This document shows, one piece after another, positions 1-62,449 of a stretch of DNA of 62,449 bases (position 1 is its first letter; each line of letters opens with the position of its first letter). The stretch is from the NCBI RefSeq assembly GCF_900113615.1, contig NZ_FOPZ01000021.1, forward strand, positions 1-62,449. The letters run 5' to 3'. The notes below the pieces were generated by a model, which was given only the letters and a program-made list of their open reading frames with translations, was not told where the DNA came from and did not search any database. The position numbers were made by a program, and so were the translations under genes. Origin of the DNA: Halorubrum aquaticum. GTDB taxonomy: Archaea > Halobacteriota > Halobacteria > Halobacteriales > Haloferacaceae.

Positions 1-850
1 AGTTGACCATCGCCCGGTTCTCCTGATGGGCGATCTCCCCGCCGTAACAGGGGTCCGCGGGGACGCCGATCGCCTCGGCGATCCGGGCCAGTCCGACCGC
101 GCTCGCGATGGCGTCGGGGTCGGGATTGTCGTGGGCGACGACGAGGAGCGGCCCGGAGAGCCCCCGTATCGTTCGGATCAGCCGCGGGGGACGCTCCGCC
201 GATCCGGGCGGCCTCGCCGATTCCGCCGATCCCGGTGAGTCCGCCGATCCCGGTGAGTCCGCCGATCCCGGTGAGTCCGTCGATTCCGGTGAGTCCGTCG
301 ATTCCAGTGAGTCCGTCGATTCCGGTGACGCCGCCGATATCGGTGAGTCCGTCGATTCCGGTGACGCCGCCGATATCGGTGAGTCCGTCGATTCCGGTGA
401 CGCCGCCGATTCGGCCGATCGGTCGGGGGTCCGGTCGCTTTCGGAGTCGAGTTCGTCGAGGCCGACCGCGTCGCGGATCCGCGTCGCCATCGCCTCCACC
501 GGGTCGACGACGCGGTCCGCGACCGACCGCAGGGCGGCGACCTGGTCCGCGGTCGGCGCGGTGCCGACGTGCGCGACGATCATGGCGTCGGGGTACCGCT
601 CGCGGGCCGCTGACGCGGCGGCGACGTTCCGGGCCGGGTCGTCGCTCGCGACCAACACGACCGCGGCGTGTTCGGGGAACCCCGACGGATCGGTCGGGTC
701 GGCCTCCACGGTCGCCGCGTTGCGGTCGCGCAGCGTCGAGGCCCAGCCGGCGTCGTCGGTCACGGCGAGGAAGTCCTCGGACTCCTCGATTGCGCGCTCG
801 ACGAGGGCGTTCCCGACCGCGCTACAGCCGAGCAGGAGACGCCGGACCAT
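1..850 (-). CDS. DHH-family phosphoesterase with N-terminal TrkA-N-like domain (C-terminus cut by window edge)
   Basis: Read leftwards from an ATG at 850; 283 codons are visible and the rest lies beyond position 1. Residues 1 to about 125 begin [17 protein letters not shown] and have the alternating strand/helix pattern of a TrkA-N/Rossmann-like domain. A low-complexity Ser/Pro/Asp linker of about 70 residues follows (codons covering roughly 215-425), built on imperfect 18- and 36-bp tandem repeats. The DHH domain then starts with [17 protein letters not shown], whose Asp cluster is the metal-binding DHH motif I. Haloarchaeal proteins with this two-domain layout are known but their substrate is not; DHH members cleave phosphodiester or pyrophosphate bonds, often in small nucleotides. 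It lies 63 bp downstream of folCP on the same strand, so co-transcription is plausible. Confidence 0.85.
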
Positions 851-913
851 GTACCTCCGCCGAGGGGACGGCGACGCAAAACGCTGCCGTCCGCGGGTGG
901 CGGTCGGTCCCGG

Positions 914-3532
<2,619 letters not shown>

Positions 3533-3661
3533 ACGCCGTGGGTCGTCTCCGGGTCGTTTAGGCGTACCGGACCCGGATCGAACGGGCGACGCGGAGGTCG
3601 TCGGCTCACGGGGGAGGACCGAACTGGTGCGCTTTTGAACGCGGGGGGCCTGCGTTCGGAC

Positions 3662-4837
3662 ATGACCGAGACCCTCACCCTCGCCACCCGCGGGTCGGAG
3701 CTGGCCCTCCGACAGGCGGAAACCGTCCGCGACGCGCTCGCGACCCGGAAACGCGAGGTCGAGATCCGCCGCGTGGAGACCCGCGGCGACCAGATCCCCG
3801 ACGAACTGATCCACCGGCTCGGCCGGACCGGGGCGTTCGTCCGCGCGCTCGACGAGGAGGTGCTCGCCGGCGACGCCGACCTCGCCGTCCACTCGATGAA
3901 GGACGTTCCCACGGAGGGCGGCGACGAGCTCGTCGTCGCCGGCGTCCCGGAGCGCGCCGCCTCCGGCGACCTCCTCGTCCACCCCGAGGGGAAGGCGCTC
4001 GCGGACCTCCCGTCCGGGGCCGTCGTCGGCACCGGGTCGCTCCGCCGGACCGCCCAGATCGGGGCCGCACGCCCGGACCTCGTCGTCGAGCCGATCCGCG
4101 GCAACGTCGACACCCGGATCGAGAAGCTGCTCGCGCCCGGCCTCCAGGCGGAACACGAGCGCCGGCTGATCGCCTCCGGGGAGGCGCGCGCGGCGACCGC
4201 CGAGAACGGAGGCGACGAGGGGACGGAGACGGAGTGGGAGCTTCCCGAGGGGGACGACGAGGACGAGGCTACCGACGGCGGAGACGAGCCCGACGAGGCG
4301 TTCGAGCGGAGCGTCGAGGAGTGGTTCGACTCGCTCTCGGACCTCGAGCGCTCGGCGATGGAACGGAAGGTCGACGCCGAGTACGACGCGCTCGTGCTGG
4401 CGGAGGCGGGGCTCCGCCGGTCGGACCTGTTCTACGACGTCGAGACGACCCGGCTCTCCCGCGAGGAGTTCGTCCCCGCGGCGGGACAGGGGGCCATCGC
4501 CGTGACCGCCGCGGACGACGAGGTCGTCGAGGCGGTGCGCTCGGCCGTCGACCATCCCCGAACCCGCGTCGCGACGACCGTCGAGCGGACGGTGCTCGCC
4601 GAGCTCAACGGGGGCTGTATCGCGCCGATCGGCGTCTCGGCGCTCGTCCAGGGGGAGCACGTCCACGTCCGGGCTCGCGTGCTCTCGACGGACGGCACCG
4701 AGGAGGTGAGCGGGACGCGCGACCTCCCGATCCGGTCACACGCCACGGCGGCCGCGTCGTTCGCGGCGGACCTGGCCGACCGCGGCGCGGCGGACCTGAT
4801 CGCCGAGGCGCGCGAGGAGGTCGACGCGGATGCCTGA
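3662..4837 (+). CDS. hemC: Hydroxymethylbilane synthase (porphobilinogen deaminase)
   Basis: A 391-residue cytoplasmic enzyme that polymerises four porphobilinogens to hydroxymethylbilane. It opens TLATRGSELALRQAE, carries the HSMKDVPT active-site segment, and has NGGCIAPIG with Cys319 as the expected dipyrromethane-cofactor attachment residue. An acidic insertion at about residues 173-215 lengthens it relative to the usual roughly 310 residues. The ATG at 3662 is supported by a T-rich box (around 3631-3639) about 27 bp upstream, suggesting a leaderless transcript. The stop overlaps the next start by 8 nt, so hemC, cobA and hemD form one operon for uroporphyrinogen III and precorrin-2. Confidence 0.96.
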   Translation: MTETLTLATRGSELALRQAETVRDALATRKREVEIRRVETRGDQIPDELIHRLGRTGAFVRALDEEVLAGDADLAVHSMKDVPTEGGDELVVAGVPERAASGDLLVHPEGKALADLPSGAVVGTGSLRRTAQIGAARPDLVVEPIRGNVDTRIEKLLAPGLQAEHERRLIASGEARAATAENGGDEGTETEWELPEGDDEDEATDGGDEPDEAFERSVEEWFDSLSDLERSAMERKVDAEYDALVLAEAGLRRSDLFYDVETTRLSREEFVPAAGQGAIAVTAADDEVVEAVRSAVDHPRTRVATTVERTVLAELNGGCIAPIGVSALVQGEHVHVRARVLSTDGTEEVSGTRDLPIRSHATAAASFAADLADRGAADLIAEAREEVDADA

Positions 4838-5663
4838 GGGCGCGACGGAGCCGACCGGCGGCGACGGCCGTCACTCAAACGACGGCGTCGGCACGGTGTC
4901 GCTCGTCGGCTCCGGCCCGGGGGACCCGGACCTGCTGACGGTGAAGGCGGCCCGCCTGATCGACGAGGCGGACGTCGTGCTCCACGACAAGCTCCCCGGT
5001 CCGGAGATCCTCGGGCGGATCCCCGAGGCGAAACGCGAGGACGTGGGCAAGCGTGCGGGCGGCGAGTGGACGCCCCAGGAGTACACCAACCGCCGCATGG
5101 TCGAGTTGGCCCGCGAGGGCAAGCGGGTCGTCCGGCTCAAGGGCGGCGACCCGTTCGTCTTCGGGCGCGGCGGCGAGGAGGCCGAACACCTCGCGGACGC
5201 GGGGGTCCCCTTCGAGGTCGTTCCGGGCGTCACCTCCGCGATCGCCGGCCCCGCGGTCGCGGGGATCCCCGTCACCCATCGCGACCACGCCTCCTCCGTC
5301 TCGTTCGTCACCGGGCACGAGGACCCGACGAAGGACGAGTCGGCCGTCGACTGGGACGCGCTCGCGGCCACGGGGGGAACGATCGTCGTTCTGATGGGCG
5401 TCGGCAAGCTGCCGGCGTACGCCGCCGAACTCCGCGACGCCGGGATGGACCCGGACACGCCGGTGGCGCTCGTCGAGCGCGCGACGTGGCCGGGGATGCG
5501 CGTCGCGACCGGCACCTTGGAGACGATCGTCGACGCCCGCGACGACGCCGGGATCGAGCCGCCCGCGATCACCGTGATCGGCGACGTGGCCGCGACCCGC
5601 GAGCGCGTGATCGAGTTCCTGGAGAACGCCGGGGAGGACGCCGACGGAGGTGACGGCGCGTGA
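4830..5663 (+). CDS. cobA: Uroporphyrinogen-III C-methyltransferase (SUMT)
   Basis: A 277-residue SAM-dependent enzyme that methylates uroporphyrinogen III to precorrin-2, feeding sirohaem, cobalamin and haem synthesis. It shows the tetrapyrrole-methylase motifs [15 protein letters not shown] near residue 22, [18 protein letters not shown] near 105, and the [14 protein letters not shown] region. The start overlaps the hemC stop and the end overlaps hemD by 4 nt, so translation is probably coupled. The order hemC-SUMT-hemD is typical of haloarchaea. Confidence 0.95.
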
Positions 5664-6562
5664 GCGACGACGTCGACCGCGCGACCGCAGACACCGACGC
5701 GGATGCCGACGCGGACGCCGACGGCCCGCGCGTCGCCGTCTTCCGCCCGGACGACGAGCGGATCGACGAGGCGGTCGACCTCCTCGCCTCCCTCGGGGCA
5801 CGCCCCGTCCCGGACCCGATGCTCGCGGTCGAGCCGACGGACGCGGTCCCGGCGGACGACGCCGCGTTCGTCGTGCTCACGAGCAAGACGGGCGTCGAAC
5901 TCGCCGCGGCGGCGGGGTGGGAACCCGGCGACGCGACGCTCGTCGCCATCGGTCCGGCGACGGCGGCGGCCGCCCGCGAGGCGGGCTGGACGGTCGACGT
6001 CGTCCCCGAGGAGTACACCTCCGAGGGGCTCGTGGCGGCGCTCCGCGGACGCGTCGACGGCGAGCGCGTCGAGGTCGCGCGCTCGGACCACGGCAGTAGC
6101 GTGCTACTGGAGGGGCTCCGCGAGGCCGGCGCGACCGTCACCGAGACGATCCTGTACCGGCTCACGCGCCCGACGGACGCGGGCAGCTCGGTCGAGCGCG
6201 CCGCTACGGGCGACCTCGATGCGCTCGCGTTCACCTCCTCGCTCACGGTCGAACACTTCCTCGCGGCCGCCGACGAGCGGGGGATCCGGGAGGCGGCGCT
6301 GGCCGGGGCGAACGACGCGGTCGTCGGCGTGATCGGTCCGCCGACGGCCGAAACCGCGACGGACCTCGGGATCGACGTCGACGTGGTTCCCGACGCGGCC
6401 GACTTCGAGGCGCTCGCCGAGGACGTCGTTGAGGCGGTCGACGGCTCCTCGGACGGGAACGACCCGGCCGAGAGCGACGCGGACGACCCGGCCGAGAGCG
6501 ACGCGGACGACCCGGCCGAGAGCGACGCGGGCGATCCGGCCGGGGCTACCGGAGGCGACTGA
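5660..6562 (+). CDS. hemD: Uroporphyrinogen-III synthase
   Basis: Starts with GTG at 5660, inside a GTGA overlap with the cobA stop, and gives 300 residues. HemD cyclises hydroxymethylbilane with D-ring inversion. The family is poorly conserved, but the two-lobed alternating fold, [35 protein letters not shown] and [16 protein letters not shown] segments are characteristic. The first 22 residues are an Asp-Ala-rich leader. The C-terminus is a threefold acidic repeat (DDPAESDA) ending in GATGGD; this tail is unlikely to be catalytic. Confidence 0.9.
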
Positions 6563-6588
6563 TCGCCGGCCGGGGCTACCGGAGGCGA
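6536..6588. repeat. Perfect 23-bp tandem repeat spanning the hemD stop codon
   Basis: An identical 23-bp sequence occurs at 6536-6558 and 6566-6588, a 30-bp period. The hemD stop lies between the copies (6560-6562). Reading through would repeat the same residues (PAGATGGD), so this looks like recent expansion of the hemD tail repeat array. Confidence 0.85.
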
Positions 6589-6771
6589 TCGGTCGTTGGA
6601 TCGGGGCGGGACGCCGGCTCCCGCCCGACGATATCGGTCCTCGAGAAGTGGAGGCCGACCCGCCGAACGTTTCTCTCTCTCTCGAGACGACGAACCGCCG
6701 TAGTTCGCTGCCCTCACGAACCGTTTCACCCCGACTCTGTGGAAATCAGTCCTGATAATCCTTGGGCAGCG

Positions 6772-6777
6772 TTTATT
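6772..6777 (+). promoter_or_regulatory. Archaeal TATA box for the 6802 gene
   Basis: TTTATT in a locally AT-rich stretch, centred about 27 bp before the ATG at 6802, the spacing expected for a leaderless haloarchaeal transcript. This supports the internal ATG at 6802 over the ATG at 6739. Confidence 0.6.
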
Positions 6778-6801
6778 TCTCTCGGAGTGATATCCGGTGG
6801 C

Positions 6802-7197
6802 ATGGAACCGGGCGAGCGATGGTCGACGCGGATCGACGAGGGGGTCCTCGTCGTGGAGTTCCCGCACGGGACGGGGATCAGCCCCGCCTCCGGCGAGGCG
6901 TTGCTCGACCGATGGCGCTCGCTCGTCGCCGACTCCTCGATCGAGGCGGTCGTGGTCGTCGTTCGCACCGACCGGCCCTGTTCCGACGCCGGCCGGCAGA
7001 CGCTCCGTCAGTCGGTAACCGTCGCGCTCGAACGCGGCGTGACCCGTTTCGCGGTCGTCGCGGAGCGGCCGAAACGCCGGTACCTCGAGCGGACGCTCGA
7101 CGTCGGCGGGATCGCGATCGAACCGTTCAACGACGAGGCGACGGCGCTCCGGTGGGCGAAACGCGAGTCCGCGGGACCCGCGCCCTCGCCGGCCTGA
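6802..7197 (+). CDS. Conserved haloarchaeal protein, possibly STAS/SpoIIAA-like
   Basis: A 131-residue soluble protein with no recognisable catalytic motif. It has alternating strands and helices (GVLVVEFPHGTG, SIEAVVVVVRTDRPC, RFAVVAERPKRRYLER) resembling the STAS/SpoIIAA-like fold of regulatory or lipid-binding proteins; this is a shape-based guess. The chosen ATG follows a TATA box at leaderless distance. The longer version from 6739 would put that TATA box inside the gene. It converges on the BASS transporter gene. Confidence 0.65.
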   Translation: MEPGERWSTRIDEGVLVVEFPHGTGISPASGEALLDRWRSLVADSSIEAVVVVVRTDRPCSDAGRQTLRQSVTVALERGVTRFAVVAERPKRRYLERTLDVGGIAIEPFNDEATALRWAKRESAGPAPSPA

Positions 7198-7206
7198 GCG
7201 ACCGAT

Positions 7207-8196
7207 TCAGTCGGCGGTCGCCGACTCGGCCCCCGACGCGGCGTCCGCGGGCGGGTTGGCCGAGAAGTAGCTCGCCAGCGCCGGCCCCGAGACGTTGTGC
7301 CACACCGAGAACAGCGCCGGGATCAGCGCCGCCTCCGGGCTGAAGAAGGACGTCGCGAGCGCGACCGCGAGCCCGCTGTTCTGGAGGCCGACCTCGAACG
7401 CACAGGCCCGGGCGCGGTCCTCGGACATGGAAGTCAGCTTCCCGATCCCGTATCCCGACCCGAGGCCGACGGCGTTGTGGATCACGACGGCCGCGAACGC
7501 CAGCGCCGCGGCGGTCAGGATGTTCTCGACGTTGAGGCCGACGACGGCGGCGACGATGGCGACGATCGCCGCGACGCTCACCGCCGGGAACACGTCCAGG
7601 CCGACCTCGGCCACGCGCGGGGCCCGCCGGTCGAGGACGTACCGGATCGCGAACCCGAGGACGACCGGGATCACCACGATCTGGACGATGGTGACGAACA
7701 TCTCCGCGAACGTCACCTGGAGGCTCTCGCCGAGGATGAACACGACCCAGGCGGGCATGACGACCGGCGCGGCCAGCGTGGTGACGGTCGTGATCGCCAC
7801 CGAGAGCGCCACGTCGCCCTTCCCGAGGTAGGTCATCACGTTCGAGGCGGTGCCGCCGGGCGCGGCTCCGACGAGGATCAGCCCGACCGCGAGCGCGGAC
7901 GGGAGGTCGAAGGCGACGACGAGCGCCCACGCCGCGAGCGGCATCACGAGCCACTGGGCGACCGCGCCGATCGCCACGTCGCGGGGGCGCTCGACGAGCC
8001 GTTTGAAGTCCGCGGGCTCGAGCGTGAGCCCCATCCCGAGCATGATGATCCCGAGGAGCGGCGTGATGTACGGCGCGATCGGCGTGAACGTCCCCGGCGA
8101 GTACAGCGCCAGCGCCGAGGCGACGAGCACCCAGACGACGAAGTACTTGCTCGCGATCCGACTCGCCCGCCGGATCCCGTCGGTTCCGATGCTCAC
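7207..8196 (-). CDS. Bile acid:sodium symporter (BASS) family transporter
   Basis: A 329-residue integral membrane protein with about nine to ten hydrophobic helices. Family landmarks include GIIMLGMGLTLEPADFKR near residue 50, VGAAPGGTASNVMTYL near 107 and EVGLQNSGLAVALA near 270; these hold the Na+-site and crossover segments in BASS proteins. Family members carry organic anions such as bile acids, pyruvate or pantoate with Na+; the substrate here cannot be read from sequence. The 3' end is 9 bp from the convergent gene at 6802-7197. Confidence 0.9.
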   Translation of the reverse strand: MSIGTDGIRRASRIASKYFVVWVLVASALALYSPGTFTPIAPYITPLLGIIMLGMGLTLEPADFKRLVERPRDVAIGAVAQWLVMPLAAWALVVAFDLPSALAVGLILVGAAPGGTASNVMTYLGKGDVALSVAITTVTTLAAPVVMPAWVVFILGESLQVTFAEMFVTIVQIVVIPVVLGFAIRYVLDRRAPRVAEVGLDVFPAVSVAAIVAIVAAVVGLNVENILTAAALAFAAVVIHNAVGLGSGYGIGKLTSMSEDRARACAFEVGLQNSGLAVALATSFFSPEAALIPALFSVWHNVSGPALASYFSANPPADAASGAESATAD

Positions 8197-8308
8197 GAAA
8201 CACCCCTCCGTTTTCGTGTCATATCGGACGTTCGTCGGATCCGGTTTTTTACTCCGTCGTTTCCGGGGAGGTCGTCCGAAACGTCACGCTCGCGGAGCGG
8301 CGGGGGAG

Positions 8309-9400
8309 TTAGCTCCCGTCCCCCGTTTCGTCGGCGGCGTTCGCCCCGTCGTCGTCGGCCGTCCCGTTGGTCGCGTCGTCACCGGTCTCGCCTCCGGCGT
8401 CGTCCTCCTCCGTCTCCTCGTCCCCTTCTCCTTCCTCGTCTCCTTCTCCTTCCTCGTCGTCCCCGGCACCGTTCTCGATCTCGTTCACATCGACGTCCCT
8501 GCCGGCGACGCCGCTACCCGAGATCACCGGCTGGAGGATGTAGCCGTTGTTCTGCCCGCGTTTGACGACGTTGATGTCGAACACGAAACTGAGCGTCTCG
8601 TCCGCGCTGACCTCGAACGGCTTCGTGATCTGGAGCTTCTCGCTCGGGACCTTCACCGCGACCTCATCCCCGGCGACGATCCCCTCGACGCTCGCGACGT
8701 TCAGTTCCAGCTTCGCGTACCGCCCCTCGGCGAGTTCGCCGTCGAACACGGGCATCGCGTCCTCCTCGATCACCCGCGTGAGATCGACGGTCGCGTCGTC
8801 GAGGTCGATGACGGTGAACCCGCCCTCGTCGTCCTCGTCGTCCTCGTCGTCCTCGTCGTCATCGGTTTCGTCGTCCTCGTCATCACCGGTTTCGTCGTCC
8901 TCCTCGTCCCCGTCGTCTGCCTCGCTTACGTCCTCCTGCTCGTCGTCGGTTTCGTTCGTTTCCGCCTGCTCGTCGTCGCCTCCGGTCTCGGTCCCGTTTC
9001 CGTCCGCTTCCTCCTGCTCGTCGTCATCGGTTTCGCCTTCGTCCTCGTCTCCCTCGTCCCCGGCCTCGAAGACCCGGGCGCTGTCGAGCGTGACGTCCAG
9101 TCGATCGAAGTCGTCGATGTCGGCCGGCGCGTCGCTGATCAGGAGGCGGAAGCGACCGATGGCGGTCTCCAGGCCGTCGGTGCCGTTCGAGCCGTCGGAA
9201 CCGTCGGAGCCGTTCGAGCCGTCGGAACCGTCGGAGCCGTTCGATCCCCCGGGAGAGACGGGATTCACGTCCCCGGCACAGCCCGCGAGCAGCGTCATGC
9301 CGCCGACGCCGGCCGCCACGAACTTCCGTCGGCCGACGCCGCCGTCTGGAGTCCCGTTCGATGTCGTTTCGCCCGTCGATCGTGACCGGTCGGCGTTCAT
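8309..9400 (-). CDS. DUF4382-type secreted lipoprotein with a very acidic insertion
   Basis: A 363-residue Tat-exported lipoprotein. GRRKFVAAGVGG carries the twin arginines (24-25) and LLAGC the lipobox with Cys41. A Gly/Ser/Asp/Asn linker follows, then RFRLLISDAPADIDDFDRLDV, typical of DUF4382. A long run made largely of Asp and Glu splits the domain, and the second half (AKLELNVASVEGIV... SFVFDINVVKRGQ) completes it. A second acidic tail ends the protein. Function unknown; surface-exposed. The ATG at 9400 is preferred over the upstream one at 9469 because the Tat n-region is then of normal length. Confidence 0.85.
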   Translation of the reverse strand: MNADRSRSTGETTSNGTPDGGVGRRKFVAAGVGGMTLLAGCAGDVNPVSPGGSNGSDGSDGSNGSDGSDGSNGTDGLETAIGRFRLLISDAPADIDDFDRLDVTLDSARVFEAGDEGDEDEGETDDDEQEEADGNGTETGGDDEQAETNETDDEQEDVSEADDGDEEDDETGDDEDDETDDDEDDEDDEDDEGGFTVIDLDDATVDLTRVIEEDAMPVFDGELAEGRYAKLELNVASVEGIVAGDEVAVKVPSEKLQITKPFEVSADETLSFVFDINVVKRGQNNGYILQPVISGSGVAGRDVDVNEIENGAGDDEEGEGDEEGEGDEETEEDDAGGETGDDATNGTADDDGANAADETGDGS

Positions 9401-9526
9401 CTCGGTTCGACCGACGGGTCCCGAAGGGGTATAACGTGAAGACGCTCCGACCGGATTCAGCCGGATCAATCCGGTTTTGCCCCGTTCTCCGACCGGCCAT
9501 CCCGGTGGTCGCTCGTCGAAGAACGG

Positions 9527-10852
9527 TCACCGAGGGGTCGCGTCGATCCCGGCCGCCTCGACGACCCGCTCGGCCTGGCGCGTCGCCCGCTCGCGGACCT
9601 CTCGGGCGTCGATACCGACGTGCTCGCCGTCGTCGTATCGGACCTCGCCGTCGACCATCGTGAAGACCACGTCGTCGCCGTGCGCCGCGTACACGAGGTG
9701 TGAGAGCGGGTCGTGGACCGGCGTCGCCCGCGTTTTCTCGGTCGTGAGCCCGATCACGTCGGCGGCGTACCCCGGTTCGAGCCGGCCGATCCGGTCGAAT
9801 CCGGCGGCGCGCGCCCCGTTCGCCGTCGCCATCTCGAACACCGTCTCCGCCGGCAGGCGGGTGGGATCGCGGGCGTCGACCTTCCCGAGCAGGCTCGCCT
9901 GTCGCATCTCCGTGAAGGGGTCGAGCGTGTTGTTACACGGCGGGCCGTCGTTGCCGAGCGCGACCGTGATCCCGCGGTCGAGGTAGTCGTGGACCGGGGC
10001 GATCCCCGAGGCGAGTTTCATGTTCGAGGAGGGGCAGTGGGTGACGACGGTGTCCGTCTCTGCCAGGACCGCGCGCTCGCTCTCGTCGGTGTGGACGCAG
10101 TGGGCGAGCGTCACGTCCGGGCCGGTGAGGCCGACCTCGTCGAGCCAGTGGACGTTCCGTCTCCCGGTCGCGGCCTCGACCGTCTCGATCTCCTCGGCGT
10201 TCTCGCTGGCGTGGGTGTGGATCGTCACCCCGTCGTGGCGGTCGGCCAGGTCGCGACAGCCGCGCAGACACGCCTCGCTACAGGTGACGGCGAACCGCGG
10301 CGTGACCGCGTACCGCACCCGCCCGCCGGCCGCGCCGTGGTACTCCCGTATCAGCGTCTCGCTCTCCGCGAGCGCCTCGTCGGCGTCCTCGAGCAGTCCG
10401 TCCGGCGACTCCTTGTCCATCAACACCTTGCCGAGTCGCCCGCGGATCCCCGTCTCGATCGCGGCCTCGAACGCCTCCGCCGCGTGGTTCACGGAGAGGT
10501 GGTCGACGACGGTCGTCGTTCCCGACTCGAGACACTCGAGGTAGCCGAGCTCGGCGGCGGCGCGGGTCGCCTCGGCGTCCATCGCCGCCTCCATCGGCAA
10601 CACGGCCTCGAAGAGCCAGTCGAGCAGCGCCGCGTCGTCGGCTATCCCCCGGCCGAGCGACTGGACGGAGTGGACGTGCCCGCCGACCAGTCCGGGCGCG
10701 ACGATGTCGAACTCCCGCCGCTCGTGGTCGGGGTACGTCTCACGGAGGGCGTCCGCCTCGCCGACCGCGGCGATCGTGTCGTCCTCGACGACGACCGCGC
10801 CGTCGTCGATGACGGTCTCGGCGTCGGCGATGACGGTCCCGGTTAGCAGCAT
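9527..10852 (-). CDS. Amidohydrolase of the 5'-deoxyadenosine/S-adenosylhomocysteine deaminase type
   Basis: A 441-residue TIM-barrel metallohydrolase of the MtaD/DadD/SsnA group. Metal and catalytic motifs are visible: GGHVHS (HxH), THASENAEE, LAHCVH and LGNDGPPCNN with its Asp. N- and C-terminal beta segments (LLTGTVI, VDGEVRYDDG) form the composite sandwich. Relatives deaminate adenosine derivatives or chlorinated triazines; in archaea, purine-nucleoside salvage is most likely. The start at 10852 gives MLLTGTVI, the normal family start; an in-frame ATG at 10882 would add ten residues. Confidence 0.88.
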   Translation of the reverse strand: MLLTGTVIADAETVIDDGAVVVEDDTIAAVGEADALRETYPDHERREFDIVAPGLVGGHVHSVQSLGRGIADDAALLDWLFEAVLPMEAAMDAEATRAAAELGYLECLESGTTTVVDHLSVNHAAEAFEAAIETGIRGRLGKVLMDKESPDGLLEDADEALAESETLIREYHGAAGGRVRYAVTPRFAVTCSEACLRGCRDLADRHDGVTIHTHASENAEEIETVEAATGRRNVHWLDEVGLTGPDVTLAHCVHTDESERAVLAETDTVVTHCPSSNMKLASGIAPVHDYLDRGITVALGNDGPPCNNTLDPFTEMRQASLLGKVDARDPTRLPAETVFEMATANGARAAGFDRIGRLEPGYAADVIGLTTEKTRATPVHDPLSHLVYAAHGDDVVFTMVDGEVRYDDGEHVGIDAREVRERATRQAERVVEAAGIDATPR

Positions 10853-10934
10853 ATCCGTCCGTTCCTGGCGGGTGACACCCAAGAGTCTTGCTCATCGACC
10901 GACGTCGTCGGCCGGCGAATCGACCGGGGTCGAC

Positions 10935-11357
10935 TCACTCCAGTTCCGTTTCGAGCCCCGTCTTCTTCCGTCGGGCTCCGGCGTTCCCGTCGTCGATCGT
11001 GTCGTCGAGCTCCTCGGTCTCGAGGAGTCGGTCGAGCCGGCGCTCGAACTCCTCCTCACCGATCTCGCCGGTCGCGTACCGCCGCCGGAGCGTCGCGACC
11101 GGGTTAGCGGCGTGACTCTCCGATCGCCCGGCGTCCGCGCTCGCCGCCGTTTCCGCCGTCGCGTCCACGGGCTCGACGAGCGGGAAGTCGTCGCCGAGGA
11201 CCGCCACGAGCGGAAGCAGGATCAGGAAGCCGACCACGAACGTCGCAGGAATGAGGACGCCGAGCTCGAGGACCGCGAAGAGCGAGGTCAGGCCGAACGA
11301 GAGCACCGCGATCAGTCCCATGAGCCGCTTCTTCTCGAACGTGGGGAGGGCAGCCAT
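10935..11357 (-). CDS. SHOCT-domain small membrane protein
   Basis: 140 residues: two adjacent hydrophobic helices near residues 12-55, an acidic linker, then NPVATLRRRYATGEIGEEEFERRLDRLL-type sequence at about 88-120, which is a SHOCT (short C-terminal) motif. Proteins of this kind are abundant in haloarchaea; their role is unknown, with a proposed oligomerisation function for SHOCT. An upstream T-tract (opposite strand of 11381-11386) could be the promoter of a near-leaderless transcript. Confidence 0.8.
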   Translation of the reverse strand: MAALPTFEKKRLMGLIAVLSFGLTSLFAVLELGVLIPATFVVGFLILLPLVAVLGDDFPLVEPVDATAETAASADAGRSESHAANPVATLRRRYATGEIGEEEFERRLDRLLETEELDDTIDDGNAGARRKKTGLETELE

Positions 11358-11507
11358 GGCTGGGCATAGCTCGGCCAATCGAAAAAAGCGTGTCGCCGTC
11401 GGTCTCCGACCGTCTCCGGACCGGACCGTCACGCGTCGTCGAGCGCCGTCGAGCGTTATCGACGCGCCATCGACGGCTATTCCCGTCGCCCCCGCGCAGC
11501 GATCCTC

Positions 11508-12179
11508 ATGTTGCGGTACGTGACGACGAACCCGGGCAAGGTCCGCGAGGCGGAGAGCTACCTGGCGGACGGTTCGGTCAGCCAGTTGGACTTCGATTAC
11601 GCGGAGATACAGGCCGACGAGCTCGCGCCGATCGCGGCGCGCGGCGCGCGCGAGGCGTACCGGGAGGCGGGCGGGCCCGTCCTCGTCGACGACGCGGGGC
11701 TGTTCGTCGAGGCGCTCGACGGCTTCCCCGGCCCCTACTCCTCGTACGTGGAGGACACCCTCGGGATCGACCGCGTCTGGGAGATCGCCGAACCACTCGA
11801 GGACCGGCGGGCCGCGTTCCGGTGTACCCTCGCCTACTGCGACGGCGCGGGGTTCGCCGCTAGCCCGGACCCGGTCGACCGGGGCGACCGCGTCGCCGCC
11901 GCGGCCGCGGGACCGGACGATGCGGGACCGGATGGGACTCCCGGGACCGACGGAACCGACTCCGAGACCGAACGCGCCGAGCCGCTCCCCGTCAAGCTCT
12001 TTGAGGGGTACGTGCCCGGCCGGATCGTCGCCCCGCGCGGCGACGGCGGGTTCGGCTACGACCCGATCTTCGAACACGACGGCGAGACGTTCGCGGAGAT
12101 GGACACCGAGCGGAAGAACGCGGTCTCACACCGGGGGCGGGCGCTGGAGAAGTTCGCGGAGTGGTACGCGGACCGCTGA
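11508..12179 (+). CDS. rdgB: XTP/dITP diphosphatase (RdgB/HAM1 family)
   Basis: A 223-residue nucleotide-pool sanitiser that hydrolyses ITP, dITP and XTP to monophosphates. It opens LRYVTTNPGKVREAE, has VDDAGLFVEALDGFPGPYSSYV near residues 60-80, and ends GYDPIFEHDGETFAEM and KNAVSHRGRALEKF, all family signatures. An acidic Gly/Asp/Ala insertion at about residues 120-160 is absent from typical members of about 185 residues and looks like a haloarchaeal loop. Confidence 0.94.
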   Translation: MLRYVTTNPGKVREAESYLADGSVSQLDFDYAEIQADELAPIAARGAREAYREAGGPVLVDDAGLFVEALDGFPGPYSSYVEDTLGIDRVWEIAEPLEDRRAAFRCTLAYCDGAGFAASPDPVDRGDRVAAAAAGPDDAGPDGTPGTDGTDSETERAEPLPVKLFEGYVPGRIVAPRGDGGFGYDPIFEHDGETFAEMDTERKNAVSHRGRALEKFAEWYADR

Positions 12180-12183
12180 CGGC

Positions 12184-12675
12184 TCACCACTCCCGGGCGT
12201 CCCGGTCCGGGCCGGGGTACTCGCCGCCGACGACCTCGGGGTAGAGCCGCTCGGGCGAGAACACGCTCGCGAACGCGCGCGGCTCGCGAACGCTCACCGA
12301 CATTCGGTCGTTGAGTGCCGCGGCCGCGCCCGGGCTCGTCAGCGCCGGATCGAGGCTGATCACCTGCATCGCGCCGCCGTGGTACGCCGACGCCAACGCC
12401 GGATGGTCGCCCTCCGGATGGGTGACCGGCTCGCGCCACGCCGCCACCCGATCGCGCCAGTCGCCGGCCAGCTCCGGGTCCGCGAGCGACGCCACGACCG
12501 CCTCGGCGTCGTCGAGGAGGGCGTCGCTGGCGACGAGCATCGTCCACGCGTGTTCCCGGAGGAAATCGAGCGCGTCGCGGGCGGGTCCGCCGACGAGCAG
12601 GTCCGCCGCCAGCACGTCGGCGTCGGCGACGACTCGGGCCGGGCTCGGTTCGGGGTCGACGCCGCTTCCGCTCAT
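12184..12675 (-). CDS. PIN-like domain protein (haloarchaeal)
   Basis: A 163-residue soluble protein. The N-terminal half has ARVVADADVLAADLL, like the first Asp of PIN-domain nucleases, followed by helices with DEAE-type acidic pairs (LLDDAEAVVASL) and HPEGDHPALASAYHGGAMQVISLDPAL, a late strand with Asp. These fit a PIN-like fold, but catalytic residues are not fully assignable. Its ATG overlaps the stop of a 35-codon gene upstream (ATGA), so the two are co-translated. Confidence 0.7.
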   Translation of the reverse strand: MSGSGVDPEPSPARVVADADVLAADLLVGGPARDALDFLREHAWTMLVASDALLDDAEAVVASLADPELAGDWRDRVAAWREPVTHPEGDHPALASAYHGGAMQVISLDPALTSPGAAAALNDRMSVSVREPRAFASVFSPERLYPEVVGGEYPGPDRDAREW

Positions 12676-12779
12676 CGCTCCTCGCCCCGCTCGCCGCGCC
12701 GTTCCGCGAGCGCCCGCGAGACCGCCTCCTCGTCGACGTCGTAGTCGGCCGCGCGCTCGAACAGGTCTCCGAAGGTCAT
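12672..12779 (-). CDS. Small 35-residue protein paired with the PIN-like protein
   Basis: MTFGDLFERAADYDVDEEAV, then an Arg/Glu-rich tail; 35 residues, predicted helical. The 4-nt ATGA overlap with the PIN-like gene argues that it is real and co-expressed. I do not recognise a family. A small antitoxin-like or structural partner of the PIN-like protein is possible but is only an inference from position. Confidence 0.55.
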   Translation of the reverse strand: MTFGDLFERAADYDVDEEAVSRALAERRGERGEER

Positions 12780-13065
12780 ACGCGGACCGTCGCCCGCCGC
12801 GCCTATCGGCTTTCCGGACACGACGCGTCGCCCCGACCGGCCCGCCGCCCGCGGCGTGGGACGCCCGTCAGACGGCGGGCACACGTCTGACGCGGATATA
12901 AGTCGGTCCAGTCGGTCGATCTCGACAGGCGCGTCGCTCCGATCGACCTCGGAGTGGAGTGCCGATTCCCCCGGTTTTCCGTGGCGGCGTGACGGACGGT
13001 TTCGCTGCCGACAGTCATGCGTACACGTACCAAACAACGATGTAGGTGGACCTCGTACTCGGCGT

Positions 13066-13485
13066 ATGGCCGGATCATCGTCAACCGCCGACGGCGCGGG
13101 TCGCACCGATTCGCTGGCTTCGACGCACTGGGTCGGCGTCGCCGCCGCGGCGGTGAGCGCGCTCGTCCACCTCGTCTTGGGGGTCGGGTTCCTCGGCGAC
13201 TTCCTCGAGACCGGGCTCACCGTCTCGCTGGCGATGGGCGTCGCCTTCCTCGTCGCCTCCGCCGGGTTCCTGCTGGGCGTCTGGTTCGTCGTCACCGACC
13301 GGTTCCGCCCGACGGTCTACCTCCTCGGGATCCCCTTCACCGCCGGGCAGATCGTCTTCTGGTACGCCCTCAACAGCCCCGGCCTTCCCGCACCGCCGGG
13401 GATCTCCCCGATCTCGGCGGCCGACAAACTCGCCCAGGTCGTCCTGATCGCGGTGCTCGTGGTCCTGTACCGGCAGGAATCGTAG
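13066..13485 (+). CDS. Four-helix membrane protein, haloarchaeal, unknown function
   Basis: 139 residues with four hydrophobic helices (about 25-45, 52-75, 83-105 and 118-135) and an N-terminal Ser/Thr/Gly-rich cytoplasmic leader. No catalytic motif is visible. The ATG at 13066 places the leader before helix 1; longer in-frame extensions would read into the intergenic region. Conserved short membrane proteins like this are frequent in haloarchaea and uncharacterised. Confidence 0.7.
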   Translation: MAGSSSTADGAGRTDSLASTHWVGVAAAAVSALVHLVLGVGFLGDFLETGLTVSLAMGVAFLVASAGFLLGVWFVVTDRFRPTVYLLGIPFTAGQIVFWYALNSPGLPAPPGISPISAADKLAQVVLIAVLVVLYRQES

Positions 13486-13510
13486 CCGGGACGTCGTCAC
13501 GCGATCGCGC

Positions 13511-14260
13511 CTACAGGCGTCCGCTGACGACGAGCCAGTCGCGCACGAAGGAGACGACGACCGGCACCGTGACGGCGGCCGCCAGCAGCCGCGAGGCCCC
13601 CGCGTCCGGCACCGGCGACAGCGCGAGCCACGTCGCGAGCATCGTCGCCGCGCCGATCGGTCGACGGAGCCGGCTCGGTCGCAGGTCGTGGGTCGGGAGC
13701 CCTCGCCGCCGCCGGCGGCGGAGCCCGTAGGCGAAGAGCGGCCGGGCGAGTCCGACCGCGAGGAACGCGAGCGGGGCCGCGCCGGCGACGACGGCGGCCG
13801 TCGCGCCCACGAGGACCGTCGCGCCGTCGACCTCGACGTCGAGCTCCGCGCCGAGTTCGGTCACCGCGTCGGTCGCGCGCGCGACCGCGCCGTCGACCGC
13901 GTCGCCGCCGGCGGCGACCGCGAACAGCCCGCCGGCGAGCCACTCGCTCCCGCCCGCACTCGGGTCGACGACCAGATACGCGCCGAGGAGCGCGAGCGCC
14001 GACGCGCGGAGCGTCGTCAGGGCGGTCGCGGCCGTCACCGGCTCCCTGCCGGCCGCCTCCCGGGAACGACCGGCCGCGACCCGGATCGCCGCGATCGCGA
14101 CCGTCCCGCCGAGCGCGACGCCGCCGAGCGCGGTTCCCGGAAGTCCGACCGCGAGCAGCCCCGCCGCGCCGAATCCGGTCGGGACCACCCACAGCGTGAC
14201 GAGCGGGACCCATCCGCCGTCGATCGGAAGCCGGCGAACGACGCGGTCCGTCGGGGCCAT
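13511..14260 (-). CDS. CDP-alcohol phosphatidyltransferase family enzyme
   Basis: 249 residues with several membrane helices. The full CDP-alcohol motif is present: Asp120, Asp123-Gly124, Ala127-Arg128, Gly137, Asp141 and Asp145, matching DxxDGxxARx8Gx3Dx3D. Such enzymes transfer a phosphatidyl (here archaetidyl) group from a CDP-lipid to an alcohol headgroup in the membrane. Headgroup specificity cannot be assigned. It follows the FAD oxidoreductase gene on the same strand. Start at ATG 14260; a GTG three codons upstream is an alternative. Confidence 0.87.
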   Translation of the reverse strand: MAPTDRVVRRLPIDGGWVPLVTLWVVPTGFGAAGLLAVGLPGTALGGVALGGTVAIAAIRVAAGRSREAAGREPVTAATALTTLRASALALLGAYLVVDPSAGGSEWLAGGLFAVAAGGDAVDGAVARATDAVTELGAELDVEVDGATVLVGATAAVVAGAAPLAFLAVGLARPLFAYGLRRRRRRGLPTHDLRPSRLRRPIGAATMLATWLALSPVPDAGASRLLAAAVTVPVVVSFVRDWLVVSGRL

Positions 14261-14334
14261 CGTGTTCACCAGGGGGCGGTCGCGAAAACCACTTTCGACG
14301 ATCGGAAGCCCCGCCGCCCGATCCCCGGCGAGGG

Positions 14335-15441
14335 TCACGCGAACCGGCCTGGCGACAGGTACGCCGCGATCTCCGGGTCGACGGTCTCGCCTGCGATCCG
14401 CTTCGCGAGGAACTCGCCGACCGCGGGCGCGAGCGTGACGCCGAGCCCGTTCATGCCCACGGCGACGTAGAAGTCGTCCACCTCGGTCTCGCCGACGACC
14501 GGGACGCCGTCGGGCGTGAGCGTCCGAACGCCGACCCAGTCGGTGACGACCTCGGCCCCCTCGAGCCGCGGGATCGCCGCCTCGATCCGTTCGCCGATCT
14601 CGAGGTAGAAGTCGTGACCGACCGAACGAGCGTCGGTCGGGTCGAGGCGTCCGGCGTCCCCGTAGCTCGCGCCGAAGCTCCCGCCGAACGCCTGGTTTCG
14701 CCCCTCGCCGCGGACGTAGAGGCCGTCGCCGAACTGGACGAAGGGGAGCGAGAATGGGTCGTCCTTCCCGAGCACGACGACCGGTCCACGGTTGTGCCGG
14801 AACGGCAGCGAGACGCCCGCCGTGTCGTTCACGGTCGGGGCCCACGGTCCGGCCGCGTTCACCACGGCGGCGGCGGGTCGCGTACCGTCCGCGGTCTCGA
14901 CGCCGACGACCGACCCGTCCTCGACGCGGACGTCCGTCACCGCCGTCCCGGTCTCGATCGTGACGCCGGCGTCGGCCGCCTCGCCGGCGTGGTACTGGAC
15001 GATCTCCGCGGGGTCGAGGTAGCCGTCGTTCGGCGTCCACATCGCCCCGGCGACCGCGTCGGGGTCGAGCCCGTGGTCGGCGAGTTCGGCCGGATCGAGG
15101 ACGGACGCCTCGACGCCGAACTCCGAGAGCGTCTCCGCGGCCTCGCGGATCCCGGCCAACTCCCGGTCGGTTCGGGCGACTTCGAGCGTCCCGATCCGCT
15201 CGAAGTCGAAGGTGCCGTCCTCGACGAGCGGCTCGTAGTGATCCCACGCGCGCTCGCGAAGCTCGTGGCTCAGCCGGTCCGGGCTCGACTGGTGGCGGAC
15301 GAAGATCGCGACGGAGTCGGCGGTGGTCCCGGAGCCGAGCGCGTCGCGCTCGTAGAGCACGACGGGTCGGGGGTGATCGCGCAGGCGATACGCGAGGTCG
15401 ACGCCGACGATGCCCCCGCCCACGATGACGATCGGGTCCAT
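14335..15441 (-). CDS. FAD-dependent oxidoreductase, DAO (D-amino acid/glycine oxidase-like) family
   Basis: 368 residues. The N-terminal dinucleotide-binding motif VIVGGGIVGVDLAYRL (5-20) binds FAD; ADSVAIFVRHQSS and VVNAAGPWA are DAO-family landmarks, and RTLTPDGVPVVGETEVDDFYVAVGMNGLG near the C-terminus closes the FAD site. Relatives oxidise amino acids such as glycine, sarcosine or D-amino acids; the substrate is not readable. Start at ATG 15441, immediately before the Rossmann strand. Confidence 0.9.
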   Translation of the reverse strand: MDPIVIVGGGIVGVDLAYRLRDHPRPVVLYERDALGSGTTADSVAIFVRHQSSPDRLSHELRERAWDHYEPLVEDGTFDFERIGTLEVARTDRELAGIREAAETLSEFGVEASVLDPAELADHGLDPDAVAGAMWTPNDGYLDPAEIVQYHAGEAADAGVTIETGTAVTDVRVEDGSVVGVETADGTRPAAAVVNAAGPWAPTVNDTAGVSLPFRHNRGPVVVLGKDDPFSLPFVQFGDGLYVRGEGRNQAFGGSFGASYGDAGRLDPTDARSVGHDFYLEIGERIEAAIPRLEGAEVVTDWVGVRTLTPDGVPVVGETEVDDFYVAVGMNGLGVTLAPAVGEFLAKRIAGETVDPEIAAYLSPGRFA

Positions 15442-15499
15442 TACGGTCACGATCCGCGCAATCAGATAAAAACTCCGCGTTCGGTGTGGGGGCGTCGGC

Positions 15500-16040
15500 G
15501 GTCGCTTGGTTACTCGAGGAAGGCATCGAACGATCGTTGCGGTGGCGTCGCCGGCGCTTTGCGCTGGCTGCCAGAGGCGCGTAGCGCCTCGCTGTCGCCG
15601 GCGCTTTGCGCCGGCTTCAAGCGAGAGCGGCGCTCTCGCCCTGCGCCGGTGAGCGCCCGGAGGGCGCGAACCGCCCGCGAGGGACGCCACGAGTGCTTGA
15701 AAAGCGCGAGTGGCGAGGCTGGGGAGGCGTGAGGTGCGGGGCTGTGCGGGGTGGGACTCAAAGGGGCAGTCGCGAGGACGAAGACGCGCGACGTAAGTAG
15801 CGAGGGACCTTCGGTCCCTCGGACAGCCGGCGGCTCCGCCGCCGGCGAGACCGCAGGAACGAGCAACGCGAGTGACGAGGACCGCAACGAGCGCATCGAG
15901 TCCTCGCGACTGGGGCTTTGGCGGTGTTCACCGCAGTCGTCCGTTTCACTTCGTACAGCCGAGCGGCTGGGGCTTTGGAGACGCTCATCACGTCGGCACC
16001 GATCCGGCAGCCGCCGAACCGATCTCGTGGGAGGGCCGTG
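15500..16040 (-). repeat. Dispersed intergenic repeat, copy A, with attached hairpin cluster
   Basis: This 685-bp gap (15442-16126) has no credible gene; its ORFs are low-complexity. Read on the minus strand it holds the boxes shared with copies at 16.6, 36.1 and 47.1 kb: CAAAGCCCCAG (twice, around 15911 and 15968), CCCCTTTGAGTCCCACC and CACCTCACGCCTCCCCAGCC. Hairpin 1 spans 15686-15714 (stem GCCAC/GTGGC) and hairpin 2 15647-15673 (CGGT/ACCG). Further perfect hairpins fill 15541-15640 and 15800-15846, such as GAGGGACC-ttc-GGTCCCTC. The 15541-15640 cluster recurs inverted at 27961-28075. Confidence 0.85.
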
Positions 16041-16126
16041 CCCGGGTTCCTTTCGTGATTCCGCCCGTGCGACCGACGTCCGATCGTCGGGGACACGCTT
16101 TTGATCGCTCGGTCCGTGGTGATCCC

Positions 16127-16510
16127 GTGTACACGGTTCGCGTCTCCCGGCGGTTCGTCGCCCAGCACTTCCTGACCGTGCCGGACGCCGGCCCGGAGAA
16201 CGACCTCCACTCCCACCGCTTCGAGGTCGAAGTCGAGGTGGCCGGCCCCGAGTTGAACGAGCACGACTACCTCGTCGACATCGACGACCTCGCCGGACGG
16301 ATCGACGACCTCGTCGACGAGTACGCGGACTCGACGCTCAACGACCGTCCCCGGTTCGAGGGGTACAACCCGAGCGTCGAGCGGTTCGCCCGCGTCTTCT
16401 GTGACCGGCTGCTTGCGGGGATCGAGACGGACGGGATCGAGACGGCGATCGTCACCATGTGGGAGGACGAGACCGCGGCCGCGAGCTACGAGACGACCGT
16501 CGGGGAGTAG
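16127..16510 (+). CDS. 6-pyruvoyl-tetrahydropterin synthase/QueD-family protein with Glu in the catalytic Cys position
   Basis: 127 residues. His14 (FVAQHF) and His28/His30 (LHSH) are the three zinc ligands of the T-fold PTPS family. The Cys normally four residues before the HxH pair is replaced by Glu24 (ENDLHSH), as described for PTPS-III enzymes of folate synthesis, and the usual HGH is HSH. The protein probably acts on 7,8-dihydroneopterin triphosphate or a related pterin, but QueD activity is doubtful. GTG at 16127 is the likely start, with a TTTTGA box about 27 bp upstream. Repeat copies A and B flank it in opposite orientation; the next gene rightward, on the minus strand, is a dehydrogenase. 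Confidence 0.82.
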   Translation: MYTVRVSRRFVAQHFLTVPDAGPENDLHSHRFEVEVEVAGPELNEHDYLVDIDDLAGRIDDLVDEYADSTLNDRPRFEGYNPSVERFARVFCDRLLAGIETDGIETAIVTMWEDETAAASYETTVGE

Positions 16511-16554
16511 ACCGGTCGGCACGAGATCGATACGGAATTCCCGATGGTGCGTAG

Positions 16555-16850
16555 TTGTTGGCTCGGTGTACATCATCAAAGCCCCAGCCGCGAGGAGCCC
16601 GTACGCTCGTTGCGCTCCTCACTCGATCGCTCACTTCGTTCGCTTCCTCGTTGCGGTGCTTGCGTCGCCTACGGGCTTCTCGCGGCTTCCCCTTTGTGTC
16701 CCACCCCGCACCGCCCCGCCCCGCCCCGCCCAGCACCTCACGCCTCCCCAGCCTCGCGGCTCGCGCTCTTCGAGCGCTCACCGCGTCCCTCGCGGGCGGT
16801 TCGCGCCCTCCGGGCGTTCACCGGCGCGCCACGACTCACAAACCGGGAGT
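16555..16850 (+). repeat. Dispersed intergenic repeat, copy B
   Basis: Fills the 379-bp gap between the PTPS-like gene and the dehydrogenase; no credible gene is present. Boxes in order: CAAAGCCCCAGCCGCGAGG, TTGCGGTGCTTGCGTCG, CACCTCACGCCTCCCCAGCC. Hairpin 1 is 16755-16785 (CGCGG/CCGCG with inner GCTC/GAGC around TTC). Hairpin 2 is 16797-16823 (CGGT/ACCG around a GCGCCC/GGGCG stem). A C-rich simple run (CCGCCCCG repeats) lies around 16705-16732. Confidence 0.85.
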
Positions 16851-16889
16851 CGCGGTCGCGGAAATCCGGGAGTTCCTTCGCGATCCCGG

Positions 16890-17897
16890 TCAGTACGTCA
16901 ACAGGACGCCGACCGCCTCGTCAGGGCGCTCCTCGAGCAGTTCGTAGGCGTCGCCGGCGTCCGCGAGCGGGATCCGGTGGGTGAGTATCGGGTCGAGGTC
17001 GAGCCGCGCAAGCCGGTCCCAGGCGACCTCCCGGCGGCGATCGAGCGACCAGCGGCCCCGGAGCGCCGGCTCGATCGTCGACACCTGGCTGCTCTCGACG
17101 GCGATCCGGCCGCGGTGGAAGCTCCGCCCGAGGTCGAGCTCGGCGGGTTTCGTCCCGTACCACGAGCCGACGAGGACCCGACCGTCGTACCCGGTGGCCG
17201 AGATCGCGTCGTCGAGGGCGGCCGGCGCGCCGCTCAACTCGTAGGTGAGATCCCGCCCCGGCGGGTCGCCCTCGCGGAGGCGGTCGACCGCGTTCGCACC
17301 CGGCGGAAGGCTCAGGTCCGCGCCGAGCCGCTCGGAACGCTCCCGGCGGGCGGAACAGGCGTCGACGGTCACGAGCTCCGAGAGCGGCGCGTCGGCGAGC
17401 AGCGCCGTGGTCGCGAGTCCAACCATCCCCTGGCCGAACACGCCGACGCGCTCGCCGATCCGGGGATTCCCGTCCATGAGGAAGTTGACCGCGGTCTCCA
17501 CGGTCGGGAACAGCGCGGCCTGCGCGTCGGTGATCCCCTCGGGAACGGGATGGAGCTCCTCCGGTGACGCCGTGAACGCGCTCGCGTGCGGCTCGAACGC
17601 GAACGCCCGACGCCCGAGCCAGTCGGGGTCGACCTCGTCGCCGACCGCGTCGACCTCGCCGACGGCGGCGTAGCCGTACGACAGCGGGAACGAGAGGTCG
17701 CCGTCGAGCGACTCCAGCGTCGGGTCGGCCGGGAGGTCTGTCGGCGCCTCGCCGCGGTAGACGAGCCGCTCCGTCCCGGAACTGATCGCCGAGACGGTCG
17801 TCCGCACGCGGACCTCGTCGCCCGCGGGGGTCGGCTCCGGCATCGACTCGACCTCGACCGTCCGCGGTCCGGTGAACCGGAGTCGACGCGCGGTCAT
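16890..17897 (-). CDS. Medium-chain dehydrogenase/reductase, BchC-like, lacking the catalytic zinc Cys
   Basis: 335 residues with the GroES-like N-terminal and Rossmann domains of the MDR superfamily. VGVFGQGMVGLATTALLA near residue 165 is the nucleotide-binding motif. Where alcohol dehydrogenases have a zinc-binding CGTD, this protein has AISSGTERLVYRGE, the pattern of BchC-type MDR proteins, so classical zinc catalysis is unlikely. Haloarchaea make no bacteriochlorophyll, so another small-molecule oxidation or reduction is expected. Its gene neighbours the PTPS-like gene across repeat B, suggesting but not proving pterin or nucleoside chemistry. Confidence 0.82.
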   Translation of the reverse strand: MTARRLRFTGPRTVEVESMPEPTPAGDEVRVRTTVSAISSGTERLVYRGEAPTDLPADPTLESLDGDLSFPLSYGYAAVGEVDAVGDEVDPDWLGRRAFAFEPHASAFTASPEELHPVPEGITDAQAALFPTVETAVNFLMDGNPRIGERVGVFGQGMVGLATTALLADAPLSELVTVDACSARRERSERLGADLSLPPGANAVDRLREGDPPGRDLTYELSGAPAALDDAISATGYDGRVLVGSWYGTKPAELDLGRSFHRGRIAVESSQVSTIEPALRGRWSLDRRREVAWDRLARLDLDPILTHRIPLADAGDAYELLEERPDEAVGVLLTY

Positions 17898-18004
17898 CGC
17901 CGGACCCGATCCCGAAAGTCGGGTTCCGTTCGACCGATCGTCGGCCTTCGAGGTCGCTCCGGCCGCGCGAGCGGACGGGGTGATGTGTACATATATCGAG
18001 TGAG

Positions 18005-18017
18005 GGTGTGACACACC
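18005..18017. promoter_or_regulatory. 13-bp perfect palindrome, candidate operator
   Basis: GGTGTG-A-CACACC lies in the gap between the dehydrogenase start (17897) and the downstream end of the dipeptide operon. An AT-rich stretch (ATATAT, 17993-17998) adjoins it and could be the dehydrogenase promoter, giving about a 95-nt leader. No regulator is identified. Confidence 0.4.
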
Positions 18018-18121
18018 TAAACGTTGGCCGCGGCGATCGGAGTTCCCGGAGCCGACGCCGGGGCCGCAACCTGACCGGGAACCCGTCCCCGAACTCGGAG
18101 GTCGGTCCGTTCCCTTCCGAC

Positions 18122-18667
18122 TCACTCCACGATTCGAACCGTCGTCTCCGCAGTCAGCCCCTTCCCTTCCGCGTTCGCGACGTTCACCGCCGCCCCGATG
18201 ACGTGTGTGCCGGGCTCGGGCGGCGCCCACTCCGAGTCGGTCACCCGGAACAGCCCGTTCCATCGCCTGCGGAAGCGCTTGCGCTCGCCTCGGTCGAACG
18301 CGAACCGCCCCGGCTCGTCGGGCGGGTCGCGGAGCGAAACGGTCGCGGCCGCGGCCTCGACGTCGCCGTCGACGGTCCAGATCCACGGGAGGGGCGACGC
18401 GGTCCGGATCGACACTGGGAACGGGACCCGGTTGCGGAAGGTGACGGTGAACTGGACCGCCTCGCCGACCGCGTACTCTCGCCGCGGCGTCTCCACGTCG
18501 ACCGAGACGAAACGGCGACGCAACGCGTGCGGAACGAGACGGTCGCTGAGTGCCGCGGCGGGAACCGAGCGGAGCGCCCCGATCCGCCCCTCGTCGTCCC
18601 GCTCGGCCGGAGCGTGCGGATCGTCGTCGTCGCGGCCGAGCGCGTCCGACTCGTAGATCCGTCGCAT
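18122..18667 (-). CDS. Haloarchaeal protein with BsuPI/Ig-like beta-sandwich, last gene of the dipeptide operon
   Basis: 181 residues. The N-terminal 45 residues are charged. The rest (VDVETPRREYAVGEAVQFTV, FRNRVPFPVSIRTASPLPW, GTHVIGAAVNVANAEGKG) alternates beta strands like the BsuPI/Ig-like domains that act as ligand-binding or structural modules. There is no signal peptide or membrane helix. The start is 24 bp after the DppF-type stop on the same strand, so it is probably transcribed with the transporter. Role unknown. Confidence 0.7.
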   Translation of the reverse strand: MRRIYESDALGRDDDDPHAPAERDDEGRIGALRSVPAAALSDRLVPHALRRRFVSVDVETPRREYAVGEAVQFTVTFRNRVPFPVSIRTASPLPWIWTVDGDVEAAAATVSLRDPPDEPGRFAFDRGERKRFRRRWNGLFRVTDSEWAPPEPGTHVIGAAVNVANAEGKGLTAETTVRIVE

Positions 18668-18691
18668 CGGGAGGGGTTGGACGCGGGGGAA

Positions 18692-20008
18692 CTAAACGGA
18701 TCCGTCCGCGAACGTTCCGGCCTCCTCGTCGAATCCGTCGTCGTACCGCAGACAGGCGATCCCGTGGTCCCCGCCGAGCTCGTACTCCGGCGGGCGGTGG
18801 CGCTCGCACGGCGAGGTGAACGCCGAGTCGAGCAGCGCCGCGGCCGCGCCGATCCCCTCGTCGTGAAGCGCGTCGATCGCCTCGCCGAGCGCCTCCTCCG
18901 CGGCGGCGTCCGGGAGCGTGTCCGGGAGGTCGAACTCCTCGCGAACCAGCCCGTCGAACGTCTCCCGCGGCGCCTCCGTCGGGTCGGGTCGGGCCGCGGT
19001 CAGGGACGCCGCGTCGTCGGCTTCCGCCGCCCGGAGCGTCAGGTCCATCACGGTCCGCCAGGTCTCCGGCCGGAGGTCGTAGTCGGCGTCGGGAATGACC
19101 CGCGGACAGCGGGTGTGGAACCGACAGCCGGAGGGGGGATCTATCGGGGACGGGACGGTTCCGTCGAGGCGGATCCCGTCGCCCTCCCACAGCGGATCGG
19201 GTTCGGGGATCGCCGAGAGCAGCGCCTCGGTGTACGGGTGATACGGCGGGTCGAACACCGCCTCCGTCGGCCCCCGCTCGACGAACTCCCCGAGGTACAT
19301 CACCGCGACCCGGTCGGAGACGTGTTCGATCACGCGCAGGTCGTGTGCGATGAACACGTACGAGAGACCGAACTCCGCCTGGAGGTCGGCGAGCAGGTTG
19401 AGGACCTGCGCCTGGACGCTGGCGTCGAGCGCGCTCACCGGCTCGTCACAGACGATCACCTCGGGGTCGACCGCGAGCGCGCGGGCGATCCCGAGCCGCT
19501 GACGCTGTCCGCCGGAGAACTCGTGTGGATAGCGGTTCGCGTGGCTCGGGCTCAACCCGACCGTCTCCAACAGCTCGCGGACCCGATCCTCGCGTTCCGC
19601 GCCCGTGGCGAGCCCGTGGACGTCGAGCGGCTCGCCGACGACGTCGCCGGCGGTGAGGCGGGGATCCAGACTCGAGTGCGGGTCCTGAAACACGTACTGG
19701 AGGTCCCTCCGGCGGTCGCGAAGCTCGGCGCTCGACAGCGCCGTCAGGTCCTCGCCCCGGTGATACACCGACCCCGCCGTCGGCTCGATCAGCCGGAGCA
19801 CGCTCCGGGCGAGCGTCGTCTTCCCGCAGCCGGACTCGCCGACGATCCCGAGCGTCTCGCCCTCCCGAAGCTCGAGGCTTACGCCGTCGACCGCCTTCAC
19901 CCGTCGCGACCGACCGAGCAGCCGGTCGAGGAACCCGTCGGTCGAGTCGTAGTGCGCTTTCAGTCCCTCGACGCGGAGGACCGGTTCGCCGGCGCCGTCG
20001 TCACTCAT
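18692..20008 (-). CDS. dppF: Dipeptide/oligopeptide ABC transporter ATPase, DppF/OppF type
   Basis: 438 residues; cytoplasmic ATPase powering peptide (or similar solute) import. Walker [11 protein letters not shown]-loop [13 protein letters not shown], signature [15 protein letters not shown], Walker [13 protein letters not shown] and H-loop [11 protein letters not shown] are intact. The C-terminal oligopeptide domain starts [11 protein letters not shown], but its last Cys pair (SPCERH...GIACLRY) is displaced by about 100 residues of acidic helical insertion, making the protein longer than the usual roughly 330. Its ATG overlaps the preceding ATPase stop by 8 nt. Confidence 0.93.
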
Positions 20009-21119
20009 CGGATCCGCCCTCCTCACCCTCGTCCTCTCTCCCGTCGTCGTCCTCTCCCCCGTCGTCGTCCTCGGCGCGTTCATTCGTCTCTCCGTCGACC
20101 TCCACCGAGTAGTCCAGTCCGCCGGTGAGACCCTCGGTGTACTCGAGACAGGCGGCCGCCCGCTCGGTCTCGAGCGTCGCCGCCTCGCCGTTTTCCGGGT
20201 CGACGAGTGCGGGATCGGTCCGGGTACACGCCTCCTCGGCGAAGGGACATCGCGGGTGGAAGCGACACCCCGAGGGCACGTCGATCAGGTCCGGCATCGT
20301 CCCCGGGATCGTCTGGAGCCGGTCGCGGTCGTCGCCGACGTGCGGGATCGCGCTCATCAACCCCGCCGTGTACGGGTGTTTGGGGTCGTAGTACAGCTCC
20401 TCGATCGGCGCCCGCTCGACGGCCTCGCCCGCGTACATCACCATCGCCCGGTCACACGTCCCGGCGATCACGCCGAGGTCGTGGGTGATGAGCTGGACCG
20501 CGACGTCGAACTCGTCGGCCAGGTCGGCGAGCAGGTCGAGGACCCGCGCCTCGACGGTGACGTCGAGGGCGGTCGTCGGCTCGTCGGCGACGATCAGGTC
20601 GGGCTCACACGACAGCGCCATCGCGACGGTCGCCCGCTGGCACATCCCGCCGGAGAACTCGTGCGGGTAGTCCGAGTACCGCGTCCCGGCCTCGGGGATC
20701 CCGACGCGGTCGAGCAGCCGGACCGCCCGGTCGCGAGCGGCGGCGGGGTCGTACCCCATGTGGTGTTCGATCGTCTCGGCGATCTGCTCGCCGACGGTGT
20801 AGACGGGGTTCAACGCGGCGCGGGCGTCCTGAAAGACCATCGCGATCTCGTCGCCGCGGACCGAGCGGAGCTCGGCGTCGGTCATGGAGCGGAGGTCCTC
20901 GCCCTTAAACCGGACCTCGCCGCGCTCGATCCGGCCGGGGTCGTCGATCAGCCCGAGCACCGACAGCGCGGCCACGCTCTTTCCCGCCCCGCTCTCCCCG
21001 ACGACGCCGAACGTCTCGCCGGCCTCGATCCGGTAGGAGAGGCCGTCGACGGCGGTCACGACGCCCTCCTCGGTGTAGAACCGGACCGTCAGGTCCTCGA
21101 CCTCGAGGAGGGCCGTCAT
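20001..21119 (-). CDS. dppD: Dipeptide/oligopeptide ABC transporter ATPase, DppD/OppD type
   Basis: 372 residues. Walker [10 protein letters not shown]-loop [13 protein letters not shown], signature [15 protein letters not shown], Walker [13 protein letters not shown] and H-loop [10 protein letters not shown] are present. [17 protein letters not shown] and the later AACLEY form the Cys-containing oligopeptide domain. The tail is an Asp/Glu/Gly-rich run encoded by short repeats (around 20028-20080). It pairs with the DppF-type subunit to make a heterodimeric ATPase. The ATG overlaps the permease stop by 4 nt. Confidence 0.93.
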
Positions 21120-22279
21120 CGGTCGTCACCTCTCTCCCTGCCGTCTCCCCGGTCCTCGCGGCCGCCACGACCACCGCGACCCACGCCGGTCTCGCGGGCG
21201 TCGAGGGCGTCGTTTACGCCGTCGCCGATCACGTTCATCGCCAGCACGAAGACGAAGATCGCCCCACCGGGGTACACCGTCGCCCACCACGGGATCTCCC
21301 CGCCCGGCCCCTGGATCAGCGTCTCGCGGGTCGCGTCGAGCATCGTGCCCCACTCGGCGGTGCTCGGGTCCATCCCGAGCCCGAGGAAGCCGAGGGCGGC
21401 GACGCCGATCACGACGCTGCCGACGTCCAGCGACGCCAACACGACGAGCGGCGACAGCGCGTTCGGCGCGACGTGTCTGCGGATCACGGTACGGTCGCGC
21501 GCGCCGATCACCTTCGCCGCCAGCACGTACTCGCGTTCCGCGATCGACAACACCTCCCCGCGGACGAGCCGGGCGTACCCGGCCCACCCGAAGAGGCTGA
21601 ACGCGGCCACCAGCTGCCAGTAGCCGCCCCCGAGGGTGGCGACGACGGCGAGCGCCAACACGAGCCCGGGGAACGCGAAGACCACGTCGACGACCCGCAT
21701 CATGACCTCGTCGACGACGCCGCCGTAGTAGCCCGATATCGCGCCGTATACCAGCCCGAACGACGCGGTCAGCCCGACGACGACGAACCCGATCGAGATG
21801 CTGTATCGCCCGCCGACGAGGACCCGAGAGAACAGGTCGCGCCCGGCGCCGTCGACGCCCATCGGGAACCGCGGCGACGGCGGGTCGTACGGGCTCACGC
21901 TCGGGTCGACCGAGAGGTAGAGGATCGTCGTCGGGTCGTAGGGAGCGAGCGCGAACGGCTGGACGACAACGCCGGCGACCTCGACGGGACGCGCGAGAAG
22001 CGAGACGAGCGCCATCGCGGCGACGACCGCGAGCGCGGCCATCGCCGATCGGTTTCGCCGAAACCGGCGGAGCCCGCGTCGCCATCGGTCGTCGGCCCCA
22101 CCGTTCGTCCCGTCGGTCCCGCCGTCCGCCCCGTCGCGCTCGCTCCACGCCGAGAGCGGGTCACGGTCGCGGACGCGGTCCGCGTCGAACCCCGTGACCC
22201 GGATCCGACCCCGCTCGTCGGTTCGGCGGCGCGTTCGGAGTTCCTCCGAGTCGGTTCCGCGCTCTCCGTCCTCAGTCAT
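21116..22279 (-). CDS. dppC: Dipeptide/oligopeptide ABC transporter permease, DppC type
   Basis: 387 residues, about six membrane helices. A long charged N-terminal extension (residues 1-65, rich in Arg, Asp and Gly) precedes the first helix (SAMAALAVVAAMALVSLLA). The MGVDGAGRDLFSRVLVGGRYS segment and the EAA-type coupling loop (REYVLAAKVIGARDRTVIRRH) are standard for DppC/OppC. The C-terminus is another charged Gly/Arg-rich tail. It overlaps both neighbours, indicating a tightly coupled operon. Confidence 0.92.
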   Translation of the reverse strand: MTEDGERGTDSEELRTRRRTDERGRIRVTGFDADRVRDRDPLSAWSERDGADGGTDGTNGGADDRWRRGLRRFRRNRSAMAALAVVAAMALVSLLARPVEVAGVVVQPFALAPYDPTTILYLSVDPSVSPYDPPSPRFPMGVDGAGRDLFSRVLVGGRYSISIGFVVVGLTASFGLVYGAISGYYGGVVDEVMMRVVDVVFAFPGLVLALAVVATLGGGYWQLVAAFSLFGWAGYARLVRGEVLSIAEREYVLAAKVIGARDRTVIRRHVAPNALSPLVVLASLDVGSVVIGVAALGFLGLGMDPSTAEWGTMLDATRETLIQGPGGEIPWWATVYPGGAIFVFVLAMNVIGDGVNDALDARETGVGRGGRGGREDRGDGRERGDDR

Positions 22280-23228
22280 ATCTGATCCTCGGGTCGAACA
22301 CGGCGTACAGGACGTCCGCGAGGAAGTTCGCGAGCACGACGGCGACGGCGGTCACGAGCGTGATCGCCATCACGACGTCGATCTCCCGTCGGTCGATCGC
22401 CCGAACGAACTCCGAGCCGAGCCCCGGCCAGTTGAACACGCTCTCGACGACGACGGAGCCGGCGACGATGCCGGCGGTCAGCGTGGCCGCGAGCGTGACC
22501 ACGGAGACGAGCGAGTTCCGCAGGACGTGTTTGAAGACGACCGTGCGCTCGGGCAACCCCCTCGCGCGCGCGGCGGTGACGTACTCCTCGTTCAGCTCCT
22601 CGGCCATCGACGTCCGCATCACGCGCATGAGGCTCGCGGCCGCCGCGGTCCCGATCGTCACCCCCGGCAGGAGGAGGTACCGAAGCGTCTCCGGATGGTA
22701 CAGCGGCAGCCGCGAGGGCGGCAACACCGGGAACACACCGAGGTACAGCGAGAAGACGAGGATCAAAAGCAGGCCGAGCCAGAAGTTCGGGATCGAGACT
22801 CCGGACAGCGCCAGCACGCGGCTCGCGACGTCGCCGAGGTTCCCCTTGTTCACCGCCGCGTAGATCCCCGCCGGAACCGCGATCGCGATCGCGAAGACCC
22901 AGCCGAACAGCCCCAGGACGAGCGTTTCGGGGAGCCGCCGCCACACGATCGCCGAAACCGCCCGGCCCGTCCGGAACTCGCGACCGAAGTCGCCGACGAG
23001 GACGTTCGAGAGCCACGCGAGGTACTGTCTCCACACCGGTCCCGAGAGCCCCCACCGCTCTCGAAGCCGCGCCTCCTCGGCGGCGCTCACGTCCGGGTTC
23101 AACGCGACCAGCCGTGAGACGGGGTCGCCGGGCGTCAGATGGAACAGCCCGAAGGTGACCACCGACACGCCGAGCAGGACCGGGACCACGGAGAGCGCGC
23201 GCCGGAGGACGAACCGTCTGAGACTCAT
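22272..23228 (-). CDS. dppB: Dipeptide/oligopeptide ABC transporter permease, DppB type
   Basis: 318 residues, six membrane helices. The start FVLRRALSVVPVLLGVSVVTF and HLTPGDPV are DppB/OppB signatures; the EAA loop reads NEEYVTAARARGLPERTVVFKH near residue 205. It forms the translocation channel with the DppC-type subunit. The gene begins 19 bp after the stop of the substrate-binding lipoprotein gene and overlaps dppC by 8 nt. Confidence 0.93.
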   Translation of the reverse strand: MSLRRFVLRRALSVVPVLLGVSVVTFGLFHLTPGDPVSRLVALNPDVSAAEEARLRERWGLSGPVWRQYLAWLSNVLVGDFGREFRTGRAVSAIVWRRLPETLVLGLFGWVFAIAIAVPAGIYAAVNKGNLGDVASRVLALSGVSIPNFWLGLLLILVFSLYLGVFPVLPPSRLPLYHPETLRYLLLPGVTIGTAAAASLMRVMRTSMAEELNEEYVTAARARGLPERTVVFKHVLRNSLVSVVTLAATLTAGIVAGSVVVESVFNWPGLGSEFVRAIDRREIDVVMAITLVTAVAVVLANFLADVLYAVFDPRIRYD

Positions 23229-23247
23229 CGTCGGGCGGGCTCCGTAC

Positions 23248-25233
23248 TCACGACGACCCGTCGTACTCGGCGGCGATCTCCTCGAGCAACTCCTCCGCGC
23301 GCTCGACGTCGTACTCGTTCAGCGGTCGGACCGCCTCCTCGAGCGCGTCGTAGTCGGCCGTCCCCGCTCCGCGCGCGATCCGCGGGATCGGCGTCCAGGC
23401 CGGCTCCGCCCACCCGTTCAACACGTTGTCGACGATCCGCCGGCGGGGGATCAGGTGGTTGACCGCCTCCCGGAGTCGGGGGTCGTCCCACGGCTCGACG
23501 TTCACCGGGTACTGGAGGTAGTCGTATCCGCCGGCCTCGACGGCGTGGACGAGGAAGCCGTCGTCGTCGTCGAAGTCCTCGAGCGTCCCGCTCGCGACGT
23601 CGTAGGTGAGGTCGACCTCGCCGTTCCGGAGCGCGCCCGTCCGCGTCGCGTCGTCGGGGACGACCTCCACCTCGACGGCGTCGATGACGGGGCCGTCCGG
23701 GAACGAGTCGGGGCCGTCGAACCACTCGAACGCCTCGGCGACCCCCCGCGTTTCGACCCAGTAGTCGTCGAACCTCGAGACCTCGAGGTACTCCTCGTCG
23801 ACGAACTCGTCGAACGCGTACGGGCCCGTCCCGACCGGCGTGACTCCCTCTCGCGGGTCGATGCCGCCCTTCTCGACGTCGCCGATCTGGTCCGCGCTGA
23901 GGACGTAGATCCCCGGTAGTTCGCGCTCCGCCTCCGCGTCGGGGACCTGCGCGTACACGTCGACGACGTACTCGTCCACCGCGACGGCGGCGAGCACGGA
24001 GTCGAACGTCTGCGGGGCGGTCGCCGAGTTCTCGTAGTACTCGTAGCTCGCGACGACGTCCGCGGCGGTCAGCTCGCTCCCGTCGTGGAACTCGACTCCC
24101 TCCTGGAGTTCGTAGCGGAACCACATCCCGTACGTTCCGTCCGTGGCGGCCTCGCGGGCGTCCTCGGGCAGCAGGACGCGGACCTCCTCGTCCGCGGCGG
24201 GGTCGTCGGCGGGGTGTCGCACGATCACCTGCTCGTCGACGTCGACCGCGCCCTCCTCCGTGGTTCCCACGGAGCGCATGTACCCTTCGTAGGCCGCACG
24301 GTCGACGTCGCGGACGTCGCGAAGCTCGTAGCGCTCGGCGAGCCACGGGTAGACGTTTCCCTCGGCGTCGTTGACGACGAGCCCCTCGAAGAGGAGGTTC
24401 TGTAGCATCGTCGACGTCGTGTCGCTGCTGTGGGGCGGGTCGAACGAGTCGGGATTCGTCGAGACCGCACCCGTCAGCGTCCCGCCCGCTACGAGCTCGT
24501 CGAGTTCGGAGCTCCCGGCCCGCCGCTCCCGGTCGATCCAGGCGACCTGCTCGTCCTGCGGGGAGTACAGGGCGTAGCCGAACAGCCCCTCCTGAAACGG
24601 CCACATCCCGAACCCGTGGACGTCAGCGTTGGTCGCGGCGGTCTCCACGCCGAAGTGGGTGAAGGAGGTGTACCGCTCCTCGGCGAGCGTCCGCCAGATC
24701 TCGTCGTACGTCTCCGCGCGGAGCTGCGGGTCCTCGACCACCTCGATCCCGTACCGGGCGGAGTCGAGCAGCTCGTCGAGTTCGGGGTCGTCGATCCCGG
24801 TCAGGTTACAGCACGCGCCGACGTTCGCCGAGTTGTGGATCGTGTTACAGAAGCTGTGCGGGTTGAAGGTACCGGAGAGGCCGATGGCGGGGAGATACCC
24901 GTTGTTCTGATATCCCGGGTTGATCACCCGATCGAGGTACGTGCCCCACTCGTAGGTGTCGACTTCCGTCTCGAAGTAGCCGGTCTGCTGGAGCGACTCC
25001 GCGATGAGCTCGACCATCCGGATGCGCTCGTCCGTCCCGCCGGTCTCGAGACGCACGGAGAGGGGAAAGAGGCCGCCGTCACCCGGATCGGAGCCGGCGG
25101 ACCCCGAGGGTTCGGTGGCCCCCTGACCACCGCACCCGGCGAACCCGGCGGTCCCCGCGGCCCCGATCGTCGCGAGGAGGTTCCGCCGGTCGAGACGCCG
25201 ACTCCCGTCGGCGGCTTCGTGTCGATTTGCCAT
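23248..25233 (-). CDS. ABC transporter substrate-binding lipoprotein (SBP_bac_5 type) with circularly permuted lobes
   Basis: 661 residues. DRRN near 15-18 and GFAGC with Cys34 make a Tat-lipoprotein signal. Residues 55-224 then match the C-terminal part of DppA-type binding proteins, including TYEWGTYLDR (compare E. coli DppA TYEWGEYLKR), FNPHSFCNTIHNSANVG and DDPELDELLDSAR. Only from about residue 250 does the normal mature N-terminus appear: GGTLTGAVSTNPDSFDP, YPWLAERYEL, FHDGSELTAADVVASYEYY, GTGPYAFDEF. The protein stops at VERAEELLEEIAAEYDGSS, exactly where a canonical family member would continue into the moved segment. The frame is open throughout. It heads the transporter operon. Confidence 0.88.
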   Translation of the reverse strand: MANRHEAADGSRRLDRRNLLATIGAAGTAGFAGCGGQGATEPSGSAGSDPGDGGLFPLSVRLETGGTDERIRMVELIAESLQQTGYFETEVDTYEWGTYLDRVINPGYQNNGYLPAIGLSGTFNPHSFCNTIHNSANVGACCNLTGIDDPELDELLDSARYGIEVVEDPQLRAETYDEIWRTLAEERYTSFTHFGVETAATNADVHGFGMWPFQEGLFGYALYSPQDEQVAWIDRERRAGSSELDELVAGGTLTGAVSTNPDSFDPPHSSDTTSTMLQNLLFEGLVVNDAEGNVYPWLAERYELRDVRDVDRAAYEGYMRSVGTTEEGAVDVDEQVIVRHPADDPAADEEVRVLLPEDAREAATDGTYGMWFRYELQEGVEFHDGSELTAADVVASYEYYENSATAPQTFDSVLAAVAVDEYVVDVYAQVPDAEAERELPGIYVLSADQIGDVEKGGIDPREGVTPVGTGPYAFDEFVDEEYLEVSRFDDYWVETRGVAEAFEWFDGPDSFPDGPVIDAVEVEVVPDDATRTGALRNGEVDLTYDVASGTLEDFDDDDGFLVHAVEAGGYDYLQYPVNVEPWDDPRLREAVNHLIPRRRIVDNVLNGWAEPAWTPIPRIARGAGTADYDALEEAVRPLNEYDVERAEELLEEIAAEYDGSS

Positions 25234-25255
25234 GCCGTGAAAAATTCCCCGCCGG

Positions 25256-25262
25256 TATAATA
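25256..25262 (-). promoter_or_regulatory. TATA box of the dipeptide-type transporter operon
   Basis: TATTATA on the minus strand, centred 26 bp upstream of the ATG at 25233, the expected geometry for a leaderless operon start. It also supports that ATG. Confidence 0.7.
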
Positions 25263-25300
25263 TGTTACGGAGGGGTGCCCGTTCGCCGACTGCTCGTTCC

Positions 25301-25356
25301 CGGCGAAACGACACCGCTTCCGGCGAGACGACACGGCTTCCAGCAAGATGACACGT
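25301..25356. repeat. Imperfect 20-bp tandem repeat, 2.8 copies, upstream of the transporter operon
   Basis: Units at 25301-25320 and 25321-25340 differ at two positions; a degenerate third runs to about 25356. Each carries CGRCGARACGACAC-like sequence. It lies 40-95 bp upstream of the TATA box, a plausible site for a regulator. Confidence 0.6.
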
Positions 25357-25379
25357 CCGCGGTGCGGACCGCCACCCGC

Positions 25380-26171
25380 TCAGACCCGGTCGGCGATGTA
25401 GCGGTCGATCCGGTCCACGAGATCGGGCCGGAACGTCCAGAACCCGTCCCAGACGTTCGGTTCGTCCTCGAGTGCGACGAGCGCGGCGTGATCCCCGTTT
25501 CCGCCGTTCGGTCCGTTCCGGGCGTCGGCTCCATCCGGCGGCGTGAAGACCACGAACCACGACCGGCGGTAGGGGTACGACGAACCCGTGTGGACCGTCA
25601 CCGGAAGCGTCTCCGTGGGGTCGGCGTCGCCCACGCCGTAGACGTGGACGTCGACGCCGTTTCGCGCGACCGACTCGTACACCTCGTAGGTTCCCCGCTC
25701 GTCTCTGAGTCTGGAGAGCCGCTGGAACGACGCCCGTAGCGTCCCGCCGCCGGTCTCGTTCGCGATCCGCTCTATCACCCGCGAGATGACGATCAAGAGC
25801 AGCTTCTCCTTGTTGGATTCGGGGAACCCCCGTACCCTGAACGGCACCTCGTCGAGCCCGCGCAGCACGTCCGGCAGCTCGACCTCGTCGAGGTCGATCG
25901 CACCGGTCTTGTACAGGTCCGAGTTGATCAGGAGGATCGACTCCAGGAGGTCCTCGAGCGTCGAGTGGGCGAGTACCTCGCCGTCCTCGACCAGCGCGAC
26001 CACGTCCGCGTCGCCGTCGGGGACCTCCTCGTCGCGTATCGACACGGGCTGTCCCTCGAGCAACGAGTCGAGCAGGTTCCGGACGGGATCCGGCGACGAC
26101 CGGTTGAGCACGACGAGGGACCGATCCGGGGCCTCGATCTCCTCGAAGAACGCGCGCAACGAGTCTGCCAT
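25380..26171 (-). CDS. DICT sensory domain protein
   Basis: 263 residues, soluble. SLRAFFEEIEAPDRSLVVLNRSSPDPVRNLLDS at the N-terminus and the central LLIVISRVIERIAN and YEVYESVARNGVDVHVYG segments match haloarchaeal DICT-domain proteins, a sensory fold found with light- and redox-signalling proteins. The C-terminus (SWFVVFTPPDG, ALVALEDEPNVWDGFWTF) is typical for the standalone version. No output domain is attached, so it probably signals through a partner. Start at ATG 26171. Confidence 0.82.
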   Translation of the reverse strand: MADSLRAFFEEIEAPDRSLVVLNRSSPDPVRNLLDSLLEGQPVSIRDEEVPDGDADVVALVEDGEVLAHSTLEDLLESILLINSDLYKTGAIDLDEVELPDVLRGLDEVPFRVRGFPESNKEKLLLIVISRVIERIANETGGGTLRASFQRLSRLRDERGTYEVYESVARNGVDVHVYGVGDADPTETLPVTVHTGSSYPYRRSWFVVFTPPDGADARNGPNGGNGDHAALVALEDEPNVWDGFWTFRPDLVDRIDRYIADRV

Positions 26172-26340
26172 GGTCCGTCTTCCCGTTGGAGCCGGGAAGA
26201 CCTTGAGTGTGGCTCCTCGTGCCCGAAACGGAGACGGTGGATTCTGCCGCGTTTCCGTGAGGTTCCCGGTCGTCGTCAGCGGTGTACGCGCCGCCACGGC
26301 GAGGAGACGATCTCTCGAGCTCGTCGAGTATCCGTCTTGG

Positions 26341-26517
26341 TCGGCGGGGGACGGTCCGTCCCTCGCGGACGTCCTCCTCGGCTTCGAGCGGGGCGACGAG
26401 TTCGTCGCGGTCGAACGCCGGGAACTCGACGAGGTCCCGAAGCGTGTACCGGATGAACTCGCTCCGACCGTTGAACCCGCGGCCCTGCCACGTGTCGTCT
26501 ATCCGTTCGAGGAACGT
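26341..26517 (-). pseudogene. Remnant of a ribbon-helix-helix (CopG-type) regulator
   Basis: On the minus strand the frame reads TFLERIDDTWQGRGFNGRS then EFIRYTLRDLVEFPAFDRDE, the helix-turn-helix-like core of RHH repressors, and continues EEDVREGRTVP. An in-frame TAG at 26518-26520 removes the N-terminal beta strand and any start codon. After the core the sequence degenerates without a proper end. It is therefore a decayed gene or internal fragment. The surrounding region 26172-26681 contains no other gene I can support. Confidence 0.6.
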
Positions 26518-26626
26518 CTATCCCGCCGCTGTCCGTGAATCAGTTCGTGTGTCCTGATAGTTCAGCGGATCGCAAGACGGCGTCGGGGTGCCCGTGTAGT
26601 AATAGGGCGCGTTCTTGAGTACCATT

Positions 26627-26667
26627 GGTTTCTCTCATAAGAACAGCGTAAAATGGGGAGAGAAACC
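26627..26667. repeat. 10-bp perfect inverted repeat downstream of tRNA-Thr
   Basis: GGTTTCTCTC at 26627-26636 pairs with GAGAGAAACC at 26658-26667 around a 21-nt AT-richer loop. It sits 15 bp beyond the 3' end of the minus-strand tRNA-Thr, so a processing or termination hairpin, or a mobile-element end, is possible. Confidence 0.5.
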
Positions 26668-26681
26668 GTGTAACCCCGCTA

Positions 26682-26753
26682 AGCCTAGGCCGAGATTTGA
26701 ACTCGGGGTCTCGTCCTTACCAAGGACGCGCTTTACCGCTAAGCTACCCAGGC
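26682..26753 (-). tRNA. tRNA-Thr (anticodon GGT)
   Basis: 72 nt. The acceptor stem GCCTGGG pairs with CCTAGGC (one G-T pair). The anticodon stem GTCC/GGAC encloses the loop TTGGTAA, giving anticodon GGT. The T-arm has TTCAAAT. There is no intron and no encoded CCA. Confidence 0.93.
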
Positions 26754-26825
26754 GCGTATCAGTCGTTGACCGGAGTCGACTTTATGGGTTTCGATCCGGA
26801 CCGTCCGTCGTCGTCGGGTTCCACG

Positions 26826-27491
26826 CTACCGGTCGGTCGCGCTGACGGCCCGGTCGGAGATGTCGGCGATGCGGTCGGCGGTCGTCTCGGGTAGCGCGCG
26901 TCCCGGCGGCGGGAACTCCCGGTCGCAGTCGGCGGCGAGTTCCCGGGCGTACTCGAGCAGCTCCGCCGGCGGGTCCCCGCCCACCGCCGTCGTGCCCGCG
27001 ACGACCGCGAGTTCGAGCGCGTCGACCTCCAGGTTCCGGTCGAGCGCCGTCGCCTCGGCGGGGTCGAGCCCCTCCGCCTCGCGTCGGGTCTGATCGCGGC
27101 CGAACGCCCGCACGACCTCGACGGCGGCGGCCGCCGCGCCGGTGTGCGCGAGAAGGGAGAACCCGCGGGAGACGAGCACGTCGGCGGCGAGGACGTCCAT
27201 GTCGGCGTCGATGTCGGTCTCGTGGGTCGCGGCGGTCTCCCACGGCTCCTCGTGTGCGAGCCACCGGGTGAGCCGGAGCCCCTCGTAGATGAGCTGGACG
27301 CCGGCGGCCCGGTCGACCACCTCCTCGAGGTCGACCTCGGGGTCGAGCGCGCGGGCGGTGACGAGCGAGAGGACGCCCGGGGTTACCGCGGCGTCGGCGA
27401 GTCGGTCGTCGAGGGTCTCACGGAGGCGTTCGGGCTCGACGTTCGCGAGCGCCTCGCGTGCGGCGTCACGCGCCCGCGCGACATCGTCCAT
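26826..27491 (-). CDS. Haloarchaeal helical protein of unknown function
   Basis: 221 residues, almost entirely helical and acidic, with no membrane segment. DLEEVVDRAAGVQLIYEGLRLTR, THETDIDADMDVLAADVLVSRGFSLL and EVVRAFGRDQTRREAE recall the overall layout of trans-prenyltransferase-like all-helical proteins, including Asp-containing turns. The DDxxD motifs of active prenyl synthases are not intact, so enzymatic function is doubtful. Start at ATG 27491. It lies between tRNA-Thr and tRNA-Gly. Confidence 0.72.
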   Translation of the reverse strand: MDDVARARDAAREALANVEPERLRETLDDRLADAAVTPGVLSLVTARALDPEVDLEEVVDRAAGVQLIYEGLRLTRWLAHEEPWETAATHETDIDADMDVLAADVLVSRGFSLLAHTGAAAAAVEVVRAFGRDQTRREAEGLDPAEATALDRNLEVDALELAVVAGTTAVGGDPPAELLEYARELAADCDREFPPPGRALPETTADRIADISDRAVSATDR

Positions 27492-27658
27492 TACCGATCC
27501 GTTCGGCAGGCAAGGGCAAAGACCTTTGGAAACCGCCCACGCGACGGCGACGATCCGGGCCACGACCCGGCCGATCGACCGGCCAGCATCGCGATGGATC
27601 TCCCCGATCTCCGTGACTCGAGACGGCGATCGGACCGCCGCCGTCCCGATGTGACAGA

Positions 27659-27666
27659 TTTAAATA
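27659..27666 (+). promoter_or_regulatory. TATA box of tRNA-Gly
   Basis: TTTAAATA, a near-consensus archaeal TATA element, centred about 36 bp before the mature 5' end of tRNA-Gly, in otherwise GC-rich sequence. Confidence 0.75.
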
Positions 27667-27697
27667 TCCGACCCGACCATCCTCGAATGCGAAGCAC

Positions 27698-27768
27698 GCA
27701 CCGGTAGTGTAGTGGTATCACGCAACCTTGCCATGGTTGCAACCCGAGTTCAAATCTCGGCCGGTGCA
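27698..27768 (+). tRNA. tRNA-Gly (anticodon GCC)
   Basis: 71 nt. The acceptor stem GCACCGG pairs with CCGGTGC; the anticodon stem CAACC/GGTTG holds TTGCCAT, anticodon GCC; the T-arm is GAG-TTCAAAT-CTC. There is no intron and no encoded CCA. The last 14 nt plus one flanking base recur 73 bp downstream. Confidence 0.94.
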
Positions 27769-27799
27769 TCTTCTCGCTGCGCTCGAAGCTCCACCGGCC

Positions 27800-28142
27800 T
27801 GACTCCCGCTCGTTTCACTCGCGGGAGTCTCGGCCGGTGCATTTCTCGAACGTAGTGAGAGAGATCACCGAGTGATTTGAACTCGGAAAGACGCAGCCCG
27901 CGCAGCGAACAGCGATGGACCGCAGGTCCTTCGCTACTCGTGCCCCGCCGGGGCACTCGGAGGCGCAGGGCGAGAGCGAAGCTCTCGCTTGAAGCCGGCG
28001 GCTCCGCCGCCGGCGACAGCGAGGCGCTACGCGCCTCTGGCAGCCGGCGCAAAGCGCCGGCGACGCCACCACGATCGCTCGCTCCGTCGCCTGTCTCGAC
28101 GGGGCCTCTCGTCGGTGTACTCCCTTCGACCGGTGCGTTTCG
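27800..28142. repeat. Hairpin cluster and duplicated tRNA-Gly 3' end
   Basis: This is the roughly 490-bp gap before the PiT gene; I see no gene in it. A 9-bp perfect stem GACTCCCGC/GCGGGAGTC spans 27801-27829. TCTCGGCCGGTGCAT, identical to the tRNA-Gly 3' end, lies at 27828-27842. From 27961 to 28075 come successive perfect hairpins: CGAGAGC/GCTCTCG, GCCGGCGG/CCGCCGGC, GAGGCG/CGCCTC, GCCGGCGC/GCGCCGGC. This cluster is the inverted counterpart of 15541-15640 in repeat copy A, but the shared CCTCCCCAGCC box is absent. Confidence 0.75.
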
Positions 28143-28260
28143 TTGACTGACATCGACGACCGAGTACGGGCCGTCTCGCGGCCGTGTCCGCGCCGTTTCG
28201 GCGGCGTATGTTTCCGGAAAACGGACGGCTTAACCGTGAGAGTACACTCCGATCGGGTAT

Positions 28261-29439
28261 ATGGTCGAACTTCTTCTCGTCGTCGGTCTGGCGGTCACGG
28301 TGTTCGTCGGATACAACGTCGGCGGCTCGACGACGGGGCCGGCGTTCGGGCCCGCGGTCGGTGCCGGCGTCCTCTCGAAGGTCGCGGCCGCGGCGCTGAT
28401 GTCCGTGTTCTTCTTCATCGGCGCGGGGACGCTCGGCCGGCGCGTCGTCGACACGCTAGGGAAGGAACTCGTCACGCGCGGCGACGTCTTCACCCTCGAG
28501 ACGAGCATCGTCGTGCTGTTCTTCATCGGCGGCGCGCTCTTCGTCGGCAACTACTACGGCGTCCCGGCGTCGACGTCGATGACGGCCGTGGGCGCGATAG
28601 CTGGCCTCGGCGTCGCGACCGGGAGCCTCGACTGGAGCGTGATGGGCGAGATCGCGGTCTGGTGGATCGTCGCGCCGATCATCGGCTTCTGGGTCTCGGG
28701 CGTCATCGGCCGCTACTTCTACCCGCGGATCAACCAGTGGGTGGCGATCGACACCACCGACGGACCGCTGCTGGAGTACGAGCGATCGGGAACCATTCCG
28801 CGGCCGACGCTCGGCCCGAACACGACCCGCCGGGAGGTCGGCGGCGCGGTCACCGTCGTCGCCATCGGCTGTCTGATGGCGTTCTCCTCGGGGACCTCCA
28901 ACATCGCGAACGCGATCGCGCCGCTCGTCGGCGCGGGAGTCGTCGACATGAACCCCATGATCCTCCTCGGGAGCGCGGCCGTAGCGGTCGGCGCGTTCAC
29001 CATCGCGCGACGCACCCTCGACACCCTCGGCAACGACATCACCGACCTCCCGCTCACCGCCGCGATCGTCGTCGCGGTCGTCTCCTCGGGGATCGTCGTC
29101 GGCCTCTCCGCCATCGGGATCCCCGCCTCGTTCGTCATCATCGCGACGATGTCGATCGTCGGGCTCGGCTGGGGTCGCGCGACCCGGACGGCCACCGTCG
29201 GCCAGGGGATCCGCGGCGAGGCGGAGACCAACGTCTCCGTCGGCGCGCTGAAGGCCGACGAGCCCGGCGACGAACCGGAGGGCATCGGCGAGGAGGACCC
29301 CGCGGACATCCCGGCGGCGGCGGACCTGTTCAACCCGTCGACGACCGCCCGGATCGTGGTGTTACAGAACGTCGTCCCGCTGCTCTCGACGCTCGGCGCG
29401 CTCGTCGCGTTCGGGCTGTTGTTCCGGTTCGTTTGGTGA
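28261..29439 (+). CDS. Inorganic phosphate transporter, PiT family
   Basis: 392 residues, about ten membrane helices in two homologous halves. GYNVGGSTTGPAFGPAVGA at 17-35 and FSSGTSNIANAIAPLVGAG near 208 are the paired GxNx-type signatures of PiT permeases, which import phosphate with H+ or Na+. A charged cytoplasmic loop with an acidic run (around 315-355) precedes the final helix. CTTAACC about 30 bp upstream could be the TATA element of a short-leader transcript. Confidence 0.9.
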   Translation: MVELLLVVGLAVTVFVGYNVGGSTTGPAFGPAVGAGVLSKVAAAALMSVFFFIGAGTLGRRVVDTLGKELVTRGDVFTLETSIVVLFFIGGALFVGNYYGVPASTSMTAVGAIAGLGVATGSLDWSVMGEIAVWWIVAPIIGFWVSGVIGRYFYPRINQWVAIDTTDGPLLEYERSGTIPRPTLGPNTTRREVGGAVTVVAIGCLMAFSSGTSNIANAIAPLVGAGVVDMNPMILLGSAAVAVGAFTIARRTLDTLGNDITDLPLTAAIVVAVVSSGIVVGLSAIGIPASFVIIATMSIVGLGWGRATRTATVGQGIRGEAETNVSVGALKADEPGDEPEGIGEEDPADIPAAADLFNPSTTARIVVLQNVVPLLSTLGALVAFGLLFRFVW

Positions 29440-29472
29440 GACGGGGATCCGGGTCGCGGCGAGTCGCCCCCC

Positions 29473-30081
29473 TTACCGCCCGAACCGGCGCTGTCTGTCC
29501 TGGAAGTCGAGGACGGCCCGTAGGTAGTCCCGCCGCCGGAAGTCACGCCAGTTCACGTCCGTGAAGTAGAGCTCGGCGTACACCGACTGCCAGATGGCGA
29601 AGTCGGAGAGCCGCTCCGCGCCGGTCTTGATCACGAGGTCGGGCTCCGTCGGGAACACCAATCGGTCCGTGACGGCCGCCTCGTCGATCTCCTCGGGACG
29701 CAACTCGCCGGCGTCGACGTCGGCGGCGAGATCGCGGACCGCCGCGGCGAACTCGGCTTTCCCGCCCAGGCCGACGTTGACCCGGATCGGGGCGTCCGCC
29801 GACTCGGTGTCCTCCGGACCGCGGATCGACATCGGACGCGGCGCGTCCAGATCCCGGAACTCCCGGACGAGGGAGGGAACCACTGCCTCGTCGAGCACGG
29901 AGACGGAGACGGTCACCCGCTCGGCACCGTAATCGAACGTCCAGCCGAGCGCCGCGGCGAGCGTGTCGAACGCGCCGTCCGCGAGCAGGTCGCGCTCGGT
30001 GATGACGATCGCGACGTGCTCGGGCGGGTCCCCCTCGTGGAGGCGGTGGCGAACGCCGAGATACGCGTCGTAGAGGGCCAC
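29473..30081 (-). CDS. cis-Prenyltransferase (UppS) family paralogue lacking the catalytic Asp motif
   Basis: 202 residues. The C-terminal half, [19 protein letters not shown] then [16 protein letters not shown], is the conserved substrate-binding end of undecaprenyl diphosphate synthase homologues. The N-terminal motif, normally HVAIIMDGNGRW with the essential Asp, reads [15 protein letters not shown] here, and the protein is shorter than the usual roughly 250-300 residues. It may be an inactive partner of an active cis-prenyltransferase elsewhere, analogous to NgBR/Nus1 in eukaryotes; that is inference. It converges on the PiT gene. Confidence 0.82.
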
Positions 30082-30156
30082 GATCGGTGATCGCTCCCCG
30101 AGGTGTAAAACCTCGCGGACGAGGGGTTTAATCGGCCGTCGTTCCTAACCCGGACG

Positions 30157-30702
30157 ATGACCGACAGCTACCGGGGGGTGTTCGGCGCGGTCCCGTACGC
30201 GATCCGCAACACCGACTCGTGGACGATGCGCGTCTACGGGGTGATCGGCGCGCTGGCGGCCGCGACCATCGCGCTCGTCGTCGCGCTCGCCCTCGTCGTC
30301 TGGATGGCCGAGACCGCCGGCGTCCCGAGCGGGACGTACCTGTTCACGCGGTCGCTGTACGTGATCCTCGGCTTCGCCGCGGTCGCCCCGCTTTTGGCCC
30401 CGCTGCTCTTCGTCGCCCGCCGCCACCGCCGGGAACTCCCGGTTTCGCCCGGCTACGACCGGAAGCTGGCGTACGCGGGCTTCCTCTTCTTGGCCTCGCT
30501 GTACCTCGGACTGATCGTCACCGCGCCCGCGGACCTGCGCGACCCGACCGAGTCGGTCCTGCTCTCGGCGCTGTACGCGCTCCCCCGGCCGGCCGGGGCG
30601 CTGTTTCCCGTTCTCGCCGCCGCGGTCGTGTTCTGGACGCACTACCGGCTCCGAAGCGGCGGGGAGGACGGCTCGAAACCCGGAAATGGCTCGACGACAT
30701 AG
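30157..30702 (+). CDS. Haloarchaeal four-helix membrane protein
   Basis: 181 residues with four hydrophobic helices (about 25-50, 65-85, 110-130 and 145-160) and Arg-rich cytoplasmic loops. No motif is recognised. Start ATG 30157 lies close to the divergent UppS-like gene (start 30081). The stop is 8 bp before the next ATG, so it is probably co-transcribed with the soluble protein that follows. Confidence 0.72.
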   Translation: MTDSYRGVFGAVPYAIRNTDSWTMRVYGVIGALAAATIALVVALALVVWMAETAGVPSGTYLFTRSLYVILGFAAVAPLLAPLLFVARRHRRELPVSPGYDRKLAYAGFLFLASLYLGLIVTAPADLRDPTESVLLSALYALPRPAGALFPVLAAAVVFWTHYRLRSGGEDGSKPGNGSTT

Positions 30703-30710
30703 CACCGACG

Positions 30711-31181
30711 ATGACCGACGAAAAGGAGGGGACCTTCCTCGTCACCCACGTCGAGGCGGACTCCGCGGTGCTCAAGGACGCTCACGACGGCCAGGTCCAC
30801 ACGCTGAGTTCGAACCCGGGACTGGCGGTCGACGACGCCGTCGAGGCGACGGTGGCTCCGGACCCGCCGATGGAGGTCACTTATCGGGTGATCGAGGTGG
30901 CGGAGCGGCGGTCGCTCTCGCTCGAGCGGAGCGAGGAGCCCCCGACGGTTCACGAACGCGAGCTCGCCGCCGACCTCCCGACGGGCGAGTTGACCCGCGA
31001 GCCGCGGGCCGGGGTCGGCGAGATCCATGTGCTGTCCCCGCCCGAGGACGCGACCGAGGAGGCGGCCGAGGACGTGCTCGAGGACCGCGAGGGGACGCTC
31101 TCGCGGGCCGCCAGGCTCGGGGTGAACCGCGTCGAGGTCCGGGCGGAACCCGGCGTGCTCAGCGTGCGGTACCTGCCCTGA
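30711..31181 (+). CDS. Conserved haloarchaeal soluble protein (DUF5812-like)
   Basis: 156 residues. The N-terminal FLVTHVEADSAVLKDAHDGQVHTL resembles a small OB/TRAM-like barrel, and EDVLEDREGTLSRAARLGVNRVEV is a helical C-terminal module. No catalytic residues are apparent. The family assignment rests on recalled similarity to haloarchaeal DUF5812 proteins and is tentative. It is the last gene before secF, separated by 82 bp with its own TATA-like sequence near 31233. Confidence 0.7.
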   Translation: MTDEKEGTFLVTHVEADSAVLKDAHDGQVHTLSSNPGLAVDDAVEATVAPDPPMEVTYRVIEVAERRSLSLERSEEPPTVHERELAADLPTGELTREPRAGVGEIHVLSPPEDATEEAAEDVLEDREGTLSRAARLGVNRVEVRAEPGVLSVRYLP

Positions 31182-31263
31182 GTTCGGGTCCGGCCCGTGG
31201 CGTCGTTTTCGACCGACTCGGGAGATAAGAAGGCTTATTCGGGCTCACGGACGAACCCGTTTC

Positions 31264-32148
31264 ATGACAGCGATCGAGGTACCGGAGGTCGATTACACCG
31301 AGTACTCGAACCGGCAGCTCGTGCTCGTGCCGCTCGCGGTGCTCGCGCTGGCGATAGTCGTCATCGGTGGGTGGTACGCCGTCACGGGTGCGCCGGCGAC
31401 GCTCGGGCTGGAGTTCACCGGCGGCGTGGAGCTCCGGATCGCCGACGACGGAAGCGGTGACGTCGAGGAACGGATCGAGACGGCGTTCGACCGCGAGCCC
31501 GACTCGATCCGGTCGATCCCCGCCGACGACGTGTACGTCGTGACGTTCCAGGCGGCCGACGACGACCCGGACGGGTTGGCGAGCGATCTCCAGGACCAGG
31601 CGGACGCCGCGGGGCTCTCGACCGAGGCCATCGATCAGGTGTCGGCGAGCTTCGCGTCGGACACCGCGCGGACCGCGATATTCGGGATCGGGCTCGCGTT
31701 CCTCGGCATGAGCGTGCTCGTGTTCGCGCTGTTCCGGACGTTCGTGCCCTCCATCGCGGTCGTCGCCTCCGCGTTCTCGGACCTGGTCATCCCCGTCGCC
31801 GCGATGAACCTGCTCGGCATCGAGATGACCCTCGGGATCGTCGCGGCGCTTCTCATGATCATCGGCTACAGCGTCGACTCGGACATCCTGTTGAACAACT
31901 CCGTGTTGCGGCGGACCGGCGAGTTCTACGAGTCCGTGAACCGGGCGATGCGGACCGGGGTGACGATGACGGTCACCTCCATGGCCGCGATGATCGTCAT
32001 GGCGGTCGTCGCGACGCTCTTCGGGATCGGACTCCTGCGTGACATCGGGATCATCCTCGCGATCGGGCTCTGTGCGGACCTGATGAACACGTACCTGTTG
32101 AACGTGGCGCTGCTTCGCTGGTACAAGTTCGAGGGGGTGAAACGCTGA
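31264..32148 (+). CDS. secF: Protein translocase subunit SecF
   Basis: 294 residues with six membrane helices. GLEFTGGVELRI near residue 50 is the SecF/SecD signature before the extracytoplasmic domain; FALFRTFVPSIAVVASAFSDLVI and SVDSDILLNNSVLRRTGEF are SecF landmarks. With SecD it uses the proton gradient to help Sec-dependent export. The TGATG overlap with secD (1 nt) indicates coupling; the secF-secD order is characteristic of haloarchaea. A TTATTC box about 28 bp upstream suggests a leaderless start. Confidence 0.96.
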   Translation: MTAIEVPEVDYTEYSNRQLVLVPLAVLALAIVVIGGWYAVTGAPATLGLEFTGGVELRIADDGSGDVEERIETAFDREPDSIRSIPADDVYVVTFQAADDDPDGLASDLQDQADAAGLSTEAIDQVSASFASDTARTAIFGIGLAFLGMSVLVFALFRTFVPSIAVVASAFSDLVIPVAAMNLLGIEMTLGIVAALLMIIGYSVDSDILLNNSVLRRTGEFYESVNRAMRTGVTMTVTSMAAMIVMAVVATLFGIGLLRDIGIILAIGLCADLMNTYLLNVALLRWYKFEGVKR

Positions 32149-33758
32149 TGTTCGAACGGGTAAAGGAGAACTGGCGGGTTCTCCTCCTCGTCGTGGTCGT
32201 GCTCGGGTCGACCGTCGCGCTCTTCGCCCCGCAGTTCGCGCCCCAGACGGCTCCCGGGGAGTCCCAGGGCGACGCGACACAGGGGATAACGAACCTCCAG
32301 TACGGGCTCGATCTGGCCGGCGGGACGCGGATCCGGGCACCGCTTCTCGGCTACACCGCGACGGGCGTGTCCTTCGACGGCGAGAACCCCTCACAGGTCG
32401 CGAGCGACGTCGCCGCCGAGCTCGAGGACACCTCGACGGTCGACGTCAACGCGGTCCTGAACGCGGAGGGGGGCAGCGAGGTGGAGGTCACGGACGCCTC
32501 GGTGAGCGAATCGGAGTTCCGCGCGGCGATGGACGCCTCCGGCTACGCCTACGACGGGATCAGGAGCGGCGTGACCCAGGAGAGCCGCGACGCCGCGGAA
32601 CAGGTCATCCAGGACAAGATCAACGAGGCGGGACTCTCCGGCGGGAGCGTCCAGCAGGTCCAGTCGATCACCGGCGAGTACTTCCTGCTGATCGAGGTGC
32701 CCGGCCAGGGTCGACAGGACGTGATCGACCTCCTCGAGGAGCGCGGGACCGTCCAGATCGCCATCGCGTATCCGAACTCGTCGGCCGACGACGGGACCGC
32801 GGTCGAGGAGGAGGTACTGACTCAGGACGACTTCGAGGACATCGGGACCGCGAGCCGACGGGAGGGGACCAGCGGGGCGTACGTCCCGGTCTCCGTGATC
32901 AACGAGGCTCCGGAGGGAGAGACGTCGCCCGCTCACCGGTTCCAGAACGCGGCCACCGAGTACGGCGTCGCGAGCACCTCGGGCGGCGCGCGCTGTAACT
33001 ACGACATGGAGGCCGACGCGCTCGGCGAGGGCAGCGACTCCTGTCTGTTGCTCGTCGTCGACGGCGAGGTCGTCAACGCGTTCGGGATGGAGGACGGCCT
33101 CGCCCGGAGCATGGCGAGCGGGGGCTGGGCCGACAGCGGCAACTTCCGACTGACGACCACCTCCTTCGCCGACGCCCAGACCATCTCGATCAACCTCCGT
33201 GCGGGCGCGCTCCCCGCCGAACTCGACATCAGTGGGCAGGGGACCTCCTCGACCATCTCGGCGACGCAGGGGGAGAACTTCCGGCTCTACTCGGCGATAA
33301 CCGGCGTCTTCGCGGTGTTCGCGGTCGCCGGCATGGTGTTCCTCCGCTACCGCGAGCCGAAGGTGGCGCTGCCGATGATCGTCACCGCGCTCGCGGAGGT
33401 GTACGCGCTGCTCGGGTTCGCGGCGCTCGTGGGATACCCGCTCGAACTCGCGGTCATCGCCGGCTTCATCGCCGTGGTCGGGACCGGGGTCGACGACCTC
33501 GTGATCATCGCCGACGAGGTGATGAGCGAGGGCGAGGTCAACTCCCGGACGGTGTTCGACTCCCGGTTCCGCCGGGCGTTCTGGGTGATCGGCGCGGCCG
33601 CCGCGACGACGATCGTCGCCATGTCGCCGCTGATGGTGTTGAGCCTCGGCGACCTCTCCGGGTTCGCGATCTTCACCATCCTCGGCGTCCTCATCGGCGT
33701 GTTGGTCACTCGACCCGCGTACGGCGACATCCTCCGTCGACTGTTGACCGTCCGGTGA
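32148..33758 (+). CDS. secD: Protein translocase subunit SecD
   Basis: 536 residues. One N-terminal helix is followed by YGLDLAGGTRIRAPLLGY (SecD P1 start), a large extracytoplasmic domain, then five helices with VGTGVDDLVIIADEV near residue 447, the counterpart of the proton-relay segment. The extracytoplasmic domain includes LPAELDISGQGTSS, the typical end of the P1 region. It partners SecF encoded directly upstream. Confidence 0.96.
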   Translation: MFERVKENWRVLLLVVVVLGSTVALFAPQFAPQTAPGESQGDATQGITNLQYGLDLAGGTRIRAPLLGYTATGVSFDGENPSQVASDVAAELEDTSTVDVNAVLNAEGGSEVEVTDASVSESEFRAAMDASGYAYDGIRSGVTQESRDAAEQVIQDKINEAGLSGGSVQQVQSITGEYFLLIEVPGQGRQDVIDLLEERGTVQIAIAYPNSSADDGTAVEEEVLTQDDFEDIGTASRREGTSGAYVPVSVINEAPEGETSPAHRFQNAATEYGVASTSGGARCNYDMEADALGEGSDSCLLLVVDGEVVNAFGMEDGLARSMASGGWADSGNFRLTTTSFADAQTISINLRAGALPAELDISGQGTSSTISATQGENFRLYSAITGVFAVFAVAGMVFLRYREPKVALPMIVTALAEVYALLGFAALVGYPLELAVIAGFIAVVGTGVDDLVIIADEVMSEGEVNSRTVFDSRFRRAFWVIGAAAATTIVAMSPLMVLSLGDLSGFAIFTILGVLIGVLVTRPAYGDILRRLLTVR

Positions 33759-33821
33759 GGGTCCGTCGACGAACCCGGCTCGCCCGCGACGCTTAACCGC
33801 CGCGCGTCGGAATCGGGAGGC

Positions 33822-34328
33822 ATGCTCGTCGTCCTCTCGGACACCCACAGCACCGACGGCCCGAAGCTCCGCGGGCGGACCCGCGAGGCGGTCGAGGAGG
33901 CCGACCTCGTCGTCCACGCGGGCGACTTCTATCGCGAACCCGTCCTCGACGCGTTCGAGCGGGCGGCGGGCTCGCTCCGGGCCGTGTTCGGCAACAACGA
34001 CGGGGCGGCGATCCGCGACCGACTCCCGGAGGTCCGCACCGTCGAGTTCGGCGGCGTCCGGTTCGCCGTGACGCACAGACACCGGAGCGGCGACACCGGT
34101 CTCGTCATGCTCGCTCGCGGCCGCGACGCCGACGCCGTCGTCTGCGGACACTCCCACCGACCGCGTTTCGACGACTCGCCCGCGGTCCCGATCCTGAACC
34201 CGGGGAGCCACGCCCAGCCGCGCGGGAACCGACCGGCTCACGCGGAGCTCGAGTCGGCGGACGGCGGGCTCGACGGTCGGCTCGTCACGCCCGGCGGCGA
34301 GACGTTCGAGCGGTTCCGGATCGACTAG
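33822..34328 (+). CDS. YfcE/MJ0936-type metallophosphoesterase
   Basis: 168 residues, the size of the MJ0936/YfcE subfamily. Metal-binding motifs occur in order: SDTHS (6-10), VHAGDF, FGNNDG, THRH and CGHSHRPRF. These coordinate a binuclear centre that hydrolyses phosphodiesters; the natural substrate is unknown. It has its own short upstream region after secD. Confidence 0.9.
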   Translation: MLVVLSDTHSTDGPKLRGRTREAVEEADLVVHAGDFYREPVLDAFERAAGSLRAVFGNNDGAAIRDRLPEVRTVEFGGVRFAVTHRHRSGDTGLVMLARGRDADAVVCGHSHRPRFDDSPAVPILNPGSHAQPRGNRPAHAELESADGGLDGRLVTPGGETFERFRID

Positions 34329-34753
34329 CGGCGTGCGACGCCGAGAGAAAGAGCGCACGCGTCCGTCCCGCGTCTCGACGGAGGGGGATCGGTCGGACGC
34401 GGCGGGGACGGACGGCCACGACTCCCCGCTCCGGCCGGTCGGATGGACGGTCGTCGGGGGAACGACCGCCGTCCCGGAGGCGTCGACCGTCCGGACGACG
34501 GGGGATCGTCCGAACGGACGGAGGGCGGACGTGTGCCTCGATCGCAGGGGGGATTCCCGGGTACCGGTGTCGATCGGTACTCGGCGGAGGGCCGAAGCGG
34601 GGGTCGCACTTGCGTATCGTCGGGGTATCGTATTATAGGTGTTCGAGGCACAAAGACGCGTTTTAGTGACCGTCCCGATCGGCGGCTCGTCCGTCACGTC
34701 CGACCGATCGCCGGGTCGAAACGCCTAACTCGGTGCCGACGGTTACTAGTCGT
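34329..34753. other. Intergenic region without a supported gene
   Basis: 425 bp. Short ORFs on both strands here are Arg/Pro-rich and look like non-coding GC-rich sequence. A TATTATA motif at 34629-34635 could be a promoter, but it is about 120 bp before the next start. No repeat box of the dispersed family is present. Confidence 0.6.
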
Positions 34754-34882
34754 ATGATATCGGTCGAGCCGCTGTTCGTGCTCGTTCTCGTCGGTCTGCT
34801 CGGGCTGTTCTTCTTCGGCTTCCTCCTCGTCCGGCGCACCCTGATGGGGCTGCGTGAAGGCTACGAGGACGGGCAGCGATAA
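34754..34882 (+). CDS. Small single-pass membrane protein upstream of a PiT gene
   Basis: 42 residues: MISVEPLFVLVLVGLLGLFF, then GFLLVRRTLMGLREGYEDGQR. One membrane helix is followed by a basic-then-acidic tail with REGYEDG. The stop is 2 bp before the ATG of the PiT-type permease, so the two are certainly co-transcribed. Small proteins of this form are recurrent beside haloarchaeal permeases; a regulatory or assembly subunit is a guess. Confidence 0.75.
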   Translation: MISVEPLFVLVLVGLLGLFFFGFLLVRRTLMGLREGYEDGQR

Positions 34883-34884
34883 CG

Positions 34885-36063
34885 ATGGTCGTCGTCACGA
34901 CCCTCACGCTTCTCGTCGCCGGCGTCGCGAGTCTCTTCATGGCGTGGTCCATCGGTGCCGGCTCCTCCGGGTCGACGCCGTTCGCGCCGGCCGTCGGAGC
35001 CAACGCCATCTCGGTGATGCGCGCGGGCCTCGTCGTCGGCGTCCTCGGCCTCCTCGGGGCGATCCTCCAGGGCGCGAACGTCACCGAGGCGGTCGGGACG
35101 GAGCTGATCGGGGGGGTCACGCTCACCGCCACCGCCGCCATCGTCGCGCTCGTCACCGCCGCGGTGCTCGTCGCCATCGGCGTCTTCGCCGGCTACCCGA
35201 TCGCGACCGCGTTCACCGTCACCGGCGCGGTCGTCGGCGTCGGCCTCGCGATGGGCGGTGACCCCGCGTGGCCGAAGTACACCGAGATCCTCACGCTGTG
35301 GGTCCTTACCCCGTTCGTCGGCGGCGGGATCGCCTACGGCGTCGCCCGGGCGCTGATCGGCGACCGCCTCCCGGAGCGCGCGCTCACGGCGGCGCTGGCC
35401 GGCGTGGTCGGCGCGATCGTCGCCAACGTCGGGTTCGCGCTGCTCGGCTCCGACGGCGAGCAGGCGTCGATCGCCGAGGTCGTCGGCACCGAGCTCGGGA
35501 TCCCCGGCGGAGCGGGCGTCCTCGCCGTCACGGCCGCGATGGCGGCGATCGTCGCCGCCGTGGTGTACCTCGACATCGGTCGGGACCGCGCCGGCGCACA
35601 GCGCCGCTTCCTGCTCGCGATGGGCGGGCTCGTGGCGTTCTCGGCCGGCGGATCGCAGGTCGGCCTCGCGATCGGGCCGCTCGTGCCGATCTTCTCCGAC
35701 GTGGGCGTGCCGCTGTGGGCGCTTCTCGTCGGCGGCGGCGTCGGCCTGCTCGCCGGGTCGTGGACCGGCGCGCCGCGGATGATCAAGGCGATCTCACAGG
35801 ACTACGCCTCGATGGGACCGCGGCGGTCGATCTCGGCGCTCATCCCGTCGTTCGCCATCGCCCAGACCGCGGTCGCGTTCGGGATCCCCGTCTCGTTCAA
35901 CGAGATCATCGTCTCGGCGATCGTCGGCGCGGGATACGCCGCCGGCGACGCGGGCGTGAGCCGGTCGAAGATGGGGTACACCGTGCTCGCGTGGGTCGCG
36001 TCGCTCGCCGGGTCGTTGGCGCTCGGGTTCGGCGTCTACTCCGCGGTACGGTTGGCGTTGTGA
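34885..36063 (+). CDS. PiT-family transporter (second copy, divergent)
   Basis: 392 residues, about ten to eleven helices. SIGAGSSGSTPFAPAVGANAIS near residues 22-43 and FSAGGSQVGLAIGPLVPIF near 250 align with the repeated PiT signatures, although the second lacks the usual SHxxNDxxN-like residues. It is clearly diverged from the PiT protein at 28.3 kb. The substrate is probably phosphate or a related anion; the altered signature leaves that open. Encoded with a 42-residue membrane protein. Confidence 0.85.
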   Translation: MVVVTTLTLLVAGVASLFMAWSIGAGSSGSTPFAPAVGANAISVMRAGLVVGVLGLLGAILQGANVTEAVGTELIGGVTLTATAAIVALVTAAVLVAIGVFAGYPIATAFTVTGAVVGVGLAMGGDPAWPKYTEILTLWVLTPFVGGGIAYGVARALIGDRLPERALTAALAGVVGAIVANVGFALLGSDGEQASIAEVVGTELGIPGGAGVLAVTAAMAAIVAAVVYLDIGRDRAGAQRRFLLAMGGLVAFSAGGSQVGLAIGPLVPIFSDVGVPLWALLVGGGVGLLAGSWTGAPRMIKAISQDYASMGPRRSISALIPSFAIAQTAVAFGIPVSFNEIIVSAIVGAGYAAGDAGVSRSKMGYTVLAWVASLAGSLALGFGVYSAVRLAL

Positions 36064-36114
36064 TCGGTAGACCGATGTCTCGGATCGGCCGTTCAATGTA
36101 AGATCGTTACCTGC

Positions 36115-36385
36115 GGCGAACACCGCCAAAGCCCCAGCCGCGAGGACTCGCGCGGCTCGTTGCGCTCCTCGCTCAGTCGCTATCGCTCCTTCGCTGCGGT
36201 GCTTACTTCGCCGTGCTTCGTCCTCGCACCTGCCCCTTTGAGTCCCACCCGACAGCCCCGCACAGCCCCGCACCTCGCGCCTCCCCAGCCTCGTCGACCG
36301 ACCTTCGCTCCGCTCCGGCCGGTCGACTCCCTCGCGCGGACTCCTCGCACCCTTCGGGCGCTCGGAGGCGCGCGCCACCGCGTCT
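36115..36385 (+). repeat. Dispersed intergenic repeat, copy C
   Basis: Fills the 331-bp gap after the PiT gene; no gene seen. Boxes: CCAAAGCCCCAGCCGCGAGG, TGCCCCTTTGAGTCCCACCC, then CCTCCCCAGCCTCG. Hairpin 1 at 36293-36327 has an 8-bp stem GTCGACCG/CGGTCGAC. Hairpin 2 at 36341-36367 has CTCC/GGAG outside a GCACCC/GGGCGC stem. It uses different bases from copies A and B yet keeps pairing. Confidence 0.85.
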
Positions 36386-36394
36386 TGTTTCCGC

Positions 36395-37546
36395 TCAGTC
36401 GCTCGGGTAGGTCGGCAGTCTCCCGGAGCGGGCGCTCCCCTCGACGAACGGGAGGTCGGTCCGGGTCGCGTTCGTCTCCGCGCCGCCGACGCGTACGGTG
36501 ACCGACTCCGCGGCCGCCTCGAAGTCGACGAGCGCGAAGGCGATGGGTTCCTCGAGGGCGGGGCCGACGGCCGCGCGGGTCACCTCGCCGACCGCCGCGT
36601 CGCCCTCGAAGACGGCCGCGCCGGGGTCGGGGAGGCGCTCCGTGACGCCGTCGGGGTCCGCGTCGCCGTCGACGGCCGCGAGGTCGTCGACGAGGCCGTC
36701 GAGGGCGAGCCCGACCAGTCGCCGGCTGGGTCGGCCCTGGTTCTCGACGCGGGAAACGACCTCCTGGCCGACGTAACATCCCTTCTCGAAGTCGAGGGCG
36801 TTCCGGATCCCGAGGACGTTCGGGATCGTCCCCTCGAGTTCGTGTTCGAAAAGGGGCGTGCCCGCCTCCAGACTGAGCGCGTCCCACGTCCGGTAGCCGA
36901 ACGGGGCGGCGTTGAGCCCGCGGTTGACGAGCGTGTCGAACACCTCGGGGGCGTCCGCGGCCGCACACACCACCTCGTAGCCCTCCTCGCCGAGCGGCGC
37001 GTCGCTCGCGATCACGGTGACGCCGGCGTCGACCATCGAGCCGCGGACGAACGTCAGCGGCTCCTCGGGAGCGCCCGGTCCGCCGAGCACCGAGGCGACC
37101 TTCTCCGTCGATTTGGGGCCGTGAACGCCGAACACGCCGAAGTCCTCCGAGACGTCCTCGATCTCGACGTCCTGGATGAAGACCTTTCCCGACCAGTCCT
37201 CGAGGACGGGGTCGGCGCGCTCGGGGGGGACGAAGACGAGCAGCCGCTCGTCCGCGTTGTAGACGTACATGTCCGTCTCGATCCCGCCCTGCGGGTCACA
37301 CAGCAGCGCGTAGACGCCGCGGCCGTCCTCGGCCGGAACGCGGTTGCTGACGGCGTTGTCGACGAACTCCACCCGGTCGTCGCCCGTGACCGAGAGCACG
37401 CCGTATCCCATCTCTATCGCGCCGACGACGTTCCTGACGGCCTTCCCGACGCGGGCGGGCTTGCCGTAGTGGTCGACGACCTGTCTGCCCCCGCGGTCGC
37501 GGTAGATCGCGCCGTGATCGGCGTGGGCGTCGGAGACGAGCGTCAT
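36395..37546 (-). CDS. ygfZ: GcvT/YgfZ-like folate-binding protein
   Basis: 383 residues of the aminomethyltransferase fold. FEKGCYVGQEVVSRVENQG near residue 265 is the K-G-C-Y-x-G-Q-E signature of YgfZ/IBA57 proteins, which act in Fe-S enzyme maintenance with tetrahydrofolate rather than in glycine cleavage. GVLSVTGDDRVEFVDNAVSNRVPAEDG is the N-terminal landmark. Haloarchaeal databases often call it aminomethyltransferase; the KGC motif favours YgfZ. The start at ATG 37546 gives MTLVSDAHADHGAIYRD. Confidence 0.85.
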   Translation of the reverse strand: MTLVSDAHADHGAIYRDRGGRQVVDHYGKPARVGKAVRNVVGAIEMGYGVLSVTGDDRVEFVDNAVSNRVPAEDGRGVYALLCDPQGGIETDMYVYNADERLLVFVPPERADPVLEDWSGKVFIQDVEIEDVSEDFGVFGVHGPKSTEKVASVLGGPGAPEEPLTFVRGSMVDAGVTVIASDAPLGEEGYEVVCAAADAPEVFDTLVNRGLNAAPFGYRTWDALSLEAGTPLFEHELEGTIPNVLGIRNALDFEKGCYVGQEVVSRVENQGRPSRRLVGLALDGLVDDLAAVDGDADPDGVTERLPDPGAAVFEGDAAVGEVTRAAVGPALEEPIAFALVDFEAAAESVTVRVGGAETNATRTDLPFVEGSARSGRLPTYPSD

Positions 37547-37631
37547 GGCTCCCTCCAGTCGCGGCACGGTCAAAAGGTCGCGGTTCGCGGGTGACGGTTC
37601 TGCGACCGGTTCGCGGACGTCGGTCTCCGGC

Positions 37632-37931
37632 TTACAGGCCGAGCCGTTTCCGAATGGTCTCGACGAGTCCGCCGGTCGGCTCCGACTCGCCGGGATCGGG
37701 GTCCGGGACGACACGGTCGTGCGGGTAGACGCGGACGCGCTCGCCGCTCTCGACGGTGATGAGCGAGTCCGACTTCAGCGCCGAGAGGGCGTCCTCGACC
37801 GCGTCGATGTCGGCGTCGACGGCCGCCCGGAGTTCTAAGACCGTCATTCCCTCGTCGCCGCGGTCGACCAGCGCGTCGAGCAGCGCGACTTGGACGTCCG
37901 GCCGATCGCGATACTCCGACTTTGCGGCCAT
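37632..37931 (-). CDS. Small winged-helix protein (DUF6432-like)
   Basis: 99 residues. VQVALLDALVDRGDEGMTVLELR then VDADIDAVEDALSALKSDSLITVE form a winged-helix DNA-binding fold, followed by a short beta wing and a charged C-terminal helix. It is probably a transcriptional regulator; targets are unknown. It precedes the YgfZ-like gene on the same strand by 85 bp. Confidence 0.75.
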   Translation of the reverse strand: MAAKSEYRDRPDVQVALLDALVDRGDEGMTVLELRAAVDADIDAVEDALSALKSDSLITVESGERVRVYPHDRVVPDPDPGESEPTGGLVETIRKRLGL

Positions 37932-37997
37932 GTCCGGATCATGGACCGGCCGGGGTTTACCTCTACCGGCGGGCGACCATCGTCGACCGGGAGACGG

Positions 37998-38519
37998 TCA
38001 CCGGACGAGCCGCGAGCAGGTCCCACAGAGGTTCTCCTCTTTCACGTCGACCTCGCGGACCGTGGGCGAGAAGGACATCACGCACTTGCTGTTGTCACAG
38101 TGTTCCAACCCGAGGGTGTGGCCGATCTCGTGGACGACCTCCTTGCGGACGCGGTCGGCGAACACGTCGATGGCGGGCTTCGTCGAGACGCCGCCGTCGG
38201 AGGAGGTCCGGAGCCGGTGAGTGGAGATGACGGAGCCGCTACCGTTGAGATACGCTAGTCCGAACACGTAGTTCCGTCGCCGGTAATAGAGGTCTCGCGG
38301 GGTGATCCCGATGTTCTTCTCGCCGCCGCCGACGCGGCCCACGACCTCGATGAGGTCCTCCGCGCGGTACTGCCCCCGTCCGTCGTCGTAGGCGGTCTCC
38401 GGGACCGCCTGGTCGTCGTGGACCGTCACGTCACAATCGTACACCGACCGCAGCACGGCGGAGGCCTCCCGCTTCACTCGCGGGGAAACCTCCCCGACGG
38501 GCACGATGTCCACGAGCAT
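37998..38519 (-). CDS. amzA: Archaemetzincin
   Basis: 173 residues, a zinc metalloprotease-like protein. HEIGHTLGLEHCDNSKCVM holds the HExxHxxGxxH zinc site plus the first Cys pair, and ENLCGTC supplies the second Cys pair that binds a structural zinc, exactly the archaemetzincin pattern. The N-terminal LVDIVPVGEVSPRVKREAS is typical. Its physiological substrate is unknown. It is divergent from the UPF0146 gene, with about 40 bp between the starts. Confidence 0.94.
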   Translation of the reverse strand: MLVDIVPVGEVSPRVKREASAVLRSVYDCDVTVHDDQAVPETAYDDGRGQYRAEDLIEVVGRVGGGEKNIGITPRDLYYRRRNYVFGLAYLNGSGSVISTHRLRTSSDGGVSTKPAIDVFADRVRKEVVHEIGHTLGLEHCDNSKCVMSFSPTVREVDVKEENLCGTCSRLVR

Positions 38520-38558
38520 GGAACGGCTTTTGACCGCCGCGGGCATAAACCCCCCGCC

Positions 38559-39065
38559 GTGGTATCCACCTCCCGTCGTGCGCTCGTGGACGAACTCGAC
38601 CGATTCGACCGACTCCTGGAGGTCGGCAGCGGCGACCGCCTCGGCGTCGCCAGGGACCTCGCCGACCGCGGCCGCGACGTGATCGCGATCGACGTCGCGG
38701 TCGACGAAGGGGCCGACGGTGACGGTACGACCGGGAGGCCCGACGGCTCGCTCCGCGTCCGCCACGGCGACGTGGTCGCGCTCGCGGAAGCGTCCGATCC
38801 CACCTCCGAGATCGACGCGTCCGCCGAAACCGACACGTCCGTCGGGATCGACTCCGCCGCCGGGGTCGACGCGGTGTACGCCCGCCGGCTCCCGGCGGAG
38901 CTTCAACGCCCAACCGTCGAGTTGGCGGGCCGGCTCGACGCCGCCTGCCTGTTCACCACGCTCGGGTTCGAGGAGCCGGTCGTTCCCGTGGAACGCCGGT
39001 CGCTCCCGCGAACGACGCTGTACGTCGCGCGCTCGGCCGCGGACCCGTCCCCGTGCCGCGGGTAG
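38559..39065 (+). CDS. UPF0146 family protein
   Basis: 168 residues from a GTG start at 38559. [28 protein letters not shown] resembles a SAM-type nucleotide-binding loop, and [20 protein letters not shown] and [21 protein letters not shown] are UPF0146 landmarks. An acidic insertion sits in the middle. Function unknown. The start is uncertain because no ATG precedes the conserved core; a CATAAAC box lies about 16 bp upstream. Confidence 0.8.
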
Positions 39066-39132
39066 GACCCGCTTCCGTGGACCGAACCGCGGGAACCCGA
39101 ACGTTCATTTCTCCCCCTGCCGGCGTACGAGT

Positions 39133-40002
39133 ATGGAGGTCGACGCTGTCGTGCTCGATATCGACGGGGTGTTGGTCGACGTCGCGGACTCCTACCGCCG
39201 GGCGATCATCGAGTCGATCGACCGCGTCTGCGGCAAGACGATCGACCGCGAGGCGATCCAGTCGTTCAAGGACGCCGGCGGATTCAACAACGACTGGGAG
39301 CTGACGTACGCGGCCGCGCTGTTCGTGTTGGCCCGCCGCGAGGGACTGCGGATGGACGTCGAGGCGTTCACCGACCGGATCGCGGCGGACGAGGAGGGGG
39401 GCGGCCTCGAGGCGGCGAAACGCGTCGTCTCCGACCTCCCCAACGTCGCGCAGGCGCGGGTCCGCGACCAGTGGGACACCGACCGCCTCCACGCCGTGTT
39501 CCAGGCGCTGTATCTCGGCGAGGAGCTGTACCGCGACCTCGAGGGCGGGGAGCCGCCGGTGTCGACGACGGGATACATCCACGACGAGCCCACGCTCGTC
39601 GATCCGGCGACGATCGCGGACCTGACCGACCGCTTCGACGTGGGCGTGTTGACGGGGCGGCCCGCCGCGGAGGCCGAGATCGCCCTGGAGCGCGTCGGCC
39701 TCGACGTCCCCGTCCGCCACCGGTTCACCATGGACGACTGGGAGGAGGGGAAACCGCACCCGCGCGCGCTCGTCGAACTGGCCGAGCGGTTCGACGCCGA
39801 GCGGGTCGCGTTCGCCGGCGACACCCTCGATGACGTACGGACCGCCCGAAACGCGGACCGGGAGGACGACTCGCGCGTCTACTACGCTATCGGCGTCCTG
39901 ACCGGCGGGCTGACCGGCGAGGACGGGACGCGAGCGTTCAGCGAGGCGGGGACCGACGCCGTTCTCGACGACGTGAACGGATTGGTAGACCTCTTGGAAT
40001 AG
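39133..40002 (+). CDS. HAD-superfamily hydrolase (TIGR01548-like)
   Basis: 289 residues. [17 protein letters not shown] near residue 9 carries the nucleophilic Asp and acid/base Asp; [15 protein letters not shown] supplies the motif II Thr; KPHPRAL is motif [19 protein letters not shown] is motif IV. The sequence resembles a HAD subfamily sometimes linked to histidine biosynthesis phosphatases, but the substrate here is unproven. Start at ATG 39133. Confidence 0.88.
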
Positions 40003-40014
40003 GGTCGTGAGAGA

Positions 40015-40036
40015 TGGGCCTTGCCGGATTCGAACC
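40015..40036 (-). repeat. Duplicated 3' end of the adjacent tRNA(CAT)
   Basis: 22 bp identical to 40127-40148, the T-arm and acceptor 3' strand of the tRNA plus its discriminator base. It lies 90 bp beyond the tRNA's 3' end with no other tRNA sequence around it, as left by integration and excision at a tRNA gene. Confidence 0.8.
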
Positions 40037-40126
40037 CCAGTCGTTCCGCTCGCTCTCGCTCGCTTCTCTCCCTGCTTCGAATCCGCCCTCCGTACCCGCG
40101 GCTCGCGAGTTGCTCGCCGCGAGAAA

Positions 40127-40201
40127 TGGGCCTTGCCGGATTCGAACCGGCGATCAACTCGTTATGAGCGAGTCGCTTTAACCGGACTAAGCTAAAGGCC
40201 C
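40127..40201 (-). tRNA. tRNA with anticodon CAT (tRNA-Ile2 more likely than elongator tRNA-Met)
   Basis: 75 nt. The acceptor GGGCCTT pairs with AAGGCCC and the discriminator is A. The anticodon stem ACTCG/CGAGT encloses CTCATAA, anticodon CAT. The GGGCC...GGCCCA acceptor resembles haloarchaeal isoleucine tRNAs, so the C34 is probably modified to agmatidine for AUA decoding; elongator Met cannot be excluded. No intron. Confidence 0.85.
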
Positions 40202-40229
40202 TGATCGACGGATAACTCTTGTTCGCCCT

Positions 40230-40703
40230 TTAGCCTACCGGGTTCCAACCGAGCGAGGGAAGGACCGCATCGAGAAGGTAGTCCTCGTACCAGTTGACAC
40301 GCTTCGTGTTCCCGTTTCGGGCCGGTGCGTATCGGATCGTCATCTGGGTCTCACCGACGTCCTCGATCGGGATCAGGTAGACCTCCTCACGGGTCGGCGC
40401 GTAAACCGCGAAGATGTCGATCTTCCCCTCGTATCCCTCCCGTTCGTATCCGGAACCCTTCGTCCGGACGCTCCGGGTCCGAAACCGCACTGCTCCGTCC
40501 GTGGTCGCCTCGAACGCCGTCTTCGCCTGAATACGGTAGAACGTGCCGTCGATCTCGATCGCGAGGTCGTACGGTTCGTTGTCGTATTCGGGCACGAGAA
40601 CCGATACCCCGCGGCTCACCAGCTCCGCTCTGACGATCGCCTCCGTGGCCTGTCCACGCTTCTGCGGCGCTCCGAGTCGGTCGTACTGCTCGTAACGCGA
40701 CAT
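40230..40703 (-). CDS. PD-(D/E)XK nuclease-family protein
   Basis: 157 residues. KRGQATEAIVRAELVSRG, then EYDNEPYDLAIEIDGTFYRIQAKTA, show the catalytic pattern E...D...(Q/E)xK with Asp and Gln-Ala-Lys, as in the group-I-intron-associated PD-(D/E)XK family. The C-terminal half ends in WYEDYLLDAVLPSLGWN. Such proteins are homing or repair nucleases. It is sandwiched between tRNA(CAT) and tRNA-Asn. No intron is present in either tRNA. Confidence 0.82.
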   Translation of the reverse strand: MSRYEQYDRLGAPQKRGQATEAIVRAELVSRGVSVLVPEYDNEPYDLAIEIDGTFYRIQAKTAFEATTDGAVRFRTRSVRTKGSGYEREGYEGKIDIFAVYAPTREEVYLIPIEDVGETQMTIRYAPARNGNTKRVNWYEDYLLDAVLPSLGWNPVG

Positions 40704-40761
40704 ACGACGCTTCGGTCGTCATCGTACAAAACGCGTGTCGCGATCGGAGCGCAGGAGGAAG

Positions 40762-40834
40762 CGCCGAAGCCAGGACTCGAACCTGGGACCGCCTCGTTAA
40801 CAGCGAGGCGCTCTACCAACTGAGCTACTTCGGC
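40762..40834 (-). tRNA. tRNA-Asn (anticodon GTT)
   Basis: 73 nt. The acceptor GCCGAAG pairs with CTTCGGC and the discriminator is G. The anticodon stem CCTCG/CGAGG encloses CTGTTAA, anticodon GTT. The T-arm contains GGTTCGAGTCC. No intron, no encoded CCA. Confidence 0.94.
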
Positions 40835-40957
40835 TCGATTTCAGGTACTCGTGTGGTTTTGATAGGGCTTTCGTTTCCGCCCGACACGGGCCGGGAACCT
40901 CGTCGATCCCCTCCCCATGACCGACACGCTTTCGGCCGGACCGCGAGAAGCCCGCGT

Positions 40958-42322
40958 ATGGCCGACCTCGACGCGGTGCTGTCGCGCGTCCGCGAGCGCG
41001 TTCTCCCGGATCCGGACGAACGCGAGCGCCTGCGGGCGACGGCCGCCGACCTGACGGAGCGCACCCGGGCGGCGATCGCCGACCTTCCGGTCGAGGCGGA
41101 CGTGGTCCAGGTGGGCTCGACCGCGCGCGGGACGTGGGTCTCCGGCGACCGCGACATCGACCTCTTCGTGCGGTTCCCGGCCGACCTCGACCGCGAGGAG
41201 CTCGAGGAGTACGGGCTCGCAGTGGGCCACGCGGTCCTGCCGGACGGCCACGAGGAGTACGCCGAACACCCCTACGTGAAGGGCGTTCACGACGGCTTCG
41301 ACGTCGACTTGGTTCCCTGTCACGACGTCGCGGAGGCGGGCGATCTGATCTCCGCCGTCGACCGGACCCCCTTCCACGACGCGTACCTCACGGAGCGCCT
41401 CGACGACGACCTCGCCGGCGACGTGGTCCTCGCGAAGGCGTTCCTCAAGGGGATCGGCGCGTACGGCAGCGACCTCCGGACCGAGGGGTTCTCCGGCTAC
41501 CTCACCGAGCTGCTCGTCGCCGAGCTCGGCGGGTTCCGCCCGCTCGTCGAGTCCGCCCGGAGCTGGCACCCGCCCGTCGAGTTCGACCCCGAAGGGCACG
41601 CCGAACGGACGTTCGAGGACCCGCTCGTCGTCGTCGACCCGACGGACCCGACGCGGAACGTCGCGGCGGTGCTGTCGGCGGAGAACCTCGCGCGGTTCCA
41701 ACACTACGCCCGGGACCTCCTCGCGAACCCTCGCGAGGAGCTGTTCGAACCCCTGACGTCCGAGCCGTTCGACTCGGGAGCGGTCCGTGACCACCTCGAC
41801 AGACGCGAGACGACGCCGGTGGCCGTCGTCTTCGACGCTCCGGACCTCGTCGACGACCAGCTGTGGCCCCAGCTTCGACGGTCGCTCGACGGAACCGTCC
41901 GGGGGCTGAACGACCGCGGGTTCGACCCGCTTCGCGCCCGGGCGATGGTCGACGACGACGGGGAGCGGGCGGCCCTGTACGTCGAGGTCGAGACGGCGAC
42001 CCGGCCGGCGGTCGAGCGCCACGAGGGACCGCCGGTCGCCGTGCGGAAACACGCCGACCGCTTCTACGAGTCGTACGCCGACGACGTCGACCCCGACACG
42101 TACGGGCCGTTCATCGACGGGGACCGGTACGTCGTCGAGCGCGAGCGGGAGTTCACGACGGTCCGCGAGTACCTCGAGAGCGACGCCGCCGGCGACATCG
42201 CGCTCGGCGCGCAGATCGAGCCGCCGTTCGCGGACCGGGACGTGCTCGTCGGCGACGCCGTGGCGACGCTCGCCGACCGGTTCGGGAGGGGCCTCCGGGA
42301 GTTCTACGAGCCGCACCCGTGA
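40958..42322 (+). CDS. cca: CCA-adding tRNA nucleotidyltransferase (archaeal class I)
   Basis: 454 residues, normal for the archaeal class. VGSTARGTWVSGDRDIDLFV near residue 50 has the class I nucleotidyltransferase GS and DxD catalytic motifs; the third carboxylate lies in GFDVDLVPC. EGFSGYLTELLVAELGGF and the C-terminal body and tail domains follow. It adds or repairs the 3' CCA of tRNAs, needed since none of the tRNA genes here encodes CCA. It is adjacent to tRNA-Asn. Confidence 0.95.
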   Translation: MADLDAVLSRVRERVLPDPDERERLRATAADLTERTRAAIADLPVEADVVQVGSTARGTWVSGDRDIDLFVRFPADLDREELEEYGLAVGHAVLPDGHEEYAEHPYVKGVHDGFDVDLVPCHDVAEAGDLISAVDRTPFHDAYLTERLDDDLAGDVVLAKAFLKGIGAYGSDLRTEGFSGYLTELLVAELGGFRPLVESARSWHPPVEFDPEGHAERTFEDPLVVVDPTDPTRNVAAVLSAENLARFQHYARDLLANPREELFEPLTSEPFDSGAVRDHLDRRETTPVAVVFDAPDLVDDQLWPQLRRSLDGTVRGLNDRGFDPLRARAMVDDDGERAALYVEVETATRPAVERHEGPPVAVRKHADRFYESYADDVDPDTYGPFIDGDRYVVEREREFTTVREYLESDAAGDIALGAQIEPPFADRDVLVGDAVATLADRFGRGLREFYEPHP

Positions 42323-42363
42323 GTCGAGGGCGGAACCGGATCGTCGATGGGAACGGGACCGAA

Positions 42364-42810
42364 TCAATCGAAAACGCGGTCCAGCAGGTAGTAGATCCCG
42401 AGCAGGACGAGGACGACGACGACGCCGACCGCCGAGAACAACGCGCCGACCCGGGGGAACACCATCCAGAGCGCGACGTAGAACGAGAATCCGATCGCGA
42501 ACAGCACCGCGATCACGACTCCCCGGGTCGGGTTCTGGACCGCCGCGACGAACAGCCGCTGTGGCAGCGACAGGTCCGCGAAGTCGACGTCGGCGACGTC
42601 GCTCGGAGGGTCCGTCTCGGGCGGATCGACCGGGTCAGCTGGATCGGTCGAGTCGGCCGGGTCGGTCGAGTCGGTGACGCCGGATCCGCCGTTCTCACGA
42701 GACCCCGTCGATGCGTCGGCGTCGTCGTTCACGCTGCGCCGTACGGGCCCGTTCCCCCTGTAGCTGTCGCTCCGTTCGGACGCCGTGGCCGCCGAACGGG
42801 CGCCGTCCAT
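42364..42810 (-). CDS. Small haloarchaeal membrane protein with acidic repeat N-terminus
   Basis: 148 residues from ATG 42810. The first 70 residues are low-complexity, with DSTDPAD and DPVDPPETDPP repeats. The core DFADLSLPQRLFVAAVQNPTRG is followed by two membrane helices (VVIAVLFAIGFSFYVALWMVF, VGVVVVLVLLGIYYLL). Function unknown. A shorter form starting at GTG in the repeats is possible. It is encoded downstream of two CrcB genes on the same strand. Confidence 0.7.
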   Translation of the reverse strand: MDGARSAATASERSDSYRGNGPVRRSVNDDADASTGSRENGGSGVTDSTDPADSTDPADPVDPPETDPPSDVADVDFADLSLPQRLFVAAVQNPTRGVVIAVLFAIGFSFYVALWMVFPRVGALFSAVGVVVVLVLLGIYYLLDRVFD

Positions 42811-42832
42811 CGGATCGTGTCCACCCCTCGTT

Positions 42833-43201
42833 TCACGTCCGCGTGAGCGCGAGCACGAGCGTCGATCCGATGAGGACCGCGCCGATCGCCGCGAGCAGGA
42901 CGCCGAGGGCGAACCCGACGGCGACGTTCCGATCGCCGCTCTCGGCGGTCGTGACCGTCTCGACCGCGAACGACGAGAACGTCGTGAACGCGCCACAGAA
43001 CCCGACGCCGAGCGCCAGCGCGACCACGGAGTCGACCGGTGCGGCGAGGAGGCCCCCGAGCGCGAGGCTCCCGAGGGTGTTGACGGCGACGAGCGATCGG
43101 CGGCCGGAAACGGCGAGGCCGACCAGATGTCGACACGTCGCGCCCGCCGCGCCGCCGAGGCCGACCGCGAGCGCCCCGACGAGCGGGCCCGTCACCGTCA
43201 C
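42833..43201 (-). CDS. crcB: CrcB/Fluc fluoride channel subunit (second copy)
   Basis: 122 residues, four helices. VGLGGAAGATCRHLVGL and VNTLGSLALGGLL, then GFCGAFTTFSSFAVET, are CrcB/Fluc signatures; the last holds the Phe-box lining the fluoride path. Start GTG at 43201 is within a GTGA overlap with the first crcB. Adjacent pairs usually assemble as dual-topology heterodimers exporting fluoride. Confidence 0.92.
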   Translation of the reverse strand: MTVTGPLVGALAVGLGGAAGATCRHLVGLAVSGRRSLVAVNTLGSLALGGLLAAPVDSVVALALGVGFCGAFTTFSSFAVETVTTAESGDRNVAVGFALGVLLAAIGAVLIGSTLVLALTRT

Positions 43202-43545
43202 AGCCGCCTCCCGGCGGCGAGCCCGGACAGCGCGGCCGCGAACCCGAGCCCGTAGCTGGCGGCGACGTAGGCCGTCCCGCCGACCGTGCCGAGCGCGACC
43301 GCGTCGGTCGCGAACGTGCTGTACGTCGTGAACGAGGAGATCATACCGGTCCCGACGAGGAGTCGCGTCCGCGGACCGACCGCCCGCGTGACGAGGAATC
43401 CGAGGGCGAACGACCCGACGACGTTCACGACGAGCGTACCGAGTCCGGTCACGTCGCCGGCGGCGACGTCGACGCCGTACCGCGCGAGCGCGCCGACGAA
43501 CCCGCCGAGCGCGACGAAGCCGACTCCCGCGACCGTCCGTTCCAT
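43198..43545 (-). CDS. crcB: CrcB/Fluc fluoride channel subunit (first copy)
   Basis: 115 residues, four helices. VALGGFVGALARYGVDV, VNVVGSFALGFLVTR and GMISSFTTYSTFATDAV are the conserved CrcB motifs, with Asn and the STF/TTYSTF segment of the channel. Its neighbour is the partner subunit. The ATG lies 40 bp after the HerA-like ATPase stop. Confidence 0.93.
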   Translation of the reverse strand: MERTVAGVGFVALGGFVGALARYGVDVAAGDVTGLGTLVVNVVGSFALGFLVTRAVGPRTRLLVGTGMISSFTTYSTFATDAVALGTVGGTAYVAASYGLGFAAALSGLAAGRRL

Positions 43546-43585
43546 GGCCGTCTCTCCGGGCGGACCGTGTTGTGCGTTGCGGTGC

Positions 43586-44707
43586 TCACCGGCCGGGGTT
43601 CCGTTCGGTTCGCGTCGCTCGCTCCGCTCGTGCCGCTTCCGTGTCGCCGGCGCGGGGGTCCCCGCCGCCGTGTGGCGTCCGACGTTCCCGCACACGGACT
43701 GCGTGGGCCGTCTCGCTCGCGTCGTCGACGACGAGCGCCTCGCCGGTGCCGGTCGGCAGGCGGGCCGCGAGGTCGCCGGCGAGGTACGTCGCCTCCGCCG
43801 TCGCCAGCGCGTCGACGTCGGGACCGGCCGTGAGCCGGTGTGCCACGAGCAGATCCGACTGCGAGACGGCGACGCCCGGCAGCGCGCTCGGACGCTGGGT
43901 CGCACAGACGAGCGACACTCCCGGCGCGCGTCCCCGAGTCAGGAGCGTCCGCAGCGCCGGATCGGCGACGCCGTCGAAGAAGGCGTGCGCCTCGTCGACG
44001 AGCAGCCAGGGAAGCCGGTCGACGGTCCCGGTCACCCGCGCGTCGTACAGGCCGCGAGCGACCGCTCGCACGACCGCTCCGGCGGCGGCCTCGGGAACCC
44101 CGGACAGGTCGAGCACCGTCGGGTCGCCGCTCGCGACGAGGGAGGTGACCGGCGGAGCCGCCGCGTCGAAGACGCCCCACGACTCGGCCAACCGGAGGTG
44201 GTTCCGAACCGCTCGACGCGTTCGGTCGGGGGCGTCGGCCTCGGAGACGGCCCACCGGAGCGACTCGATCGACGGGGAGGCGTCGCCGTCGCTTCCGGCC
44301 GCCTCGACCGCGTCGGCGACGATCCGCCACAACAGGCTCCCGGGGCCGCCCGTGGGGTCGAGACCGAGGAGGTCCGGCCAGACCGCGGCCGGGATCGCGG
44401 CCGGCCGGACGACGGGGTCGAGCATCCGCCCGCCGGTCTCGGCCAGCCCGCCGAAGACGCCCATCGGGTCGACCACCACCGGAGCCACTCCCGGCACGTC
44501 CGCGAGCCCCTCCGCGATGACGCCGAGCGTGTACGACTTCCCGGTGCCGCGCTTTCCGAATATCACCGCCGCGTGTGGGGTGTCCGCGTCGATCCCGACG
44601 ACCGCCCCGTCGCTGCCGTCCCGTGCCAGAAAGGTGCCGAGAGGGACGGTCGCCGGCGATCGGTTATCCGCTCCGTCCGCGACGTGGTCTCGTCCGAGAA
44701 CGTTCAT
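43586..44707 (-). CDS. HerA/VirB4-like P-loop ATPase
   Basis: 373 residues. PHAAVIFGKRGTGKSYTLGV has the P-loop at 51-58, and WLLVDEAHAFFDG is Walker B with DEAH; SLVCATQRPSALP follows as the sensor. This is the HerA-FtsK group of DNA-translocating ATPases, and the short form suggests a standalone helicase-like protein. The C-terminal tail is Arg/Ala/Thr-rich. TTTTAACG at about 27 bp before ATG 44707 is a likely TATA region. It heads a minus-strand run with the two CrcB genes. Confidence 0.83.
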   Translation of the reverse strand: MNVLGRDHVADGADNRSPATVPLGTFLARDGSDGAVVGIDADTPHAAVIFGKRGTGKSYTLGVIAEGLADVPGVAPVVVDPMGVFGGLAETGGRMLDPVVRPAAIPAAVWPDLLGLDPTGGPGSLLWRIVADAVEAAGSDGDASPSIESLRWAVSEADAPDRTRRAVRNHLRLAESWGVFDAAAPPVTSLVASGDPTVLDLSGVPEAAAGAVVRAVARGLYDARVTGTVDRLPWLLVDEAHAFFDGVADPALRTLLTRGRAPGVSLVCATQRPSALPGVAVSQSDLLVAHRLTAGPDVDALATAEATYLAGDLAARLPTGTGEALVVDDASETAHAVRVRERRTPHGGGDPRAGDTEAARAERATRTERNPGR

Positions 44708-44839
44708 GCGCGGGATCATGCGGTATCCGTTAAAAGGCGTCGCGCGGCACCGAGAACCGTCGACGGGGTGTGCCCGTCCTGTTCCATCCGATCCCATCCG
44801 ATCCCACCCCATCCCATCTCGTTCCCACTCGTCCGACTG

Positions 44840-44847
44840 TTTATATA
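44840..44847 (+). promoter_or_regulatory. TATA box of the 44870 gene
   Basis: TTTATATA, near-consensus, centred about 27 bp before the ATG at 44870; leaderless geometry. Confidence 0.75.
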
Positions 44848-44869
44848 CTAATCCGCGGCCACCGGTCGT

Positions 44870-45352
44870 ATGCTCGACTCGAAGTCGGACACGTCGAAGC
44901 CGGGGACTCGGACCGGATCGTTTCTCGATGACCGCCGCGCGATCGAGGGACTGCCCGTCAGGCTGGTGATCGCTCTCGTCGTCGGCGTCGCGAGTCTCAG
45001 CGTGATGATGGGGATGATCGGCGACATCGACGGGCTCTCGTCGACCGAGGTCGACGCACAGCCGCAGCCGGAGGTGACGACGCCGGGGTCACAGACGCTC
45101 GACGTCGCGGTCGTCGACCCCGACGGCAACCGCGTCTCGGACGCGACGGTGATCGTTCGCGGCGGCTCGGCGCGACTGGACGGCCTCGCCACCGCGAAGT
45201 CCGGTCCGGACGGGATCGCCAGCGTCGACGTGTCGCCGAAGCTGGGATCGAACCAGCTCGACGGGACGCTCTCGATCGACGTCAAACCGCCCGCTGGAAG
45301 CGACTTCGTCGACGAACGCGGCAACACCGAGGTGCTCGTCGTCGCGGAGTAG
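44870..45352 (+). CDS. Membrane-anchored secreted protein with carboxypeptidase-regulatory-like/Ig domain
   Basis: 160 residues. A cytoplasmic leader with RRAIEGLPVRLVIALVVGVA leads into one membrane helix (about 31-52), reminiscent of archaeal pilin/PibD-processed signals, though no clear cleavage motif is present. Outside, LDVAVVDPDGNRVSDATVIVRG and GIASVDVSPKLG form a beta-sandwich resembling CarboxypepD_reg domains. Possibly a surface or pilin-like subunit; unproven. Confidence 0.72.
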   Translation: MLDSKSDTSKPGTRTGSFLDDRRAIEGLPVRLVIALVVGVASLSVMMGMIGDIDGLSSTEVDAQPQPEVTTPGSQTLDVAVVDPDGNRVSDATVIVRGGSARLDGLATAKSGPDGIASVDVSPKLGSNQLDGTLSIDVKPPAGSDFVDERGNTEVLVVAE

Positions 45353-45370
45353 GATCGGAAGCGACGAGGC

Positions 45371-46183
45371 TCAGATCCGCTCGTCCCAGTCGATCCACTC
45401 CTGCTCCCAACCGGTTCTCGCGAAGTATCCCTGCTCGGCGAACTCGGCGTCCTCGCGGCGCGTCCGGTTCCGCTCGACGCCGGCCTGTTCGCCGTCGACG
45501 AGCATCGGTCGGAGCCGTGCGGGACCCGCCTCCTCGACGGTTCGGAAGCCGTCGGGTGCGGGATCGTCGGATGTCGATCGGCCGTTCCGGGCCGGTCCTT
45601 CGTCGTCGCGATCGACTGGATCCTCGTCGACCGGCTCGACGGCGACGATCGTCTGGTCGCCCGCTCCGCGCGGGTAGACGACCCGTCCGTCGTCGTCGAG
45701 TTGGTCGCGGAGCGCCCGTGGCGGCGTCACGACCGCCGCCTCGACGAGGACCCTGTCGTACGGGGCGTACTCCGGAAGTCCCCTCGCGCCGTCGCGGCGG
45801 TCGACGAGGACGGCACCGTAGCCGGCGTCCGCGAGGTTCGACCGGGCGAGGTGAACGGCGCGTCGGTCGATGTCGATCGCGTGAACGTGACGCGCGCCGA
45901 CGATCTCGGCGAGCGCGGCGCTCGTGTAGCCGATCCCCGCCCCGACGACGAGGACATCGTCCCCCTCCTCGGCGTCCAACGCCGTGAGCATCCGCGCGAC
46001 GGTCGCCGGCGCGAGCGCCCGCGTTCCGGCCTCCTCGCTCGCGTCGTTCGCGTACGGCGCGTCGTCCACGAACGCCTCCCGGGGGACCGTCTGGAGCGCC
46101 GATAGCACCGACGCGCCCAGGGGCTCGCCGAGCTGGTGTTCGAGCCCCTCGATCATGTCGGTCCGGAGCGCCGATTCGTCCAT
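45371..46183 (-). CDS. PCMT-like SAM methyltransferase paralogue
   Basis: 270 residues. VLSALQTVPREAFVDDAPYA and DDVLVVGAGIGYTSAALAEIVGARHVHAIDID show the SAM-binding Rossmann fold of protein-L-isoaspartate methyltransferases, but the GQTIS motif before it is missing (the equivalent region is GTRALAPATVARM). The C-terminal 80 residues are a distinct extension ending GWEQEWIDWDERI. It follows the canonical pcm gene on the same strand. Substrate uncertain. Confidence 0.82.
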   Translation of the reverse strand: MDESALRTDMIEGLEHQLGEPLGASVLSALQTVPREAFVDDAPYANDASEEAGTRALAPATVARMLTALDAEEGDDVLVVGAGIGYTSAALAEIVGARHVHAIDIDRRAVHLARSNLADAGYGAVLVDRRDGARGLPEYAPYDRVLVEAAVVTPPRALRDQLDDDGRVVYPRGAGDQTIVAVEPVDEDPVDRDDEGPARNGRSTSDDPAPDGFRTVEEAGPARLRPMLVDGEQAGVERNRTRREDAEFAEQGYFARTGWEQEWIDWDERI

Positions 46184-46237
46184 GTCCGCTCTCGGCGGTC
46201 CGTGGTCTAAAACCGCACGCTCCGCGCGGACGGCGGA

Positions 46238-46918
46238 TCACTTCATCGGCACGAACCGCACCGCGCCGTGGTCCTCGCGGTCGACGCCGCCGCCGTCGCG
46301 GACGGTCAGTCGGACGAGCCGTTGGCTCGCGCCGGATCGGCCGCCGATACTGCCGAGAAGCCCGCCCGTGTCGCCGCCGGACTCCACGGGCGCGACGACG
46401 TGGCCGCCGGGCCGCGTTCGATCGACGATCTCCTCGGGAACGCCGCCCGGGGCGGCACAGGTGAGGTAGGCGGCGTCGAACGGCTCACGCTCCGCGAACG
46501 CGGTCCGTCCGTCCCCGGACCGAACGGTCACGTCGTATCCCAGCCGGTCCAGGCGGTCGCGGGCGGCGTCGGCGAGCTTCGGGACGTACTCGACGCTGTA
46601 GACGTTCCCGGGCCCGACGACCTCGGCGACGACGGCCGCGTGGTAGCCACAGCCCGTACCGACCTCGAACACCCGGTTCCCCGAGGAGACCTCGATGAGG
46701 TCGACCATGACCGCCACCATGTGCGGCGCGCTTATCGTCTGTCCGTGGCCGATCGGCAGCGGCCGGTCGTCGTACGCGTGTGCTCGGTTCCCCTCCGGAA
46801 CGAACTCGTGACGGGGGACGGCGGCGATCGCCGACAGCGTCCGCTCGCTCGCGTCGGTTCGCCGCCGGAGGTGTTCGACGAGCCGTCGGCGCTCCGCGGC
46901 GCGATCGGCGTCGTCCAT
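46238..46918 (-). CDS. pcm: Protein-L-isoaspartate O-methyltransferase
   Basis: 226 residues. GHGQTISAPHMVA at 57-69 is the isoaspartate-binding motif, VFEVGTGCGYHAAVVAEVVG is SAM motif I, and VRSGDGR with LTCAAPGGVPE follow. It repairs isomerised Asp/Asn residues in ageing proteins. The ATG at 46918 gives MDDADRAAERRRLVEHL, the common haloarchaeal start. Paired with a divergent paralogue downstream. Confidence 0.94.
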   Translation of the reverse strand: MDDADRAAERRRLVEHLRRRTDASERTLSAIAAVPRHEFVPEGNRAHAYDDRPLPIGHGQTISAPHMVAVMVDLIEVSSGNRVFEVGTGCGYHAAVVAEVVGPGNVYSVEYVPKLADAARDRLDRLGYDVTVRSGDGRTAFAEREPFDAAYLTCAAPGGVPEEIVDRTRPGGHVVAPVESGGDTGGLLGSIGGRSGASQRLVRLTVRDGGGVDREDHGAVRFVPMK

Positions 46919-47104
46919 GCCACGTCTTATCATCTCTATCGTGGAGAACCTATCGACGCGAGGAGGGGGGTTCGATCGGACCGTTTCGGACCGGACCCAT
47001 TTGCTATTCGACGAGGACATGATCCGTTACGTCGAGCATGCTACTAAGACGGGTATTTCGCGGGAGTTCGGGTTGATCGACACGGGATCGTTGCTGGCGC
47101 GGTG
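46919..47104 (+). other. Intergenic stretch with a possible gene fragment
   Basis: Between pcm and repeat D. From ATG 47019 to a stop at 47105 the frame reads MIRYVEHATKTGISREFGLI then DTGSLLAR, in locally lower-GC sequence (an open frame extends back to 46917). The composition looks more protein-like than the surrounding repeat, but 28 residues are too few to call; I could not match it to a family. Confidence 0.3.
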
Positions 47105-47403
47105 AACACGTTCAAAGCCACAGCCGCTCGGCTGTATGAAGTGAAACAGACGACTGCGGAGAACACCTCCAAAGCCCCAGCCACGAGGACTCGGGGGCCT
47201 CGCTGTGGTCCTCACTCAGTCGCTTGCGCTCTTTCGTTGCGGTCCTTGCGTCGGCCGCCGTCGCCCTCGTGGCTGCCCCTTTGAGTCCCACCCGCAACGC
47301 ACAGCACCGCACCTCACGCCTCCCCAGCCTCGCCGCTCCCTTCGGTCGCGGCGTCCCTCGCGGGCTCCTCGCGCCCGTTGGGCGCTCGGAGGCGCGCCAC
47401 CGC
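47105..47403 (+). repeat. Dispersed intergenic repeat, copy D
   Basis: No gene. It begins with TTCAAAGCCACAGCC at 47111 and, 57 bp on, TCCAAAGCCCCAGCC, matching the doubled box of copy A. Then CCCCTTTGAGTCCCACCC and CACCTCACGCCTCCCCAGCC. Hairpin 1 is 47332-47352 (GCCGC/GCGGC) and hairpin 2 is 47365-47391 (CTCC/GGAG around GCGCCC/GGGCGC). It ends in GGCGCGCCACCGC like B and C. Confidence 0.85.
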
Positions 47404-47438
47404 ATGAATCGGTCGTTGCTCGGACTATTCGAACCTAT

Positions 47439-47861
47439 TCACTCGATGTCGATCCGGTGTCCTTCCTCGTCGTCCCGCCTGCTGGGCAGGGTGACGGTGA
47501 GGACGCCGTTCCGGTACGTCGCCGTCGCGCCCTCCGGCTCAACGCCGGCCGGGAGGTCGATCGCCCGGGTCACCGACTCGTGACGCCGCTCGCGGCGGAG
47601 GTATCGGTGTTCCGTCTCCCCGTCTCCGCTCTCGCGTTCCGTGTCGCGCTCGGCGCGGATCGTGAGCCGGCCCTCGTCGACGCGAACGTCGATGTCCTCG
47701 CGGTCGTATCCGGGCAGGTCCGCCATCACGACGACCTCGTCGTCGTACTCCGCCACGTCGACGTCCGCGGTACGGAGGTCGCGGCCGCCCGTCCACCTCT
47801 CACCGAAGGGGCTTCGTCCGAAGAACTGCTCTATCTCCTCGAAGGGGTTCGATCCGTTCAT
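47439..47861 (-). CDS. hsp20: Hsp20/alpha-crystallin small heat-shock protein (copy 1)
   Basis: 140 residues. The alpha-crystallin core runs from about residue 33: VDVAEYDDEVVVMADLPGYD, then DVRVDEGRLTIRAE and YRNGVLTVTLPS, the A-x-x-x-n-G-v-L signature. The N-terminal NPFEEIEQFFGRSPFGE is short. ATP-independent holdase against protein aggregation. Tandem with a second Hsp20 66 bp upstream. Confidence 0.93.
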   Translation of the reverse strand: MNGSNPFEEIEQFFGRSPFGERWTGGRDLRTADVDVAEYDDEVVVMADLPGYDREDIDVRVDEGRLTIRAERDTERESGDGETEHRYLRRERRHESVTRAIDLPAGVEPEGATATYRNGVLTVTLPSRRDDEEGHRIDIE

Positions 47862-47927
47862 CTCTGATCACCACTCTGGAGGCTCTCCGAGGTATTAAAC
47901 GGCGCTTGACCGGTGCTAACCGGCGGC

Positions 47928-48386
47928 TCAGTTCACGTCGATCCGGTGGCCGTCCTCGTCGGCGGCGGACCGCTTCGGCAGCGTGACCGTCAGCACGCCC
48001 GCGTCGTACTCGGCGCTCGCCGCGTCCGGCTCGACGGCGACGGGGATCGGAACCCGACGGGAGGCGGCACCGCGACGCCGCTCGCGACGGTGGTATCGCA
48101 CGTCGTCCGCGTCCGCATCAGCGTCGACGTCGATATCGCCCTCGCCGCCCTCGCCGCTCGGCGTCGCCCCGACGGTGAGCGTCTCGTCCCTGAGCTCCAC
48201 GCTGATCTCGTCCCCGTCGAAGCCCGGCAGATCGGCGAGCACGGTCACCGCCTCGTCGTCCTCGATCACGTCGACGGCGACGCTCGAATCGCTCGGTGCG
48301 TCGAGGCCCGTGCCGAGCTTCTCGAGTTCGCGGTCCATGCGCTCGAACAGTTCCTCGATGTCTCGGAGGGGATCGCGTCGTGTCAT
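47928..48386 (-). CDS. hsp20: Hsp20/alpha-crystallin small heat-shock protein (copy 2)
   Basis: 152 residues. VAVDVIEDDEAVTVLADLPG, ISVELRDETLTVGA and EYDAGVLTVTLPKRS mark the alpha-crystallin domain; an acidic Asp/Ala insertion (DIDVDADADADD) interrupts it. The two tandem copies are well diverged, so the duplication is old, and hetero-oligomers are possible. It lies between the SpoIIM-type gene and the other hsp20, all on the minus strand. Confidence 0.93.
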   Translation of the reverse strand: MTRRDPLRDIEELFERMDRELEKLGTGLDAPSDSSVAVDVIEDDEAVTVLADLPGFDGDEISVELRDETLTVGATPSGEGGEGDIDVDADADADDVRYHRRERRRGAASRRVPIPVAVEPDAASAEYDAGVLTVTLPKRSAADEDGHRIDVN

Positions 48387-48457
48387 ACGGGTCAGGATTC
48401 GACCCGGATCGACTTGAACGTGTGGACGGTCGAGTCCGTCGCGCTCCCCGTCCGTCC

Positions 48458-49969
48458 CTAGAGGAACGGCCGCCAGTAGTACGGGCTGAAGAAGCCCTCG
48501 ATGAGGGCGGCGACCGCGAGGACGACGCCGATGCCGACGGTCACCCAGAACGCGTTCTCGACCGCGTCGGCGAACCCGACGCGGCTCAGCCGGCCGCGGA
48601 ACGCCCGCCAGGCGACGACGCCCAGCCGGACCCCGAGCGCGCCCGAGACGACGATCGCGGGGATCTCGAGGATCCCGTGCGGGACCACGAACGCGACGAG
48701 CGCGGGGAGGTTCTTCTCCAGCGCGGCGACCGCGCCGAGCGCGAGGCCGTTGAACGCGATCGACGAGAGTGCGGGGAGGACGAGCGCGGTCCCCCCGAAC
48801 GCCGTGGCGATCGTCACCGTCCAGTTGTTCCCGAAGAACTCGACGGCCGCGGCCGGCGCCAGATGCCCGGCGAGCCGCGCCTCGATCGAGGTCGGGACGG
48901 TCCCGACGAACGGCTCGGCCAGCGTCCAGCCGGCGACGCCGCTCGCGACGCCGACGGCGGCGACGAGGAGGTGCGTGACGGGCGTTCGGCGGGCGAACGC
49001 GAGGACCTCGGCCACGCCGCGACGGACCCCGCCGGTGAACTGCGCGCGGACGCCCGCTTCCGGCGGATCGACGGGGTCGACCGCGCCACGGTGGTCGCCG
49101 TAGAGGACGGTCTTCAGGAGGTCCAGCGCCGGCGCGGCGACGACCGCGCTGGCGAGCGCGACGACCGCGCCGCCGCCGAGGAACGCCAGCGCGGACGCGG
49201 CCGAGGAGATCGCGACCACGACGCCGACGGCGACGACGAGGTACGCGGCGGCGTCGACCGGGTTCGACCGGACGAACCCGCCAGCCCCTTCGACCGCGTC
49301 GAACACGCCCGCGTCGTCGACGACGATCGCCGCGGGGGCGAACGCGAAGACGATCCGCACGAGGACCAACGCGACCCCGGCCACGACGAGCGCGACGAGC
49401 GCGACGAGCGCGCCGACCAGCGGCCCGCCCGCGAGCGACGCGACGCCCACGGCGACGCCCGCGAGCAGGGCCACGCCCAGCCACAACAGGAACTCCGCGA
49501 CGTAGAGGCCGAGGAACGTGAGCCACCGACTGCGGACGCCGGCGATCCCCGCGGTCAGCCCCCGCTCACCCCGCAACCGAGCGAACACGGCGCTCATCTG
49601 TCCGGCCGAGACCGCCGCGTACGCGAGGACGGAGACGAGGACGGCCGCGGCGCTCCCGACGACGACGAGCGCCACCGCCGTCGGCGAGACGAGCGGCTCG
49701 AGGGCGGGCGCGAGTCCCTCGGCCCAGCGCTGTACCGCCTCCGGGTTCTCCACGTCGGGCGGCGTCAGGTCGGTCCCCGCGAGCGCGTCGCCGACGGCAT
49801 CGAGTCTTCCGGTGAGCTCGGCGTGGAGGTACGCGCCCGCGAGCGCGAGGAGGAGGACGGTGCGGGCGATCACGGGAACGGCCGTCCCGAGGAAGTAGAA
49901 CGGGAGCAGGTCCGCCGGTCGCCGTCGGAGGGTCGAAACGGTGGCCGTGACGGCCGTCGACAGGTCCAT
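48458..49969 (-). CDS. Large membrane protein with SpoIIM (stage II sporulation M-like) C-terminal domain
   Basis: 503 residues, about ten or more helices. Residues 1-310 form a membrane domain with repeated Ala/Val/Gly helices and a soluble loop (LTGRLDAVGDALAGTDLTPPDVENPEAV) of the glycerophosphoryl-type membrane family. The C-terminal part (LLVAAVGVASGVAGWTL, FFGNNWTVTIATAFGGTALV, ALVAFVVPHGILEIPAIVVSGALGVRLG) is SpoIIM-like; HGxxE is its hallmark. Role in archaea unknown, often linked to membrane remodelling. Confidence 0.83.
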   Translation of the reverse strand: MDLSTAVTATVSTLRRRPADLLPFYFLGTAVPVIARTVLLLALAGAYLHAELTGRLDAVGDALAGTDLTPPDVENPEAVQRWAEGLAPALEPLVSPTAVALVVVGSAAAVLVSVLAYAAVSAGQMSAVFARLRGERGLTAGIAGVRSRWLTFLGLYVAEFLLWLGVALLAGVAVGVASLAGGPLVGALVALVALVVAGVALVLVRIVFAFAPAAIVVDDAGVFDAVEGAGGFVRSNPVDAAAYLVVAVGVVVAISSAASALAFLGGGAVVALASAVVAAPALDLLKTVLYGDHRGAVDPVDPPEAGVRAQFTGGVRRGVAEVLAFARRTPVTHLLVAAVGVASGVAGWTLAEPFVGTVPTSIEARLAGHLAPAAAVEFFGNNWTVTIATAFGGTALVLPALSSIAFNGLALGAVAALEKNLPALVAFVVPHGILEIPAIVVSGALGVRLGVVAWRAFRGRLSRVGFADAVENAFWVTVGIGVVLAVAALIEGFFSPYYWRPFL

Positions 49970-50015
49970 ACCACCCGGTTCGGCCGTGTGACACTTAAGA
50001 GCGTATGCCGTCCTC

Positions 50016-50642
50016 TCACTCCTCGGGGTACTTCGGCTCGCGGCGCTCGGCCCGACCGGTCGCGCGCTCTATCACCTCCCGGACGGTGTCCGGCCCGTCC
50101 GCCGCCCGGTAGGCGTCGCCGTGGCCCGGGTACATCGCCTCGACCGTGTCGGGCAGGCGGTCGAGGAGGGTATGGAGGCTCTCGATCAGGCGCTCGCGCG
50201 ACTGGCCGACCATGTCGGTCCGGCCGAACGAGCCGTCGTCGAACGCGCCGTCGTTGTAGACGACGACGTCCCCGGTGTAGACGCGCTCCTCGCCCACGAG
50301 CGAGACGTGGTCGTCGGCGTGGCCGGGCGTCTCCACGACCGTACACGGCTCGCTCCCGACGAGCACCTCGTCGCCGTCGCGGATCGCCACGTCCCGGCGC
50401 GGGTGGTCGGCGGCCGCCAGCAGTCGGGGCTCGAACCGGTCGAGGACCGCGTCGAGCTCGCCCACGTGGTCGTGGTGCTGATGGGTGAGGACGACCCGGT
50501 CCAGTTCGTCGACGTGCTCGGCGATGACGTCCGTGACGCCCGGCATCGTCCCGGCGTCGACGAGAGTGGTCGCCTCCCCGGGGACCAGATACGCGTTGCA
50601 GGTGAACTCCTCCGCGTCGGCGGTGACGGTGATCGGCTCCAT
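50016..50642 (-). CDS. Metallo-beta-lactamase-fold hydrolase
   Basis: 208 residues. THQHHDHVGELDAVL is the HxHxDH metal motif, followed by VETPGHADDHVSLVG (second His), YTGDVV (bridging Asp) and MYPGHGD (third His). Members include glyoxalase II and lactonases; the compact size fits a small-molecule hydrolase. ATG 50642 gives MEPITVTADAEEFTCNAYLV, a typical start; the ORF extends further upstream without homology. Confidence 0.88.
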   Translation of the reverse strand: MEPITVTADAEEFTCNAYLVPGEATTLVDAGTMPGVTDVIAEHVDELDRVVLTHQHHDHVGELDAVLDRFEPRLLAAADHPRRDVAIRDGDEVLVGSEPCTVVETPGHADDHVSLVGEERVYTGDVVVYNDGAFDDGSFGRTDMVGQSRERLIESLHTLLDRLPDTVEAMYPGHGDAYRAADGPDTVREVIERATGRAERREPKYPEE

Positions 50643-50787
50643 GTACACGGGGATCCGTCCCGTCGGACAAAAACGTGTGCGACGTCGGCGCGTCCGTGCC
50701 GGCGGGGGTAGCCGAATCGAGTGATGACGCCGACGTACCCGCGTGCTGGTGGCGGAGAACGAAACTGAACATTGATCCGCCACGGGA

Positions 50788-50793
50788 TTTATA
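50788..50793 (+). promoter_or_regulatory. TATA box of the 50822 gene
   Basis: TTTATA centred about 31 bp before the ATG at 50822, in sequence otherwise rich in G and C; supports a leaderless or very short-leader transcript. Confidence 0.7.
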
Positions 50794-50821
50794 CGCTACG
50801 GTCCATTACGTTTACGTACAC

Positions 50822-51004
50822 ATGGGCTTCGGAAGCTACGACGAATCCGAACAGGAGAATCAGGACCTGGATGCGGACTTCGACGACGACGACGGCGTCC
50901 GAGCCGCCCAGGAGACCCACGACGGGTCCGTCGAGTACGAGCCCGGCGCGTCGAACGACGAACTGCTCGATCGGCTCAAGGAGATCAAATCCGAGGAGAC
51001 GTGA
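50822..51004 (+). CDS. Small acidic haloarchaeal protein (DUF5786-like)
   Basis: 60 residues: MGFGSYDESEQENQD start, an Asp run, then SNDELLDRLKEIKSEE at the C-terminus. It is extremely acidic with no hydrophobic core, probably disordered except for the last helix. Proteins of this form are conserved in haloarchaea. The stop lies 15 bp before the DUF99 start, so the two may be co-transcribed. The recalled family name is tentative. Confidence 0.8.
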   Translation: MGFGSYDESEQENQDLDADFDDDDGVRAAQETHDGSVEYEPGASNDELLDRLKEIKSEET

Positions 51005-51019
51005 GGAGTTCACGGCGTC

Positions 51020-51625
51020 GTGAGTGACCTACCGAGCCGAACGCTCGGCCTCGCCTTCTCGGACGGGAACCGCCTGAGCCGGGTCGCCGGCGCGGTCCTC
51101 AGGTCCGACGACGCCCTCGACGGCTTGGCCTACGGGGCGTGTACCGTCGGCGGCACCGACGCCACCGACGCGGTCATCGACCTCGTCGCCGACCTGGGTC
51201 GCGAGGACGTCCGACACGTCTGTGTCGCCGGCGTCGCGCCCGCGTGGTTCAACCTCCTCGACATGCGCCGACTCCGCGAGGCGCTCGACCGTCCCGTCTC
51301 CGCGGTGAGCTACGAGGCGAGTCCCGGGCTCGAGCCCGCGCTTCGCGAGGCGTTCGACGGCGACGACCTCGCCGAGCGGCTGGCCGTCTATCGGTCGCTT
51401 CCGCCCCGTCGGCGGGTGGATGTCGCCGACGCTGACTCGGCGGGTCACGACTCCGACCCGGCGGATCCCCTCTTCGTCCGCGCGGTCGGTCTCGAGGACG
51501 ACCGCGCCGCCGCGATCGTTCGATCGCTCGTCCGCGAGGGGTTCCGCCGGCCCGAACCGCTCCGGGTCGCGTCGATCGCGGCGAGCGCCCACCGGGAGGC
51601 GGTCCCGGACGCCTCGCTATCCTGA
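51020..51625 (+). CDS. DUF99-family protein (endonuclease V-like superfamily)
   Basis: 201 residues from GTG 51020. TLGLAFSDGNRLSRVAGAVLR, AYGACTVGGTDATDAV, VRHVCVAGVAPAWFNLLDMRRL and RPVSAVSYEASPGLEPAL are DUF99 signatures; the fold is related to endonuclease V but catalytic residues are not certain. The last 9 nt overlap the convergent molybdopterin oxidoreductase gene. Confidence 0.85.
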   Translation: MSDLPSRTLGLAFSDGNRLSRVAGAVLRSDDALDGLAYGACTVGGTDATDAVIDLVADLGREDVRHVCVAGVAPAWFNLLDMRRLREALDRPVSAVSYEASPGLEPALREAFDGDDLAERLAVYRSLPPRRRVDVADADSAGHDSDPADPLFVRAVGLEDDRAAAIVRSLVREGFRRPEPLRVASIAASAHREAVPDASLS

Positions 51626-53206
51626 GTTCGGTTCGACCTCGACGGTCATTCGGTGCCAGCCGGTCGACCCGCCCGGACGCGGCCCCGTCCGCTCCTCGGT
51701 CTGGACCGTCCCGTCGCGCCGGACCGCGCGGACGACGACGTCGAACTCCGTCCGGTCGGGCGCGTCGAACGCGTACCGCCAGCGCCGCCACGCGTGCGGG
51801 GCGACCTGCGGTTCCAGTTCCCCTTCGTTCCACGTCTCCCCGCCGTCGACGCTGACCTCGACGCCCGCCAGCTCCTCGAGGCCCGTCTCCAACCCGCCGA
51901 AGGCGACCCCGCCGACGACGACGCGGTCGCCCTCGCGGACGCCGGCCCGCACGTACGACATCGTGTTGGCGACCGCCTCCTCGTCCCAGCCGCGCTCCTC
52001 CCAGTAGGCCTCGTGGTCCGCGCCCGAGACCTCGATCCGCTCTATCCACTTCGTCATCTTCATGCCGTACCGACCGGGGACGAGCAGCCGCGCCGGGAAC
52101 CCGTGTTCGGTCTCCAGCGTCCGGTCGCCCATCCCGTAGGCGATCAGTACGTCGTCGCGTTCGACGATCTCCATCGGGATCGCCTCGCTGTAGCCGTCGG
52201 CGGCGTGCGTGACCACGTCGACCGCGCCCTCGGCCGGCCCCGCCGCCGCGACGAGGTCGGACAGTTGGACCCCCGTCCAGTGGGCCGTCCCGATCAGGTC
52301 GCCGCCGACCTCGTTGGAGATACACACCATGGTCGTCGTCTGCTCCACGCTCTCCTCGTGGCCCACCAGGTCGTCGTACGCGAGCGAGTACGGCTCCGCG
52401 ACCGCGCCGTCGACGTCGAGGCTCCACGCCTCGAGGTCGACCACCGGCGGGTTCACGTTGACGTCGACGACGTAGTGGTCCGCCGGCGACGTGACCGCCG
52501 CCGGCATCCCGCCGAAGTCGAACGCGGAGTTCCCACTCGGCGGCGAGACCGACCGCTCGAGCGGTTCGGCGACCCGTTCGCTCGGCTCGGGACCGCCCAG
52601 CCGACCGAACAGGACGCGGAGCCCCGCGAGCGGGACGCTCCCGGCGACCGCGAGCCCCCCGACGCGCCGGAGGAACCCTCGACGGCCCCGAAGCCGCTCG
52701 ACGCCCGGGAGCCGGCGGGCGACGAGCGCGGGCGGCGCGACGGCGACGGCGACGGCGACGACGAACGCGAGGGAGAGCTCCGCGCCGACGGCGTAAAACA
52801 GCGGTACGGTCGCGACGACGCCGACCGTCGCGATCGCGGTGCCGGTCCTCGCTCGAAGGGCCTCCGCGATCGACCGCGTCTCCTCCCCCTCGGCCACTCT
52901 GGTGACGAGGACGCCGGCGGCCGCGGCCGCGCCGATGACGCCGGCGATCACGGCGGCCACGAGCGCGGGCGTCGCGGCGAACCCGAGCAGATCGATCGCC
53001 AGCGTCGACAGCCAGCCGGGCGAGCGGGCGATGATCCCCTCGGCGACGGCCTCGAGCCCGAACCCGCCGACGAGCGGCGCGGCCGCGAACAGCCCGGCGA
53101 TCCACGCCGCGCCGACGACCGCCCCTCCAAGCGCCCGGCGGACGACCGTCTCGCGGTCGGCCGCCCCGCGATCGACCGTCCCGTCCTCGGACGCGTCCGG
53201 TTTCAT
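51617..53206 (-). CDS. Membrane-anchored molybdopterin oxidoreductase, sulfite oxidase/MsrP-like fold
   Basis: 529 residues. Four to five N-terminal helices (about 25-160) precede RRGFLRRVGGLAVAGSVPLAG, which looks like a Tat-type anchor. The Moco domain follows: TTTMVCISNEVGGDLIGTAHWTGV holds the molybdenum-coordinating Cys, and HGFPARLLVPGRYGMKMTKW the cofactor-binding His/Arg region. A C-terminal dimerisation-like domain (VEVSVDGGETWNEGEL) completes the sulfite-oxidase layout. The catalytic domain probably faces outside. The electron donor or acceptor is unknown. The ATG at 53206 avoids translating the tandem repeat upstream. Confidence 0.87.
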   Translation of the reverse strand: MKPDASEDGTVDRGAADRETVVRRALGGAVVGAAWIAGLFAAAPLVGGFGLEAVAEGIIARSPGWLSTLAIDLLGFAATPALVAAVIAGVIGAAAAAGVLVTRVAEGEETRSIAEALRARTGTAIATVGVVATVPLFYAVGAELSLAFVVAVAVAVAPPALVARRLPGVERLRGRRGFLRRVGGLAVAGSVPLAGLRVLFGRLGGPEPSERVAEPLERSVSPPSGNSAFDFGGMPAAVTSPADHYVVDVNVNPPVVDLEAWSLDVDGAVAEPYSLAYDDLVGHEESVEQTTTMVCISNEVGGDLIGTAHWTGVQLSDLVAAAGPAEGAVDVVTHAADGYSEAIPMEIVERDDVLIAYGMGDRTLETEHGFPARLLVPGRYGMKMTKWIERIEVSGADHEAYWEERGWDEEAVANTMSYVRAGVREGDRVVVGGVAFGGLETGLEELAGVEVSVDGGETWNEGELEPQVAPHAWRRWRYAFDAPDRTEFDVVVRAVRRDGTVQTEERTGPRPGGSTGWHRMTVEVEPNSG

Positions 53207-53255
53207 GGTGAGTATCACCCGCGGATCGGGCCGCCCGCGTCGCTCGCGGCGGTTC

Positions 53256-53345
53256 GACGTGGTTCGGTTCGACGCGATTCGGTTCGACGCGATTCGGTTC
53301 GACGCGATTCGGTTCGGCGTGGCTCGGTTCGACACGGTTCGGTGT
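53256..53345. repeat. 15-bp tandem repeat, six units, upstream of the molybdopterin oxidoreductase
   Basis: Six consecutive 15-bp units (53256-53345); the central three (53271-53315) are identical, the outer ones differ by one to five bases. The unit is GACGCGATTCGGTTC. It lies 50-140 bp upstream of the ATG at 53206 in the 257-bp divergent gap. A longer ORF would translate it as NRIAS repeats. Confidence 0.85.
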
Positions 53346-53463
53346 GCGTCGATCGGACTGGTGTGGATCGAGGGTTCCGCATCTACTCTCCATTCGGCTG
53401 TTAGCACATAACGTACCGGGTCGATGGCGCGGCTATTTGTCCGTCGCCGTCCACCACCCGGCC

Positions 53464-55056
53464 ATGAGCGGCATCACCTTCCGCGACCGCGGGCGGATCG
53501 TCCGCACCCCGGCACACGGCGTCGCGCTCGACTGTCTCGCCGCGGGGATCGAGGCGGCGCTCCCGGCGAACGTCGTCGCCGACGCGGTCTCGGTGGCGGA
53601 CGGGACCCTCCGGATCGAGGCGGTCGACGGGACGACGGGCGAGTACGACCTCGAGGCGTACGACGAGGTCCGGCTCGTCGGGGCGGGCAAGGCGGCAGAC
53701 GGGGTGGGAGCCGCGCTCGCCGACCGCCTCGGAGACCGGCTCGCCGGCGGGGTGGTGGTCACTGACGAGCCGAAGGGATCGGATGAGTCGGAGGGATCGG
53801 ATGAGTCGGAGGGCGCGAACGGGTCGGAGGACGTGACTGGATCGGAGGGACCGGCGGCGGGAACGGACCGCCCGTTCGAGATCCTCCCCGGCGACCACCC
53901 GATCCCGAGCGAGCGCGGCGTCGAGCACGCGCGTCGCGTCGTCGACGCCGCGGGGTCCGCCGGCCCCGACGACCTCGTCCTCGCGGTCGTCACGGGCGGC
54001 GCGAGCGCGCTCCTCGCCGTCCCGGCCGACCCGATCACGGTCGCGGACCTGCGCGGTCTCACCGACGCCCTGCTCGCCTGCGGCGCATCGATCGACGAGA
54101 TCAACGCCGTCAGGAAGCGCTGCTCGGCGGTCAAGGGCGGCCGACTCGCCCGGGCCGCGGCCCCCGCGACGGTCGCCACCCTCGCGGTGAGCGACGTGGT
54201 GGGCGACGACCCCGCCGTGATCGGCAGCGGCCCGACGGTCCCGGACCCCTCGACGTACGGCGACGCGCTCGAGGTCGTCGACCGATACGGGCTCGACCTC
54301 CCCGCGGCGGTCCGTGATCACCTTCGAGCGGGGGCCGCCGGCGAGCGTCCCGAGACGCCGGGACCCGACGATCCGGCGTTCGAGCGCGCCCGGACGTTCG
54401 TCGTCGGGAACGGACGGACCGCGCTCGACGCGGCCGCGACCGCCGCGGCGGATCGGGGGTACGGCGCGGCCGTCGTCGCGGACGATGTGGTCGGCGAGGC
54501 GCGGGAGGCCGCTCGGAACCACGTCGCGCTCGCCGAGTCGTGCGCCGCGGAGGGGCTGCCGTCACCGCCGCCCGTGGTGTTGCTCACGGGCGGGGAGACC
54601 ACCGTGACCCTCGCGGACGGGACGGGTGATCGCGGAAGCGGCGGCCCGAACGCCGAGTTCGTCGCGAGCGCGGGGATCGAACTCGACCGGGAGGGCGTGG
54701 TGGTCGCGAGCGTCGACACCGACGGGATCGACGGGGCGAGCGACGCCGCGGGCGGGGTCGTTGACGCCCGGACGCTCTCGGCTCCGGCCGCGCGTGACGC
54801 GCTCGAGCGGCACGACGTGGCTCCGCTGTTGGACGAGGCGGACGCGCTCCTCCGGACCGGCCCGACGGGGACGAACGTGAACGACCTCCGGGCGGTCGTC
54901 GTCACGGAGGACGCGGAGAGGGCGAAGGCCGCGGGGATGGCGGAGAGTACGAGAACGACGAAGGCCACGGAGACGGCGGAGGGCGCGGGGACGGCGGAGA
55001 GTACGGACGCGGTGGAGAGTGTGGGAACGGCGGAGGGTGCGGAGACGGCGGAGTGA
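53464..55056 (+). CDS. Glycerate 2-kinase (DUF4147/MOFRL family)
   Basis: 530 residues. VRLVGAGKAADGVGAALADR, ILPGDHPIPSERGVEHARR, VLAVVTGGASALLAVPAD, KRCSAVKGGRLARAA and PVVLLTGGETTVT are hallmarks of the two-domain glycerate kinase. It phosphorylates D-glycerate at C2, linking serine or sugar breakdown with glycolysis. Two low-complexity segments are unusual: a DESEGSDESEG insertion around residue 105 and an Ala/Thr/Glu tail (TAEGAETAE repeats) from about 490. These are probably disordered and acidic. Confidence 0.88.
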   Translation: MSGITFRDRGRIVRTPAHGVALDCLAAGIEAALPANVVADAVSVADGTLRIEAVDGTTGEYDLEAYDEVRLVGAGKAADGVGAALADRLGDRLAGGVVVTDEPKGSDESEGSDESEGANGSEDVTGSEGPAAGTDRPFEILPGDHPIPSERGVEHARRVVDAAGSAGPDDLVLAVVTGGASALLAVPADPITVADLRGLTDALLACGASIDEINAVRKRCSAVKGGRLARAAAPATVATLAVSDVVGDDPAVIGSGPTVPDPSTYGDALEVVDRYGLDLPAAVRDHLRAGAAGERPETPGPDDPAFERARTFVVGNGRTALDAAATAAADRGYGAAVVADDVVGEAREAARNHVALAESCAAEGLPSPPPVVLLTGGETTVTLADGTGDRGSGGPNAEFVASAGIELDREGVVVASVDTDGIDGASDAAGGVVDARTLSAPAARDALERHDVAPLLDEADALLRTGPTGTNVNDLRAVVVTEDAERAKAAGMAESTRTTKATETAEGAGTAESTDAVESVGTAEGAETAE

Positions 55057-55135
55057 CCGCGGACTCGTTCGGTCGTCACCGACCGCGCTTCGTCGATCGT
55101 TCGGACTTATGCCGCCGGCCTCCGCAGTCGGTGAC

Positions 55136-55810
55136 ATGAGCGATGACGGAGACGGGCTCGACGCGGGCAGAGGCGACGCAGTCGGGGACGGCCCCGGAGA
55201 CGGCGCGCTCGATTCGGACCTGCGCGTGGGGTCGTGTGAGCGGTGCCCGGCGCTGGTCGAGTCGCGCAGCCGGATCGTCGAGGGCGTCGGCCCGACGGAC
55301 GCGGACCTCCTGTTCGTCGGCGAGGGTCCCGGCGCGAACGAGGACGAGGAGGGCGAGCCGTTCGTGGGCCGGTCGGGCGACGTCCTCGACGAGGCGCTGC
55401 GGGACGCGGGGCTCGCGCGGGCCGACGTGCGGATCACGAACTGCGTGCGGTGTCGCCCCCCGGAGAACCGCGACCCGACGACGGAGGAACTCGCGAACTG
55501 TCGCGGCCACCTCGAGGCGGAGATCGCCGGGCTCGACCCGGAACTGATCGTGACGCTGGGCAAGGTCCCGAGCGAACACCTCCTCGACCGGTCGGTTCGG
55601 ATCACCGCCGAGTCGGGAGACGTCGTCGACGCCCGGATCGGGGGCGAGTCACGGCGGGTCCTGCTGTCGGTCCACCCCGCGGCGACCCTGTACGACCGGA
55701 GCCAGCGCGACGGCTTCCTCGAGACGATCGCCCGAGCGGGCGAACTGAGCGGGGTCGCTGCGGACGGAGACGGCGGCTCGGGAGGACAGTCGCGGCTCGG
55801 CGAGTTCTGA
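55136..55810 (+). CDS. udg: Type 4 uracil-DNA glycosylase (Fe-S)
   Basis: 224 residues. GSCERCPALVESR (first Cys pair), NCVRCRPPENRDP (second Cys region) bind a 4Fe-4S cluster; FVGEGPGANEDEEGEPFVG is motif A and LSVHPAATLYDRS motif B. It removes uracil from deaminated DNA. The N-terminal 30 residues are a Gly/Asp-rich leader. Start ATG 55136. Confidence 0.92.
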   Translation: MSDDGDGLDAGRGDAVGDGPGDGALDSDLRVGSCERCPALVESRSRIVEGVGPTDADLLFVGEGPGANEDEEGEPFVGRSGDVLDEALRDAGLARADVRITNCVRCRPPENRDPTTEELANCRGHLEAEIAGLDPELIVTLGKVPSEHLLDRSVRITAESGDVVDARIGGESRRVLLSVHPAATLYDRSQRDGFLETIARAGELSGVAADGDGGSGGQSRLGEF

Positions 55811-55975
55811 GGAGGAACCCGATCGGTCCGATCGATCCGGTCCGTCCGTGTGGTCCGGTCCGTCCGTGTGATCCGGTCTATCCCCGGACGTGCGGGGCGA
55901 GAGTACCGTTTTCAGGGGATGTCTCCCTAGTGAACATAGAAAACGATTAGTCCCGCCAGTTTGATTCCCCGGTGT

Positions 55976-57043
55976 ATGTCCGACAACAGGTGGTCGGCGA
56001 ACCGGCGGACGTTTGTCAAAACGGCGGGGGCGGGCGGAGTCGTCGGCCTCGCTGGATGTACCGGCGGCGGCGGATCCGGAGACGACGGTTCCGGCGACGA
56101 CGGCTCCGGTGACGGATCGAGTTCCGACGGGGGAACGGCGGGGGACACCGACTCCACGCCCACGGCGCAGTTCATCCTGAACCCGGCGGAGGCCGACGTC
56201 GAGATCGAACAGCAGTACCAGCCGATGTTCGAGTACCTCGAGTCCGAGGTCGACGTCGAGATCCAACCGGACCGCGCGGAGAGCTACACCGCGACCCTCC
56301 AGGCGATGCGCAACGACCAGGGCGAGATCGCCGACATCTCGCCGTCGGCAGTCATCGCGGGCGAGGACATCCTGGACATCGTCGGCATCCGGATCGCCTA
56401 CGGCGCGGCCCAGTACTTCTCGACGACCACGACGACGCCCGACAGCGGCATCGAGTCGCTGACCGACCTCGAGGGCGAACTGATCTACATGGGCGACATC
56501 CTCTCGGTGTCGGGGACGCTCGTCCCGCTCACGGTCTTACAGGACGCGGGCCTCGACATCGGGAACGCGCCCGACGGCGACGCGGAGGACTTCGACGCGG
56601 AGTACTCCGACCACACGACCGCGCGCGAACAGATGGTCCAGCGGGACGACGTGATGGCGGCGACGACCGGCGCGTTCTCCTCCGCGCCGTACGTCCCGCA
56701 GGAACAGTTCGAGGAGATGTCACAGGACTTCGTCGACATCTCCGCGGAGTACGAGGGCGCGGGCGACGAGATCGAGTCGTCCGGGACCGAGCTCCAGCTG
56801 CTCGCGGTCTCCGATCCGATCCCGCGTGCCCCGCTCGTGACGCGGTCCAACTGGGACGACTCCGTGAAAGGGGAGATCGAGGAGGCCATCCTGAACGTCT
56901 CCGAGGACGACCTCAGCCACGGCGAGGACTACGACGGCGAGCCGCTCTGGTTCACCGGCGTCCAGGACGGAACCATCGAGGACTACGAGATGATCCGAAC
57001 CGTCCTCGACGAGTTGGGACTCGAGTTCCAGGATCTCGCGTAA
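55976..57043 (+). CDS. phnD: Phosphate/phosphite/phosphonate ABC transporter substrate-binding lipoprotein
   Basis: 355 residues. NRRTFVKTAGAGGVVGLAGC is a Tat-lipoprotein signal with Cys28; a Gly/Ser/Asp linker follows. FILNPAEADVEIEQQYQPMF, YLESEVDVEIQP and IADISPSAVIAGEDI resemble PhnD/PtxB binding proteins. The ATG at 55976 gives the proper Tat n-region; a further ATG at 55961 is possible. It is the first gene of a PhnD-PhnC-PhnE operon. Ligand (phosphonate, phosphite or phosphate) is not distinguishable. Confidence 0.9.
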   Translation: MSDNRWSANRRTFVKTAGAGGVVGLAGCTGGGGSGDDGSGDDGSGDGSSSDGGTAGDTDSTPTAQFILNPAEADVEIEQQYQPMFEYLESEVDVEIQPDRAESYTATLQAMRNDQGEIADISPSAVIAGEDILDIVGIRIAYGAAQYFSTTTTTPDSGIESLTDLEGELIYMGDILSVSGTLVPLTVLQDAGLDIGNAPDGDAEDFDAEYSDHTTAREQMVQRDDVMAATTGAFSSAPYVPQEQFEEMSQDFVDISAEYEGAGDEIESSGTELQLLAVSDPIPRAPLVTRSNWDDSVKGEIEEAILNVSEDDLSHGEDYDGEPLWFTGVQDGTIEDYEMIRTVLDELGLEFQDLA

Positions 57044-57065
57044 CGATCCTCTCCATTTACTCCTC

Positions 57066-57890
57066 ATGAGTCGCATCACAGTCGACGGACTCACGAAGCG
57101 GTTCGGCGAGACGGTCGCGCTCGACGACGTCTCCTTCGAGATCCCGCAAGGTGAGTTCGTCATCGTTCTCGGCGTCTCCGGGTCGGGGAAGTCCACCCTG
57201 CTCAGGTGTATGAACGCCCTCGAAACGCCGACGGAGGGCGAGATACGGATCGACGAGACGCCGGTCACCAGTCCCCGTGACGACGTCGCGATGATCTTCC
57301 AACAGCACAACATCATCGGCCAGATGAGCGCGTACTCCAACGCGCTCACCGGGTCGCTCAACAGGAACACGTTCCTCGACTCGCTTCTCCAGCGACAGGG
57401 CGAGGAGGACAAGCTCCAGGCGTTGGACGCGCTCGATACGGTCGGACTCCTGGATCAGGCCCAACAGAGCGCACAGCGGATGTCCGGCGGGCAACAACAG
57501 CGCGTCGGGATCGCCCGGGCGCTGGTTCAGGATCCGACGATCCTGCTCGCCGACGAGCCGGTCGCGAGCCTCGACCCCGGTTCCTCCCAGCAGGTGATGG
57601 GATACCTCCGCACGGCCGCCCGTGAACGCGGCCTCTCGGCGGTCATCAGCCTCCATCAGGTGAACCTCGCGCGGAAGTTCGGCGAGCGGTTCATCGGGCT
57701 GCGGGACGGAAAGAAGGTGTTCGACGGCTACCGCGACGAGTTCGACATGGACGTGATAGACGAGATCTACGGCGACATCGACACGGACGGCATGTTCGCC
57801 CCCGAAGGCGAGGCGGACGCGGGCACGGGCGACGGCGCGGACGCGGCGACCGCGGCGTCGGGCGGCTCCTCGAGCGGGGTGACGAGATGA
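57066..57890 (+). CDS. phnC: Phosphonate/phosphate ABC transporter ATP-binding protein
   Basis: 274 residues. Walker A LGVSGSGKSTLLRC near 36-49, Q-loop MIFQQHNIIGQMS, signature MSGGQQQRVGIARAL, Walker B TILLADEPVASLD and H-loop ISLHQVNLARKF; the HQVNL motif is typical of PhnC. A Gly/Ala/Asp-rich tail lies beyond residue 245. It begins 22 bp after phnD and overlaps phnE by 4 nt (ATGA). Confidence 0.94.
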   Translation: MSRITVDGLTKRFGETVALDDVSFEIPQGEFVIVLGVSGSGKSTLLRCMNALETPTEGEIRIDETPVTSPRDDVAMIFQQHNIIGQMSAYSNALTGSLNRNTFLDSLLQRQGEEDKLQALDALDTVGLLDQAQQSAQRMSGGQQQRVGIARALVQDPTILLADEPVASLDPGSSQQVMGYLRTAARERGLSAVISLHQVNLARKFGERFIGLRDGKKVFDGYRDEFDMDVIDEIYGDIDTDGMFAPEGEADAGTGDGADAATAASGGSSSGVTR

Positions 57891-58855
57891 GCTACGACGA
57901 CCGCGTCCGCGACCGCTACGAGGAGATCGTCCTCGCGCGGCGCGTTCGAGTGCTCGTCTTCGTCGTCGGGATCGCCGCGCTCGTCGGCGTGTTCTACTAC
58001 GCGCTGATCTCCGTCGGGTTCTTCGCGGCGAACATCCCGGATTACGTCCCGAACTTCCTCAACGCCTTACGCGACTTCTTCCCGTTCCTCGCGCCCTCGT
58101 TCCCCTTCATCGACCCGAGCGGCTTTCTCGACTACTGGGCGTTCATCCAGGAGCGAAACCTGATCTGGGGTGGAATCGGCGGCGACACGCCGCTTCTCGG
58201 CGAGGCCGGCATCACGCTCGCGATGGGATTCGCCGGGACGGTGATGGGGTTCCCGCTCGCGCTGCTGTTCGGGATCTTGGGTTCCGGCCGCGTGACGCCG
58301 TTCCCGTTCAACTTCGTCTTCCGCGGGATCATGTCCTCGATCCGCGCGATCCCGGCGCTCGTGTGGGGGCTCATCTACATCCCGCTCGGCGGGATCGGGC
58401 CGGTCACCGCGACGCTCGCCATCGCGACCGACACGGTCGGGAACCTCGGTCGGCTCTTCACCGACGAGCTCGAGGAGATCGAGGACGGCCCGATCGAGGC
58501 GATGGAGACGACCGGCGCGAACAAGCCGCAGACGATCACCTTCGGGATGCTCTCGCAGGTGACCACGCCCTTCATCGCGTGGACGCTGTACATCTTCGAG
58601 ATCAACGTCCGGATCGCCGTCTCCCTCGGGATCATCGGCGGCGGCGGGCTCGGGAACGTGCTCTCCGTCCAGCAGGGACTGTTCGCGTTCACCAACATGA
58701 TGGCGACGATCCTCGTCATCCTCGTGTTGATCATCTCCGTGGAGATCTTCTCCCAGCGGATCCGCTCCGCGCTCCGCGAGGGCGACGAGGCCCAGGGGAT
58801 CGTGGCGCTGCTCATGGGATTCCCCCAGCGGATGGCCGAGGCCGCGCTGAAGTGA
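57887..58855 (+). CDS. phnE: Phosphonate/phosphate ABC transporter permease
   Basis: 322 residues, about six helices. ETLAMGFAGTVMGFPLALLFG-like segment (positions 108-128), SIRAIPALVWGLIYIP and EEIEDGPIEAMETTGANKPQ (the EAA coupling loop) are PhnE features. The N-terminal helix and periplasmic loop (PNFLNALRDFFPFLAPSFPF) are typical. With PhnC and PhnD it completes the importer. Confidence 0.94.
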   Translation: MSYDDRVRDRYEEIVLARRVRVLVFVVGIAALVGVFYYALISVGFFAANIPDYVPNFLNALRDFFPFLAPSFPFIDPSGFLDYWAFIQERNLIWGGIGGDTPLLGEAGITLAMGFAGTVMGFPLALLFGILGSGRVTPFPFNFVFRGIMSSIRAIPALVWGLIYIPLGGIGPVTATLAIATDTVGNLGRLFTDELEEIEDGPIEAMETTGANKPQTITFGMLSQVTTPFIAWTLYIFEINVRIAVSLGIIGGGGLGNVLSVQQGLFAFTNMMATILVILVLIISVEIFSQRIRSALREGDEAQGIVALLMGFPQRMAEAALK

Positions 58856-58970
58856 CCGGTCGGGCTCGGCAGCTTCGGGCTCGGCCCCTTCGGTGGCGGC
58901 CGCTCGGGTGACGGCGGCGGACGCCTGCCCCAAGGGAAACCGATTTTTCTCTCCCTCTCCGAGGGGACCT

Positions 58971-59630
58971 ATGAGCACCTTCGAACCGCCCGCGGAGACG
59001 CTGGCGGACGTCGTCCTCGTCGACTACGGACTGGGGAACTTACGCTCCGCCACCCGCGGACTCGAGCGCGCGGGCGCGTCGGTGGAGATCACGGACGACC
59101 CCGAGGCGTTCGCGGCGGCCGACGGCGTCGTCCTGCCGGGCGTCGGCGCGTTCCGCGAGGGGATGGAGAACGCCGGGCCGCTGCGGGAGGCGCTGACGGA
59201 TCACGCCGCGGCCGGCCGGCCGCTCTTCGGGATCTGTCTCGGAATGCAGATGCTCCTCACCTCGAGCGAGGAGGCGGACCACGAGGGCGAAGGCGAGGTG
59301 ACCGGCCTCGATCTGGTCCCCGGAACCAACGTCCGGTTCGACGTGGACCGCAAGGTCCCCCACATGGGCTGGAACGAGCTGTCGGTCGAACGCGAGCACC
59401 CGATAGTCGAGGGGGTCCACGGGGAGTACGCCTACTTCGTCCACTCCTACTACGCCGAGCCGGACGACCCCGACGCCGTCGTCGCCACCGCCGACTACGG
59501 CATCGACTTCCCGGCGGTCGTCGCCAACGAGGCGGGCAACGTCTTCGGCACGCAGTTCCACCCCGAGAAGAGCGGGGAGACGGGGCTCCGGATCCTGCGG
59601 AACTTCGTCGAGTACTGCGCGGAGCGGTAG
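58971..59630 (+). CDS. hisH: Imidazole glycerol phosphate synthase, glutaminase subunit
   Basis: 219 residues. VVLVDYGLGNLRSATRGLER is the N-terminal landmark, LPGVGAF the oxyanion region, FGICLGMQ holds the catalytic Cys, and TQFHPEKSGETG the His/Glu of the triad. It supplies ammonia to HisF in histidine biosynthesis. No other his gene is adjacent. Confidence 0.95.
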   Translation: MSTFEPPAETLADVVLVDYGLGNLRSATRGLERAGASVEITDDPEAFAAADGVVLPGVGAFREGMENAGPLREALTDHAAAGRPLFGICLGMQMLLTSSEEADHEGEGEVTGLDLVPGTNVRFDVDRKVPHMGWNELSVEREHPIVEGVHGEYAYFVHSYYAEPDDPDAVVATADYGIDFPAVVANEAGNVFGTQFHPEKSGETGLRILRNFVEYCAER

Positions 59631-59640
59631 GGTCGTACTC

Positions 59641-60654
59641 CTAGAGCCCCTCGTAGGGGCTCGCCTTCGCGTCCGTGAGCCGGTCGACCTGCTCGTCGGA
59701 GAGGTCGATCGTCGCGGCCGCCAGGTTCTCCTCGAGCTGGTCGACGGTGCGCGCGCCGACGATCGGGGCGGTGACGCCGTCGCGGTGGATCAGCCACGCG
59801 AGCGCGACCTGTGCCGGCGAGGCGTCGACCTCCTCCGCCACCCGGTCGAGCTCGTCGTGAACGTCGAAGTTCTCCTCGGTGAGGTAGGCCTCCCGGAACC
59901 CGCTCGAGGACGCCACCTTCGAGTCCTCGGGGAGGTCCTCCTCGCGGTCGTACTTGCCGGTCAGGAAGCCCTGTCCGAGCGGGCTCCACGGGCAGACCCC
60001 AAGCCCCTGCTTTCGGGCGAACTCGAGGTAGTCCCCCTCGACCTCGCGGTCGACGAGGTTGTACCGCGGCTGGAGCACGGTGAACGGCTCCCATCCCTCG
60101 GCGCGGGCGATCTCGTTCGCGCGGGCGACCTTCCAGGCGTTGGGTCGGTGCGTCGACGCGCCGAGGTAGTGGACCTTCCCGGACTCGACGAACCCGTTCA
60201 GCGTCTTCATCGTGTCCCGGGCGTCGGTCTCGTCGTCCCAGCGGTGGACGTAGAGCACGTCGACGTAGTCGGTGCCGAGCCGGTCGAGCAGTGCGTCGAG
60301 CCGGTGTCGGAGGTTCTTGCGGTTCGTCCCGCGGCTGTTGGGGTCGTCGTCACGGATCTGCCAGTAGATCTTCGAGGCGATCGTGTAGCGCTCGCGGTCG
60401 CGTCCGTCGAGCCAGTCGCCGATCCACTCCTCGCAGGTGCCGCCGCCGTACACGTCGGCGGTGTCGACGTAGCGCCCGCCGGCGTCGGCGTACGCGTCGA
60501 GGAGCTCGTGGGCGCGCTCCTCGCCGATCTCCGTCTCGCCCGCCTCGTTCTCCTTGCCGAACCGCCAGGTGCCGAACTGGAGCTCGCTGGTGTGTAGGCC
60601 GGTGCCGTCGAGTTTCACGAACTCGAGGTCGACGTCGTCGAACGTGGTCGTCAT
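59641..60654 (-). CDS. Aldo/keto reductase
   Basis: 337 residues of the (beta/alpha)8 aldo-keto reductase family. GGRYVDTADVYGGG contains catalytic Asp and Tyr; ASKIYWQIRDDD provides Lys; YVDVLYVHRWDD supplies His. QLQF-type start (LHTSELQFGTWRFG) and C-terminal APIVGARTVDQLEENL (NADP-binding) follow. Substrate unknown; resembles YajO/auxin-induced-type reductases. Convergent with hisH, 10 bp apart. Confidence 0.9.
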   Translation of the reverse strand: MTTTFDDVDLEFVKLDGTGLHTSELQFGTWRFGKENEAGETEIGEERAHELLDAYADAGGRYVDTADVYGGGTCEEWIGDWLDGRDRERYTIASKIYWQIRDDDPNSRGTNRKNLRHRLDALLDRLGTDYVDVLYVHRWDDETDARDTMKTLNGFVESGKVHYLGASTHRPNAWKVARANEIARAEGWEPFTVLQPRYNLVDREVEGDYLEFARKQGLGVCPWSPLGQGFLTGKYDREEDLPEDSKVASSSGFREAYLTEENFDVHDELDRVAEEVDASPAQVALAWLIHRDGVTAPIVGARTVDQLEENLAAATIDLSDEQVDRLTDAKASPYEGL

Positions 60655-60750
60655 CGACGATCCTTTCGGGCCGTCGCGGCAAAAGGATCGAGAAAGCGGA
60701 TGGGGATCGGTGTCGTGGCGGGTCGGTAGCGTGGCGGTTTCGGTGGAGTG

Positions 60751-61755
60751 CTACAGCAATCCCGACAGCACCGTGTTGAAGCTCACGCCGACGACCACGC
60801 CGATCGTAACGACCGTGGTCGCGTAGATGACCAACAGCCGGCGCTCGAACAGCTTGTTCAACAGGATCAGGTTCGGGATGCTGATCCCCGCGCCGCCGAT
60901 GACGAACGCGATCACGGTCCCGATCGGGATGCCCGCCTCCGTCAGCGAGTGGGCGATCGGGAGCATGCCGCTCAGGCTCACGTAGATCGGCGCGCCGGCG
61001 AGCGCCGCGAGCGGCGTCGCGAGCGGGTTGCCCGGGCCCGCCACCCGCTGGAGGGTCTCAGCGGGGACCGCGCCGTGGATCAGCGCGCCGATGGTGATCC
61101 CCAGGAGGAGGTACGGGAGCGTGTCGCGGAAGAAGCCGAGCGCGCCGCGGCCGGCCGCCGAGACCCGCTCCGCGTGGGTTCGCGAACCGGAAGCCGCCTC
61201 GCAGCCGCAACAGCCGCCCGTCGCGGCCGCGCCGTCGGCGGGGGTTCCTCCTCCGGTCATCCCCCCGTCGGTCGCCACCTCACGGCCGCCGGCGGTGATC
61301 CGGACGTCCTTGACGTAGCGGTCGAGATCGAGCGCGCCGACGACCAGCCCGCCGACGATCGCACACGCGAGCGCCGCGACGACGTACGCGGCCGTCACCG
61401 CGGGACCGAAGAGCCCGAAGAGCAACACGACCGCGATCCAGTTGACGATGGGTGAGGCGAGCAGGAACGAGAAGGACATCCCGATCGGCGCGCCCGCGCT
61501 CAACAGCCCCGCGAGGACGGGCACGGTCGAACACGAACAGAAGGGCGTCACCGCCCCCAACCCCGCCGCGAGGACGTTCCCGCTGCCGTGGTCCCGCGAG
61601 CGGAGCAGTTCCTCGACGCGCTCGGGCGGCAGGTACTCCTGGGCGAGTCCGACCAGGAAGGAGGCCCCCAAAAAGAGCGGCGTGAGGACGACCGCGAGGT
61701 GGAGGAAGTACTCCCAGGAGTCGGCGAGCGCCGCCTCGGTGCCGGGCGGGATCAC
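60751..61755 (-). CDS. Permease of the DUF318/ArsP type (probable arsenical or metalloid efflux)
   Basis: 334 residues, about eight helices in two repeats. TPFCSCSTVPVLAGLLSAG holds the Cys-Ser-Cys substrate motif of ArsP-like permeases; ATGGCCGCEA in the central cytoplasmic loop adds a Cys cluster likely to bind metal. The C-terminal half mirrors the first (AGAPIYVSLSGMLPIAHSL). The GTG start overlaps the arsR stop by 4 nt (GTGA), linking it to arsenical regulation. Confidence 0.86.
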   Translation of the reverse strand: MIPPGTEAALADSWEYFLHLAVVLTPLFLGASFLVGLAQEYLPPERVEELLRSRDHGSGNVLAAGLGAVTPFCSCSTVPVLAGLLSAGAPIGMSFSFLLASPIVNWIAVVLLFGLFGPAVTAAYVVAALACAIVGGLVVGALDLDRYVKDVRITAGGREVATDGGMTGGGTPADGAAATGGCCGCEAASGSRTHAERVSAAGRGALGFFRDTLPYLLLGITIGALIHGAVPAETLQRVAGPGNPLATPLAALAGAPIYVSLSGMLPIAHSLTEAGIPIGTVIAFVIGGAGISIPNLILLNKLFERRLLVIYATTVVTIGVVVGVSFNTVLSGLL

Positions 61756-62252
61756 GATTCACCTCCCAGCGCCGCGGCCAGGTCGATCAGTTGGAGGCTC
61801 GCCGTGTCGGCGATCCGGTAGTGGGTCCACTTCCCGTCCTTCCGCGTCCGGACGATCCCCGCGTCGCGGAGCTTCCGGAGGTGGGTCGCCACCGTCGACT
61901 GCGGCGCGTCGAGGACGGCCTCCAGGTCGCAGGCGCAGAGCTCGCCGTCGCGGAGCGCGTGGACGACCGCGAGCCGCTTCTCGTTCGCGAGCGCCTTGAA
62001 CACAGCCTCCTCGTTCGCGACCGCCTCCGGGTCGGGTCGGCGATCGTCGATGGCCGACCCCTCACAGCAGGCCCTCTCGCTTCCCTCCTCGAGCCGCCCG
62101 AGCGTCGCGGTCGTCGATCCGGTTCCGTCGTCGATTCGGTCGCCGGTTCCGTCGTCGATTCGGTCGCCGGTTCCGTCGTCGATTCGGTCGCCGGTTCCGT
62201 CGTCGATTCGGTCGCCGGTTCCGTCGCGTTCGTCGTTGGACTGATTGGACAT
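61752..62252 (-). CDS. arsR: ArsR-family metalloregulator with repeat-containing N-terminus
   Basis: 166 residues from ATG 62252. The C-terminal 95 residues are the winged helix: VFKALANEKRLAVVHAL, GELCACDLEAVL with CxC metal-sensing Cys pair as in ArsR, then STVATHLRKLRDAGIVRTRK as recognition helix. ERACCEGSA adds a vicinal Cys pair upstream. Residues 10-44 are a fourfold RIDDGTGD repeat encoded by perfect 24-bp repeats. It should repress the operon until arsenite binds. Confidence 0.9.
   Translation of the reverse strand: MSNQSNDERDGTGDRIDDGTGDRIDDGTGDRIDDGTGDRIDDGTGSTTATLGRLEEGSERACCEGSAIDDRRPDPEAVANEEAVFKALANEKRLAVVHALRDGELCACDLEAVLDAPQSTVATHLRKLRDAGIVRTRKDGKWTHYRIADTASLQLIDLAAALGGES
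62127..62222. repeat. Four perfect 24-bp tandem repeats inside arsR
   Basis: Units at 62127-62150, 62151-62174, 62175-62198 and 62199-62222 are identical, with a partial degenerate copy before the first. In frame they encode an acidic octapeptide; perfect identity points to recent slippage expansion. Confidence 0.93.
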
Positions 62253-62284
62253 ATTCGATGAGTTCTTTCTTTTCGTTCGGTCGT

Positions 62285-62389
62285 TCACGCTTCCCCCTCG
62301 TCCGTATCCGGGTCTATCTCCTCGATACGAACGTCACAGCAGTCACTGTCCTTCTCACCGCCGCCGAACAGTCGGTCAAGCATCGACAT
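62285..62389 (-). CDS. Small Cys-Cys protein heading the ars-type operon
   Basis: 34 residues: MSMLDRLFGGGEKDSDCCDV then RIEEIDPDTDEGEA. Two adjacent Cys in an acidic context suggest soft-metal or thiol chemistry. The stop lies 32 bp before arsR on the same strand, so they are probably co-transcribed. An ATG two codons later (62383) is an alternative start. I know of no assigned function; a metallochaperone for the permease is an inference from cysteines and context. Confidence 0.7.
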   Translation of the reverse strand: MSMLDRLFGGGEKDSDCCDVRIEEIDPDTDEGEA

Positions 62390-62449
62390 ACATATTGAGA
62401 AAACTCGATTCGACTTTAGTGTTGTGGTCGTTCCGGTTCGAGAGGGTCC

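Follow-up and report, generated by a model that had tools for sequence, protein, structure and literature searches.

Small thiol proteins are already known from arsenic and organometal systems, namely ArsD, SaoC and HcsL/HcsS. ArsD carries adjacent cysteines and serves ArsA, and SaoE belongs to the same SAO system as SaoC. In the accessible parts of the respective papers, ArsD is described as an arsenite metallochaperone (PMC3091736, PMC6514093) of thioredoxin-like structure (PMC3091736), and SaoC as a small protein with a Cys-Cys pair that belongs to a predicted organometal system (PMC13188914). HcsL and HcsS (halo-CC-star) are haloarchaeal, end in Cys-Cys and are encoded behind ArsD-ArsA on the Halorubrum megaplasmid NZ_CP034941.1 (L247, 12996-13627).

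The gene considered here specifies a 34-residue Cys-Cys protein, short enough to escape gene calling. It was found in a stretch of 62,449 nucleotides from Halorubrum aquaticum (assembly GCF_900113615.1, contig NZ_FOPZ01000021.1, positions 1-62,449), which as a whole is referred to as the window. Like ArsD (PF06953), the peptide is a small thiol protein of ars operons, but ArsD is thioredoxin-like according to the part of the source seen, and neither PF06953 nor any other Pfam family was matched by the window peptide or 12 relatives. On two plasmids, H1 and H2, ArsD is encoded near the peptide operon, and the peptide therefore does not simply replace it. With SaoC (NF040734, in the portion available a Cys-Cys-COOH (seleno)protein) the peptide shares small size and adjacent cysteines, but its pair is mostly internal and NF040734 was matched by none of 13 haloarchaeal and three bacterial members. 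The window peptide and the 13 haloarchaeal members matched no NCBIfam family at all, and the three bacterial ones only unrelated families with E values of 0.14 or worse. HcsL and HcsS lie about 5 kb from a peptide operon, but are 138 and 74 residues long; HcsS did not align with the peptide, and for HcsL the comparison was visual. Haloarchaeal C(P)XCG zinc-finger micro-proteins are, in the descriptions seen in part, likewise very small and cysteine-containing, but the peptide lacks CPxCG and has only one Cys pair.

The permease encoded next to the peptide belongs to the same Pfam family (PF03773) as ArsP/SO_0444-type permeases and carries the ArsP signature. For these permeases no small partner protein is mentioned in the accessible portions of the literature examined, and the searched literature, including PMC13188914, PMC6514093, PMC3219624, PMC3091736, PMC3600143 and PMC5552862, holds in the parts available no description of such a peptide. 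In nine plasmid records it is a 'hypothetical protein' in two and unlisted in seven, where the gene table is incomplete. What appears to be new, judged from sequence comparisons, is a peptide with no detected relation to ArsD, SaoC or HcsL/HcsS that is tied to ArsP-like permeases in two domains of life.

The locus in Halorubrum aquaticum

The reading frame of the peptide is located on the minus strand (62285-62389) and leads a peptide-ArsR-permease run; its product reads MSMLDRLFGGGEKDSDCCDVRIEEIDPDTDEGEA. The core motif CCDVRIEE comprises residues 17-24 (62318-62341, minus strand), the Cys pair itself lying at 62336-62341 of the same strand. It is followed, also on the minus strand, by genes for an ArsR/SmtB-family repressor (arsR, 61752-62288; NF033788, PF01022) and an ArsP_1 permease (60751-61755; PF03773). 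Both junctions are 4-nt overlaps (GTGA), the peptide stop overlapping the GTG start of arsR and the arsR stop the permease start; an alternative arsR start is the ATG at 62252. A preliminary description of the window had placed a 34-residue Cys-Cys protein 5' of arsR and a CSC-motif permease, and this was borne out, with ACCEGS, GGCCGCEA and CSC all present. Upstream of the peptide ATG, the window contig continues for 60 bases. Contig C20 shares a 528-base overlap with this end. On it, the closest preceding long frame in the same orientation (C20:780-2294, 504 aa) stops about 310 bases before the ATG. Therefore, the peptide gene is probably the first of a three-gene operon.

The frame is a real, conserved gene, as indicated by mostly synonymous changes in the coding frame only and by a conserved upstream block. 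For five 34-residue homologues the per-site N/S ratio was 0.54 in frame versus 1.17 and 1.24 in the shifted frames, and for nine 45-residue homologues 0.26 versus 0.97 and 1.33. Directly 5' of the ATG, the upstream alignment revealed a promoter/operator-like block (62390-62420, minus strand). Mean pairwise identity was 66% at positions -31 to -1 versus 31% at -56 to -37 among 19 gapless rows of operon types A and B (defined below), picked from 48 haloarchaeal rows after exclusion of near-duplicates and type C; type C operons carry a different upstream block. A TATA-like element is present about 25-31 bases before the ATG, which we take to be consistent with a leaderless haloarchaeal mRNA.

A short frame that comes first in its run, overlaps arsR and contains adjacent Cys codons could also be a leader peptide or upstream open reading frame whose sole effect is on how arsR and the permease gene are transcribed or translated. 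Selection on amino acids beyond the cysteines speaks against this, as do the downstream position of the peptide gene in bacteria, its tandem repeats and its fusion to another domain. The leader-peptide reading was rejected on position, repeats and fusions, and is regarded as extremely improbable.

The window ArsR scored 91.8 bits against NF033788 (cut-off 55, E = 1.7e-26) and also matched PF01022. In ArsR of E. coli R773 an As(III)-sensing C-x-C precedes the recognition helix. The window protein has a CxC site, ELCACD (61926-61943, minus strand), and a CxC is present in ArsR at all 40 distinct archaeal loci. By fold and CxC, the window ArsR qualifies as a putative arsenic-binding, As(III)-sensing repressor. 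A second Cys pair, ACCEG, is located in its N-terminal part (62058-62072, minus strand). The same N-terminal part contains an in-frame array of 4.5 copies of a 24-base unit, all matching at 100% (62119-62227, DGTGDRID repeats), and this array is absent from arsR of the close relatives L040-L043.

The permease matched PF03773 (ArsP_1) with 192 bits (cut-off 32.3, E = 1.7e-56) and contains the ArsP signature as PFCSCSTVP (61519-61545, minus strand). The underlying motif, PXCSCXXXP, serves to call ArsP orthologues according to the part of PMC5552862 that was seen. Among 52 related permease rows, 40 archaeal and 12 bacterial, the signature was strict in 44 and relaxed in all, and the CxC was found in every row; the archaeal rows keep the L054/L133 duplicate and leave out L159, whose permease frame is short. 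With domain and signature the permease is classed as ArsP-like, its export of methylarsenite being putative. Neither the permease sequence nor its AlphaFold model (pLDDT 65) matched a PDB entry, the latter at E <= 0.001. In two Bacillota ArsP_1-type permeases of a peptide-free clade, L236 and L243, an in-frame TGA replaces the first Cys codon of CSCSA, which possibly specifies selenocysteine.

The preliminary description had also held that all three proteins share Cys-Cys pairs. For the window this stands, with the permease pair in the loop GGCCGCEA (61195-61218, minus strand). Beyond the window it does not hold generally: the pair in ArsR occurs in type A operons only, and a loop pair (CC, CxC or CxxC) was found in 38 of the 40 archaeal rows but in one of the 12 bacterial ones. 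Constant sites are the CC of the peptide (rarely CxC), the CxC of ArsR (40/40 loci) and the CxC of the permease (52/52 rows).

The peptide family and its operon types

The core of the family is CC followed mostly by [DGSN]-[VMI]-x-I-E-E-[VI]. All 28 rows of an alignment share the first Cys; the second Cys and first Glu are each present in at least 90%. N-terminal to the core there is a short segment (LDRLFG, LLKKIFG, LGKITDTLFG or LNRIWNRLVNRY), hydrophobic and charged in character, and then a variable charged linker. Haloarchaeal peptides have about 34-50 residues with a mostly internal Cys pair. AlphaFold predicted one short helix with low confidence (pLDDT 63), and from this model the acidic peptide is probably disordered. 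An amphipathic docking helix at the N-terminus is weakly supported, three of 17 segments beating shuffled sequences at p < 0.05.

Two search results were set aside. The match of a Brevibacillus repeat peptide to Galaxin_repeat (E = 3.6e-5) was below the cut-off and was taken as an artefact of Cys composition, and two PDB matches of the peptide profile (E = 0.09 and 0.18) were taken as chance.

Some family members are larger. Brevibacillus copies consist of two or three CCxVxIEEV units and one last CC, and the haloarchaeal peptide L152 holds four CC pairs. Such multi-copy versions, together with the acidic and probably disordered nature of the protein in the low-confidence model, would suit a metallothionein-like thiol buffer, protecting the cell by sequestering the arsenical or metal but not delivering it specifically to the permease. 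However, 39 of 40 distinct archaeal copies hold just one or two CC pairs, and the tie to one permease clade together with the conserved non-Cys residues VxIEE suggests a partner surface. Buffering as the main function is therefore considered rather unlikely.

In five Bacillota copies the module is fused to DUF2703 as detected by a local HMM, and for L117 this was confirmed by PF10865 (E = 7e-39). DUF2703 has a thioredoxin-like fold according to the part of PMC3091736 consulted, and with its vicinal cysteines the peptide could reduce the permease, ArsR or the arsenical as a small, glutaredoxin-like dithiol. Against such a redox helper, which is judged unlikely, no thioredoxin domain was detected by Pfam in the peptide itself, its pair is an adjacent CC rather than CxxC, and at two loci it is replaced by CxC. 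In L053 (3938-4555) and, in weaker form, in L215 (2804-3154), the Cys-Cys module is joined to an unnamed domain with a VGG..(I/V)GI.G motif, for which no Pfam family was matched in L053. L215 adjoins an ArsP_1-like permease and L053 adjoins arsM.

Comparison of the 40 distinct archaeal loci revealed three operon types, which are co-inherited as sets of peptide, ArsR and permease context. Type A (17 loci, window-like) combines a peptide of the LDRLFG type with an ELCxC-containing ArsR, and type B (nine loci) has an LGKI-type peptide and ELCxC without the N-terminal CC. In type C (14 loci) the peptide is of the RxWxR type, with more than one CC pair in 11 of the 14, ArsR contains ECCGC, and an ArsM frame adjoins the permease gene in five, one of these (L145) being a short fragment. 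The N-terminal CC of ArsR was found in 15 of the 17 type A operons and is missing from all 23 operons of types B and C; as a general site it was rejected, being confined to one operon type.

This co-variation of operon types, the CC in most type A repressors and the overlap with arsR in the window could indicate a regulatory co-sensor, that is, a peptide gathering the inducer for ArsR and not for the permease. In bacteria, however, the peptide is found with the permease at loci that have MarR or PadR regulators, and the permease is therefore a more constant partner than ArsR. A co-sensor is thus thought quite unlikely. The PadR-like regulators encoded upstream of bacterial operons (L116, L117, L118, L121, L125, L127, L053), an assignment scored for L116 and L117 only and there below the cut-off, contain a GCCTPT motif, and MarR regulators at other bacterial loci contain GECCGDLS, GECCENLT or KYCCISGG. 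A Cys pair is thus found in three regulator families (ArsR, MarR, PadR) at peptide loci.

Distribution and linkage to the permease

The module is not confined to haloarchaea; it occurs at lower frequency in Bacillota, Desulfobacterota and other archaea, where its neighbour is usually a permease of the same type. The peptide profile matched 39 of 341 Halobacteria genomes at E <= 5e-4 and 18 of 246 genomes of the wider archaeal phylum at E <= 0.01. From the wider set, five of ten genomes labelled 'same phylum' only were inspected. Two archaea outside the haloarchaea, G1027 (L211) and G1060 (L212), encode the peptide directly 3' of an ArsP_1-like permease gene, G1094 (L215) has a weaker fused version beside the permease, and in G1098 (L214) CC is absent. 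In the non-haloarchaeal G1047 (L213, ~3033-3443) a thioredoxin-like protein shows a similar N-terminus, MGLLDKLFGRE, and lacks the CC module.

In Bacillota, 11 of 299 genomes were matched at E < 1e-4, two of these being seeds, and in the phylum of the Desulfobacteraceae seed two of 345, one of them the seed itself; the seeds G377, G379 and G380 are counted among the matches of the bacterial samples. The Bacillota figure derives from one sample, a second, almost identical one being left out. From these values, the peptide is uncommon in bacteria. Public genome contigs yielded 18 loci, 14 from haloarchaea, two from Brevibacillus, and one each from a Clostridia and a Desulfobacteraceae MAG. Halorubrum cibi has two different peptide copies on separate contigs (L041, L049), about 81% and 54% identical to the window peptide. 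Weak matches lacking a neighbouring ArsR or permease gene (e.g. L021, L024, L025, L027, L023) were dropped as chance; for L023 the wider region (L164) was also empty.

The 40 distinct archaeal loci, in which L054 and L133 represent the same locus and are counted once, were chosen by the peptide. Therefore, only permease-led scans of Halobacteria and Bacillota measure association from the permease side. Among 194 Halobacteria genomes, such a scan yielded 30 loci in 29 genomes, with a CC peptide ahead of arsR at 26, a CxC variant at two and neither at two. The profile recognised the peptide at 22 of them and the other eight were read by eye, with CC at L180, L183, L184 and L185, CxC at L190 and L191, and none at L192 and L193. 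Absence of the peptide beside arsR in other haloarchaea had been named beforehand as a possible refutation of the preliminary description; conservation was observed instead, at 28 of the 30 loci (two with CxC). The 26 CC loci include Halorubrum tebenquichense (L048/L015, G137), in which an in-frame stop directly follows the CCDM codons of the peptide frame; tblastn coverage at this locus remains complete for the permease gene and extends over most of arsR.

The Bacillota scan listed 64 places, of which 30 were examined. The peptide was found at 11 of 14 permeases at least 43% identical to the query, but at none of 16 permeases with 38% identity or less, a lenient rescan included. At one of the three close Bacillota loci without a detected peptide, L217, the downstream sequence spans only about 310 bases. 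Since these three and two haloarchaeal permease loci are without a detected peptide, it is not strictly required by the permease.

Starting from the peptide, a permease gene on the same strand adjoins it in 13 of 16 bacterial regions, the permease of L119 being an 80-residue fragment. No adjacent permease is present at L121 and L125, DUF2703 fusions behind a PadR gene, and at L131, next to arsM. Gene order varies, the peptide being encoded first in haloarchaea, before the permease in some Bacillota, and 3' of the permease in Brevibacillus, a Desulfobacteraceae MAG and two other archaea. The linkage of peptide and permease is thus independent of gene order.

Arsenic context and proposed function

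The arsenic setting assumed in the preliminary description received support from the relatives, whose neighbours include ACR3, ArsD/ArsA, ArsM and ArsB/ArsC. Nine haloarchaeal plasmid records with good peptide coverage were analysed with flanks of 4 kb (H1), 8 kb (H2) or 5 kb (all others) on each side; H5 is probably the L153 locus, and H3/H4 and H8/H9 are close pairs. Annotated arsenic genes are located near the peptide at seven of these nine loci: ACR3, ArsD and ArsA on H1, ArsD and ArsA followed by the CC-ending HcsL and HcsS on H2 (NZ_CP034941.1), ACR3 with a second ArsR and a low-molecular-weight phosphatase on H3, H4, H5 and H7, and an arsenite methyltransferase on H6. On H8 and H9, from two strains of one species, no arsenic gene was found within 5 kb. 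The permease is listed directly after arsR in eight of the nine records, the gene table of H3 having a gap there. Three further matches (H10-H12; 51% coverage, E values of 0.1 to 0.8, inside an annotated gene) were dropped. With the window peptide as query only H1 and H2 were found, with a type B peptide no plasmid, and the copies near arsenic genes on plasmids are at most 54% identical to the window peptide.

ArsM adjoins five of 40 archaeal operons, all of type C, and was confirmed by NCBIfam for L137. In bacteria, Brevibacillus L055 adjoins ArsB and ArsC, an arsenite methyltransferase lies alongside the Clostridia copy (L053/L131), and an ArsM-like frame is present at L123. The searches of the window genome found neither an ArsM orthologue nor ArsD, so that arsenic is deduced there from the relatives. 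Because of the arsenic genes on plasmids, ArsB/ArsC at L055 and the ArsP signature, the most likely substrate is arsenic, as arsenite or methylarsenite.

The same carrier could convey copper, zinc or another soft metal instead. The closest NCBIfam models of the permease are SO_0444 Cu/Zn efflux (NF033936, 117.8 bits, below the cut-off of 300) and SaoE (NF040736, 100.2 bits, below that of 325), Shewanella needs SO_0444 under zinc or copper stress according to the accessible part of PMC3219624, and a Zn/Cd-type ATPase gene is also near Brevibacillus L055. In view of the arsenic genes at seven of nine plasmid loci, of ArsM beside some operons and of the ArsP motif, such a cargo is very unlikely.

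The gene is conserved and co-inherited with the permease and, in haloarchaea, with a CxC-type ArsR. Regarding function, a role as a minimal thiol metallochaperone of the cytosol, dedicated to the ArsP-like efflux permease and carrying trivalent arsenic, has about even chances, binding and transfer being proposed from the sequence data. A trivalent arsenical, arsenite or methylarsenite, would reach the repressor and switch on the operon, and the peptide would be made first on induction. Captured by the Cys pair of the peptide, the arsenical could then be handed over to the permease, at the CxC site, for export. Docking to the permease or the membrane may be the task of the N-terminal segment. 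Tandem Cys-Cys copies and the fusion to DUF2703 might provide more capacity or added redox recycling. A chain of arsenical transfer among peptide, ArsR and permease, as suggested in the preliminary description, is plausible. More tentatively, and with somewhat less than an even chance, CC[D/G]VxIEE may represent an unrecognised cross-domain module, a dedicated substrate hand of ArsP-type exporters that is reused as repeats and in fusions with DUF2703 and perhaps a second domain.

If the metallochaperone reading is true, ArsP-type pumps would gain a carrier partner comparable to ArsD for ArsA, and the peptide would be among the smallest metallochaperones, common to archaea and bacteria. An unnamed conserved gene would be explained, delivery of arsenicals to ArsP would become directly testable, and a distinct clade of ArsP permeases would be marked by its presence.
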